Source: Desulfosarcinaceae bacterium (lineage in GTDB: Bacteria > Desulfobacterota > Desulfobacteria > Desulfobacterales > Desulfosarcinaceae). From it: DNA of 42,205 bases. Where the stretch lies: the NCBI GenBank assembly GCA_030066015.1, contig JASJCL010000053.1, forward strand, positions 1-42,205. The letters run 5' to 3'. Below the pieces are notes generated by a model. That model did no database searches, was not told the origin of the DNA, and worked only from the letters and a program-made list of their open reading frames with translations. The position numbers were made by a program, and so were the translations under genes. Each line of letters starts with the position of its first letter. Position 1 is the stretch's first letter. Positions 1-42,205 of the stretch are shown here, in pieces.

Positions 1-713
1 CCGATCTCGTCGAGAAAGAGGGTGCCCCCTTCAGCTTGCTTGACCAGACCGTCCCGCTCAGCGTCAGCCCCGGTGTAGGCGCCTTTGACATGGCCGAACA
101 GGGTGCTCTCCACAAGGGACTCGGGCAGGGCGGCACAATCCACCACCACGAAGCGTCGCTTGGCGCGTTCGCTGTTGGAGTGGATGGCGCGGGCGATGAG
201 TTCCTTTCCCGTCCCGGTCTCTCCGCAGATGAGAACGTTGGCCGAACTGGCCGCCGCCTGTGCGACCCGTTCAAGGGTGGCGTTCAGCGCGTAGCTGTTG
301 CCGATGATGGCGTCCCGTCTGAGGTGCGTGGGACTTTGGACCGCCTTGGCGGCGCGGTATTTTAGAGCCCTTTCGATGGTGAGCCGCATGGTCTCCACCG
401 CCGCCGGCTTGAGCAGATAATCCCACGCCCCGCTGTGGATGGCGGTTACGGCCGCCTCCGGATCCCTTTGACCGGAAACGATGATCACGATCGGCTCGGA
501 GGGGCTGCGCAACAATTCCGGCAGGGTGTCGATACCGCTGCCGTCGGGCAGATTGACGTCGAGCAGCACCAGGTCCACCGGCATGCGGGCGGCTTTTTCG
601 GTGCCCTTGGCCAGATTGCCGGCGCTGACGCTTTCATGACCCAGCTGTTGAACCACCTCGCAAAAGAGCCGGTTGGTATCGTGGTCGTCGTCTATGACCA
701 AGACGTAAGCCAT
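1..713 (-). CDS. NtrC-family sigma-54-dependent response regulator (3' part cut off by window edge)
   Basis: This partial gene was read directly from the minus strand; about 237 N-terminal residues are present. It starts at ATG 713 and encodes a receiver domain with an acidic pocket (IDDD, residues 7-10), a phosphoacceptor Asp near 52 (LLDVNLPDG) and a conserved Lys near 102 (LLKPA). An AAA+ sigma-54 interaction domain follows, with Walker A GETGTGKE near 166-173, the sigma-54 contact loop in the variant form GAYTGA near 211, and the Walker B sequence GGTLFLDEI running into the window edge. The C-terminal HTH lies outside. By family knowledge, the phosphorylated protein hydrolyses ATP to open sigma-54 promoters. 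The partner kinase and target are not visible. It is the last gene of the leftmost minus-strand group and is separated from the methyltransferase gene by about 110 bp. Confidence 0.93.
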   Translation of the reverse strand, partial: MAYVLVIDDDHDTNRLFCEVVQQLGHESVSAGNLAKGTEKAARMPVDLVLLDVNLPDGSGIDTLPELLRSPSEPIVIIVSGQRDPEAAVTAIHSGAWDYLLKPAAVETMRLTIERALKYRAAKAVQSPTHLRRDAIIGNSYALNATLERVAQAAASSANVLICGETGTGKELIARAIHSNSERAKRRFVVVDCAALPESLVESTLFGHVKGAYTGADAERDGLVKQAEGGTLFLDEI

Positions 714-815
714 CGTCGTTCGTCCTGAAAAGAGAGCGGTTGACTCGAACTTCGGGATATGGGGTTACATGCACTATCGCCGGCCCGGGGCCCTGACTTT
801 AGTTCAACGGGAAAC

Positions 816-835
816 GGCGGGCGTCAAATCCCGCC
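816..835 (-). terminator. Short hairpin overlapping the methyltransferase stop codon
   Basis: On the minus strand GGCGGG and CCCGCC form a 6-bp GC stem around an 8-nt loop that contains the TGA stop of the methyltransferase gene. The sequence that follows is only GTTTCCC, so the U-tract is poor. It may be a weak intrinsic terminator between this gene and the NtrC-type gene; the assignment is tentative. Confidence 0.35.
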
Positions 836-1543
836 CTCCTTGCGGAAGTAAAGCACCAGGCTCTTCCCAAGCAGGGGATTGAGCAGCTTCTCCAGACAGC
901 GCGTCAAGGGTGGATGCTGCAGAATGTCCCAGGTGAGCAGGCGTTTGTAGAGGCGGATAATCAGCGGGGCTTCGTTGTCGATCCCCACGAGACATTTCAG
1001 CCACCAGTAGGGAGCGTGCAGGCTGTGGGCGTGATGGGCGCCCCTGTAACGGGCGCCGGTGGCGCAAATCTTCTGTATGAGCGCTTTCTTGCGGTAGATG
1101 CGCACATGCCCGCCCGTGGTCGAGCGGTACGCTTTCGAGAGCTGCCAGCAGAGCTGCTCGGGCCACCAGCGCGGGACACTGACCACCAGTTGGCAGCCGA
1201 ATTTTAGCACCCGCAGCAGTTCGGCCATAGCGGCGTCATCGGCGGGGATATGCTCGAGCACCTCGCTGCAGAGCACCAGGTCGAAGCTGTTATCCGGGAA
1301 GGGCAGGCGCGTGATGTTTGCTGCCAGCAGCATCCAGCTGCCCCCCTTGTGGGTGCCGAAACCATCGTGCAGATTTAGGCGTTCAGCGGCCGCCCGCAGG
1401 TCTGCTGGGTTCAGATCGGCGCCCACCACCCGTGCGCGGCAGCGCTCGTAGAAGGCGCCCACATGTCGGCCCGAACCGCAGCCCATGTCCAATATGCGGA
1501 AGCCGTCTGCGACCTCAACGCGGCGGAAATCGATGGTAATCAT
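824..1543 (-). CDS. Class I SAM-dependent methyltransferase
   Basis: The 239-residue protein carries the SAM-binding motif I ILDMGCGSGRHVG (residues 17-29), an acidic residue at the end of strand beta-2 (VVGADL) and the motif LVLCSEVLEHIP typical of the Methyltransf_11/UbiE-like fold. The C-terminal half is longer than the core fold and rich in aromatic and basic residues, with no recognised domain. The start ATG 1543 has a clear ribosome site (GGGAGGTGA) inside the end of the glycosyltransferase gene. The two genes overlap by 29 bp and are surely co-transcribed. The pairing suggests methylation of a glycan or of a lipid-linked sugar, but the substrate cannot be read from the sequence. Confidence 0.85.
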   Translation of the reverse strand: MITIDFRRVEVADGFRILDMGCGSGRHVGAFYERCRARVVGADLNPADLRAAAERLNLHDGFGTHKGGSWMLLAANITRLPFPDNSFDLVLCSEVLEHIPADDAAMAELLRVLKFGCQLVVSVPRWWPEQLCWQLSKAYRSTTGGHVRIYRKKALIQKICATGARYRGAHHAHSLHAPYWWLKCLVGIDNEAPLIIRLYKRLLTWDILQHPPLTRCLEKLLNPLLGKSLVLYFRKEGGI

Positions 1544-2777
1544 CGATCACCTCCCGATAGGCGGCGACCGTTTTCTGGGCCGCCCGCTGCCAGGTGAAGT
1601 GGGCCTGGACGCGGCGATAGCCGGCATCTCCCAGAGCGGCGGCGCGGCCGGGGTTTTCTGTCAGGGTAGTGATGGCGGCAGCCAGGGCCTCGGCGCTGCG
1701 GGGGGGAACCAGGATGCCGGCCTCGCCCACCACCTCGGGCAGGGCGCCTCCGGAGGTGGAGATGACCGGCACCCCGCAGGCCATGGCCTCTCCCGCCGGC
1801 AGACCGAAACCCTCGTAGACCGAAGGCACCACCGCCAGGGAGGCGCGGGCGTATTGACGGACGAACTCCCTGTCGCTGATGCGTCCGGTGAAGGTCACCC
1901 GCTCGCCAATGCCCAGGCGGCGGATCAGGCGAAGGATGCCGCCCTTTTTTTTGGGCGTGCCGACGACCACCAGGCGCACTGGTTTGGCCGCGGGAAGCAG
2001 GGTCAGGGCGTGGAGGAGGTAGTAGAGTCCCTTGAGGGGTGTGTCGGAGCTGTTGGTGACAATCAGGCGCCCCGATTCACGGGCCACGCCCGGCAGGGGC
2101 CGGAAGATACAAGTGTCCACGCCGTTGGGGGCGATGCGGAAGCGCTCGGCCGGAATCCGGAATTCGCGCGCAATGTCGTCGCGGGCGCAGGCCGAGACCG
2201 TGATGACCCGCGAGAGGCTGGGGGCCACCCGCTTCTGCATCCCGATGAAACTATACCAACGCAAGTGTTTGGCCTTTTTCCACAGGGGTTTGACCGCCCG
2301 CACGGCGATATCGCGGTCTACGGTGATGGGATGATGGATGGTGGCCGTGGTGGGCAGCAGCCGGCGCATCGACCGGACCCCGTATGAGAGACTCTGGTTG
2401 TCGTGGACGATGTCGAAATCCCCGCGATGGCGCCGTACCCAGCGCAGGGACCGGATACCGAAGGTGAATGGCTCGGGAAACCCCATGGTGGAGACCCCCA
2501 GCCATTCGAGAAGGTTCACCGGATCGCTGAGTTCGCGGAGGCTCGGGACACGGAAGGGATCGGCTGGATTGTAAAGGTCCAGACCCGGAATGGGGACGAC
2601 CGCCACGTCCGGGTCCAGCTGGAGGCTCGGCGGCCCGGCCAGAACCGTCACCCGGTGACCCAGGTCGGTGAGGGCTCGGCTGAGGTGGCGCACATAGACC
2701 CCCTGACCCCCGCAGTGGGGGTTGCTGCGGTAGGAGAGCAGGCAGATACGCAGGGGGCGTTGGTCGGCTGGCAGCAT
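1515..2777 (-). CDS. Glycosyltransferase family 4 (GT-B fold)
   Basis: The 420-residue protein starts with a Rossmann strand and glycine-rich acceptor loop (RICLLSYRSNPHCGGQGVYV) and has the GT4 donor-site motif EGFGLPAGE followed by AMACGVPVI in its C-terminal half, the E-x7-E signature of retaining GT4 enzymes. It is expected to be a cytosolic enzyme moving a sugar from a nucleotide-sugar to a lipid, glycan or small molecule. I chose ATG 2777 because GAAAGG sits about 8 nt upstream; an in-frame GTG at 2801 is possible but has no better ribosome site. The gene overlaps the methyltransferase downstream by 29 bp, so the two form an operon. Acceptor and donor are not deducible. Confidence 0.9.
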   Translation of the reverse strand: MLPADQRPLRICLLSYRSNPHCGGQGVYVRHLSRALTDLGHRVTVLAGPPSLQLDPDVAVVPIPGLDLYNPADPFRVPSLRELSDPVNLLEWLGVSTMGFPEPFTFGIRSLRWVRRHRGDFDIVHDNQSLSYGVRSMRRLLPTTATIHHPITVDRDIAVRAVKPLWKKAKHLRWYSFIGMQKRVAPSLSRVITVSACARDDIAREFRIPAERFRIAPNGVDTCIFRPLPGVARESGRLIVTNSSDTPLKGLYYLLHALTLLPAAKPVRLVVVGTPKKKGGILRLIRRLGIGERVTFTGRISDREFVRQYARASLAVVPSVYEGFGLPAGEAMACGVPVISTSGGALPEVVGEAGILVPPRSAEALAAAITTLTENPGRAAALGDAGYRRVQAHFTWQRAAQKTVAAYREVIDDYHRFPPR

Positions 2778-2902
2778 GGATCCCTTTCTTGACGGGCGCA
2801 CTCAATCCACCATCGGCGGCCAAAACACACGGAACCAGCTCCCATACCCTCTTGGCGGCGGCCAAGTCAAGCGTGAGCGCTTTTCCGCGCGTCATGGCCC
2901 AT

Positions 2903-2931
2903 AAAAAAAGCGGGGCCCGAAGGCCCCGCTT
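2903..2931 (-). terminator. Rho-independent terminator of the lipoprotein gene
   Basis: A perfect 10-bp stem AAGCGGGGCC / GGCCCCGCTT with a 4-nt loop spans 2908-2931. On the minus strand it is followed by a run of U residues (A-run 2903-2909 on the plus strand). It lies 35 bp past the stop codon of the large lipoprotein gene, in the right orientation, and separates it from the glycosyltransferase gene. Confidence 0.88.
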
Positions 2932-2965
2932 GGGGTGAGGTGTTGATGTTCAGGAGGTGGATGGT

Positions 2966-5368
2966 TTACTCAACCAGCTCTCCCTTGATCACTTCCACAT
3001 CCACGCCGGTGGGCTTTTCCCAGAACTCGCTGTCGGCGAAGATGGTCGCGACCTGTTCGTCCAAGTCTTCGGCGATGGTGGGCGCGGCCACATCAAAGCT
3101 CTCCGCTTCGGTGTCGAGGGCCGCCAGCCCGACGATATCGTCGTAGTCGGGATCATCCGCTTCGACCTGCGCCATGCGCAGCTCCTCTTCCCAGCCCTTG
3201 AGGACGTATTCTTCACCGTCGCCACCGTCCAGCACCAGGTCGGAGTCGCCACTGTCACGCAGGTTCACCACGGGGCCCCACTCGCCGCTGGCCTCATCGA
3301 AGACCCAAGGGAGATGCAGTTCGAAGCCGTCGTAGTCGAAGTTGAAGATGCGGCCTTCGTTGGGGTCGGCCGCTTCGCCGTCGAAGTAGTTAAGGTCGTA
3401 AGCTTTCGCGTGCTCATAGCTCAATTGCAGCGGGGCGTCGAAGGGCACGTAATCGCCCTCGAGGTCCTGAAGGATGGTGAGCTTGTTCCACTCCTCGGCA
3501 CCTGTCCGCCAGGAGTAAAAGACTTCCTGCTCCCATACGAGGTGAGGATCGTTGGCGATGGTTGCCTGGACATCGGCCGCCACCATGGGGCGCAGTTCGC
3601 CATAGCTTGTGTCGCCATTGTTAATCTCGGCCGCGGATTGAACCGTATCGCCCTGGTAGAGCAGGAGGGTCTCCTTGTCCCAGCTGTAGTCGGTCCATTG
3701 TGCCAATTCCCAGTCCCAGAATTTGAGCGCCAACGCATCCCCGGCAATGGCGTTGAACTCATCGCTGCCCGGTACGACGGTGGTCTCGGCGTGGTAGTAG
3801 AGCAGGGTATTGTCGTTGGGGCTCTCCAGGGTGCCCAGGGGGAGGAAGCTCTGCAGGCTCTGGCACCAGGCGCCTTCCCACTCGTTCTCAAATGTGACAA
3901 GTTCACCGGCACCATTGCTGTCCAGCTGCCAGTCGGTCGCTTCGCTGCGGACGCCCAGCGTTCTGAAATCACTGCCATTCCAAGAAAAAACCACGTCAAA
4001 GCAGGACGCTTCGGTGCATTCCCAGGTGCTCAACTCCACGTTGGTCAGCTGCGCCAGCGTTATGGTCTTCTGCTCGTGTTTGATCAGCTTACCGGCCACC
4101 TGCTTGACCTCATACTCGACGCCGTTGTCTTCGCGGATGACGCGGGTGCCGGACGCAACCTCACTATTGTCGTGGCTCCACAGGCCATAATACCCGACGT
4201 AGCCGAACTTCCCGCTCTCCTTGAAGCGGATGGGAAAACCGCTGTTCAGCGTGACGGCGTTGCCGTCCATGTCGAAGAGTTTGTAACGATAGACGTTGGA
4301 GGTGTAGGCATTTTTGTCGAAGACGTAGAGGTCGTCATCATCATCGGCGACGATGAAGTTCTCGTTGAAAGCGACGCGCAGGTTGGCCTCGTCGTATTGG
4401 GGGGTGGCTCCCCAAGTGTGAAAGTTGTCCCAGTCGGGGCTGCGCTCGTATACGCGGGCCTTGCCCACGTTGAAATCCTCGTCGGCTACCACGCGCATCT
4501 CGGCCGCCTCGCTGATCTCATAGCCCTGATCGGTGCGGCTGTGGTTCTCGACAAACTCTACGACAGCTTCGCCTTCCGCATTGGAGCCGACTTCCATGCC
4601 GATCTTCATGCGGTAGTCACTACCGATCTCCTGGCCGGCCTCGTTGATATCCTTGCCGACGATATAGGCCGTTATGTCACCCATGGGGAAAGCCGCACTG
4701 ACGCCCTCACGGACCTCGAAACGACCTTTAATACGCTGGGCGTTCTCGCCCACATCGTATGGGGGCTCGTCAAGCCAGAAGTAGACATACATGGGCGCCG
4801 TATTGCTGGCCCGGGTAACGTTGACCGTCATCTCCGAGAGGGACTCGCTGGCCGACGCTGCTGCGCCGCCCTGGCTGCCACCTTGCTGACCACCCTCGTC
4901 GTCACCAGGGGTGTTGACGAGCGCTACATAGGGTCCCTGGTTGACCATCATATCGTAACCGGTGTCCTTGACCGTTTCGAGGATCTCGTTGACGAGATCC
5001 AGCACCTCGGCCACATCCTCGACCCAGACCCGTTTTTCCAGGTTGTCATAGTCGGTGCCGGAATCGGTGTAGAGACGGGCACCGAAGCTCGCCGCCCGCA
5101 GGTGGCCCTGCGCCGCATCCCGCTCGGAGGTGTCGGCCTGGGTGAGACTGATGCGATTGGGCAACTGCAGCGCGGCCACATCGGTCCCGCCGCCGCCGGT
5201 GGTGGCCCCACCGCCGCCACCGCTGCCGCCACAGGCACTTAGGAAGCTGGCCCCCAACATGGCCAGAATGATAAAGGCGACCTGCCAGAGGCGTTGGGAA
5301 TAGCGGAGAGCCGCACGGCCTCGCTGATGGCTGACCCTGTTCTGGATGATTCGGTTCATAGTGCGCAT
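2966..5368 (-). CDS. Large secreted lipoprotein of unknown function
   Basis: This is an 800-residue protein with a basic N-region, a hydrophobic stretch (about residues 28-42) and a lipobox LSAC, with the lipidated Cys at 46. A flexible Gly-rich linker follows (about residues 47-60). The mature protein is acidic and rich in Trp, Tyr, Asp and Glu, with alternating short strand-like segments, as expected for an extracytoplasmic beta-rich protein. One Cys-x5-Cys pair (WECTEASCFD) and a later single Cys are present. I recognise no enzymatic motif and no known family. ATG 5368 is chosen because AGGAG lies 7 nt upstream; the frame stays open to 5650, but that extension would bury the signal peptide. 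The gene is monocistronic, ends at a strong terminator, and is divergent from the HD-GYP regulator gene. Confidence 0.8.
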   Translation of the reverse strand: MRTMNRIIQNRVSHQRGRAALRYSQRLWQVAFIILAMLGASFLSACGGSGGGGGATTGGGGTDVAALQLPNRISLTQADTSERDAAQGHLRAASFGARLYTDSGTDYDNLEKRVWVEDVAEVLDLVNEILETVKDTGYDMMVNQGPYVALVNTPGDDEGGQQGGSQGGAAASASESLSEMTVNVTRASNTAPMYVYFWLDEPPYDVGENAQRIKGRFEVREGVSAAFPMGDITAYIVGKDINEAGQEIGSDYRMKIGMEVGSNAEGEAVVEFVENHSRTDQGYEISEAAEMRVVADEDFNVGKARVYERSPDWDNFHTWGATPQYDEANLRVAFNENFIVADDDDDLYVFDKNAYTSNVYRYKLFDMDGNAVTLNSGFPIRFKESGKFGYVGYYGLWSHDNSEVASGTRVIREDNGVEYEVKQVAGKLIKHEQKTITLAQLTNVELSTWECTEASCFDVVFSWNGSDFRTLGVRSEATDWQLDSNGAGELVTFENEWEGAWCQSLQSFLPLGTLESPNDNTLLYYHAETTVVPGSDEFNAIAGDALALKFWDWELAQWTDYSWDKETLLLYQGDTVQSAAEINNGDTSYGELRPMVAADVQATIANDPHLVWEQEVFYSWRTGAEEWNKLTILQDLEGDYVPFDAPLQLSYEHAKAYDLNYFDGEAADPNEGRIFNFDYDGFELHLPWVFDEASGEWGPVVNLRDSGDSDLVLDGGDGEEYVLKGWEEELRMAQVEADDPDYDDIVGLAALDTEAESFDVAAPTIAEDLDEQVATIFADSEFWEKPTGVDVEVIKGELVE

Positions 5369-5670
5369 GCATTTACTCCTGCTTCTAACGGTTAACATGT
5401 AAAATCCGGGAAACCCTGCCGGGACGGCATTTATCGTTGATGTGGGGTCAGCAAAGAGGATGCCATCGGCTGAATTGAACGGTCTTGTTTCCGTTATGCT
5501 ATTGATGTCGGTTGGTTGCATCAGTAACCGCCGTTGCTGACGAAGCACTTTGGTACGGCGCGTGGTGGGATGGGATCGATATTGCGGACCGGTGCGTTCG
5601 CTATCCCGAACAAGCTTCTCCTTGCAGGCGCCAAGTGTCTGCGCCCTCAAGGATTAATCTCTCCCTATAG

Positions 5671-5697
5671 TCAAGTTTGCCTCGGCCAGGCCGATAT
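5671..5697 (+). promoter_or_regulatory. Sigma-28 (FliA)-type promoter before the HD-GYP gene
   Basis: TCAA at 5671-5674, a 15-nt spacer, and GCCGATAT at 5690-5697 match the flagellar sigma consensus TAAA-N15-GCCGATAA at 3 of 4 and 7 of 8 positions. The start codon follows about 80 bp downstream. It suggests that the regulator is expressed with late flagellar and chemotaxis genes. Confidence 0.7.
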
Positions 5698-5776
5698 CCA
5701 TACCTGATCGCAGGCAGCAGCAACCCCCGCAAACACGAATCTAACCCATTTTCCGCAATGAAGGTGGTCCGATTTC

Positions 5777-7369
5777 ATGGATGGTGCAGCGTCCCAGACC
5801 CTTTTGTTTGTTGATGATGAGGATACCATCCTCGACATCGCCGAGGAGTTTTTTACCAATCGCGGTTTCCGTGTCCTGACGGCATCCAACGGACGAGCGG
5901 CCGTCGAGGTGCTGGACCGGGAAAAGGTGGATTGCTGCTTTACAGACATCAATATGCCGGAGATGGATGGGCTCGCCCTGGCAGAGCACATCCATGAAAA
6001 GGACAACACCCTGCCGGTGGTGGTCATGACCGGTTATCCTTCCCTGGATGCCACGATTCGTACCCTTCAGAACGGGGTGGTGGACTTTCTGGTCAAACCG
6101 GTTGATCTTAAACAGATGGAGCTCTGTGTGCATCGCGTATTGCGGGAACGCGACCTTTTTGCCCGTAATTTGATTTTGGCCAAGGAGGCCGAAAGCGCCG
6201 CTCGCCTCAAGGAGCTCAATCAGGAACTGCTTTACAAGGTCGAAGAACTCAACATCCTCAATCAGATCATGATGGAGTTCGCGACCATCAGCACCAGCCG
6301 CGACGTGTTCAAGCGCGTGGTGGATACAGCCCTCGATCTGTCCCATGGTGACGAGGCCTGCTTTTTCGTCCTCAATGAGAAGGCCCGGCACCCGGTGGCG
6401 GTGGCGCGCTCCCTGGGCGGGGAGCAGATGCCCGACACCTGCCTCGGCATACCGGCCTCTCGGCTGGACAAGACGGTCGCGGCCGAGGTCGAGGCCTTTA
6501 TCGTCACCAACAGTATGGAAGAGAACCCGCTCCTCATCAGCCACAACAATGGCAATGGTCCCTTTCCGGCGAGTATCAGCGCGTTTATGCTGGTACCGTT
6601 GATGATCCGTGAAAAGATCTTCGGCAGCCTGGCGGTGGTGGCCACCGATCCCCTCAAGCGTTTTTCAGAGAAGGATCTTTACTACCTCTCCTTTATGACC
6701 AACAAAGCGGCCTACGCCATCGAGAATTTGGCCCTGTACGAGAATATCTACGACAACCTCTTTGCCACTTTGTATGCCTTCGTGAAGGCCATCGAAGCGC
6801 GCGATCCGTATACCGAGCAGCACTCCAATCGGGTGACCAGCCTGGCCATCGCCGTGGCGCGCGCCATGGGGTTGAGCAGCGAAGAGGTAGACATTCTCAA
6901 CGTGGCCGGTCGTCTACACGACATCGGAAAGATCGGTATTCGGGACGAGATCCTGCTCAAACCCGGGCGCCTCACCAACGAGGAGTACGACATCATCAAG
7001 CTGCACCCCATCATCGGGGCCGACATTGTCGCCCAGATGGGGCTCTGGGATCGGGAGAAACAGATCATCCGGGCCCATCACGAGCGTTTCGATGGTGGCG
7101 GTTACCCCGATGGCTTGGCCGGTGAGAAGATTCCGCTTTTGGGCCGCATCCTATCGGTGGCCGATGTGTACGATGCCATTGCATCCGACCGCGCCTACCG
7201 CAGCGCCATGCCGGAAGAGAAGATCCTGGGCATCATGTATGGTGGTGCCGGTTCTCAGTTCGATCCCCAGGTGATCGAGGTCTTTCGCCGTTTGTACGAA
7301 GATGGCACCATCCGCAAGATCTCCGAGGAGTACCTCCAGGAGCCGGAGGCCACCTCCACTGCTGCCTGA
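5777..7369 (+). CDS. Response regulator REC-GAF-HD-GYP (probable c-di-GMP phosphodiesterase)
   Basis: The 530-residue protein begins with a receiver domain: acidic pair D13-D14, phosphoacceptor D57 (FTDINMPEMDG), T85 and K107. A coiled linker (about 125-160) and a GAF domain (about 165-315) follow, then an HD-GYP domain (about 325-515) with H381-D382 in HDIGKIGI, the HHE at 434-436 and the GYP at 442-444. All canonical HD-GYP signature residues appear intact, so c-di-GMP hydrolysis is expected by family knowledge. GAAGGTGG upstream supports ATG 5777. A sigma-28-like promoter precedes it, so a role in switching between motile and sessile states is a reasonable inference. The partner kinase is not in the window. 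Confidence 0.93.
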   Translation: MDGAASQTLLFVDDEDTILDIAEEFFTNRGFRVLTASNGRAAVEVLDREKVDCCFTDINMPEMDGLALAEHIHEKDNTLPVVVMTGYPSLDATIRTLQNGVVDFLVKPVDLKQMELCVHRVLRERDLFARNLILAKEAESAARLKELNQELLYKVEELNILNQIMMEFATISTSRDVFKRVVDTALDLSHGDEACFFVLNEKARHPVAVARSLGGEQMPDTCLGIPASRLDKTVAAEVEAFIVTNSMEENPLLISHNNGNGPFPASISAFMLVPLMIREKIFGSLAVVATDPLKRFSEKDLYYLSFMTNKAAYAIENLALYENIYDNLFATLYAFVKAIEARDPYTEQHSNRVTSLAIAVARAMGLSSEEVDILNVAGRLHDIGKIGIRDEILLKPGRLTNEEYDIIKLHPIIGADIVAQMGLWDREKQIIRAHHERFDGGGYPDGLAGEKIPLLGRILSVADVYDAIASDRAYRSAMPEEKILGIMYGGAGSQFDPQVIEVFRRLYEDGTIRKISEEYLQEPEATSTAA

Positions 7370-7696
7370 CCAACGGCGCACTTCTCCGAAACAAACCAAG
7401 GTATCGTGCGCGCCGTCACGGCGCACGCCCTCCTTTTGGCGCATGGGACGCTGGGTCGCTGAGGCTGCCTGCCGCGGCGGGCGCGGGGTGTCGGATCACC
7501 CTGCTGGCGCCAGTCGTGATGAAGCCGCCACCACCAGCGATGTGTTCGGACAGCCCCTGAACCCCCGCCAAGTTTGACGGCCGACCGCCTACCGATGTTC
7601 ACAAGGCGGACGGTGCTATCGCCTATCCGTCCCTCGACGCACCACCGCTGCGACCCTCTTGCCAACAACGGCGAACTATGGTTGGATACCGCGTCT
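7370..7696. other. Intergenic region before the PBP operon
   Basis: This stretch of about 330 bases has no convincing gene. It holds a hairpin after the HD-GYP gene (7406-7426) and an imperfect inverted repeat, CCGACCGCCT at 7582-7591 against AGGCGGACGG about 15 nt later (9 of 10 pairs), which could be an operator or a transcript structure. The open frame running through it from 7574 has no ribosome site and looks like a fortuitous extension of the next gene. No good sigma-70 promoter was found by eye. Confidence 0.4.
7406..7437 (+). terminator. Possible terminator after the HD-GYP gene
   Basis: GTGC-GC-GCCG pairs with CGGC-GCAC, with a 2-nt bulge and a tight loop (7406-7426). The broken pyrimidine stretch GCCCTCCTTTT follows. 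It sits 37 bp beyond the stop codon on the same strand. The U-tract is imperfect. Confidence 0.45.
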
Positions 7697-8620
7697 ATGA
7701 ATGAATGGGTCGAACCAACAAGCCTCACCGAGAGCGTCAAGCGTGCCTTGGTGCTGCGAAACTGTACCCTCTTGCTGGTGGTGGTCGCCCTGGTGGCGCT
7801 GGAGATGCGTTTCGACTGGGCCGAGCGCCTGCTGGGCGCCTACTTGGTCACCACCAACAACCACCGGCCTGAATCGGGTGCCATCTGGGAGGTGGGCCAT
7901 CAGACCTCCGCCGCTCGCGAAGCCCTCGAGGCCTTGGTGAACGAGCGTCAGTCCCTTCAGAGCCAGGCTGAGGAAGCGGTATCCCTGGCGGAGATTTTCG
8001 GCCAATTGGCCCAGCGGGATAGCCTGATGCTCTCGGCCGACCAGTTCCTGAGGCTCTATCGTGCCCTGCCCGACGCCCTGCGCCGAGAGGTGGCCTCGCC
8101 CTATCATCTGCTCACCTTGGTTCATCAGGGGCGCTGGGAACGAACCTTTTTCCAAAAACAGGGCGCGACGATCGCCCTCCATCTGCTGGACGGCCATAAC
8201 ACGGTCCTCAGCACCCTGACCATCAGCGATACCGTACAAGAATATATCGATCGCGGCGAGGTCGCCGTCGCCGGCCGACTCACCTCCCTCTCCGACTTTG
8301 CCCGCCAGATCTATCCGGCAAACCGTTTTTTTCAGGTGCTGGAGTCCCTTCCCGAGGCTGTCCAGCGCGGTATTCTGCCCCAGCCCGAGTCCCTGCTGGC
8401 ATCGCCGGACCGCATTCTGCGGGTCGGCATCTCCAGTGAGGCTTATGACGGTACCCTGACCCTTGGCTTCGAACGTGAAGGGAGCGACGGGCCGCGGGTC
8501 ATCTTGGTTCAGGGGCGCGAATGGGATGTGTGGCAGCTGGCGCGCCGGCTCAATGACAGCGGCGGGATCACGGCGCCGGAGATGCGGTTCGATCAGGGTG
8601 GCGGAGGAGGTCAGCAATGA
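7697..8620 (+). CDS. Membrane-anchored periplasmic protein encoded upstream of the class A PBP
   Basis: This 307-residue protein has a short cytosolic N-terminus, one transmembrane helix (about residues 22-38) and a large, probably periplasmic, remainder. A helical segment (about 70-105) is followed by a mixed alpha/beta region. I do not recognise the family. The start is uncertain: ATG 7697 places the helix normally, but no strong ribosome site is seen. Its stop overlaps the PBP start (ATGA at 8617-8620), showing translational coupling. By analogy with the Lpo activators and other accessory proteins of class A PBPs, it may be a partner of the downstream synthase; this is inference from position and topology only, with no sequence similarity to Lpo proteins that I can see. 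Confidence 0.75.
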   Translation: MNEWVEPTSLTESVKRALVLRNCTLLLVVVALVALEMRFDWAERLLGAYLVTTNNHRPESGAIWEVGHQTSAAREALEALVNERQSLQSQAEEAVSLAEIFGQLAQRDSLMLSADQFLRLYRALPDALRREVASPYHLLTLVHQGRWERTFFQKQGATIALHLLDGHNTVLSTLTISDTVQEYIDRGEVAVAGRLTSLSDFARQIYPANRFFQVLESLPEAVQRGILPQPESLLASPDRILRVGISSEAYDGTLTLGFEREGSDGPRVILVQGREWDVWQLARRLNDSGGITAPEMRFDQGGGGGQQ

Positions 8621-10605
8621 CCGCCATGGGCCTATGGCGCCGTCTCCGGGTGGTGGTTTACGCTGTGATGGCCCTGAGCGGTGCGGTCGCTCTATTCGGA
8701 GTGATCCTCTTTTACGGGGTCCTGCGGGACCTGCCACGCCTGCCCGAGCCCCTCAGCCGCATCATCGAGACACCCGCCACTGAGATTTATGCCGCCAACG
8801 GTGAACGCCTCATCTCACTGGGGGGGCGCCAATACGTTCCCCTGCACCGGGTTTCCCGCAGCTTCATCCAGGCCATCCTGGCCACCGAGGATCACCGCTT
8901 CTGGGACCACCGTGGGGTCGACAAACTGCGCACACTTAAAGCGCTCTGGGTAACCTTTTTCCAGCCTGGCCGGGTTCAGGGGGCCTCCACAATCACCCAG
9001 CAACTGGCCAAGAATCTCTTCTTCAGCTTCGAACAGACCTGGTCGCGTAAATTCCGGGAACTGCTGGTGGCCCTGCAGATCGAGGCCCAGTTCAGCAAGG
9101 AGGAGATTCTCGAGGCCTACATCAATCAGATCCCCTTCGGCGTGGGGGCCTATGGCATCGAACGCGCTGCCGACCTTTTCTTCGCCAAACCGGCCAGCGG
9201 CCTCACGCTATCAGAAGCGGCCCTTCTGGCGGGACTGCCCAAATCCCCCACTCGCTACAACCCCTTTCGTCATATCGAACGCGCCAAGCAGCGGCAGCGG
9301 GTCGTTCTCCAGCGCCTTGTCGCGGTAAAAGCCATCAGCTCTGAGGAGGCCGATCAAGCGGCGGCAGTTCCCCTTGAATTCAACCCGCGACGGCCCGCTC
9401 GCCTGAGGGGGAGTTATCCCCTCGATTTCGTCCTCCAGCAGCTGGCGAAGCGCTACGGTGACGAAGTGGTCTACCACGGCGGTCTCAAGGTCACCACCAC
9501 CTTGGATCCCCGGCTGCAGCAGATTGCCGAGAGCGTCGTCAGGGAGGAGCTCACAGCGCTTGAGGGCCGTTTGAAAAAGGAGGCCACCAAGCCGGCGGAC
9601 CCCGCCGAGACGCTGCAGGGCGCCCTTGTGGCCATAGAGGCCCATTCGGGCGGGATCAAGGCCATGGTGGGGGGGCGGGATTACGCCGAAACCGAATTCA
9701 ATCGTGCCGTCCACAGTGCGCGCCAGCCGGGATCGGGCTTCAAGCCCTTTCTTTACTACGCCGCCTTCGAAAACCTGAACCTTACGCCCGCCTCTGTGTT
9801 CGAAGACCGCGCGGTACGGATCCCCATAAAAGGCGCCCCGGATTGGCGGCCCAAGAACTTCGAGCGCGAATACCACGGCCCCATGGTGCTCAAGCACGCC
9901 TTCACCGAGTCGGTCAACACCGTTGCCGCCCAACTGGTGGCCCAGGTGGGTGCCGATGCCGTGGTGGAGGTGGCCCGCCGTTGCGGCATCCATGCACCCC
10001 TCAAGCCGGTCTACTCGCTCGCGCTCGGCACATCTGAGGTGAGTCCTCTGGAAATGGCGGCCAGTTTTGCCACCTTCGCCACCGGCGGCATCCGCTACGC
10101 ACCTTTCATCATCTGGCGGGTGGAGGATGCCTTCGGGCGGGTTCTCGAGGAGCGAATTGTCGAGCGCGAACGGGTCCTGGACCCCGAGGTCTGCTACCAA
10201 GTCCTGGACATGATGACGGGCGTCATCGAGCACGGCACCGGCCAACAGATTCGGCAGATGGGCTTTGACCGTGAGGCCGCCGGGAAGACCGGCACTACCA
10301 ACGGTTACCGTGACGCGTGGTTCACTGGCTTCACGGCCAACCTGAGTACCGCCGTGTGGGTAGGCTATGACCGCAGCCGCGGGATGCGCGCGGCCAGTGG
10401 TGTCGGTATCACCGGCGGTCGCGGTGCTGCGCCCATCTGGACCCGGTTCATGAAGTCCGCTACTGCCGGGGAGCCCCCGCGGCGCTTCGCCAAACCCAAC
10501 GGCATCACGGTGATGTCGGTAAATCCGCGCACCGGACGCAAATCCGGGTTCTTCAGCCGCGAACGGCTGCCGGTCGCCCTGCGGTCGGGCCAGGAGGAAG
10601 GCTAA
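8617..10605 (+). CDS. Bifunctional class A penicillin-binding protein (PBP1-type)
   Basis: The 662-residue protein has one N-terminal transmembrane helix (about 14-34). A GT51 glycosyltransferase domain follows, with catalytic E91 in ATEDHRFWDHRGVD and the motif GASTITQQLAKN (123-133). The transpeptidase domain has S373-x-x-K376 (SGFK), SVN at 432-434 and KTGT at 557-560. All catalytic motifs for both reactions are present, so it should polymerise lipid II and cross-link peptidoglycan in the periplasm. It is translationally coupled to the membrane protein before it, and the SPOR gene begins 2 nt after its stop. It is shorter than E. coli PBP1A and lacks its large inserted region. It resembles the compact PBP1 class; I leave the symbol blank because 1A, 1B and 1C types cannot be separated reliably here. 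Confidence 0.95.
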   Translation: MTAMGLWRRLRVVVYAVMALSGAVALFGVILFYGVLRDLPRLPEPLSRIIETPATEIYAANGERLISLGGRQYVPLHRVSRSFIQAILATEDHRFWDHRGVDKLRTLKALWVTFFQPGRVQGASTITQQLAKNLFFSFEQTWSRKFRELLVALQIEAQFSKEEILEAYINQIPFGVGAYGIERAADLFFAKPASGLTLSEAALLAGLPKSPTRYNPFRHIERAKQRQRVVLQRLVAVKAISSEEADQAAAVPLEFNPRRPARLRGSYPLDFVLQQLAKRYGDEVVYHGGLKVTTTLDPRLQQIAESVVREELTALEGRLKKEATKPADPAETLQGALVAIEAHSGGIKAMVGGRDYAETEFNRAVHSARQPGSGFKPFLYYAAFENLNLTPASVFEDRAVRIPIKGAPDWRPKNFEREYHGPMVLKHAFTESVNTVAAQLVAQVGADAVVEVARRCGIHAPLKPVYSLALGTSEVSPLEMAASFATFATGGIRYAPFIIWRVEDAFGRVLEERIVERERVLDPEVCYQVLDMMTGVIEHGTGQQIRQMGFDREAAGKTGTTNGYRDAWFTGFTANLSTAVWVGYDRSRGMRAASGVGITGGRGAAPIWTRFMKSATAGEPPRRFAKPNGITVMSVNPRTGRKSGFFSRERLPVALRSGQEEG

Positions 10606-10607
10606 TC

Positions 10608-12143
10608 ATGCTATCTCACGCCTTGCGTCATCTGGCCCTGCGCCTATGGCTGACGGTGGTCGTGGGGGGGTTGGGCAGCCTGGCGTTGGTGCCCCTGCTA
10701 CAGGCACTGATGGGGTTGGATTGGGTGGCCTTGCCGGTCTTCGGCTTCCTCGGGCTCGTGTTTTTGGGTATCGGCTGGGTACTCAACGCCTGGGCATCCC
10801 ATTTGGTTGAGCGCCTGCGCGCCGAGGCTGCTATCTGGGAACGGGCCGGCATGCGCCGCGAAGCCACCCAGCGCTATCAGGCGCTCGTAGGCGTGGTGGA
10901 CAGTTTCCTATTGTCGCCGGGTCGCCGTCGGCAGATGCTGGCCAAACTATTGCCCAAGCTGACCCGTTTTCACCTGGACCAGGATAGGCCGGGGCCGGTA
11001 CTGGATCGACTTTTACGGGCCCATTTAGAGATCCATCCAGGGGATGCCGCTATGGCGGTAAAATGGCTGCGGATTCAGATCGGCCGTCAAGATCCGCCCC
11101 CTTGGACCCATGAGCTGGCCCAGCAGATCGGCGAGGCCTCGTCGGATTCCGCGGATGTCACAGCCCTGCTGGTGCGTTTCTACCTCGCCAATGGCCGCAG
11201 CGATCACGCCGCCATCGATACCTACCGGCGCTGCTGGCGGTCGGTGCCTGACTTTCGCACCGCCAAGGCCGTGGCACTGGCCCAGTTGCTCAGTATGGAG
11301 GGTCATCGCAATCTCTGGGCCCTGGACGTTTACTTGACCGCCTGGTCCCAGGGCGCCCCTCAAGATCAGCTCGCCGCCGCTATCCGGCGCTGTGTGGCCG
11401 TCATCCGGCCAACCGAAGAGGGCCGCCCGCTTCTCGAGCAGGCGCGAGCGCTGCTGGGCCGGCAATTGCCCGCTTCCCAACCGCCGCCAGCGGCCCCCCC
11501 CAGAGTGTCGCAGCCATCTGACGAAGAGCGCCTCGATCCCTTCACCCTGGGAAGCGAGGCTGTCGCGCCTCAGGCGCCTTCGTCGGACGATACGGCGGCG
11601 GCATACCGCTACCGTCGCCGGCCGCGCTCGAGACCCGCAACGGAAACTTGGATCGCCCGGACCCGACGAGAGCTGGGCAGTCGTCTACTGGCCATTGGCC
11701 CCGGACTACGGCGAACGGGGCAATGGGCCCTCATCCAACTCCGCAGCACCTGGGGCAAGACGGCGGGCTTTGGGATTCTGGCCCTGGCCCTGATTGTACT
11801 GATCTCCAACACAGTGCAGCACCTGCAGCCTAGCCCCTCCGCACCGCCCCCCCCTGAGCCGGCCGCCGCGCCTGCGGTAACCGACCCCTTCACCATTCAG
11901 GTGGCCGCCTATCTCAAAGCAGAGGATGCCAGACGATATGCCGAGCGGTTAAAGGCCAATGGGCTCGATGCCTACTGGACAGAGGCGGTGGGGGCCAGTC
12001 GCAACTGGTATCAGGTCCGCATCGACCATTTCGCCACCAAGGCCGCAGCCCGTAAATTCGGACAGGATCTGAAAGCGAAAGGCCTCATCAACGATTTCTA
12101 TGTGGCCAACTATCGTCCACCCCAGCTGCCCGGGAAGAATTAG
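10608..12143 (+). CDS. Membrane protein with C-terminal SPOR domain
   Basis: The 511-residue protein has two N-terminal transmembrane helices (about 10-31 and 37-57), a helical cytosolic middle region (about 65-290) rich in Arg, Ala and Leu that could form TPR-like pairs, a basic linker, a third transmembrane helix (387-403) and a Pro/Ala-rich linker. A SPOR domain at 424-502 completes it (FTIQVAAYLKAEDARRYAERL ... WYQVRIDHF). SPOR domains bind denuded glycan strands at the septum, so the protein is likely to act in division or cell-wall assembly. GGAGGAAGG before ATG 10608 and a 2-nt gap to the PBP gene show co-translation. The three-helix layout, with a long N-terminal module before SPOR, differs from FtsN or DamX. 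Confidence 0.85.
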   Translation: MLSHALRHLALRLWLTVVVGGLGSLALVPLLQALMGLDWVALPVFGFLGLVFLGIGWVLNAWASHLVERLRAEAAIWERAGMRREATQRYQALVGVVDSFLLSPGRRRQMLAKLLPKLTRFHLDQDRPGPVLDRLLRAHLEIHPGDAAMAVKWLRIQIGRQDPPPWTHELAQQIGEASSDSADVTALLVRFYLANGRSDHAAIDTYRRCWRSVPDFRTAKAVALAQLLSMEGHRNLWALDVYLTAWSQGAPQDQLAAAIRRCVAVIRPTEEGRPLLEQARALLGRQLPASQPPPAAPPRVSQPSDEERLDPFTLGSEAVAPQAPSSDDTAAAYRYRRRPRSRPATETWIARTRRELGSRLLAIGPGLRRTGQWALIQLRSTWGKTAGFGILALALIVLISNTVQHLQPSPSAPPPPEPAAAPAVTDPFTIQVAAYLKAEDARRYAERLKANGLDAYWTEAVGASRNWYQVRIDHFATKAAARKFGQDLKAKGLINDFYVANYRPPQLPGKN

Positions 12144-12286
12144 CCTACCGCGGACAGCGCCAATTGCGGCATCGGCGGACACCCCTCTGGCCGGTCCGGC
12201 TTTCCTTGCCAAGGATGATGAAAAGCCCTACAATCCGATGGTAACGATCTCATCCATCCCACCCCATCAGCGAAAGGAACGCCACC

Positions 12287-12478
12287 ATGGATAAAAAAGA
12301 TGTCATGGCCATTGCAGAAGGTCTGCGCCTCATCGAACAGGGAGTTGAAACGATCCAAGGTGTCATGCGGGAGAAAAAGATCAAATCGATCAAAGACATT
12401 GCCGAAGAGCTGATCCCCTTTTTCAAGGCGGATGACGACAGCCTCTCGGAATCCGTCATCAAGCACCTGGGGAAGTAA
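12287..12478 (+). CDS. Small acidic/basic helical protein of 63 residues
   Basis: ATG 12287 is preceded by GAAAGGA at a proper distance, and the reading frame is compact and well formed. The product is soluble and highly charged (about half Lys, Glu, Asp and Arg), predicted helical, with no Cys and no transmembrane segment. I recognise no family. It stands alone between the SPOR gene, 143 bp upstream, and the convergent acyl-CoA ligase gene. Confidence 0.7.
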   Translation: MDKKDVMAIAEGLRLIEQGVETIQGVMREKKIKSIKDIAEELIPFFKADDDSLSESVIKHLGK

Positions 12479-12549
12479 GCGGTGCTTCGCATGGGGAGCC
12501 GGGACACCGGCAAACCGCCGTTTGGTGCGCCCATATGCGAAACAAATTC

Positions 12550-12588
12550 GCCCCCGCCAGCGCAACTGGTCCGGGCACTGACGGGGGC
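12550..12588. terminator. Hairpin between convergent genes
   Basis: GCCCCCGCCAG (12550-12560) pairs with CTGACGGGGGC (12578-12588) except for one mismatch, with a 17-nt loop, followed by TTTGACC. It lies between the 63-residue gene (plus) and the end of the acyl-CoA ligase gene (minus). The loop is long and the T-tract short, so this is only a possible terminator. Confidence 0.4.
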
Positions 12589-12633
12589 TTTGACCGTCAT
12601 CTCTCAACGGATCGCTGTGTCACGCGAACCCCA

Positions 12634-14274
12634 TTACGCATAATCCTTCCGCAACTGCTTCTTGTTGATCTTCCCAACGCTGGTCTTGGCGATGGATTGA
12701 ACCAGCTCAAACCGCTCCGGCACACCATATTTGGGGATGACGCCGCGCTCGGCGAATGCCATGACGTGAGCGCGGATGGCATCGGCATCGACCGCCGCGT
12801 CGGCGTTGGCCACCACCAGCGCCAATGGGCGTTCGCCCCATTTTGGATCGGCCACGCCGATAACGGCCACTTCACTCACCGCCGGATGCTGGCTGATGAT
12901 ATCCTCCAACTCAAGTGAAGAGATCCACTCGCCACCGGTTTTAATGACGTCCTTGAGGCGATCGGTGATTTGTAGATACCCTTCACTGTCAATGGTGCCG
13001 ATATCACCCGTGTGCAGCCAGCCATCGTTCCACAGCTCTTCACTCCGTTCGGGATCCTTCAAGTAGCCCTGGGTCAGCCAGGGGGCGCGCACCACCACTT
13101 CACCGGCGGTTTGTCCGTCGTGGGGTTGGGGGGCGCCCTCGCTGTTCACGATCTCCAGGAGAACATTGGGCACCGGCAGGCCCGTCTTGCAGCGCACTGT
13201 CACTTGCTCCTCCTGGCGCCAGGAGCGCATCTCAGGTTTGAGGTTGGCCACGGTAAGAAGGGGGCAGGTCTCCGACATGCCGTAGGCCGAATAGATATTG
13301 ATGTTGTGCTTGAGGGCGGCCTGGCAGAGCCCCTTGGATAGCGCCGAGCCGCCGATGACGACCTTCCATCGGGAGAGATCGAGTTTTTCGATCACCGGGC
13401 TCGACACCAGCATATGGATGATGGTGGGGACACAGTGAGAGAAGGTCACCCCCTCCCCCACGATAAGTTTTAGCAGCATCTCGGGTTCGTAGCGACCGGG
13501 ATAGATCTGCTTGTTGCCCAACATGGTGAAAAGGTAGGGCATCCCCCAGGCATGCACGTGAAACATGGGCGTGATGGGCATGTAGATATCGCCCGAGTTG
13601 ATCATCGCTTGAGAATCATAGGCGCACAGCCCCGACATGAGACCATAGGTGTGCAGTACGATCTGACGATGGCTGAAATAGACCCCTTTGGGCAGGCCGG
13701 TGGTGCCGGTTGTATAGAAGGTGGTGGCCACGGCGTTCTCGTCGAAATCGGGGAAGTCGAAACCGGCGTCGTTCGCTTCGAGAAGCGCCTCGTATTCGCC
13801 GTCGATCTTCACCGCGGTGTCGGGAATCGCGCCTTCGTCGTTGAGAACCACGATCTTTTTAACCGTCTTGAATTGGTCTTTGATCGCCTCCAGCATGGGC
13901 AGGAAATCGACGTTGACCAGGAGAACGTCGTCCTCGGCATGGTTGATGGTGTAGATCAGTTGCTCCTGGCTGAGACGGATGTTGATGGTGTGCAGCACCG
14001 CCCCCATCATGGGCACTGCGAAGAAGCTCTCCAGATAGCGGTGGCTGTCGTAGTCCATCATCGCAACGGTGTCGCCGGCGCCGACGCCCAAAGCGCTGAG
14101 CGCGTTGGCCAGTTGGCCGATCCGGCGGTTGAGGTCTGTGTAAGTGTAGCGCAGAAGATCGCGGTAGACGATCTCCTGACTGGGGGCATAATTGAGGGGC
14201 GTCTTAAGCAGGTTTTTGATCAAAAGGGGATAGGCGTACGCGGAAGGGGTGGCTTGGATACGTTTTACCGGCAT
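12634..14274 (-). CDS. Acyl-CoA ligase of the AMP-binding (ANL) family, AlkK-like
   Basis: The 546-residue enzyme has the ANL P-loop TFYTTGTTGLPKG (185-197), the YGMSET motif (331-336), the TGD motif at 422-424 and the C-terminal catalytic Lys at 535 in TSVGKINKK. It should activate a carboxylic acid to an acyl-AMP and then an acyl-CoA. Length and motif wording (TPMFHVHAWGMPY, KTGGEWISSLELEDII) fit the medium/long-chain ligase subgroup that includes AlkK, so fatty acid is the likely substrate. ATG 14274 is chosen because of the strong AAAGGAGG 8 nt upstream; the longer open frame to 14376 has none. A weak promoter lies near 14392. Confidence 0.92.
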   Translation of the reverse strand: MPVKRIQATPSAYAYPLLIKNLLKTPLNYAPSQEIVYRDLLRYTYTDLNRRIGQLANALSALGVGAGDTVAMMDYDSHRYLESFFAVPMMGAVLHTINIRLSQEQLIYTINHAEDDVLLVNVDFLPMLEAIKDQFKTVKKIVVLNDEGAIPDTAVKIDGEYEALLEANDAGFDFPDFDENAVATTFYTTGTTGLPKGVYFSHRQIVLHTYGLMSGLCAYDSQAMINSGDIYMPITPMFHVHAWGMPYLFTMLGNKQIYPGRYEPEMLLKLIVGEGVTFSHCVPTIIHMLVSSPVIEKLDLSRWKVVIGGSALSKGLCQAALKHNINIYSAYGMSETCPLLTVANLKPEMRSWRQEEQVTVRCKTGLPVPNVLLEIVNSEGAPQPHDGQTAGEVVVRAPWLTQGYLKDPERSEELWNDGWLHTGDIGTIDSEGYLQITDRLKDVIKTGGEWISSLELEDIISQHPAVSEVAVIGVADPKWGERPLALVVANADAAVDADAIRAHVMAFAERGVIPKYGVPERFELVQSIAKTSVGKINKKQLRKDYA

Positions 14275-14391
14275 GGGGCCTCCTTTGGTCATCTGGGTGG
14301 GGCCGCCCGCGGTCGCGCAGGCGGCGGATTGGCTCTCAGTTTCAGGCAGGATCGGTTCCACGGCCATGATGGCCAAGATCCTGTAACCGAT

Positions 14392-14420
14392 ATTCTACCG
14401 GACGATCCAGCCCTTTGCGA
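14392..14420 (-). promoter_or_regulatory. Possible sigma-70 promoter of the acyl-CoA ligase gene
   Basis: On the minus strand TCGCAA, a 17-nt spacer and TAGAAT (complement of 14392-14397) form a candidate promoter. The -10 is good (5 of 6) and the -35 poor (3 of 6). It lies about 120 bp upstream of the start codon. Confidence 0.33.
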
Positions 14421-14541
14421 TGCACTGTTCCCGGACACTGGTGGTGCCATCGATGATGGCTCAATCTCGCTTCCAAATCCTTGCGGTGAGTGAACCCGTT
14501 TCAGAATCTGCGTGCTTGGGCGTTCGTCGCAGCAGCTCTGC

Positions 14542-15714
14542 TCAAGGCGTCAGCCCCAGGCGGTTGGCAATCTCTTCCACCTGGCACAAGACGGCGGGAT
14601 CGTCGGGGGTCTGGGCGGTATAGGCGTCCGGATCGATGCCACGCAGGAGCAGTTTGGTTCGCAGGGCCAAAGCCCGGTGGGGTGCTCCGGTAGAGTGGAA
14701 TCGCAGGATGCGGTCCAGCGCCGCTTTGGTGCGACCGCGGGTCGCCGGAGGATTGGCGGTCTTGCTCAAGGCAGCCGTGTCGATCCCCAATTCGCCCGCC
14801 AGGCGCTGGATCTGATCCAGGGTGTGCGCATCGACCATTCGATCCGAATCCTCATCACCCGGGTGGATGCCCTTCAGGCGCAGCTGTTGGCGCAGGCGTC
14901 TCGCCAGGCTTGGCGTTTCGCCATGGCGCTGCTGGATGATGGCATCGAGCAGCCGACGGAGCTCGGCAACGGTGCGATGGGGGCGCTGAACGGGCAGGCG
15001 GACCCCGGTTTTGCGGGCCATCCGCTCCAGTCGGGCCACGATTTGGGGATCGTCCGGAGATTCCGCCCCATAGTGGTCCGGATCGATGCCATGTTGCCGG
15101 AAGGCGGCCTTAATTTGCGGGACATTGCCGGGCTTATTCTGGCTGCGGCTTTCGATGATGGCCTGGATGATGGCGTGGGTACGCCCGCGACTGGTCGCTA
15201 CAGAGCGCTTGGGTGTAGCTGCTGAAATGGGATCAGATGGCGCTTTGTGTGCTTTTAACAGCGTAACCACCTGGGTCCTGAACCGGTGACGGGCCTCCGC
15301 TTTCGGGATACGGTCGCAAAGCTGATTGAGAAAGGTGCGCGCCTGGGCCAGGTGGATGTGGCGGCCATCCTCACTTAGCTGGCGGATCAGCTGGAGCATT
15401 TCGTTGTTGGCGCCGGATTGGCCGCCCATGGCCAATCCGAAATGATGCTGGATCTGTGCCATCGTGCGGTTGGGCAGCCAGGGGCCTTGATCCGGCAGGG
15501 GTGCAATCATGCCTTGGGTGCAGAGCCGTTCTAATCCCTGGCGGGCATCGGCCAGGGAGATCCCCAGTTCGGCAGCGATCTGTGCCACCGAGCGGTTCTC
15601 CTCCACCGCGAAGAAGAGCGCATACAGGACCCCGTTCAATGCGAAGGAGCCCTCTTTCTGGCGAAGGGTTTTACGGAACCGCAGTTTGGCGAAGTCGGGT
15701 GAGAGAAATACCAT
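14542..15714 (-). CDS. Protein with winged-helix-like N-terminus and three copies of a ~65-residue domain
   Basis: The 390-residue protein begins with a segment (about 20-72) resembling a winged helix-turn-helix (NGVLYALFFAVEE, then SVAQIAAELGISLADARQGL). A helical stretch (about 85-155) and three tandem copies of one basic helical unit follow, at about 177-240, 247-311 and 327-389. Each copy has an Arg-rich helical half ending in a G-I-x-P turn (GIDPDHY 209, GIHPGDE 282, GIDPDAY 359). Copies 1 and 3 then share SPDDPQI/TPDDPAV, and every copy closes with a helix ending in a conserved Gly. There is no signal peptide or membrane segment, so it is probably cytosolic, perhaps nucleic-acid- or protein-binding. 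I know no family for the repeat. ATG 15714 has GGAG 9-10 nt upstream, and a good promoter precedes it. Confidence 0.82.
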   Translation of the reverse strand: MVFLSPDFAKLRFRKTLRQKEGSFALNGVLYALFFAVEENRSVAQIAAELGISLADARQGLERLCTQGMIAPLPDQGPWLPNRTMAQIQHHFGLAMGGQSGANNEMLQLIRQLSEDGRHIHLAQARTFLNQLCDRIPKAEARHRFRTQVVTLLKAHKAPSDPISAATPKRSVATSRGRTHAIIQAIIESRSQNKPGNVPQIKAAFRQHGIDPDHYGAESPDDPQIVARLERMARKTGVRLPVQRPHRTVAELRRLLDAIIQQRHGETPSLARRLRQQLRLKGIHPGDEDSDRMVDAHTLDQIQRLAGELGIDTAALSKTANPPATRGRTKAALDRILRFHSTGAPHRALALRTKLLLRGIDPDAYTAQTPDDPAVLCQVEEIANRLGLTP

Positions 15715-15817
15715 GGAACGTCACTCCAGAGAGACGCAACGCCGGTTATAGCTGACCGTTTGTGATGGTATGCGGGGAAACCAGGACCGCGTGGCCCGAA
15801 TTGAGGTAATTGGGACC

Positions 15818-15846
15818 ACTATAGTGAGCTGCCATGCAAAATGCAA
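15818..15846 (-). promoter_or_regulatory. Sigma-70 promoter of the triple-repeat protein gene
   Basis: On the minus strand TTGCAT (complement of 15841-15846), a 17-nt spacer and TATAGT (complement of 15818-15823) give a near-consensus housekeeping promoter about 105 bp upstream of ATG 15714. Confidence 0.65.
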
Positions 15847-15889
15847 GGGGGCGCCGCATGGGCGTCGATCCGATTTGTTATCCTTGTCC

Positions 15890-15916
15890 TAAAGAATGCC
15901 GCTTGTTGGCCGATAG
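15890..15916 (+). promoter_or_regulatory. Sigma-28 (FliA) promoter of the MCP gene
   Basis: TAAA at 15890-15893, a spacer of exactly 15 nt, and GCCGATAG at 15909-15916 match the flagellar sigma consensus TAAA-N15-GCCGATAA at 11 of 12 positions. The MCP start codon is about 215 bp downstream with no gene between. The intergenic stretch 15715-16131 is accounted for by this promoter, the divergent sigma-70 promoter and a long untranslated leader. Confidence 0.8.
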
Positions 15917-16131
15917 GTCTATTAAATCCAAATGTTTACCAGCCGTGCCGACCACATGCTGGCTTGCATCCCCAAAGAGGACAATGGTCCCCGACTTGAT
16001 GGGCTCACGCTCCCCACGCCACCGGCCCACGGGACTTCTAAAACCGCCGGGATCGGCGATACTGTGTTCAACCTTCATGGTAATACCAATCGAAGTTCAG
16101 ACCCACTACCGCATTTCAACAGGAGCAAACC

Positions 16132-18336
16132 ATGAATCTCAAAGACTTCAAGATACGCACGAAATTGGTCCTCTTCGGCGTTGTCGCCACCGTCATTCCG
16201 CTGTTGGTCATAATGGGCACGATGCTGAAACAGAATCGCACCATTATCCGGATGGGTGAAACAGAGAGTTTGAAATTGGCTTACGCCGATCTGGATCACA
16301 TCGTTGAAAACCTCTACACTTTGGCGGAATCCCACCAGGAAGTGACCCAGAAGAACATCAACTCGGCCCTGAATGTCGCCCGGGACCTGGTCACCAAGGC
16401 CGGCGGGATCTCTTTTTCCGATGTCACCCAGGATTGGCGCGCCATCAACCAGTACAACAAGCAGGCGCGACAGGTTGCGCTACCCCAAATGCTGGTCGGC
16501 GACCAGTGGTTGGGACAGGTCGCTTCCCCTGATGCGCCCGCGCTCCTGGTGGACGAAGTGATGCAGTTGGTCGATGTGACCTGCACCATCTTTCAACGGA
16601 TGAATCCTGCCGGTGACATGCTGCGGGTGGCCACCAATGTGATCAAAAAAGATGGGCAGCGCGCCATCGGCACTTACATTCCCGCGACGAATCCCAACGG
16701 CAGCCCGAACCCGGTCGTGTCGGCCGTTCTGCAGGGGCAGACCTTCCGCGGCCGTGCCTATGTGGTCAACGCCTGGTACATTACCGCCTATGAGCCGATT
16801 TACGACGCCGCGCAGAATGTCGTCGGTGTCCTCTATGTTGGGATTCCCCAGGAAAATGTGAAAAGCCTGCGTCAGGCCATTATGGGGATGAAGATCGGAA
16901 AGACGGGCTTTGTCACGGTGTTGGACAGCTCGGGCAAGTATGTGGTCTCCCAAGATGGCCAAGCGGATGGCAAGGAGATTATGACCCAGCTGGATGCCGA
17001 CGGCACCGCCTACATCCGGGAACGCATTCAGGCCGCGACGGCCCTGTCGCCCCATGAAATCGGTCATCAGCGCTTCGGGCTTTCGGAAGCCGCGGGCGGT
17101 GGTGCCACCCTTCGCGATGCACGCTTTGTCTACTACAAACCCTGGAACTGGATCATTACGGCCGAGGCCGATACGGCAGAGTTTACGGCCGTCGCCAGCA
17201 AACTCTCAAAGGTTGGCCGCAGCAGTACCCTTACCATCCTTATGGTCGCGGTGTTCGCCCTGGCCGCCACCGCCGCGATCTGGGTCGTCGTTGCCAACAG
17301 CATCGTCAAGCCCATCGCCGACACGGCAGAGAGCCTCAAAGACATCGCCGAAGGGGAGGGCGACCTCACCAAGCGGCTGACGGTTTCGGCCAAAAACGAA
17401 TTGGGTGATCTGTCACACTGGCTCAATGTCTTCCTCGAAAAGCTCCAAGGGATCATCCGACAATTGTCAGAGAACGCCGGGTTGGTGAACCAATCCTCCG
17501 AGCAGCTCAACGGGATCGCCAACCGCCTTGCCTCCGGCACCGACGACACCTCCCAGCGCACCGAGAATCTGAATACGGCAGCCGAAGAGATGAACGCCAA
17601 CCTCACCAACGTGGCCGCGGCCATGGAGGAGTCCGCCACCAACACGTCCATGGTGGCCACCGCCGCAGAAGAGATGACGGCCACCATCAATGAGATCGCC
17701 CAGAATGCGGAGACGGCCCGTGATATCTCGGGCCGGGCGGTGGATCAGGCCAAGGGCGCCTCCGATCAGATGGCCCACCTGGGCCAGGCCGCCATGGCCA
17801 TCGGCAAGGTGACCGAGACCATCACCGAGATCTCCGAGCAGACCAACCTGCTGGCCCTCAACGCCACTATCGAAGCGGCCCGGGCGGGCGAAGCGGGCAA
17901 GGGCTTCGCCGTCGTGGCCAACGAAATCAAGGAGCTGGCCAAACAGACGGCCGGGGCCACCCTCGACATCCGGCGCCAGATCGAGGGGATCCAGACCACC
18001 ACCGAGGGAACGGTGACGAGCATCAACGAGATCACCTCCGTGATCACGCAGGTCAACGGGACTGTGGCCACCATTGCCACGGCGGTGGAGGAGCAGTCTA
18101 CGGCAACCAGCGAGATCGCCAGCAACATCAGCCAGGCCTCCCAGGGGATCCAGGAAGTCAATCAGAATGTCAGCCAGAGCAGCGCGGTCTCGGCCGAGAT
18201 CTCCGAGGAGATCGCCAGCGTCAACCAAATCACCACTGACATCGCCAACAGCGGCGGCCAACTGCGTCAGAGTGCCGGCGAACTGCAGCAGATGGCGGTG
18301 GCCCTCAACGGGATCGTGGGAGCGTTCAAATACTGA
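16132..18336 (+). CDS. Methyl-accepting chemotaxis protein with periplasmic Cache-type sensor
   Basis: The 734-residue transducer has transmembrane helix 1 at about 13-35, a large periplasmic region (about 36-360) of Cache type ([19 protein letters not shown] and [14 protein letters not shown] are typical), and transmembrane helix 2 at about 364-385. A HAMP domain follows ([26 protein letters not shown]). The signalling domain carries the hairpin tip [20 protein letters not shown] and [15 protein letters not shown] (about 566-606). It signals to CheA/CheW through the tip. No CheR-docking pentapeptide is seen at the C-terminus, which ends in GAFKY. AGGAG before ATG 16132 supports the start. 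A sigma-28 promoter precedes it and a strong terminator follows, so it is a single-gene unit. The ligand is unknown; Cache sensors usually bind small organic acids, amino acids or amines. Confidence 0.95.
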
Positions 18337-18370
18337 TGCCCAGCGCCCGCAATGGGCGATCCAACACTCA

Positions 18371-18413
18371 ACAGAAAGGTCCGTCCCTGGGGGGCGGGCC
18401 TTTCTGTTTTTTT
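18371..18413 (+). terminator. Rho-independent terminator of the MCP gene
   Basis: CAGAAAGGTCCGTCCC pairs with GGGCGGGCCTTTCTG, with two G-U pairs in a 15-bp stem and a tight loop, followed directly by seven T residues (18407-18413). It lies 35 bp after the MCP stop codon. Confidence 0.92.
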
Positions 18414-18502
18414 GGGTGCCGTCAATCCTCCGGTCGTTGACGCCGACAACGGGAGATGCTGGCAAGGTGGATCGCGGTGCACCGCTGGGCGCTACATGCC
18501 AA

Positions 18503-18531
18503 TTGACTCCATCTGGGCTTTCTCCTATAGT
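18503..18531 (+). promoter_or_regulatory. Sigma-70 promoter of proBA
   Basis: TTGACT (18503-18508), a 17-nt spacer and TATAGT (18526-18531) match the housekeeping consensus at 10 of 12 positions. It lies about 50 bp upstream of the proB start codon and just after the MCP terminator. Confidence 0.75.
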
Positions 18532-18580
18532 GCCCCTCATTTCCTGCCGCTAGGCACCTTCATCCGGTGAGGTGGTCTCC

Positions 18581-19729
18581 ATGCCTTCGGTCAATCGCAA
18601 AAAGATGATGGCGCAGGTCAAGCGGGTGGTCGTCAAGGTGGGCTCCGGGGTTCTGACCCGCCGGAACGGTCTCAACCTCAACGTCATTGACGATCTCTCC
18701 ACGGAGATGAGCGCCCTGAGAAGCAAGGGGATCGAACTCATTTTGGTCTCTTCGGGGGCCATTGCCGGCGGTTTGCGCAAGGCGGGGCTCACCAAGCGGC
18801 CCGTTTCGGTCTCGGAGCAGCAGGCCCTGGCCGCCATGGGCCAGAGCCGCCTCATTCAGGCTTATGAGGATGCCTTCGGACGTCACGGCGGGACGGTGGC
18901 CCAACTACTCCTCACCCGCGACGACCTTACCCACCGGCGCCGCTACCTCAACGCCCGCAACACCCTCCGGACTCTGCTGGCCTGGCGCGTGATTCCCATC
19001 GTCAACGAGAACGACACCGTGGGCACGGACGAGATCAAATTCGGCGACAACGATAACCTGGCCGCCTTGGTGACGACCCTCACCGAGGCCGACCTGCTCA
19101 TCAACCTCACCGACATCGACGGCCTCTACGACAAGGACCCCCGCGAACACGCCGATGCGACCCTTATCCCGATGGTGACCAAAATCGATCGCCGCATCAC
19201 CCGCATGGCGGGCGCCATCCCCGGTTTCCTCGGAACCGGCGGCATGGGCAGCAAAATCACGGCGGCCCGCAAGGTGGCCATGGGCGGGGCACCCACCGTC
19301 ATCGCCAACGGCCTCCGGCCTCACGTGATCAAGGATATCTATGCCGGCCGCCGGGTGGGCACGCTCTTTCTCTCCAACGATGTCTCCCTCTCGCGGCGCA
19401 AGCACTGGATCGCCTTTACCAAAGCGCCCAAAGGGGAACTGACCATCGATGCCGGGGCGGAGACCGCCCTGCTGCGCAACGGCAAGAGTCTTCTGCCCAG
19501 CGGCATTCAGGCGGTGGCGGGGCGCTTCAGCATGGGGGATGCCGTGGAGTTGAAGGATGCCGCTGGGCGACGCCTGGCGGTGGGAATGGTTAACTATCAC
19601 AGTGGCGACCTGAAGAAGATCATTGGCGCCCGTACCGCCGAGATCGAGGGGCTGCTGGGCTTCAAACACGATGACGAAATCATTCACCGGGACAATATGA
19701 TTCTGGCCACCGAGCTGGAGGAGGAGTAG
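18581..19729 (+). CDS. proB: Glutamate 5-kinase
   Basis: The 382-residue enzyme has an amino-acid kinase domain (residues 1-265: [11 protein letters not shown] at 16-26, [42 protein letters not shown]) and a C-terminal PUA domain (about 285-370). It phosphorylates L-glutamate to gamma-glutamyl phosphate with ATP, the first and usually proline-inhibited step of proline synthesis. ATG 18581 is preceded by GAGGTGG; the GTG 9 nt earlier is less well placed. It is followed after 2 nt by proA, so the pair forms an operon, behind a good sigma-70 promoter. Confidence 0.97.
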
Positions 19730-19731
19730 CG

Positions 19732-20988
19732 ATGGAGCTGAAATCGCAGATGAGGCGGATGGGAGTGGACGCCCGGGCGGCCGCCCGAGAGCTGCGCGGC
19801 GTCAGCAGCGACGCAAAGAACGCCGCCCTGCTGCGAATCGTTGCCGAGCTCAACACCCGCCGGGACGCGATCGTGGCCGCCAACCAGAAGGACCTTTCCG
19901 CCGCCAAGGAGAGCGGCATGGCGTCCGCCATGCTGGATCGCCTGACCCTCACCGATGCGGTCATTGACGGCATGGCCGCGGGGGTGGCTGAGGTGGCCGC
20001 CCAGGAGGACCCGGTGGGGGCGGTCACGGAGATGAAGCAGCGCCCCAACGGTCTGATGGTGGGGCGCATGCGCATTCCACTGGGGGTGATTGGTTTCATC
20101 TACGAATCGCGCCCCAACGTCACCGTGGACGCCGCCGCCCTCTGTCTGAAGTCGGGCAACGCCGTCATCCTCAAAGGCGGTTCCGAAGCCTTCCATTCCA
20201 ACCTCGTCCTGGGCGAGGTGCTCCGTTCGGCCCTGGCCGCCACAGGCTTGCCCGAAAAAGCGATTCAAGTGGTGCCGACCACTGACCGCCAGGCGGTGCG
20301 TGAACTCATCGGCCTCACGGAGTTGGTGGATCTGGCCATCCCCCGGGGCGGTGAAGGTTTGATTCGCTTTGTGGCCGAAAATGCCCGCGTGCCGGTCCTG
20401 AAGCATTACAAAGGGGTCTGCCACGTCTTTGTCGACCGCAGCGCCGATCTTGATCGTGCCGAGGAGATCTGCTTCAACGCCAAGGTTCAGCGCCCAGGTG
20501 TGTGCAACGCCATGGAGACCCTGCTGGTCCATCAGGATACCGCCGACCGCTTTCTGCCCGCGATGATCACGCGCTTTCAGCAGGCCGGAGTGGAGCTTCG
20601 CGGCTGTCCGGCGACCTGCCGCATCGCCCCCGAACTGACGCCGGCCCAGGCGTCGGATTGGCCGGCCGAATTCCTAGACCTGGTTCTGGCTGTCCGGGTG
20701 GTCCCCGATTTCCCGTCCGCCCTGGATCATATCGACACCCACGGCTCCAAGCACACCGAAGCCATTGTCACCAGCGACTACAGCCGGGCCAGACGCTTTC
20801 ATGCAGAAGTAGACGCTTCGGTGGTCCTGGTGAACGCCTCCACGCGCTTCAACGACGGCGGTCAATTGGGATTGGGCGCCGAGATCGGTATCAACACCGA
20901 CAAGCTGCATGCCTTCGGCCCCATGGGCGCCACCGAGCTGACCACCACCAAGTTCATCGTCTTTGGCGAGGGGCAGGTACGCGAATAA
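19732..20988 (+). CDS. proA: Glutamate-5-semialdehyde dehydrogenase (gamma-glutamyl phosphate reductase)
   Basis: The 418-residue protein is of normal family length, with catalytic Cys258 in [15 protein letters not shown], the cofactor-region motif VILKGGSEA and the closing motif [17 protein letters not shown]. It reduces gamma-glutamyl phosphate to glutamate-5-semialdehyde with NADPH in proline synthesis. The ribosome site GGAGGAGGAG lies within the last codons of proB and the gap is 2 nt, so translation is coupled. Confidence 0.98.
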
Positions 20989-21020
20989 GCACGTGGCACG
21001 CCATCCCGTAATTGACCCGC

Positions 21021-21053
21021 ACGCCCGACGGAGCGCCGCGCTCAGCCGGGCGT
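21021..21053. terminator. Nested hairpin between convergent proA and the SLC13 gene
   Basis: ACGCCCG (21021-21027) pairs with CGGGCGT (21047-21053), enclosing a second stem GAGCG/CGCTC (21031-21043). There is no T-run on either strand, so intrinsic termination is not certain. The location between two convergent stop codons fits a transcription block. Confidence 0.35.
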
Positions 21054-21090
21054 CGCGCCGCCCCGGACACCTGCCCCCATTTTGCCCGCA

Positions 21091-22866
21091 TTAAAACGGC
21101 CACAATTTTGGAATCCACCAGCTGCCCCCCAGAATGATGATCAGGTTGAGGGGCATCCCCAGCTTGAAATAATCGCTGAACCGATACCCTCCCGGTCCGT
21201 ATACCAGCAGGTTGGTCTGGTAGCCGATGGGCGTGGCGAAGCAGGCGCTGGCCCCGAAGCAGACCGCCATGATGAAGGGTTTGGGATTGACGCCCAGACC
21301 GATGGCGGTGGAGACGGCGATGGGCATGAGAAGCACCGCTGTGGCGTTGTTGCTGAGGAGCTGAGTGCTGAGACTGGTGAGGACCATAAAGCTGCCCAGG
21401 ATGAAGCCGGTGGGCAGCCCTTCGAAAAACCCCAGGAAGTATTGGGCGTATAGATGGCTGGTGCCGGTTTTCTCCATGGCGGCCCCGAGGGCCAGGGTAC
21501 CGGCAATCAGCACCAGGACATTGCCTTGGAGTGAGCGGTAGGCATCGCGCATCTGCAGACAGCCGGTCACCAGCATGAGCAAAACGGCGCTCACGGCGGC
21601 CACCAGAATGTCCAGGACGCCACAGGACGCCAACAGCACCATGGCGGCAAAGATCAGTGCGGCCACGCCGGCCTTGTGACGTTTGACGATCTGTTGGTGG
21701 ACCTCCTCCACGACGATGAGATCGCCGCGGGCCCGCAGGTCGTCCATCTTCACCCAGGGGAGTGTCACCAGGAGGATATCACCGGTCCTAAGCCGCATCT
21801 CACGAAAGCTGCGCTCACCGTAGTGGGCGCCGCCGCGCTCCACGGCGATGACGTGAAAACGGTCGCTTTGGAGCAGGTCGGTGTCGGTCAGGCGATCGCC
21901 CACCAGCGCCGAGAGGGGTGGAATGACGGCTTCCACCGTGATGCGTTCCGCGGCGCCACCGGTCAGATCCATCGGTCCTGTAACATGGGGGAGGGTGGTG
22001 GAGTCGGTTTCGTAGAGCCGCAGCAGGTCGCTGGCGCCGCCCTTCACCAGGAGACGGTCGTCGGCAGCCAGGGTCATTCGATCACGGTCCGGATAATAGA
22101 CGGTTTGCCGCCGGATCACTTCGATCACTTCGATGCTGGGGTGCTGCCGGTTGAAGGCGGCGTCGGGGGTTTGGCCCACCATGGCGCTGTCCGCAGGGAT
22201 GAGCAGTTCGGCCAGATAGCGCTTGCCACCATCGCGGTTCAACTGACAGGCCGGGTTGTTGTGAGTGGGCATGAGACGGGGTGCGGCCACCAGCAAGAAG
22301 AGCAGGCCCACGACGGCCAGCGGTATTCCCAAGCGTGCCAGTTCGAACATGCCCAATGCCTGAAAACCGTAGCGGGCGCTCATGTCGCTGACCAGGATGT
22401 TGGTGGACGTACCGATAAGGGTGCAGGTTCCCGCTAAGATGGAGACATAGCTCAGGGTGATGAGGTATTGGGAGGGGCTCTCACCAAAGCGACAGCACAT
22501 ACTGATGAGCACTGGAATGAACAGGACCACTACGGGGGTGTTGTTGATGAAGGCGGAACTGACCGCTGCCGTTAACAATACCAGCAGCATGGCGCTGCGG
22601 GCGTTTCCACCGGCGACATTGACCACCTGGGTCGACAGGTACTCCACCGCCCCAGTTCGGATCAGCCCACGGCTGATGAGGAACATCGCCCCCACCGTGA
22701 TGACGGCCGGATTGGCGAAGCCGGCCACCGCTTCCGCCGGTGAGAGAATCCCGGTGATGGCCAGCAGTGCGATAATGCCGATGGCGGTGACATCCACCGG
22801 GAGCTTCTCCGAGATGAGAAAGTAGAGGGCGCCGACCAGTATCACACTGACGATCCAGATCTCCAC
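21091..22866 (-). CDS. SLC13/DASS-type permease with internal RCK_C (TrkA-C) domains
   Basis: The 591-residue membrane protein has a first membrane half (about 1-200) including the conserved AFINNTPVVVLFIPV and TLIGTSTNILV stretches, a soluble insert (about 205-365) and a second membrane half (about 390-590) with the paired motif SNNATAVLLMPIAVS and CFATPIGYQTNLLVYGPGGY. The insert holds two RCK_C-like units (ALVGDRLTDTDLLQSDRFHVIAVERGG is typical). The repeated N-N/T and G-T/Q-T-N-L motifs are the substrate/sodium sites of this superfamily. Substrates range over sulfate, dicarboxylates and other anions, and the RCK_C-containing subgroup is poorly characterised. The GTG at 22866 is preferred, with AGGAG 5 nt upstream; GTG 22872 overlaps that site. 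Confidence 0.88.
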   Translation of the reverse strand: MEIWIVSVILVGALYFLISEKLPVDVTAIGIIALLAITGILSPAEAVAGFANPAVITVGAMFLISRGLIRTGAVEYLSTQVVNVAGGNARSAMLLVLLTAAVSSAFINNTPVVVLFIPVLISMCCRFGESPSQYLITLSYVSILAGTCTLIGTSTNILVSDMSARYGFQALGMFELARLGIPLAVVGLLFLLVAAPRLMPTHNNPACQLNRDGGKRYLAELLIPADSAMVGQTPDAAFNRQHPSIEVIEVIRRQTVYYPDRDRMTLAADDRLLVKGGASDLLRLYETDSTTLPHVTGPMDLTGGAAERITVEAVIPPLSALVGDRLTDTDLLQSDRFHVIAVERGGAHYGERSFREMRLRTGDILLVTLPWVKMDDLRARGDLIVVEEVHQQIVKRHKAGVAALIFAAMVLLASCGVLDILVAAVSAVLLMLVTGCLQMRDAYRSLQGNVLVLIAGTLALGAAMEKTGTSHLYAQYFLGFFEGLPTGFILGSFMVLTSLSTQLLSNNATAVLLMPIAVSTAIGLGVNPKPFIMAVCFGASACFATPIGYQTNLLVYGPGGYRFSDYFKLGMPLNLIIILGGSWWIPKLWPF

Positions 22867-23238
22867 AGTCACTCCTCATCGCTTTGGGGGTTATCGGAGA
22901 GGGACAATTCCGCGCAGTTTTACAATGGTAAGCACCGTGGGCAAAAAACAAACCCGCCCCCCCACTTCAACCTGCCACCATTGTGGTCCGAATTTTTGCC
23001 TGCCCCCATTAAGCTCCACCCACCTGCGGTCGATACAAGATTTATCGAACTCATAAAGTCAGCTATCGGTATCTGTCTGCTTCGGATTCCGCGTTCACCT
23101 GAGATCACCTCCTCTACCTGCTGCATCGCCACCGCGTCACCAATGCGTGACCATCCGCCACTCTACCGGTTCGCTTCTTAGATAGCTGCAGCGATTTTCA
23201 ACATCTGTTTCTGTGAAACCCTATTTAAGGAGCGCCTC
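22867..23238. other. Intergenic region between divergent transporter and binding-protein genes
   Basis: About 370 bases hold no convincing gene. Pyrimidine-rich plus-strand runs (C-runs near 22950-22980) and the sequence CTGCCCCCATT near 23000 are visible; the latter also occurs at about 21070 on the other side of the permease gene. I could not identify clear promoters by eye, and no sigma-28 site is seen here despite the MCP downstream. Confidence 0.35.
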
Positions 23239-24150
23239 ATGCATCGTTTTCGTTTTTTGCCTGTCCTTTTTGTTCTGACCCTTTTTACTTGCCTGACCGC
23301 CAACAGCTTTGCGGCCGACACCGTAAAGATCGGCGTGTTGGCCAAGAATGGACCCGTCAAGGCGATGAAAAAGTGGAAGGCCACCGGCGATTATCTGACC
23401 ACCAAACTGCCCGGGAAGCGTTTTGAGATCGTGCCGCTCGATTTTGATGCCGTCAATCCGGCCATCGAAGCGGGCCAGGTGGATTTCTTCCTGGTTAACT
23501 CCTCCATGTTCGTCACCGCCAAGGTCCGCTATGGCGCCAAAGCAGTGGCCACCATGATCAACTCGCGTCAGGGACAGCCACTGAAAGCCTTCGGTGGCGT
23601 GATATTTACCCTCGATGAAAATGATGCCATCACCCAAATCGGCGATCTGCGCGGGAAGAGCTTCATGGCCGTAAAAGCCAGCTCCTTCGGCGGCTGGCAG
23701 ATGGCGTACAAGGAACTGAAGAAAGCCGGCATCGACCCCAACGCGGATTTCGCCAAAATGGAATTCGGCGGCAAGCATGACAACGTGGTTTACGCCGTCA
23801 TGAATGGGGCGGTCGAAGCCGGCACGGTGCGGACCGATACCCTCGAGCGGATGGCCGCCAGCGGGGAGATCGATATGGAGGAGTTCAAGATCATCAACAC
23901 CCAGAAACACGCCGAATTCCCCTTTGTTTGCAGCACGCCCCTCTATCCGGAATGGCCCCTCGCCAAAACGGCCCACACCGATGATGCGCTGGCCGCCGAA
24001 ATCGTGAGTGCCCTCAAGGCGATGACGGCTGATGCCGCCGCCGCGAAAGCGGCCAAGGTCGTTGGCTGGGTGGACGCGCTCGATTATGCGCCGGTTGAAA
24101 GCTTGCAGCAGGCCTTGCAGGTCGGTGCCTTTCAACTCGCCCAGAATTGA
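23239..24150 (+). CDS. PhnD-like periplasmic substrate-binding protein (phosphate/phosphite/phosphonate-binding type)
   Basis: The 303-residue protein has a signal peptide (hydrophobic core about 6-20, likely cleavage after SFA near residue 25). The mature domain matches the Phosphonate-bd fold: VKIGVLAKNGPVKAMKKW at the start, AGQVDFFLVNSSMFVTA in the middle, LRGKSFMAV and GKHDNVVYAVMNGAVEAGTVRTDTLERM towards the end. No ABC permease or ATPase is encoded nearby; instead an MCP gene follows after 73 bp. It therefore probably serves as a detached ligand receptor for chemotaxis rather than for uptake. Proteins of this fold are also used as sensor modules for oxidised sulfur or phosphorus compounds, so phosphonate should not be assumed. 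AAGGAG precedes ATG 23239. Confidence 0.88.
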   Translation: MHRFRFLPVLFVLTLFTCLTANSFAADTVKIGVLAKNGPVKAMKKWKATGDYLTTKLPGKRFEIVPLDFDAVNPAIEAGQVDFFLVNSSMFVTAKVRYGAKAVATMINSRQGQPLKAFGGVIFTLDENDAITQIGDLRGKSFMAVKASSFGGWQMAYKELKKAGIDPNADFAKMEFGGKHDNVVYAVMNGAVEAGTVRTDTLERMAASGEIDMEEFKIINTQKHAEFPFVCSTPLYPEWPLAKTAHTDDALAAEIVSALKAMTADAAAAKAAKVVGWVDALDYAPVESLQQALQVGAFQLAQN

Positions 24151-24223
24151 ACCGCTGGCGCGTTAACGTCGCACGCGACTGCCGCTCACGGGGTCGCATG
24201 CGCTGCTTCAAGGGGGGAACCGC

Positions 24224-26224
24224 ATGCAAACCTGGTTTCAGAACCTAAAAAACAGTCTGCGATTCAAGCTCCTCGCACCGCTGACGGCCATCGTCATCCT
24301 TGCCTTTGTCGCTCTTTCCCTGGTGATCCTTGCGATTCAGCAAGGTCAGCTGACGCGGCTGGGCGACCAGGTGCGCCAGAGCCTGGACGAACAGCGTGAA
24401 ATGATGGGGGCGGATCTGAAGGCGATGAACGTCCAGGTGACGAATCGCATGGCGGAGATGGCGGCATCCGCCGGGGCGCTCCTCGACCAGCACACGCGCG
24501 ACGCCCTGGATGCCGAGAAAGCCCGCCTCCAGCGCGAGATGGAGAAAAGTCTCGTCGACAGCGCCGAAAGCCTCGGCACGCTGCTGGCGCAAGTCGCCCC
24601 GAAGGCGATCCTCTCCAACAGTTACACGGACCTGGTGACCTACGTAAAATCCGCCACGGCCAATCCCGATGTGGTCTTCGCCATCTACCTGCGCCCAAAC
24701 GGGCAGGCCTACACCCGTTACCTGGATCGGTCCCATTCCAAGGTCAAGCACTTCCTCGAGACGGGAAAGGGCAGGCGAAAATATGAGAAAGTGATCGCCG
24801 CGGCGCAGCAGGACGATTCGGTCATCCTGGTGAAAAAGCCCCTGGACACCGAGGGAAAGGCCATGGGCAGCATTCTCTTGTGCATCAGCAAGGCCGCCGT
24901 TGATCAGAAGATTGCCGCCCTGACTGAGCGTTTCGACGCCCTGGTGACCTCCAACGGTGAGGCGATAACCACCACCCTGACGGAGGAATCCGAAAAGGTG
25001 ACCACTGCGATCGCTGCAGCAGTGGGGTCGCTGGAAGCCAAAAGCGGCGGCATGATTCAGTCCACCCGCGATATCATTACCCACGCCAGCGAGGCGGCCA
25101 GCAGCGACATTCAGAAAGTGCTGCTCCTGACGGGTGTGCTTTTTGCCGCCGTACTGCTGTTCTGTGTCGGTTTCTCTGCCGTAATGATGGTGATCCGGCC
25201 CATCGAGGCGGTGGCCCGCAGCCTCAAAGATATCGCCCAGGGGGAGGGGGATCTGACCATCCGGCTCGACGCCGCGCGGCGGGATGAAGTCGGCCGCCTG
25301 GCCCATTGGTTTAACGTATTTGTCGAAAAGCTTCAGCGAATTGTATCGGACGTGGCCGCCAATGCTACCACCATGGCGGACGCCAGTCAGGGACTCTCCC
25401 AGGTGTCCCAAAAGCTGTCCGGTGGCGCCACCACCATGTCCGACAAAGCGGATCATGTCACCACCGCATCGGAAGAGATGAGCGACAACATGCGATCCGT
25501 GGCCGCCGCCAGCGAGGAGGCCGCCACCAATATCAACATGGTGGCGACGGCGACGGAGGGGATGAGCGCCACGATCCACGAGACCGCCCAAAATTCAGAA
25601 ACAGCGCGGACAGTGGCGGACGATGCCGTCGCCAAGGTGACCCAAACGGCGGATAAGGTCTCTGCGCTGGGAGAAGCGGCCGCTGCCATCGGCAAGGTCA
25701 CCGAAGTCATTACAGAGATATCGGACCAGACCAATCTGCTGGCCCTGAATGCCACCATCGAAGCCGCCCGGGCCGGTGATGCCGGCAAGGGATTTGCCGT
25801 GGTGGCCAACGAGATCAAGGAGCTGGCCAGTCAGACGGCCGGTGCCACCAGTGACATTCGCACCAAGATCGAGGGAATTCAGACCTCCACCACCGAAACG
25901 GTGGCCGACATTGCGGCGGTCTCCGAGGTGATCAAAGCGGTCAACACCACCGTTTCCAGCATCGCGGCGGCCGTGGATGCGCAAAATACCACCACCAGCG
26001 AAATCGCCACCAATGTGGCCCAGGCGTCCCAGGGCATTCAGGAGGTCAGTCGGAGTATCGCCCACACCTCCTCCACCGCCGATGCGGTGGCGGGCGATAT
26101 GGGGGTGGTCAACGATGAAGCGGCCCAGATCAACAGCAACAGCGGCGTGATCGAGTCACGTTCCCAGGAACTGGCGACCCTCGCCGAAACGCTCAATCAT
26201 CTCGTGGGACAGTTTAAAGTGTAG
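24224..26224 (+). CDS. Methyl-accepting chemotaxis protein paired with the PhnD-like binding protein
   Basis: The 666-residue transducer has transmembrane helix 1 at about 18-40, a periplasmic region of about 260 residues flanked by long helical coiled segments (centre [29 protein letters not shown]), and transmembrane helix 2 at about 303-325. A HAMP domain follows, then a signalling domain with tip [20 protein letters not shown] and [15 protein letters not shown] (about 496-540). The C-terminus ends in GQFKV without a CheR-docking pentapeptide. AAGGGGGG supports ATG 24224. The gene lies 73 bp after the binding-protein gene and before a strong hairpin, so the two probably form one operon in which the binding protein delivers ligand to this receptor (inference). 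Confidence 0.93.
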
Positions 26225-26268
26225 TCCCAGGGAGACCGTCTATTGGAAATGATCGGCAAGCCCCCATC

Positions 26269-26315
26269 CGGCCGATCCACCGGCGCCACCGCCGGTGGAT
26301 CGGCCGCTTTCGTTT
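26269..26315 (+). terminator. Perfect 17-bp hairpin after the MCP gene
   Basis: A perfect inverted repeat of 17 bp (26269-26285 with 26290-26306, loop CCAC) is followed on the plus strand by CTTTCGTTT. It lies 45 bp after the MCP stop codon and before the yigZ gene. The stem is very strong, although the T-tract is interrupted. Confidence 0.8.
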
Positions 26316-26418
26316 GACCCAGTGAGGCGCATTCGCGTATAGGGTATTGCCGAAAGAACAAGCCGCCTGCGGCCGATCTTGCCCGATGCGACTGGTGGCG
26401 GTCGATACCCTGCAACCT

Positions 26419-27006
26419 ATGATACCTGTGCGCTATTGCATTCCCTCGGAACCTGTGCGCCATGTAACCGTCATCAAGCGCAGCCGGTTCATCACCACGC
26501 TTAACCGGGCTGCCTCACCGGAGGCTGCCCGTGAGCGCATCGCCGAGGTGCGGGCAGAATTTCCCACAGCCAACCACAACTGCTTCGCATTTGTCGCGGG
26601 GCCACCGGGTGAATCTCGCCGCATTGGATGCAGCGATGACGGCGAGCCTCGGGGAACAGCGGGCAAACCGATGCTGCAGGTGCTACTGAATTGTGGCGTG
26701 GGGGAGATCGTGGCGGTGGTGACCCGCTATTTCGGTGGCACCAAACTGGGGAAGGGGGGGCTGGTCAAAGCATACACCCAGGCGGTACAATCGGCACTTT
26801 CAACACTGCCGACAACCGAGTGGCGGGAGCGGGTGTCCATCAGCATCTCCTGCAGCTATGCGACCTTACATCTTCTGCAACACCGCTGCCGTCAGTTCGA
26901 CGCCCTTATCCGTGACACCCGTTTCGGGGAGAGGGTCACAGTGACGATTGAAGTGGCGGTCCACTTGCGTGAGGCGCTGCTGGAGCATCTGCGCGTAGGT
27001 CGCTGA
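26419..27006 (+). CDS. yigZ: YigZ/IMPACT family protein
   Basis: The 195-residue protein matches the bacterial YigZ family: KRSRFITTL near the start, ANHNCFAFVAG, SDDGEPRGTAGKPML and the conserved VVTRYFGGTKLGKGGLVKAYTQA, followed by the small C-terminal DUF1949 domain. Its cellular role is not settled; the eukaryotic relative IMPACT regulates the Gcn2 pathway. ATG 26419 gives the family's normal N-terminus; the open frame extends to 26347, but neither start has a clear ribosome site. It is convergent with the response-regulator gene, with 31 bp between stops. Confidence 0.9.
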   Translation: MIPVRYCIPSEPVRHVTVIKRSRFITTLNRAASPEAARERIAEVRAEFPTANHNCFAFVAGPPGESRRIGCSDDGEPRGTAGKPMLQVLLNCGVGEIVAVVTRYFGGTKLGKGGLVKAYTQAVQSALSTLPTTEWRERVSISISCSYATLHLLQHRCRQFDALIRDTRFGERVTVTIEVAVHLREALLEHLRVGR

Positions 27007-27037
27007 AGCGCACCCGCCAGCGCTTCCCGGGGGCCCT

Positions 27038-27859
27038 TTAGATGCCGCTGGTATTCGACGCAATCGCTGCGTCGCCGGGCAGATCAAGCGGTTGGAAGAG
27101 GAGAATCCAATGGCTGCCTGCGGGTCCCGGTGCCAGCCGGGTGCCGGTGACGCGGTAGCGACCGGCGGCCAGGTTGATCTCAAGGTGCCAGAGCGGTTTT
27201 CGGGCATCGCGCGCGGCCGACAGGGCTTCCGTCACCTGTTCCGGCCACACACCGCTGCAGCCTTGACCGGCGAGGCGAGTCTGCAGGCCGGGGAAAAGTT
27301 CGACAGCAGCGGGGTTGCAGCGCATCAGCCGATCGCCGGCGTCGATGACCACCAAGGGGGCCGGCAGCTGATCGAGCACCTGGTGACAAGCCTGGTTTTT
27401 TCGGCTGGCCGCCAATGCTTCATGATATTTCAGGGCGTGGTAGAGTTCGAGCTTGAGGGCTTCCGAGTTCCAGGGTTTAAAGAGAAACTTGTAAACCTGG
27501 CCGTCGTTGATGGCCGCCATGATGGCCTCTTCGTCGGTATAGCCGGTCAAGATGACCCGCACCACATCGGGGTATAGCAGCTTCACCTGGAGAAGTAATT
27601 CGGTGCCCATCATATCCGGCATCCGCTGATCGCTGATCACCATCTGCACGGAGTGGGTTGCCAGCAGCTGCAAGGCCTCCATTGGGCTGGTGGTGGTGAG
27701 CACGTGGTAGGGCTCGTGATGAAGCACTCGTTTCAGGGCACTGAGAATGTTGGGCTCGTCATCGACGATGAGGACCGTCGGTCGCCCATCGGCCGAAGGA
27801 TGGGATGCGGATGGAAAAGCTTGCGGGTCCGCCAAACCCGCTTCTGTCAATTTGTTCAT
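27038..27859 (-). CDS. Response regulator with REC and PAS-like domains, no DNA-binding output
   Basis: The 273-residue protein has a receiver domain at about 28-145 (acidic pair in IVDDEPN, phosphoacceptor D77 in ISDQRMPDM, T105, K128 in FLFKPW). Its wording (VRVILTGYTDEEAIMAAINDGQVYKF) is typical of receivers attached to HD-GYP or EAL proteins. A PAS-like domain follows (about 150-255: LDQLPAPLVVIDAGDRLMRCNPAAVELFPG). No output domain follows, so it may act by protein contact. ATG 27859 is chosen because upstream sequence in this frame is Arg-rich and non-domain; the ribosome site (GGAAG) is modest. Confidence 0.85.
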   Translation of the reverse strand: MNKLTEAGLADPQAFPSASHPSADGRPTVLIVDDEPNILSALKRVLHHEPYHVLTTTSPMEALQLLATHSVQMVISDQRMPDMMGTELLLQVKLLYPDVVRVILTGYTDEEAIMAAINDGQVYKFLFKPWNSEALKLELYHALKYHEALAASRKNQACHQVLDQLPAPLVVIDAGDRLMRCNPAAVELFPGLQTRLAGQGCSGVWPEQVTEALSAARDARKPLWHLEINLAAGRYRVTGTRLAPGPAGSHWILLFQPLDLPGDAAIASNTSGI

Positions 27860-28443
27860 TGATCGCTTCCGCCGCTGCCGAAGCCGCATTCGCGGTTTTG
27901 GCAGCGGGCCACAGGTTCTTGGTTTTAAGGTTGCCGATGCTACCACTCTATATCGGCAATTTGCGCTGCAACATGATCGCTCCTCCCGTCTCGGCGACCC
28001 TTTTTCACCAATGACGTCTCGGGACGCTCCTCCCTTTTCTGCGACACCTTCCCTCCGCCGGATGCTGTTGGGATCGGTGTGATTGGCCGTCACTGCTGTG
28101 AGTGCCTATTGGGGGTTCCATGGTAGGGTGTTGCCATCACTCGTCCCTGCCGCCGTCTGAATCGCCAACGAATCCAAAACACTATGATTGAAGTTTGTTA
28201 CGATCCGAAGGGCACGTATTTTTACCCCAGCTTGCGGATGAAGGGGTTGTGACTATCTTCTTGCATGTTTCGATGGTGAATGCTTCAACGGGAGGTCCCA
28301 CTTGACGACAGAAAGTATTCGGGCAGACATACATTTACTTCCACAGCGTCGTGGAATTACTACCAGCATTTAAGAGGAATCCGCATCCGCTCACACAGCG
28401 ATGCGGGAAACCAATATTTTCCTCCAGACGAAAGGAAATCATC
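27860..28443. other. Intergenic region with possible sigma-28 site and inverted repeat
   Basis: About 580 bases without a convincing gene separate the divergent response-regulator and 63-residue-protein genes. An inverted repeat TTGCCGAT / ATCGGCAA occupies 27931-27938 and 27952-27959. Its right arm on the minus strand reads GCCGATAT, with TCAT 15 nt upstream (complement of 27973-27976), a weak flagellar-sigma match oriented towards the response-regulator gene. An isolated TTGACG at 28302-28307 lacks a good -10. Base composition here is less GC-rich than in neighbouring genes from about 28150 on. Confidence 0.4.
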
Positions 28444-28635
28444 ATGAACGCAAACCATGCGGAAGAGCTATATGTTAAGGTGAAAGATACGGATGGCGCT
28501 GAACTGGTGTGCCCCTACGATACCGTAACGGTAACGGGCCGTATCCGTGAGTCGGGCTTGGACGATTGCATCGAGCAGGAAGTGATCGGGCGATACGCCG
28601 GCAACATCAAGATCGTCGAGCCGCTGACACAGTGA
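28444..28635 (+). CDS. Small protein of 63 residues
   Basis: ATG 28444 follows AAAGGA at the right distance. The product is acidic, with a beta-strand-like pattern (ELYVKVKDTDGAELVCPYDTVTVTG) and two Cys, and no membrane segment. I do not recognise it. It precedes the FAD oxidoreductase gene by 261 bp and is on the same strand, but a promoter-like sequence and a structured leader lie between, so it need not share that operon. Confidence 0.65.
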   Translation: MNANHAEELYVKVKDTDGAELVCPYDTVTVTGRIRESGLDDCIEQEVIGRYAGNIKIVEPLTQ

Positions 28636-28643
28636 TGAACGGA

Positions 28644-28672
28644 TTTATCCTTTGGGCCAAGTGTGCTAAAAT
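28644..28672 (+). promoter_or_regulatory. Possible promoter of the lipid-modification genes
   Basis: TTTATC (28644-28649), a 17-nt spacer and TAAAAT (28667-28672) form a candidate sigma-70 promoter with a good -10 and a weak -35. It would start transcription some 25 nt before the large hairpin at 28703-28780. Confidence 0.35.
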
Positions 28673-28702
28673 AGATCCAGATCGCCCTGGACGGCACACA
28701 GG

Positions 28703-28780
28703 GCCGCAGCAACCGCGATGTCGCCTCGGGCCCTGCACCGATGATTTGGCGGTGCGCGGACACATCGCGGTCGCTGCGCC
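28703..28780 (+). promoter_or_regulatory. Strongly structured leader upstream of the FAD oxidoreductase gene
   Basis: GCAGCAACCGCGATGT (28706-28721) is complementary to ACATCGCGGTCGCTGC (28762-28777) at 15 of 16 positions, and the pairing can extend outward by two or three GC pairs. It encloses an inner hairpin, GCACCG (28735-28740) with CGGTGC (28750-28755). No T-tract follows, so it is not an ordinary terminator. It lies about 115 bp upstream of the next start codon. It could be a regulatory RNA element, a protein-binding site or a REP-like palindromic element; I match it to no known riboswitch. Confidence 0.55.
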
Positions 28781-28896
28781 AATTGTCGCATATTCTCGCT
28801 CCTATCACTCTACTGCACCTCACCTGTTCGTCCACTACCAACGGACGGAACTGGTGGGGACTGTTTCTTTCACGCTAACATAGGAGACGGTCATCC

Positions 28897-30159
28897 ATGC
28901 GTATCGCCATTGTCGGTGGCGGTGTGGCCGGCATCGTTGCCGCTCACTTGCTTCAGCGTAAATTCCACGTTTCCCTTTTCGAAAAAAACGATTACGTCGG
29001 TGGACACACCCACACCATCGTCGTACCGAGCGGACCGGATACCGGAACGCCGGTGGACACGGGATTCATCGTCTTAAACGATCGCACCTACCCCATTTTG
29101 AACCGCTTTTTCGATGCTCTTGACGTCACCTTACGCAAAAGCGACATGTCTTTCAGCTTCTACGACGAGAACACCGGCCTGCAATACGCCAGCAGCAACC
29201 TCAACACGCTCTTCGCCCAACGACGCAACCTGTTGGATCCCGGCCACTGGCTCATGTTGGCTGAAATTCTGCGTTTTAACCGACGCGTCCTGACCGGTTT
29301 GGATGGCGGGTGGCTGGACGCGCTAACACTGGGCGACTTTCTGATGCGCTACCGGTTCTCCGACCGGCTTCGGGATCGTTATCTTTACCCACTGGTCGCC
29401 GCCATCTGGTCCGCGCCCGATCTGGAAGTGGCGCAGTTCCCGATGCTCACCTTTGCGCGCTTCTTCAGCAATCATGGACTGCTGAGCATCTTTCGGCATC
29501 CGCAGTGGTACTTCGTGGCCGGTGGCAGCCACGCCTATGTCGACGCCTTTCGCAGTCGTTTCCGCGGGGACGTCTTCACCGAAGTGCCCATCGTGGAGAT
29601 CATCCGCACCCAGGCTGGCGTCGTGCTCCGGGATGAGGCGGGAGAGCAACACGCTTTCGACCGGGTCGTGGTGGCCACCCATGCCGACGAGGCCCTGCGT
29701 CTGCTGAACGACCCTTCCGAAGCGGAACGCCGTCTGCTCGGGGCTTGGCGCTACAGCGTCAATGAAACCATCCTGCATACGGATCTGCGCTGGATGCCGC
29801 CCAGCCAGCGGGCGTGGGCCTCTTGGAACGTTATTCGCGGCCGGGGGGCCGTCGTCGAGGCCCCCGTCACCCTCACCTACCACATGAATCGTCTGCAACA
29901 ACTAGACACCCGACGGCAATACCTGGTAACGCTGAATCCGTTCCGGCCCATCGATCCAGACCACATTATTGCCCGGATGATCTATACCCACCCGATCTAT
30001 GATTTCGAGAGCCTCAACACACAGACTGACCTTCCCAACCTGAACGGCGTCCGCAACACCTTTTTCTGCGGTAGCTATTTCGGCTATGGATTCCACGAAG
30101 ACGCCGCCCGATCGGGCGCCCAGGCTGCCGTCGCCATGGGGGTATCGGATGAATTCTAA
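28897..30159 (+). CDS. FAD-dependent amine-oxidase-like oxidoreductase of the cyclopropane-synthase cluster
   Basis: The 420-residue flavoprotein has the N-terminal dinucleotide-binding motif IAIVGGGVAGIVAAHLL (residues 3-19) and the second FAD-contact motif GGHTHTI. It has the layout of the NAD(P)-binding amine-oxidase/desaturase-like family usually found beside DUF1365 and cyclopropane-fatty-acid synthase genes. Related proteins in that setting have been linked to desaturation or oxidation of modified fatty acyl chains; the exact reaction here is inferred, not shown. There is no signal peptide. TAGGAGA precedes ATG 28897. Its end overlaps the DUF1365-CFA gene by 11 bp, so translation is coupled. 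Confidence 0.9.
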   Translation: MRIAIVGGGVAGIVAAHLLQRKFHVSLFEKNDYVGGHTHTIVVPSGPDTGTPVDTGFIVLNDRTYPILNRFFDALDVTLRKSDMSFSFYDENTGLQYASSNLNTLFAQRRNLLDPGHWLMLAEILRFNRRVLTGLDGGWLDALTLGDFLMRYRFSDRLRDRYLYPLVAAIWSAPDLEVAQFPMLTFARFFSNHGLLSIFRHPQWYFVAGGSHAYVDAFRSRFRGDVFTEVPIVEIIRTQAGVVLRDEAGEQHAFDRVVVATHADEALRLLNDPSEAERRLLGAWRYSVNETILHTDLRWMPPSQRAWASWNVIRGRGAVVEAPVTLTYHMNRLQQLDTRRQYLVTLNPFRPIDPDHIIARMIYTHPIYDFESLNTQTDLPNLNGVRNTFFCGSYFGYGFHEDAARSGAQAAVAMGVSDEF

Positions 30160-32134
30160 ACTCTACACCGGCCATGTGACCCATGAACGCTTCCATCCCG
30201 TTCGCCACTATCTCCGCTATCCGCTCTACGTCTACGCGTTTGACCTGGCCGAACTGGCCGCCCTGGACCGCCGCCTGCCCCTGTTTGGGACCAATCGCAG
30301 GCGTCCGGTATCCCTACATGACCAGGATTACCTGGCCCCGCGGGCGGGCAGCATCCGAGACAAATTGCTGGAACAGGTGGCGATCCATCTGCCCGCCGAA
30401 ACGGTCGCGCGGATCGTCATGGTGACCTCGCCACGGCTCATGGGGTACAGCTTTAATCCGGTGAGCTTTTACTACTGCTTCTCATCCGAAGACCGTCTGT
30501 TGGCCGCGGTGGCAGAAGTGAATAACACCTTCGGCGAAAAGCACATCTATGTCCTCCCGGTTGCCCGTCCCAACGGGAACGGCTTTCCCGCCCGCTTCGA
30601 GGCAAAAAAGGCGTTTCACGTATCGCCCTTCAACACCATGGGGGGAACCTATCACTTCTCCTTCGCCGACATCCGACGCGAACTCGATATCGCCATCGAC
30701 CTCTACCGCGACGGCAACCACATCCTCAACGCCCGTCTGCAGGGTGTTCCACGCACCCTCACCGCATTGAACCAGGTCAAAACGCTGCTGCGCCACCCCG
30801 TGCTGCCGCTGTTGACCATTCCCAGGATCTATCGGGAGGCCTTCAAGCTGCGCTTCAGACGCAACCTCAGCTACCACGACAAACCGGTCCCCCGACATGC
30901 CATGACGATCCGTCGACTGCCGCCAACCGGTTTTCAGCGCTGGTGCCGCCGGTTGACGCTGCGGCATCTGGGCCGCGCCAACACGGGCGATCTCAGCATC
31001 ACCCTGCCGGACGGCCGCCAGCACCGTTTCGGTCGAACCGGTACAGAACCGCGGGCGCAGCTGATGGTCAATGACCACCGCTTCTTCTCCCGGGTCGTAC
31101 TGGAAGCGGATATCGGTCTGGGGGAGGCCTACATGCACGGGGAATGGGATACCGAGGATATTCCCGCCGTGCTGAGCTGGTTTATTCGGAACCGCGGGAC
31201 GCAAAAAGATGGCCGGTTCAGAGAATCTCTGCTCAACCAATTGCTGGAAAAGCTGCGCTTTTTAAGCCGGGCCAACACCGTGATGGGAAGCCGCCGCAAC
31301 ATTCGGCAGCACTACGATCTCTCCAACGACTTTTTCCAAACCTTCCTCGATGAGACCATGGCTTACTCCTGCGCCATCTTCGATCATCCCGAGGAGCGGC
31401 TGGAGACAGCCCAGCTGCGCAAGTTCCGCGCCATCATTGACAAGGCGCGCCTCTCCGCGTCGGATCATCTGCTCGAGATCGGCTGCGGTTGGGGCGGCTT
31501 CGCCATGGAGGCGGTGCGGCGCACCGGCTGCCGGGTGACCGGCATCACCATCTCGCGCGAGCAGTTCGAACTGGCCCGCGAACGGGTCCGCCGGGCAGGA
31601 CTCCACGACCGCATTCACATTCTTTATCAGGACTATCGCAAGATCGAGGGGCGCTTTGACAAGATTGTCTCCATCGAGATGCTCGAAGCGGTGGGGCACG
31701 CCTACTTCGGCGCCTTCTTCAATCAGTTGGACCGGCTGCTGGCACCGGACGGCATCGCCGTCCTCCAGACCATCACCATTCCCGATCAGCACTACGAGGT
31801 GTACCGCAGATCCCACGACTGGATTCAGAAGCATATCTTCCCCGGGGGGCTGCTGCCTTCGCTGACCATTTTGGCCCAGACAATGACCCGCCGCAGTCGT
31901 CTCATGATCGACCACGTCGAAAACATCGGCAATCACTATGCGACCACTTTGGCACGCTGGCGGCGGCGCTTCGACGCCAACCGCGACACGGTGGCCCGGC
32001 TGGGTTTCGACCGCGTGTTCCGACGGAAATGGCGCTATTACCTCGGCAGCTGTGAGGCCGGCTTCCGCACCCGCGTGCTGGGAAATCTTCAACTGGTGTT
32101 GACCCGGCAGGGCAATCGGCGGCTGATGGAGTGA
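30149..32134 (+). CDS. DUF1365-cyclopropane-fatty-acid synthase fusion protein
   Basis: The 661-residue protein joins two modules that are usually separate neighbouring genes. Residues 1-235 are a DUF1365 domain (KLYTGHVTHERFHPVRHYL, MGYSFNPVSFYYC, EVNNTFGEKHIYVL). Residues about 255-661 are a CFA-synthase/mycolic-acid-methyltransferase-type enzyme with ETMAYSCAIFD (active-site region, C408), the SAM motif LLEIGCGWGGFAMEAV (441-456) and SIEMLEAVGHAYF. The C-terminal module should transfer a methyl or methylene group from SAM to an unsaturated phospholipid acyl chain. DUF1365 has no settled activity. ATG 30149 inside the previous gene has GGGGGTATCGG upstream; the frame stays open to 30086. 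It is convergent with the SRPBCC-SDR gene, with 2 bp between stops. Confidence 0.92.
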   Translation: MNSKLYTGHVTHERFHPVRHYLRYPLYVYAFDLAELAALDRRLPLFGTNRRRPVSLHDQDYLAPRAGSIRDKLLEQVAIHLPAETVARIVMVTSPRLMGYSFNPVSFYYCFSSEDRLLAAVAEVNNTFGEKHIYVLPVARPNGNGFPARFEAKKAFHVSPFNTMGGTYHFSFADIRRELDIAIDLYRDGNHILNARLQGVPRTLTALNQVKTLLRHPVLPLLTIPRIYREAFKLRFRRNLSYHDKPVPRHAMTIRRLPPTGFQRWCRRLTLRHLGRANTGDLSITLPDGRQHRFGRTGTEPRAQLMVNDHRFFSRVVLEADIGLGEAYMHGEWDTEDIPAVLSWFIRNRGTQKDGRFRESLLNQLLEKLRFLSRANTVMGSRRNIRQHYDLSNDFFQTFLDETMAYSCAIFDHPEERLETAQLRKFRAIIDKARLSASDHLLEIGCGWGGFAMEAVRRTGCRVTGITISREQFELARERVRRAGLHDRIHILYQDYRKIEGRFDKIVSIEMLEAVGHAYFGAFFNQLDRLLAPDGIAVLQTITIPDQHYEVYRRSHDWIQKHIFPGGLLPSLTILAQTMTRRSRLMIDHVENIGNHYATTLARWRRRFDANRDTVARLGFDRVFRRKWRYYLGSCEAGFRTRVLGNLQLVLTRQGNRRLME

Positions 32135-32136
32135 GC

Positions 32137-33558
32137 TCAGGACGGCAACGGCGGGAGACCCAGCATCGTATCCAGCGCGTGGATCAGTTCTCGCTGTGCC
32201 GCCATGGTGGTGCGGGTTTTTCCAAAAACATGGGTCGCGCGAAGCTTTCGGTCCAGCCAGAAACGCCCGGAAGCGCGCTGGGCGTCCGGCGCGGCAGCCA
32301 GCCAGACGATGGTGTCGGCGCCCTGGGAGGGGCTCCGCAGCCACGCCGAGACCTGATGGTAGAATTTTGGGAGAGCGTCGGCAAGACCGGGCGTATCGAC
32401 CCAACCCGGATGCATGGCATGCACACCGATCCCCTCCGAAGCGAGCGCTTTGGCCAGATGCTGTGTGAGTATGACCAGGCCTCGTTTGGCGCGTGCGTAG
32501 GCGGTGGGCCCGTCATGGCCGACCGCATTGGGGACCAGCATGTCGGCCCGCATCGCCTGCGTGTACATACCGCCGGAGGCCACGTTGATGATCCGTGCTG
32601 CGCCGGCCGCCGTCAGGGATGGCTCCAGCAGACGCGAGAGAAGGTAGGGGCTGAGCAGATCGGTGGCCATGGTCATTTCGATGCCTTCCGCATTCAATTG
32701 AAAGCGGTTGAACATGGCACCGGCGTTGTTGATGAGCACATCGATCTTCCGGTAACGACGGGTGAGGCGATCGGCCAGCTCGCGCACCTCGCCCATACGG
32801 CTCAGATCCGCCACCTCGGTATGAATCTCCCCGCCGCCGCTTTTCCCCATCTCCTCAACCAAATTGGACAATTTCTTCGCGTTCCGACCGACCACCACCA
32901 ACTGAACGCCTAACCGATACAGGGAGATCGCCGCCGCTTTGCCGATGCCGGAAGTGCCGCCGGTGAGCACCATGGTCCGTCCCCGATAAAGCTGCGAGGC
33001 CACCGGCCGCCGGTGTCGGGCCGCTAAAAATCCCAGACGCGTGAACCCGATCAGACCGGGCAGAATGGTCCTGTCCGCCATGCGGGTCCAAGCGGTCAGT
33101 TGCGGCGGCCGCGAGGACCCTGTCAGCATGCGCTGCAGGCGATCCACCGCCTTGGCCGCATATCCGGCGAAGAGGCGTTTGCCGGCGTGGTGCGCCAAAA
33201 AGCCGGGATCTCGGTCAAACCGCACGTTGGCATCATAGGTCAGGCGGGTTCCGGAAGCGATCGCGTCGAGGCGGATACGATCCTCCACCTGAAAAGTTTC
33301 CCCGCGGCCCGCCAGCGTCAGCGCATGCGGCGGGTCGCTGGCGGTGATGGTGTAGGTCATGGGAATTCGTCGCCATCCCAATCGCACCCGGAGGCGGTAG
33401 CGACTGCCCGCGGCTGGCGGACCGCTGTCAAGTTTGCGGGCGCTGACGACCCCGGGATCCCACTCCTCCACGTACTCCCAGTGGTTGAGGTAGTCGAAAA
33501 CGGTCGCGACGGGTTGGGCAATCTCGATATGTCTTGTCTCTTGCCAGTGTCTCTCCAT
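32137..33558 (-). CDS. SRPBCC-short-chain dehydrogenase fusion protein
   Basis: The 473-residue protein has an SRPBCC (START-like, polyketide-cyclase type) lipid-binding fold at about 5-145 (HIEIAQPVATVFDYLNHWEYV) and an SDR domain at about 190-470. The SDR part has the cofactor motif TGGTSGIG (199-206), NNAG (277-280), catalytic S328 and Y354-x3-K358 (YARAK). The Asn of the catalytic tetrad, usually in a TNHLG-like segment, is replaced: the sequence reads TDLLSPYLL near 299-307. Reduction or oxidation of a hydrophobic carbonyl or alcohol held by the SRPBCC part is a fair inference. The start ATG 33558 is the first in frame, with only a weak ribosome site. A promoter candidate lies at 33621-33649. 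Confidence 0.88.
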   Translation of the reverse strand: MERHWQETRHIEIAQPVATVFDYLNHWEYVEEWDPGVVSARKLDSGPPAAGSRYRLRVRLGWRRIPMTYTITASDPPHALTLAGRGETFQVEDRIRLDAIASGTRLTYDANVRFDRDPGFLAHHAGKRLFAGYAAKAVDRLQRMLTGSSRPPQLTAWTRMADRTILPGLIGFTRLGFLAARHRRPVASQLYRGRTMVLTGGTSGIGKAAAISLYRLGVQLVVVGRNAKKLSNLVEEMGKSGGGEIHTEVADLSRMGEVRELADRLTRRYRKIDVLINNAGAMFNRFQLNAEGIEMTMATDLLSPYLLSRLLEPSLTAAGAARIINVASGGMYTQAMRADMLVPNAVGHDGPTAYARAKRGLVILTQHLAKALASEGIGVHAMHPGWVDTPGLADALPKFYHQVSAWLRSPSQGADTIVWLAAAPDAQRASGRFWLDRKLRATHVFGKTRTTMAAQRELIHALDTMLGLPPLPS

Positions 33559-33620
33559 AGGGCAATCGCTTTCTGATGGATGGTAGGCAGTACCTATCTA
33601 TACGACCCCAAACTTAACCC

Positions 33621-33649
33621 ATTTTCAGAACATGCATGTCGCTTGTCAA
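33621..33649 (-). promoter_or_regulatory. Possible promoter of the SRPBCC-SDR gene in a divergent region
   Basis: On the minus strand TTGACA (complement of 33644-33649), a 17-nt spacer and GAAAAT (complement of 33621-33626) form a candidate promoter about 65 bp upstream of the start. The same 166-bp region must also hold the promoter of the divergent chalcone-isomerase-like gene. TATAT and GATAGT near 33670-33681 are possible -10 elements, but I find no matching -35. Confidence 0.42.
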
Positions 33650-33724
33650 ATGCGACGCACGAGCTAGCTTATATGGATAGTAAGCTTTGCACGCCGACCA
33701 AATTTGCAATGGGGGAATGAGCAT

Positions 33725-34291
33725 ATGAAATCAATCACCGTCTATCTTTTGGCCACACTCGTTGTTTTCGCGCCGCCCCTCTCTGTCGCCGCCGTGGATG
33801 TGGAGGGGGTTCGATTTGACGCCAGCGTTGATGTCGGCGGCCAACAATTGGAACTCCATGGTACCGGTTTGCTCAGGTATATGGTCTTTATCCGCGCATA
33901 TGTCGGCGCCCTCTACCTGGAGAGCCCAGTACCGTCGGAGCAGGTGCTGGGGCCGGTTGCCAAGCAGCTGGTGCTGGAGTACTTCCACCCCATCAAAAAA
34001 GAGGATTTTGCCAAGGCGACCCGCAAAAAGATCGCCGACAATCTCAGTCCAGCGGAATTGGCGGCCCTGTCACCCCGAATCGAAGAGCTGGCCAACCTTT
34101 ACCAAGATGTGAAGCCGGGGGACCGCTATGCGCTCACCCATGTTCCCGGAGAGGGGGTTGACCTCTCCCTCAACGGGCAGTGGTTGGGTAGAGTCGATGG
34201 CGATGATTTCGCCCGCGCGGCTTTTGCCATCTGGCTGGGCGCCAACCCCATCGACACCCGCTTCAGGGATCAGCTCCTGGGGGATGCATGA
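33725..34291 (+). CDS. Exported chalcone-isomerase-like protein
   Basis: The 188-residue protein has a signal peptide (hydrophobic stretch about 6-22, likely cleavage after VAA near 24), followed by a chalcone-isomerase-like domain of the bacterial Chalcone_3 type. Typical segments are LHGTGLLRYMVFIRAYVGALYL near the start, KQLVLEYFHPIKKEDF in the middle, and LTHVPGEGVDLSLNGQ towards the end. Bacterial members lack a proven isomerase reaction and are often thought to bind fatty acids. ATG 33725 is preferred over ATG 33704 because it gives a clean signal peptide and has GGGGGAATGAG upstream. The stop overlaps the MFS start by 4 bp (ATGA), so the two are coupled. Confidence 0.85.
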   Translation: MKSITVYLLATLVVFAPPLSVAAVDVEGVRFDASVDVGGQQLELHGTGLLRYMVFIRAYVGALYLESPVPSEQVLGPVAKQLVLEYFHPIKKEDFAKATRKKIADNLSPAELAALSPRIEELANLYQDVKPGDRYALTHVPGEGVDLSLNGQWLGRVDGDDFARAAFAIWLGANPIDTRFRDQLLGDA

Positions 34292-35679
34292 CCGGTTCTC
34301 GCCCGACAGGCACCGCCCTCTCGCGGGACCTGAAGATCGCCTATGGATTGCCAGCTTTCGCGCTGGCGGTGGTGGGTATTCCCATCTATGTCCATCTTCC
34401 CAAGTTCTACACCGACGTCGTCGGCCTCAACATCAGCTGGGTGGGCGCCATTCTCATGTCGGTGCGCGTGTTGGACGCGTTTACCGACCCTCTCATGGGC
34501 GTTATCTCAGACCACTTCCGCAGTCCCATGGGACGTCGGCGACCCTTTATCCTCTGGGGCAGCCTCTGTCTCGCCGCGGCCATGTTTTTGCTGTTTGTGC
34601 CACCCGCCGGTGCGGTCGGTTCGAGTCATCTTTGGTTCGGGGTTACCATCGTCGCACTCTTCTTTTGCTGGACGGTGGTGACAGTCCCCTATGAAGCGCT
34701 GGGGCCGGCATTAACGCCGGACTACACCGAGCGGACCGCCCTCTTTGCACTGCGTGACGGGCTGCTGATCGCCGGTACGCTCGTGGCGGCCGCCTCGCCG
34801 GCCATCATCGAAGCGCTGCAGTCGGATCCGGGAGCGAATGCCGCTCAACGGCAGAAGTTTTTCTGGATTGCTTTGGCCTACACCCCCCTGCTGATCGGCA
34901 CCTGTCTCTGGTGCGTCCATCGTATTCGTGAGCCGCAGCAGACTAAGCAGGAGGCGCCGGTGCCGGCCCTGCGCGACCTCAAGGGCGTGTTGCGCAATCG
35001 CCCCTTCCGAATTCTCCTCTTCTCCTATACAATCGCCGCCATCGGCAGCAATCTGCCGGCGACCTTGATCCTCTTCTACGTCCAATATGTTCTCCAATCG
35101 GAGTTGGCCAACCTCTTCCTTCTGCTCTATTTCGCTGCCGGGATCGTGATGCTGCCCGCGTGGATACGGCTCGCCCGGCAGATGGGCAAAAAGAACGCCT
35201 GGTTGCTCTCAATGGCGGTCAACACCTGCGCCTTCAGCGGGGTTTTTTTCCTCGGCGCCGGTGATGAATGGCAGTATGCGACCCTGGTGGTGCTGTCCGG
35301 TATGGGCTTTGGTGCCACATTGGCGCTGCCCTCGGCCATCCAGGCCGATGTGATCGACTATGACGAATTTCTCACCGGCAGCCGTCAAGAAGGCTGGTAT
35401 ATCGGTATCTGGTCCGTGGTGAAGAAGCTCACCGCCGCCCTCGGCGTGGGAATCGGTCTGACCGTTCTGGGCATGGCGGGATATCTGCCCGGCGAGGATC
35501 AACCGCCCGCCGTCATCCAAGCGCTGAAGGTGCTCTACGCGCTCGTCCCCAGCCTCTGTAACGTGGCTGCCTTCTGCGTCGCTTTGGCCTATCCCATCTC
35601 CCAGCAGGCCCATCAGCGTATTCAGACGGGCATCGCCCTCCGAAGCAGAGGCGAGGCCGTGCCCGACCCGCTCTCATGA
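34288..35679 (+). CDS. MFS transporter of the GPH (MelB-like) type
   Basis: The 463-residue integral membrane protein has about 12 transmembrane segments. It shows the GPH signature: LDAFTDPLMGVISDHFRS early in the first half, RRRPFILWG in the loop after helix 2, and QADVIDYDEFLTGSRQEG in the second half. MelB relatives use sodium or proton symport for glycosides, but this subgroup sits beside cyclopropane-synthase-type genes in many genomes and its substrate is unknown; a lipid or lipid-derived compound is possible. It is translationally coupled to the chalcone-isomerase-like gene. Confidence 0.9.
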   Translation: MTGSRPTGTALSRDLKIAYGLPAFALAVVGIPIYVHLPKFYTDVVGLNISWVGAILMSVRVLDAFTDPLMGVISDHFRSPMGRRRPFILWGSLCLAAAMFLLFVPPAGAVGSSHLWFGVTIVALFFCWTVVTVPYEALGPALTPDYTERTALFALRDGLLIAGTLVAAASPAIIEALQSDPGANAAQRQKFFWIALAYTPLLIGTCLWCVHRIREPQQTKQEAPVPALRDLKGVLRNRPFRILLFSYTIAAIGSNLPATLILFYVQYVLQSELANLFLLLYFAAGIVMLPAWIRLARQMGKKNAWLLSMAVNTCAFSGVFFLGAGDEWQYATLVVLSGMGFGATLALPSAIQADVIDYDEFLTGSRQEGWYIGIWSVVKKLTAALGVGIGLTVLGMAGYLPGEDQPPAVIQALKVLYALVPSLCNVAAFCVALAYPISQQAHQRIQTGIALRSRGEAVPDPLS

Positions 35680-35912
35680 TCCCCCGACCGCCGGCAAGCG
35701 TCGGGCCCGGCGCAACTTTCCTGAGCGGCACTTCGTGGAGGATATGGCGACGGCAACAAGTGGGTCGTGTGGTCTACTATGATGAGTTTTTATATCACTA
35801 ACCTATCACTTCGCCCCCATTGCATCTCTTTCCGAAGTGGCAAGTTTACCTTGAAATGGCGGCACCAGGACTGCCTGGAATCGTCTTCATGCCTCAGGAG
35901 TGGTGAATAGGA

Positions 35913-36407
35913 ATGAACAGAGACACGACCGGAACGCTCATGCAATATGTCGTCGCCATCGGCGTTTTTTTTATTGTGGATCTCATTTGGATTGGCTGGG
36001 TCGCCGCCGACTTTTACGCACGCCACGTTGGCGGCATGCTGCGCGAATCGGTCCACTGGGGTGCGGCGCTATCTTTCTACGCACTCTACATCGGCGGCAT
36101 CGTGCATTTCGTGCTCATGCCAGCAGCTGCCCAGCGCGCTGGCCTGTGGCAAACCGCTCGATCGGGAGGGCTGCTGGGATGTTTCGCCTACGGCACTTTC
36201 AACCTGACCGCCCTGGCGCTTCTCGACGGCTGGTCAGCGACCGTAACGGTGGTGGATATGATCTGGGGAACCTTCCTGACAGGGGGGACCGCCGCCGCCA
36301 CACTTTGGATTACGAATCAAATGCTTCCATCTAATTTGGTGACACGCTCGCCAGCAAGGAGGAAATCGCATGGACACACGAATGGAAGAAGTGTTGACGC
36401 ACATTGA
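35913..36407 (+). CDS. DUF2177 family membrane protein
   Basis: The 164-residue protein has four predicted transmembrane segments (about 12-30, 47-68, 84-104, 112-134). The typical DUF2177 wording is present: FFIVDLIWIGWVAADFY, a charged first loop and GCFAYGTFNLTALALLDGW. The function is not known. DUF2177 genes recur next to cyclopropane-synthase and FAD-oxidoreductase genes, which fits this island. ATG 35913 has an imperfect ribosome site (AGGAG 13 nt upstream, ATAGGA just before). Its last 38 bp overlap the next gene. Confidence 0.85.
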   Translation: MNRDTTGTLMQYVVAIGVFFIVDLIWIGWVAADFYARHVGGMLRESVHWGAALSFYALYIGGIVHFVLMPAAAQRAGLWQTARSGGLLGCFAYGTFNLTALALLDGWSATVTVVDMIWGTFLTGGTAAATLWITNQMLPSNLVTRSPARRKSHGHTNGRSVDAH

Positions 36408-36708
36408 GAATGCCTACAAAGAGAAAATGCAGCCGGGCGCCCGGCACTACATGGAGGTCAGTCTCGCCGACACGGCCCGCAAACTGGGCTATGCGGATAT
36501 CGGGGAGTGCTACCGCACGGCGGCCGCCATTATTCCCTTGAAACAGCCCCAGGACGGGATGAAAGTGCGCATCGACGGACGCACCTTTGTCAACTACGCC
36601 GAATTTGGATCGGGGATGGCCGTTCCCGGTTATTTCGCCAGCGCGTCCGGCCGAAAATTCCGTACCTTCATCCCCATGGACAGCATGATTTGCAATTTCT
36701 GCGAATAG
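36370..36708 (+). CDS. Small soluble protein of unknown family, overlapping the DUF2177 gene
   Basis: The 112-residue product has no membrane segment. An N-terminal helical part (about 1-55) is followed by a strand-rich part, and a C-terminal pair of Cys in MICNFCE. A strong ribosome site, AAGGAGG, lies 7 nt before ATG 36370, inside the DUF2177 gene, and the 38-bp overlap in another frame indicates co-translation. I do not recognise the family. Its membership in the island is inferred from position only. Confidence 0.75.
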   Translation: MDTRMEEVLTHIENAYKEKMQPGARHYMEVSLADTARKLGYADIGECYRTAAAIIPLKQPQDGMKVRIDGRTFVNYAEFGSGMAVPGYFASASGRKFRTFIPMDSMICNFCE

Positions 36709-36747
36709 ACCCACGCCGTCGCCGTCTAACCGCGGCGATGGCGGGTT
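36709..36747. terminator. Hairpin between convergent genes
   Basis: ACCCACGCCGTCGCCG pairs with CGGCGATGGCGGGTTT, with one bulge and one G-T pair, around a loop of about 8 nt, directly after the stop of the 112-residue protein gene and before the end of the PEP-synthase-like gene. A short TTT follows on the plus strand. It is probably a bidirectional terminator. Confidence 0.55.
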
Positions 36748-36778
36748 TGGATCTATGCCCTGCCTCTCTGTCGGCGGC

Positions 36779-38983
36779 TCACATCCTCTGTGTCGCCGCC
36801 GGGTCCGTCTCGCCCAGGGTCACGATACCCAGATAGCCATCCACCGTAATCTGTTGACCGGTGCGGATGCGGTCCGTCGCCGCCACCACGCCGGTCACGC
36901 AGGGCAGGCCGTACTCCCTGGCGATGATGGCCCCGTGAATCAGCATGCCACCGCGTCGCTCCACGATGCCGGCCGCCAGCGGCATGACGAAGGTCATGTT
37001 GGGATCCACGCCATCGCAGACGATGATCTCCCCCTTCTTGAAATTGGCGATATCCGCGTGCCGCTGGATCACCCGCGCCCGTCCGCGGGCCAAGCCGGGC
37101 CCGGCAGGCTGGCCCGTAATCTGACGGTCCACCACCAGCGGCGGTGGAGTGGTAGCACTGCGCGACGGGGTCTCCCTGTCGCGCTCCAGACCGAGTTCGG
37201 TGAGTGTTTCGGCGACCTCTTCGCTGCCAGCGGCGGCACGACGGCGTCCCTCCTGGGCCGCTGCGATCAACTGGGCCTCGATGGCCCCCAAAATGATGTT
37301 GTCATCGTCTCTCAGTCGATAGCTTGCCCGTGCCACGGAGAGTAGGGCACGGCAATCCTCGGCCGACGCCAGCGGGCAAGCCTGAAAGAATTCCGATTCC
37401 AGTTCTGCGGTCGCCCCCTCCTTCTGTGAAGGGGAATTTTCTTTGGGCAGCTTGGCCATCTCCAGCAGCAAATTGGGCAGGGTGGCATCGTCCGGGATGC
37501 AATCGACCGCACCGGTCACCGTGCAACTCAGGTCGCCATAGGTGCGGATGAAGGCCTCGAGGGATCGGCGAAACGGTCCATCCAATGCCGCCCGGCCGCC
37601 CGCCGCCAGCGCCTCGCGCCGCTCGGGATGGTCCCGTAATCCGTCGGCCAGCCGCGCCAAGGCGCGGTTGCGCTGCAGACTGAGCAGGTCCTGGTTCTTG
37701 AGGAGGGTCATGAAGGCGTATGGATCCTCGGGTTGCATCACCTCATTGTAAATCTGGCCGAACAGCCGCATGCCGTGGGCAAAGGGAATGAAGTCGTCCC
37801 AGTAGACCTTGGCCCAACGCTGGTTGATCTCCCATCGGCGCCGGATCTCCGCGGCCAGGGCCGTGTCGTCGAATCCTTTTGGATCCATGGCGGCCATCTC
37901 CTGCGCCGCTGCCTGCATCCCTGGAATGAGGTCGGTCTCAATGTGCTGCCGCAGCGTCAGCAGATTCTCCAGACTGCGGTGGAGGCTGAGATACCAGGCG
38001 CGTGGATCGCTGTCGCCGTTGGCCGATGGGGCGGCCGCCGTGATGGGTCTGGCTTGCAGCAGCACCAGACGATCGTTGCAGAAGGTCCACTCGATATCCT
38101 GAGGAGTGCCTTCCCGTTCGGCCAGCGTGCGACCCGTCTCCCACAACGTGGCCAGCTGGGATTCGTTTAGCGGCGGCTGCTTCTGCAGTTTCGGTGGCAG
38201 CGGTGTCAGCGCATCCGCTGCCGTCAGGTCCCGCGGGGATTGCCATCGGTCGCGGGTTTCGGGGGCCGTATGGTCGATGGGGGTGCCGCTGCGCGCGTCG
38301 ATGATCCAGCGGTCCGGCGAGATTTTGCCATCCACCAGGGGGGGATTGAGTCCGTGCACCGCTTCGACGATGCCCTGCTGTGGCCGGGTGGGATCCTGGG
38401 TGAAGAGAATTCCAGAGGCCTCACCGGCGACCAGGGACTGTACCAGTACCGCCATGGCGCTGGTGGCCGTATCCAATCCCAATTCCTGGCGGTAGAGCAG
38501 GGCGGCGTCGGACCACAAGGAGGCCCATACCATTCGGAGGTGTTGAATCACCGGCGCAACGCCGCGCAGGTGGGTATAGGAGCTGTGTAGACCGGCAAAG
38601 CTGTGCCCGCTGCGATCCTCCTCAGGGGCCGAAGAGCGAACGGCCACCGGCGCATCGCCGAAGGTCACCGCCACCGCCGCTGCCAATTCCCGCTCCAGCG
38701 CCGGTGGCATGGGGGAGCGCAGAAACATGAGCCGGATACGCTGGGACGCATCCCACACCTCCTCCCAGCGCATCTGGGTGAAGACCTTGCGGTGAAGCTC
38801 GAGATGGATCTTCTCGCGCAGCCCGGCGTGTTCGATAAAATCGCGGTAGGCGCGGGTGGTGATGCAGAGGGTTGTTGGTACGCGCAGCCGATGCGTCCGC
38901 AGTCGGAAAAGCGCCGCGCCTTTGCCGCCGATCTCCTCCGGCCTTCCGGCCGGTAGATGTTCAAGCGCTGTGATCCAGGTCAT
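36779..38983 (-). CDS. PEP-synthase-like phosphotransferase without the PEP/pyruvate barrel (RPH-like layout)
   Basis: The 734-residue protein has a PPDK_N ATP-grasp region at about 10-330 (GGKGAALFRL, VAVRSSAPEEDRSGHSFAG, GILFTQDPTRP, DIEWTFCNDRLVLLQARPI). A long helical middle region covers about 340-610, and a C-terminal swivelling phosphohistidine domain has H683 in GGMLIHGAIIAREYGLPCVTG. The TIM-barrel PEP/pyruvate domain of true PEP synthase is absent. This three-part order is that of rifampicin phosphotransferase, which moves the beta-phosphate of ATP to a small molecule through the His. The substrate here is unknown. ATG 38983 overlaps the flavoprotein gene by 23 bp, so the two are one operon. 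Confidence 0.85.
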   Translation of the reverse strand: MTWITALEHLPAGRPEEIGGKGAALFRLRTHRLRVPTTLCITTRAYRDFIEHAGLREKIHLELHRKVFTQMRWEEVWDASQRIRLMFLRSPMPPALERELAAAVAVTFGDAPVAVRSSAPEEDRSGHSFAGLHSSYTHLRGVAPVIQHLRMVWASLWSDAALLYRQELGLDTATSAMAVLVQSLVAGEASGILFTQDPTRPQQGIVEAVHGLNPPLVDGKISPDRWIIDARSGTPIDHTAPETRDRWQSPRDLTAADALTPLPPKLQKQPPLNESQLATLWETGRTLAEREGTPQDIEWTFCNDRLVLLQARPITAAAPSANGDSDPRAWYLSLHRSLENLLTLRQHIETDLIPGMQAAAQEMAAMDPKGFDDTALAAEIRRRWEINQRWAKVYWDDFIPFAHGMRLFGQIYNEVMQPEDPYAFMTLLKNQDLLSLQRNRALARLADGLRDHPERREALAAGGRAALDGPFRRSLEAFIRTYGDLSCTVTGAVDCIPDDATLPNLLLEMAKLPKENSPSQKEGATAELESEFFQACPLASAEDCRALLSVARASYRLRDDDNIILGAIEAQLIAAAQEGRRRAAAGSEEVAETLTELGLERDRETPSRSATTPPPLVVDRQITGQPAGPGLARGRARVIQRHADIANFKKGEIIVCDGVDPNMTFVMPLAAGIVERRGGMLIHGAIIAREYGLPCVTGVVAATDRIRTGQQITVDGYLGIVTLGETDPAATQRM

Positions 38984-39431
38984 GGGCAATCCGATACTCG
39001 CTCACGTTTTGAAATCGTTCCACCAGGATGTAGCGATCCACGCGGATATCCACGAGGACGCAGCTGGGCGAATGGGCAAAGTCCTCCAGGTAGGGATGGC
39101 GTGCCAGGTACTGCCCTCGGACATGGTCCAGCTCCGGCGGGGATACCGCTTCGGCGATCCCCACCGCTGTAACAGCGGCGGCTTGGTGAAAGTCTTCGGG
39201 ATCGTTGATGCTGTTGTTGATCAGAAGGGCTACGGCTGCGTTGGCCGTGATGTTGGCGAATTTGCGGGTGGTTCTCGGTGTGACGAAATAGAGGTGGTGG
39301 CCGTCTCCCGAGGCCGCAAACGCCACCAGACTGGCGTAGGGCCCTTTCTCACCGACGGTAGAGAGCACTCCGAGCTGCTGATGGCGCAGCAGATCCAGAA
39401 CGGCTTGACGGGTCGTTTCCTCTTGGGGCAT
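38961..39431 (-). CDS. Pyridoxamine 5'-phosphate oxidase-like (PPOX) flavin-binding protein
   Basis: The 156-residue protein has the split-barrel pattern of small PPOX-fold proteins: LGVLSTVGEKGPYASLVAFAASGDGHHLYF, then TRKFANITANAAVALLI and a C-terminal basic strand. It should bind FMN or F420 (or heme in some relatives) as a dimer. The specific reaction is not deducible; the family includes reductases and stress proteins. AAGAGGTCAGG precedes ATG 39431. It is the first gene of a two-gene operon with the PEP-synthase-like protein. Confidence 0.85.
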   Translation of the reverse strand: MPQEETTRQAVLDLLRHQQLGVLSTVGEKGPYASLVAFAASGDGHHLYFVTPRTTRKFANITANAAVALLINNSINDPEDFHQAAAVTAVGIAEAVSPPELDHVRGQYLARHPYLEDFAHSPSCVLVDIRVDRYILVERFQNVSEYRIAHDLDHSA

Positions 39432-39549
39432 GGCCTGACCTCTTCTTGGTGTGTGGGCGTGGGGGGTGTGAACTGGACCGAGAGTCCATCGGTCACGGCT
39501 GTGAAGATCGATTTATAGAATAAGATAACCTACCCATCCGAATTATCAA

Positions 39550-39588
39550 ACCCAAAAGGGGCGCCGTACAACGGCGCCCCTTTTGGGT
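39550..39588 (-). terminator. Perfect 18-bp hairpin
   Basis: A perfect 18-bp inverted repeat (39550-39567 with 39571-39588) has a 3-nt loop. On the minus strand it is followed by TTTGATAATT, which would suit a terminator for a minus-strand transcript coming from the right. No confident minus-strand gene ends there, and the PPOX gene starts only about 120 bp further on. It may be a bidirectional terminator or a palindromic element. Confidence 0.55.
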
Positions 39589-39644
39589 GGTCGATACGCC
39601 GCACCATTCCCCTATATCGAATGCGGCTGCCCGCAGACGGTTAG

Positions 39645-39661
39645 TTGGCAATGGCACTGCA
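39645..39661 (+). promoter_or_regulatory. Weak candidate sigma-54 promoter
   Basis: TTGGCA and CTGCA, with the GG and GC dinucleotides 10 nt apart, match the -24/-12 layout of sigma-54 promoters (TGGCAC-N5-TTGCA). The -12 element begins with C instead of T. It points towards the small membrane-type frame about 110 bp downstream. One such match by eye can easily be chance. Confidence 0.25.
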
Positions 39662-39772
39662 GTAGCGCTTCAGATCCTGTCAAGGGGTCCATCGAAATGG
39701 GCCGCTCTCATTTCTGGCCACAGCGGATGGCGACGCATCCGACCTGCTAAACTTCATAGCACTAATGCACTA

Positions 39773-39802
39773 ATGCTTGAGGCCCTCATGCTTGAGGCCC
39801 TC
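39773..39802 (+). repeat. Two tandem copies of a 15-bp unit
   Basis: The unit ATGCTTGAGGCCCTC is present twice in direct succession (39773-39787 and 39788-39802), directly after a shorter tandem, GCACTAAT twice at about 39759-39774. The 15-bp unit keeps frame and duplicates the start codon and first five codons of the small frame that follows. It looks like a recent slippage duplication. Confidence 0.8.
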
Positions 39803-40006
39803 CTCTATGCGGCCTTCATCCTCGCCATCCAGATTGTCTTGGCCCTTGTCGCAGAGGGCCTGGGCAAGCAATTCCATCATCCGGGTGAGGAAAATGGTGA
39901 AAAGGGATTTCATGGCATGGACCTTATCTTTAATTCGCTTGAAGTGGCCATAAGGCGTTTCGTTTGCTGTCCATACCTAATATTGGCAAGATCGCTGCCA
40001 GCTTGA
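39788..40006 (+). CDS. Possible small single-pass membrane protein
   Basis: From ATG 39788 (or the duplicated ATG 39773) the frame encodes about 72 residues: one hydrophobic helix (LLYAAFILAIQIVLALVAEGLG), then a polar His/Glu/Gly-rich segment and a less convincing tail. This helix-plus-polar-tail pattern is common in small membrane proteins, but there is no visible ribosome site and no family match. The tail after about residue 50 does not look protein-like. It may be a remnant of a gene. Confidence 0.35.
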   Translation: MLEALLYAAFILAIQIVLALVAEGLGKQFHHPGEENGEKGFHGMDLIFNSLEVAIRRFVCCPYLILARSLPA

Positions 40007-40243
40007 CTTTCAGCCCCACATCGTCCCATATTCAAAGCATTATCGAAGTGTTACCTCTGGTGGGAGCTAACCGTCACCGCACGCCTCGCACAGGGACGGG
40101 CGGCAAACCACTTGGGTGCGGGGGATATGCCCCAAGAGGTGTCGGTCCGACGCGAGGTTCCACCGAATGGGAACTCCGCAAGCGGCGCTGCCCGCCGGCC
40201 AGCCCGCCAACCGATCCGCCATGTGTCAGATTCCCTTTGCAAA

Positions 40244-40259
40244 TGTGATCCACATCACT
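40244..40259. promoter_or_regulatory. CRP/FNR-type palindromic operator 1
   Basis: The sequence GTGAT-CCAC-ATCAC is a perfect 5-bp dyad. Written as TGTGA-N6-TCACT it matches the CRP consensus at 9 of 10 positions; as TGAT-N4-ATCA it also resembles FNR-type sites. Its centre lies about 50 bp before the predicted transcription start of the promoter-like sequence at 40267-40295, a usual activator position. Confidence 0.6.
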
Positions 40260-40266
40260 GATCGTA

Positions 40267-40295
40267 TTGACCTTAGGGTCATATAGATCGATAGT
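40267..40295 (+). promoter_or_regulatory. Promoter-like sequence overlapping a second CRP/FNR-type dyad
   Basis: TTGACC (40267-40272), 17 nt and GATAGT (40290-40295) form a sigma-70-like promoter. The -35 lies within a second perfect dyad, TGACC-TTAG-GGTCA (40268-40281). It would drive a leader of about 380 nt before the alpha/beta hydrolase gene. A regulator at this dyad would compete with RNA polymerase, as expected for a repressor. Confidence 0.5.
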
Positions 40296-40680
40296 AGAGA
40301 CGCCCAGTGCCCCCTTCCAGCGTCGTTGCTGAATCTGAGTCATTGCCCTCGAAGGGGCCTTTCCGAAGCTCCCCGGAAGTATTGACAACTCGTACCTCGC
40401 GCCGTCCAAGGGCATCTGGTGTCGGGCCCAACGATTCCACAGGTACCTCTCTTTCCAACCGAAAAGCCGCACAGGCGGGACACGTGTCGAGGCGCGCGGC
40501 ATGGGCTGCCTCCTGCGGTGACGATGACCCGCTCGGCAGATGGCGCTGCGCACACGGAGCACCTCGGAATTTCCGTCTCAGCGCAGTTCGCCTTCGTGGA
40601 ATAGGGAAGTATCATAGTTGCGATCCGACTATATTTATCAACGGTCATGGTCCATTTAACTACCAAAGGAGGGGATGAGA

Positions 40681-41580
40681 ATGTCGGAACATCACAGCGG
40701 TCCAGCCACCTATTGGGAAGCGTACCTGAACCATTTTGAGTATTTTTCGCCGAACGGGGTGCGCGACGGGTGCCATCCCCGGATAATGGAGCACCCGCAG
40801 CCGGTCACAAAGGCCATCGTGCTGGTGCATGGCCTGTCGGACTCTCCCTACTTTGTCTCCTCCATCGGCGACTTTTTTCACAGGGAGCTGGGGTACAACG
40901 TCTACATGCCATTACTGCATTGCCACGGCCTGAAAGACCCGCAAGGGATGGAAACGGTCGAACTGGAGGAGTGGGAGCGGAACGTTCGGTACGCCTTGGA
41001 TTGGGCCGAGGCAAAGGCGGATGAGATATCCATCGGTGGACTCTCCACCGGCGGCGCACTGAGCCTGCTTATGGCCACTACAAGACCTTCTGTGAATGGC
41101 ACACTTTACCTTTTTTCGGCCGCCTTGGACCTCGCGGGAGGGCGTACGGGGCTTATCGGGGACATGAAAGAACGGCTGTTGCGGACCTTTCTGGTGGATA
41201 TTCTCGATCGCAACAAGCCCCTCATCGGGGACAATCCCTATCGCTACAGCCATGTGGACCTGGATGGCGCACGGGAGCTGGCCCGCCTCATCAAGCGCAT
41301 CGACACCATCGTGCGCGGCTTCAGTCCGAAGAACCCGTTTCCCATGAGAGTGTTTGCGGCCCATTCGGAGGCGGATACGACGGCGAACATTGCCGGGATC
41401 GAAGAGCTGCAGGATGCCAGCGATCCAGACCAATTTCACTTTCTACGCTTCCCTGAAAGCGATGGGATCGCACACGCCAGCCTGGTCCTCGAGGAAGGGA
41501 TAACGGGTATCCAAAAGCCGGAAAAGAAGAACCCAAAATTTGGCGAGATGATGCAGGCCATTCGGTCATTTCAATCTTGA
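40681..41580 (+). CDS. Alpha/beta hydrolase (carboxylesterase or lipase-like)
   Basis: The 299-residue protein has the alpha/beta-hydrolase fold with the oxyanion motif VLVHGLSDSPYF (H50-G51), the nucleophile S122 in the elbow GGLSTGG, and likely triad partners D232 (HSEADTTA) and H265 (GIAHASLVL). No signal peptide is seen, so it is probably cytosolic. A long leader or independent regulation is suggested by the dyads upstream. ATG 40681 is chosen over ATG 40675 because AAAGGAGGGG ends directly before 40675 and stands at the right distance only for 40681. The substrate is unknown; the short acid-rich lid region resembles monoacylglycerol-lipase or thioesterase-type members. Confidence 0.88.
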   Translation: MSEHHSGPATYWEAYLNHFEYFSPNGVRDGCHPRIMEHPQPVTKAIVLVHGLSDSPYFVSSIGDFFHRELGYNVYMPLLHCHGLKDPQGMETVELEEWERNVRYALDWAEAKADEISIGGLSTGGALSLLMATTRPSVNGTLYLFSAALDLAGGRTGLIGDMKERLLRTFLVDILDRNKPLIGDNPYRYSHVDLDGARELARLIKRIDTIVRGFSPKNPFPMRVFAAHSEADTTANIAGIEELQDASDPDQFHFLRFPESDGIAHASLVLEEGITGIQKPEKKNPKFGEMMQAIRSFQS

Positions 41581-41661
41581 ATGGATGCCGATGGATGGCA
41601 CGCGTCCGAGAATAATTTCGAAGATCTGCAGGATTCGGCTGCCAGCCATAGTGCTGGTGAT

Positions 41662-42205
41662 TCATACGGCCCGCGGGTCGTCTGGTAAATAGGCGCCGGT
41701 TACCCGCTTGTACCCATCGGAGGTGCGTTCTCCTGGATAGCCGTCCACCTTCACGAAGATGCCGGGGAAGGTATTGAGCCAGTTCTGCAGGTCGATGGCC
41801 CGCGCCACTACGATCGGATCGGTGGGTTTGGCGGTAACATAGCGGCTCACCAGTGGATCGGCGTCCTCGCCCGGCACCGGCTGGTCGGCAAAATCAATCA
41901 ATCCACCCTCGACCATGCGCCGGAGCAGAACCGCCGCACCGCACTGCCGTGACACCGCCGTATCGGACCACCGGCCGTCGGCGACATATTTGCCGCTGGT
42001 GTAGTGATGGGAGAAGCTCCACAGGTAGGGGGAGAGAACTTCCGGGTGGAACCGCCGGTAACCCCAGCCATTGTATTTTTCGAGCTGGTAGAGGGTTCCG
42101 GCCATGCTCCAGTCCGTTTGCGGCCCCAGCCGTTTCAGCGCCAGGGCATCGGCGGCACTTTGCTCCCAGGTGAAGGGCGGACTGCCCTCGCGGGGCCGTC
42201 CGGCC
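41662..42205 (-). CDS. C-terminal part of a lysozyme-family-like protein (cut by window edge)
   Basis: The frame is open to the window end and continues upstream of the first internal ATG at 42105, with protein-like sequence (PPFTWEQSAADALALKR), so that ATG is not the start. The visible ~180 residues contain LYQLEKYNGWGY, SPYLWSFSHHYTSGKYVADGRW and SRQCGAAVLLRRMVEGG. These resemble a family often annotated as lysozyme-family or putative peptidoglycan-binding protein, but I cannot point to proven catalytic residues. The gene is convergent with the alpha/beta hydrolase gene, with 81 bp between stops. Confidence 0.6.
   Translation of the reverse strand, partial: AGRPREGSPPFTWEQSAADALALKRLGPQTDWSMAGTLYQLEKYNGWGYRRFHPEVLSPYLWSFSHHYTSGKYVADGRWSDTAVSRQCGAAVLLRRMVEGGLIDFADQPVPGEDADPLVSRYVTAKPTDPIVVARAIDLQNWLNTFPGIFVKVDGYPGERTSDGYKRVTGAYLPDDPRAV

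Follow-up and report, generated by a model that had tools for sequence, protein, structure and literature searches.

A UfaD-UfaO-UfaM-like gene island with a putative UfaO-UfaM fusion and an adjoining transporter module in a sulfate-reducing Desulfosarcinaceae bacterium

Furan fatty acids guard Rhodobacter against singlet oxygen and, as described for that organism, both UfaD-dependent diene formation and furan formation depend on O2 (PMC7380195). What, then, might homologous genes do in a Desulfosarcinaceae bacterium whose genome, with dsrA above cut-off, is that of a sulfate reducer? The genes lie on a contig of 42,205 nucleotides (JASJCL010000053.1), the whole of which is referred to here as the window. 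A first-pass annotation had read positions 28444 to 36708 as a lipid-modification island akin to the gene sets tied to light or singlet-oxygen responses, and had named furan acids among the possible products. This reading has held up, in that the core is homologous to ufaD-ufaO-ufaM and all eight of the domains named were recovered by a Pfam/NCBIfam profile search of the open reading frames (ORFs). The interval begins with a separate 63-aa ORF, which starts at 28444, and closes with a 112-aa ORF ending at 36708; neither matched a Pfam or NCBIfam model. The features are as follows:

28897..30159, + strand: UfaD-like FAD oxidoreductase, 420 aa (Pfam Amino_oxidase 80.7 bits, NAD_binding_8 55.1 bits)
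30149..32134, + strand: putative UfaO-UfaM fusion, 661 aa (DUF1365 at residues 5-247, 246.9 bits; CMAS/CFA-like methyltransferase at 382-644, 293.5 bits)
32137..33558, - strand: SRPBCC (START-like)-SDR fusion, 473 aa (Pfam Polyketide_cyc2 and adh_short in a single frame)
33722..34291, + strand: CHI-like protein with a signal-like N-terminus (Pfam Chalcone_3, 135.6 bits)
34288..35679, + strand: MFS_2/GPH-type transporter, 463 aa (Pfam MFS_2 315.8 bits; TIGR00792 262.3 bits, cut-off 231.35)
35940..36407, + strand: DUF2177 membrane protein (Pfam, 121.6 bits)
36370..36708, + strand: 112-aa protein without a family, a probable member by its co-occurrence with DUF1365 genomes

The ufaD and ufaO-ufaM frames overlap by 11 nt, and the SRPBCC-SDR frame is convergent, as had been stated for the SDR, its stop lying 2 nt from that of the ufaO-ufaM fusion. 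Both of the fusions claimed at the outset (DUF1365 with CMAS and SRPBCC with SDR, each in one frame) are present and recur in other genomes. The CHI-like gene, the product of which has an N-terminus resembling a signal peptide when judged by eye, overlaps the MFS_2 gene by 4 nt, an arrangement that bears out the earlier description of an exported lipid-binding-type protein coupled to a transporter.

Comparisons were drawn from named loci, the best 80 of 117, 12 of which are without a UfaO match, and from a class set of 291 genomes, itself a sample of a larger group, of which 85 carry DUF1365 and 206 do not. From 87 DUF1365 places in the class set 80 regions were taken, one further place being the window itself and six others (G201, G005, G254, G234, G281, and G127) being left out; since 27 of the 80 do not reach 15 kb in length, neighbor counts are lower bounds. 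By their lengths, at least five contigs occur in both sets (L126/L036, L130/L021, L131/L003, L157/L004, and L160/L027); these were dropped from the tree and kept in the all-loci totals, namely the Gln/His counts, neighbor counts, SRPBCC counts, and MFS residues.

The core genes of the island stand in the order ufaD-ufaO-ufaM, and of 155 loci 150 have UfaD and UfaO on one strand, with UfaD immediately upstream. LkcE is the closest solved relative of the UfaD-like enzyme (1e-41), and the pairing that marks the furan fatty acid pathway, in which a DUF1365 protein adjoins a FAD enzyme of the UfaD type, is present. Both order and identity agree with RPA2571-2570-2569 of R. palustris and RSP1091, RSP1090, and RSP2144 of R. 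sphaeroides as presented in PMC7380195. The three core enzymes are thus, on homology, very probably UfaD, UfaO, and UfaM. The claim of a non-standard gene order calls for correction, since the order is conserved in Desulfosarcina and relatives, and an order unique to the window was rejected: the whole order, DUF2177 included, recurs in Desulfosarcina widdelii PP31 (L002) and in L121, and without DUF2177 in reach it is found in L003 (with one extra ORF), L005, L021, and L027.

The methyltransferase half had been called a CFA synthase, which stands as regards the CMAS family but not the subfamily, since its features are those of UfaM. At the position of Cfa His266, a bicarbonate ligand, it carries Gln, while Glu239 and Tyr317 are retained, and a canonical cyclopropane synthase (Cfa) was not adopted on this account. 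Of 56 fused rows 52 could be scored, and all of these have the same Gln; of 77 adjacent rows 74 could be scored, and 72 have it. His occupies the position in 35 of 41 other methyltransferase copies of the same loci. As a point against the explanation given below, Gln also stands in all 12 copies from loci without a UfaO match. Together with an EAVG motif, Gln forms a signature common to UfaM of the annotated clusters L082, L083, L084, L086, and L087, and the UfaM assignment was made by comparison with these clusters, RSP2144 and RPA2569 themselves lying outside it. The window's protein carries this UfaM-type signature. From a consecutive ufaD-ufaO-ufaM set, the ufaM of Halomonas is described as yielding 11-methyloctadec-12-enoate in E. 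coli (PMC12089945).

It is improbable, in our estimation, that the core yields no more than a methyl-branched or cyclopropane chain, with UfaD and UfaO acting as a reductase or helper and no furan being formed. Such a product would suit a CMAS protein that keeps Glu239 and Tyr317, and cotton (plant) cyclopropane synthases share Gln at His266, so that this residue is compatible with a cyclopropane function. 10-Methyl acids are moreover typical of Desulfobacteraceae, but the route to them is tmpBA, in which TmpA is geranylgeranyl-reductase-like, unlike the amine-oxidase-type enzyme here, and for which the text available of that source describes no DUF1365 (PMC7791843); DUF1365, on the other hand, is UfaO wherever tested, according to the account in PMC7380195. 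The tmpBA operon was also considered as a model for the core and was not adopted, the Pfam/NCBIfam matches of the FAD enzyme including no geranylgeranyl-reductase-like model.

Among the 68 named loci with a UfaO match (from the best 80 of 117), 31 have DUF1365 and CMAS fused in one frame, as do 24 of the 80 class regions; L021/L130, in which the frame changes within UfaM, was scored as split. As for the second fusion, SRPBCC lies within 9 kb in 19 of 24 fused class regions versus 1 of 56 split ones (L130), and all 27 SRPBCC matches, duplicate contigs included, share a frame with SDR. By name, from which anaerobic status was taken and which can be wrong for metagenome-assembled genomes (MAGs; L030 is titled Bifidobacterium breve), 21 of the 31 named fused loci belong to Desulfobacterota, Spirochaetota, Lentisphaerae, Kiritimatiellae, or Synergistales. 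Among the sources of fused forms are Syntrophus-, Spirochaetia-, Kiritimatiellae-, and Synergistales-type genomes, of which some may seldom encounter O2, a point against an O2-requiring pathway; Actinomycetota-type MAGs and one Burkholderia also have such forms. A FastTree tree of 131 rows, with duplicate contigs dropped, gave a count of five changes, with a support of 72 at its deepest split and long-branch warnings. The predicted model of the whole fusion has a pLDDT of 88 and a pTM of 0.81 and supports no statement on contacts between the domains. The predicted UfaO model, compared with solved structures as a candidate calycin-like beta-barrel, found no Foldseek match at E <= 0.001, its best barrel being the nitrobindin domain 3ia8 (Z 6.8, rmsd 4.3 over 135 residues), which is below the tool's informative level.

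The puzzle is that O2 is required by the pathway as described, yet the fused loci come mainly from lineages taken as anaerobic. We infer that the island would encode a UfaM-UfaD-UfaO acyl-chain modification together with a module that handles lipid, an explanation which as a whole we regard as evenly balanced between right and wrong. The UfaD step would be a dehydrogenation giving a conjugated methyl-diene, and the UfaO half, joined to UfaM in one protein, would close the furan ring; the chance that a furan is the end product is about even. Given the O2 requirement of diene and furan formation in Rhodobacter, it is proposed that the sulfate reducer makes a methyl-branched monoene without O2 and would complete the antioxidant furan once O2 arrives. 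O2 itself would then be the switch, a suggestion whose likelihood falls a little short of even, and a singlet-oxygen or light regulator would not be needed. The genome encodes two bd oxidases, indicating that the organism can meet O2.

A different solution, which appears rather unlikely, is O2-independent chemistry in which the electrons of UfaD pass to another acceptor, such as a quinone or low-potential carrier, and UfaO-UfaM make either another end product or a furan with oxygen from a source other than O2. The 21 named fused loci from lineages taken as anaerobic by name are consistent with it, and furan fatty acids have been reported for the strict anaerobe Dehalococcoides (White 2005, as tabulated in PMC6222795). 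Evidence from UfaO itself can be read both ways: in an alignment of 58 sequences (30 fused and 28 split), near-invariant His132 is Leu in 6 of the 30 fused sequences, and Asp60 and Arg96 are changed in 2 of 30, but the invariant positions, by definition common to both types, favor the same chemistry. The bd oxidases and the fused forms of Actinomycetota-type MAGs and Burkholderia also weigh against O2-independence. In literature joining furan fatty acids with sulfate-reducing bacteria, the furan term, in the texts as available, was confined to reference lists or one table.

The absence of a regulator and a photolyase, which the first-pass annotation had pointed out, was borne out for the island as regards sigma, ChrR, and photolyase, to which no match was obtained. 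Sigma/ChrR genes were found in none of the 80 class regions (of which 27 fall short of 15 kb) nor in the tested region of the window, which means that the window is not exceptional in lacking them; the same models found ChrR in four named loci and in four of six plasmid loci, three of these being seeds. MerR likewise gave no match in the island or the 80 class regions, with a model that recovered its own seed, L082, alone. Photolyase gave no match on the window and two on other contigs of the genome. Contig C126 carries a photolyase region.

The first-pass annotation would have been refuted had the MFS, CHI-like, and DUF2177 genes failed to co-occur with the FAD/DUF1365/CFA genes, but they do co-occur. 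DUF2177 was found in 50 of 85 DUF1365-bearing class genomes versus 8 of 206 others, and MFS_2 matches above 200 bits in 12 of 15 versus 3 of 45, the latter in a sample of 60 genomes, with a line set after the list had been viewed and one match (G039) partial. CHI-like genes occur in 62 of 85 versus 77 of 206 genomes, the latter figure, a point against, showing that they are common also without DUF1365. The 112-aa protein occurs in 43 of 85 versus 23 of 206 genomes, and 7 of 80 class regions have it no farther than 9 kb from UfaO. By Fisher tests that ignore kinship, with counts uncorrected for shared ancestry, the genes co-occur far more often than chance would give; the parts of the island behave as modules, and the eight do not form a fixed set. 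A CHI-like gene is directly upstream of 37 of 55 MFS matches. MFS, CHI-like, and DUF2177 genes adjoin the core in Spirochaetia and Pseudomonadota as well, and since they also stand beside it in annotated aerobe clusters, some of them ChrR-linked, they are no addition of this lineage.

The transporter of the module passes the GPH family model and keeps the cation-site residues Asp55 and Asp59 of MelB, as do all 53 MFS sequences. Asp19 and Asp124 of MelB, which we take to be sugar-binding residues, are Ala and Thr in the window, and Trp128 is replaced too; among the 53 sequences Asp19 is kept in none and Asp124 is replaced in at least 50. A sugar symporter of the MelB type was for this reason not adopted, despite the GPH model. 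The CHI-like protein, the MFS_2 symporter, and DUF2177 would instead bind and carry one of the pathway's lysolipids or fatty acids, although a lipid cargo is a tentative assignment, its likelihood clearly below even. That the module has a job of its own (e.g., sugar or solute uptake) and sits beside lipid genes through shared regulation or history is somewhat unlikely: MelB is the nearest solved relative (3e-30, versus 1e-19 for MFSD2A), the GPH model is passed, and in G026 the CHI-MFS pair and DUF1365 are some 120 kb apart, while in G034 they lie on different contigs, but this must be set against the co-occurrence of DUF2177 and strong MFS_2 matches with DUF1365, the recurrence beside the core in Spirochaetia and Pseudomonadota, and the loss of Asp19 and Asp124. 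Also to be set against the preferred explanation, the three other genes of the R. sphaeroides ufaD-ufaO operon are described as dispensable for furan acid (PMC7380195). A literature search on CHI-like, DUF2177, photolyase, and MFS combined found nothing on point. The boldest combination, in which strict anaerobes would run UfaD and UfaO without O2, the coupled UfaO-UfaM making a furan or some other modified acyl chain through another acceptor or oxygen source, and a CHI-like carrier and an MFS_2 symporter that has lost its sugar site would provide lysolipid or fatty-acid transport serving it, is distinctly unlikely.

A conserved fused pathway in sulfate reducers and other lineages taken as anaerobic poses the question of its product without O2. 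Its genes are candidates for the making of furan lipids by anaerobes, and the transporter/CHI-like/DUF2177 module next to them has a cargo open to testing in the setting of a known lipid pathway. Compared with the UfaD-UfaO-UfaM pathway of R. sphaeroides and R. palustris (PMC7380195), the island has a homologue of each of the three enzymes, arranged as in R. palustris, but differs in its single UfaO-UfaM protein, its sulfate-reducer host, and the absence of any sigma/ChrR match nearby. The light/singlet-oxygen clusters (sigma/ChrR or MerR with photolyase; L082, L085, and L087) share UfaD, UfaO, and usually UfaM with it and variously include SDR, CHI-like, MFS, or DUF2177 genes, whereas here no match to those regulators or to photolyase was obtained and the SDR is fused to SRPBCC and convergent. 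The transporter belongs to the same Pfam family, MFS_2, as MelB and MFSD2A, and its likeness in sequence to an MFSD2A-like lysolipid symporter is weaker than that to MelB. In tmpBA of Desulfobacteraceae, which makes 10-methylpalmitate, related bacteria combine a CFA-like methyltransferase with a flavoprotein, but with the methyltransferase gene first (PMC7791843). As early as 2008 a table listed a DUF1365-OMT protein for Desulfococcus oleovorans Hxd3, also a sulfate reducer; as described there, without function or neighbors, it has DUF1365 followed by the methyltransferase domain (PMC2613160). In plants, AtUFAMD1 likewise joins enzymes of the same pathway, in that case UfaM and UfaD with UfaO separate (PMC10940516), whereas here it is UfaO and UfaM that are joined.

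The island is built on ufaD, encoding an FAD enzyme, and on a single gene joining ufaO (DUF1365) to ufaM (a CFA-like methyltransferase of CMAS type), which together would make up a furan fatty acid pathway. Domain searches of the window recovered all eight domains that the first-pass annotation had assigned to a lipid-modification island.

Genes of the island and its flanks
27038-28093, minus strand: response-regulator gene before the island (~30% for its matches in other loci)
28444-28635, plus strand: 63-aa ORF of no known family
Island: UfaD-like FAD enzyme, 420 aa (Amino_oxidase, 81 bits)
Island: UfaO-UfaM fusion, 661 aa (DUF1365 at residues 5-247, 247 bits; CMAS at 382-644, 293 bits)
Island, opposite strand: SRPBCC-SDR protein, 473 aa, its gene ending 2 nt from the end of the fusion gene
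Island: chalcone-isomerase-like (CHI-like) protein, 189 aa, with an N-terminus that looks signal-like by eye
Island: MFS_2/GPH transporter, 463 aa, its gene overlapping the CHI-like gene by 4 nt
Island: DUF2177 gene, after the transporter gene
36370-36708, plus strand: 112-aa protein without a Pfam or NCBIfam match
36779-39431, minus strand: a PNPOx gene overlapping a PPDK_N/PEP-utilizer gene (736 aa)

The FAD gene and the start of the fusion gene overlap by 11 nt, and ufaD lies immediately upstream of ufaO in 150 of 155 loci; the closest solved structure to the FAD enzyme is the amine oxidase LkcE (1e-41). Stretches related to the 63-aa ORF occur in five other ufa regions (loci L142, L133, L143 and L098 at E values of 1e-8 or better, and L110 at 3e-4). 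Within 9 kb of UfaO, homologues of the PNPOx and PPDK_N/PEP-utilizer genes were found in 18/80 and 14/80 of the DUF1365 regions fetched from the host's class, as raw counts. The host assembly (5.7 Mb, the window being its contig C127) is taken for that of a sulfate reducer near Desulfosarcina. It carries dsrA (595 bits against a cut-off of 393, with a second match adjoining it), a model that exceeded its cut-off in none of 14 control genomes, and two genes for cytochrome bd oxidase subunit I. Desulfosarcina widdelii is the nearest named relative in a tree of UfaD, UfaO and UfaM; among the best 80 of 117 loci, the D. widdelii match is 72% identical to the fusion, and the match from the Olavius algarvensis Delta 4 endosymbiont 75% over its best segment.

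Among the same best 80 of 117 loci, 31 of the 68 with a UfaO match carry UfaO and UfaM in a single frame. By name, these comprise 12 Desulfobacterota types, five Spirochaetota, two Kiritimatiellae, one Lentisphaerae, one Synergistales, four Actinomycetota types, two Acidobacteria, one Bifidobacterium-titled entry, one Burkholderia seminalis and two others. Fused genes occupy 24/80 class regions, so that the sulfate-reducer class holds both fused and split forms, and SRPBCC tracks the fused type (19/24 fused against 1/56 split regions within 9 kb of UfaO). The tree (131 rows) requires five changes between fused and split, against a shuffled mean of ~41, with weak deep support. A DUF1365-OMT protein of Desulfococcus oleovorans already appears in a 2008 table (PMC2613160), and a single Arabidopsis protein is described as similar to UfaM and UfaD joined (PMC10940516). 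A literature search, judged from listings and selected passages and with most subscription journals outside its coverage, found no description of this island in sulfate reducers.

The first 21 of these fused loci, from Desulfobacterota to Synergistales, are taken from their names as anaerobic. This is in tension with the account from Rhodobacter, in which the diene is made solely with O2 and O2 is the source of the furan oxygen (PMC7380195). That the pathway waits for O2 in anaerobe-type hosts is the favoured reading; the less favoured alternative is that it runs an O2-independent chemistry. Furan fatty acids are said to have been reported from Dehalococcoides by White in 2005.

The accessory genes travel with this core; the outcome that the first-pass annotation had named as refuting, a failure of the MFS, CHI-like and DUF2177 genes to co-occur with the FAD/DUF1365/CFA genes, did not arise. 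In 291 sampled genomes of the class, DUF1365 was present in 85, DUF2177 in 58 and Chalcone_3 in 139; DUF2177 occurred in 50/85 genomes with DUF1365 against 8/206 others (Fisher 8e-25) and Chalcone_3 in 62/85 against 77/206 (2e-8), tests that ignore kinship. The same holds for MFS_2 above 200 bits in a 60-genome sample (12/15 against 3/45; 1e-7, likewise ignoring kinship), and the 112-aa family, present in 66/291 genomes, is enriched with DUF1365 (43/85 against 23/206). DUF2177 lies within 13 kb of DUF1365 in 26/29 places sharing one contig, and the 112-aa gene adjoins it in the window and in at least four other class genomes (G195, G097, G095 and G091). Neighbours within 9 kb of UfaO numbered 38 (MFS), 26 (CHI-like) and 23 (DUF2177) in the 80 class regions, which are lower bounds because 27 regions are shorter than 15 kb. 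Across all loci, the CHI-like gene is immediately upstream of 37/55 MFS matches. The core also has CHI-like, MFS or DUF2177 genes beside it in lineages beyond this class, namely Spirochaetia (loci L014 and L017), Burkholderiaceae and Ectothiorhodospiraceae, and in a ChrR-linked plasmid cluster of Qingshengfaniella. That cluster, from Q. alkalisoli (L085), reads ufaD-ufaO-MFS-DUF2177, ufaM not being found in the stretch examined. The CHI-MFS pair lies ~120 kb from DUF1365 in one class genome (G026) and on a separate contig in another (G034), which counts against the island as one fixed unit.

The transporter matches MelB (3e-30) better than MFSD2A (1e-19). Three MelB residues are kept in all 53 transporter sequences: Asp55 and Asp59, which we take to be the cation site, and Lys377. 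The Asp19 and Asp124 positions, presumably sugar-binding, hold Ala (51) or Val (2), and Thr, Ile, Asn, Val or Ser (50/53), respectively; Glu replaces Trp128 in 44/53. These residues suggest a cation-coupled carrier with a cargo other than sugar, and the genomic context suggests that this cargo may be lipid.

Regulators were sought with sigma, ChrR, MerR and photolyase models seeded from annotated clusters. Sigma and ChrR models, blind to regulators of other families, matched 0/80 class regions; the same models found ChrR in four named and 4/6 plasmid loci (three of them seeds), and sigma in seven named and five plasmid loci. The MerR model matched its own seed alone and is therefore weak. Photolyase occurred in 5/80 class regions, and photolyase-family matches lie elsewhere in the host genome (contigs C126 and C115).

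Escherichia coli Cfa holds bicarbonate through Glu239, His266 and Tyr317 (PMC11387697). The UfaM half retains Glu239, followed by Ala, and Tyr317, with Gln at the His266 position; Gln stands there in 52/52 scorable fused rows (56 in total) and 72/74 scorable adjacent rows (77 in total; L068 and L075 have His). Gln also occurs in all 12 methyltransferase copies of loci without a UfaO match, and thus marks a subfamily, not the operon. At this position the cyclopropane synthases of cotton carry Gln or Ile, so a UfaM-type enzyme may still be capable of ring closure. The fusion is the sole strong CMAS match in the host genome (296 bits; next-best 33). Other methyltransferase copies in the loci have His266 in 35/41 cases and Phe268 in 20/41. 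A second CFA-like methyltransferase with both residues was seen in L090-L094, L096 (e.g., 11422, minus strand), L098-L100 and others, with further examples in L086 (Shinella) and L083 (B. anthina); DUF1295 genes occur in 32/80 class regions. Six Syntrophaceae/delta-type loci (L029, L031-L035) have a stand-alone UfaM-type methyltransferase (52-56% identity), with no UfaO or UfaD match found in the stretch examined.

The AlphaFold model of UfaO (pLDDT 87) predicts a strand-rich domain with two C-terminal helices; its top structural matches, nitrobindin-type and fatty-acid-binding-protein-like barrels (Z ≤ 6.8), are too weak for naming the fold. Invariant positions in 58 sequences (30 fused, 28 split) include His12, Arg14, Asn126, Thr127, Tyr134, Lys154, Ser159 and Tyr168; His132 is Leu in six fused sequences, and Asp60 and Arg96 are changed in two.

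In R. sphaeroides, the CFA-like UfaM (RSP2144) is described as making a methylated monoene, which UfaD (RSP1091) and the DUF1365 protein UfaO (RSP1090) convert to a methylated furan fatty acid; the R. palustris counterparts are RPA2571-2570-2569 (PMC7380195). The window has all three genes in the R. palustris order and differs in that the last two are fused.
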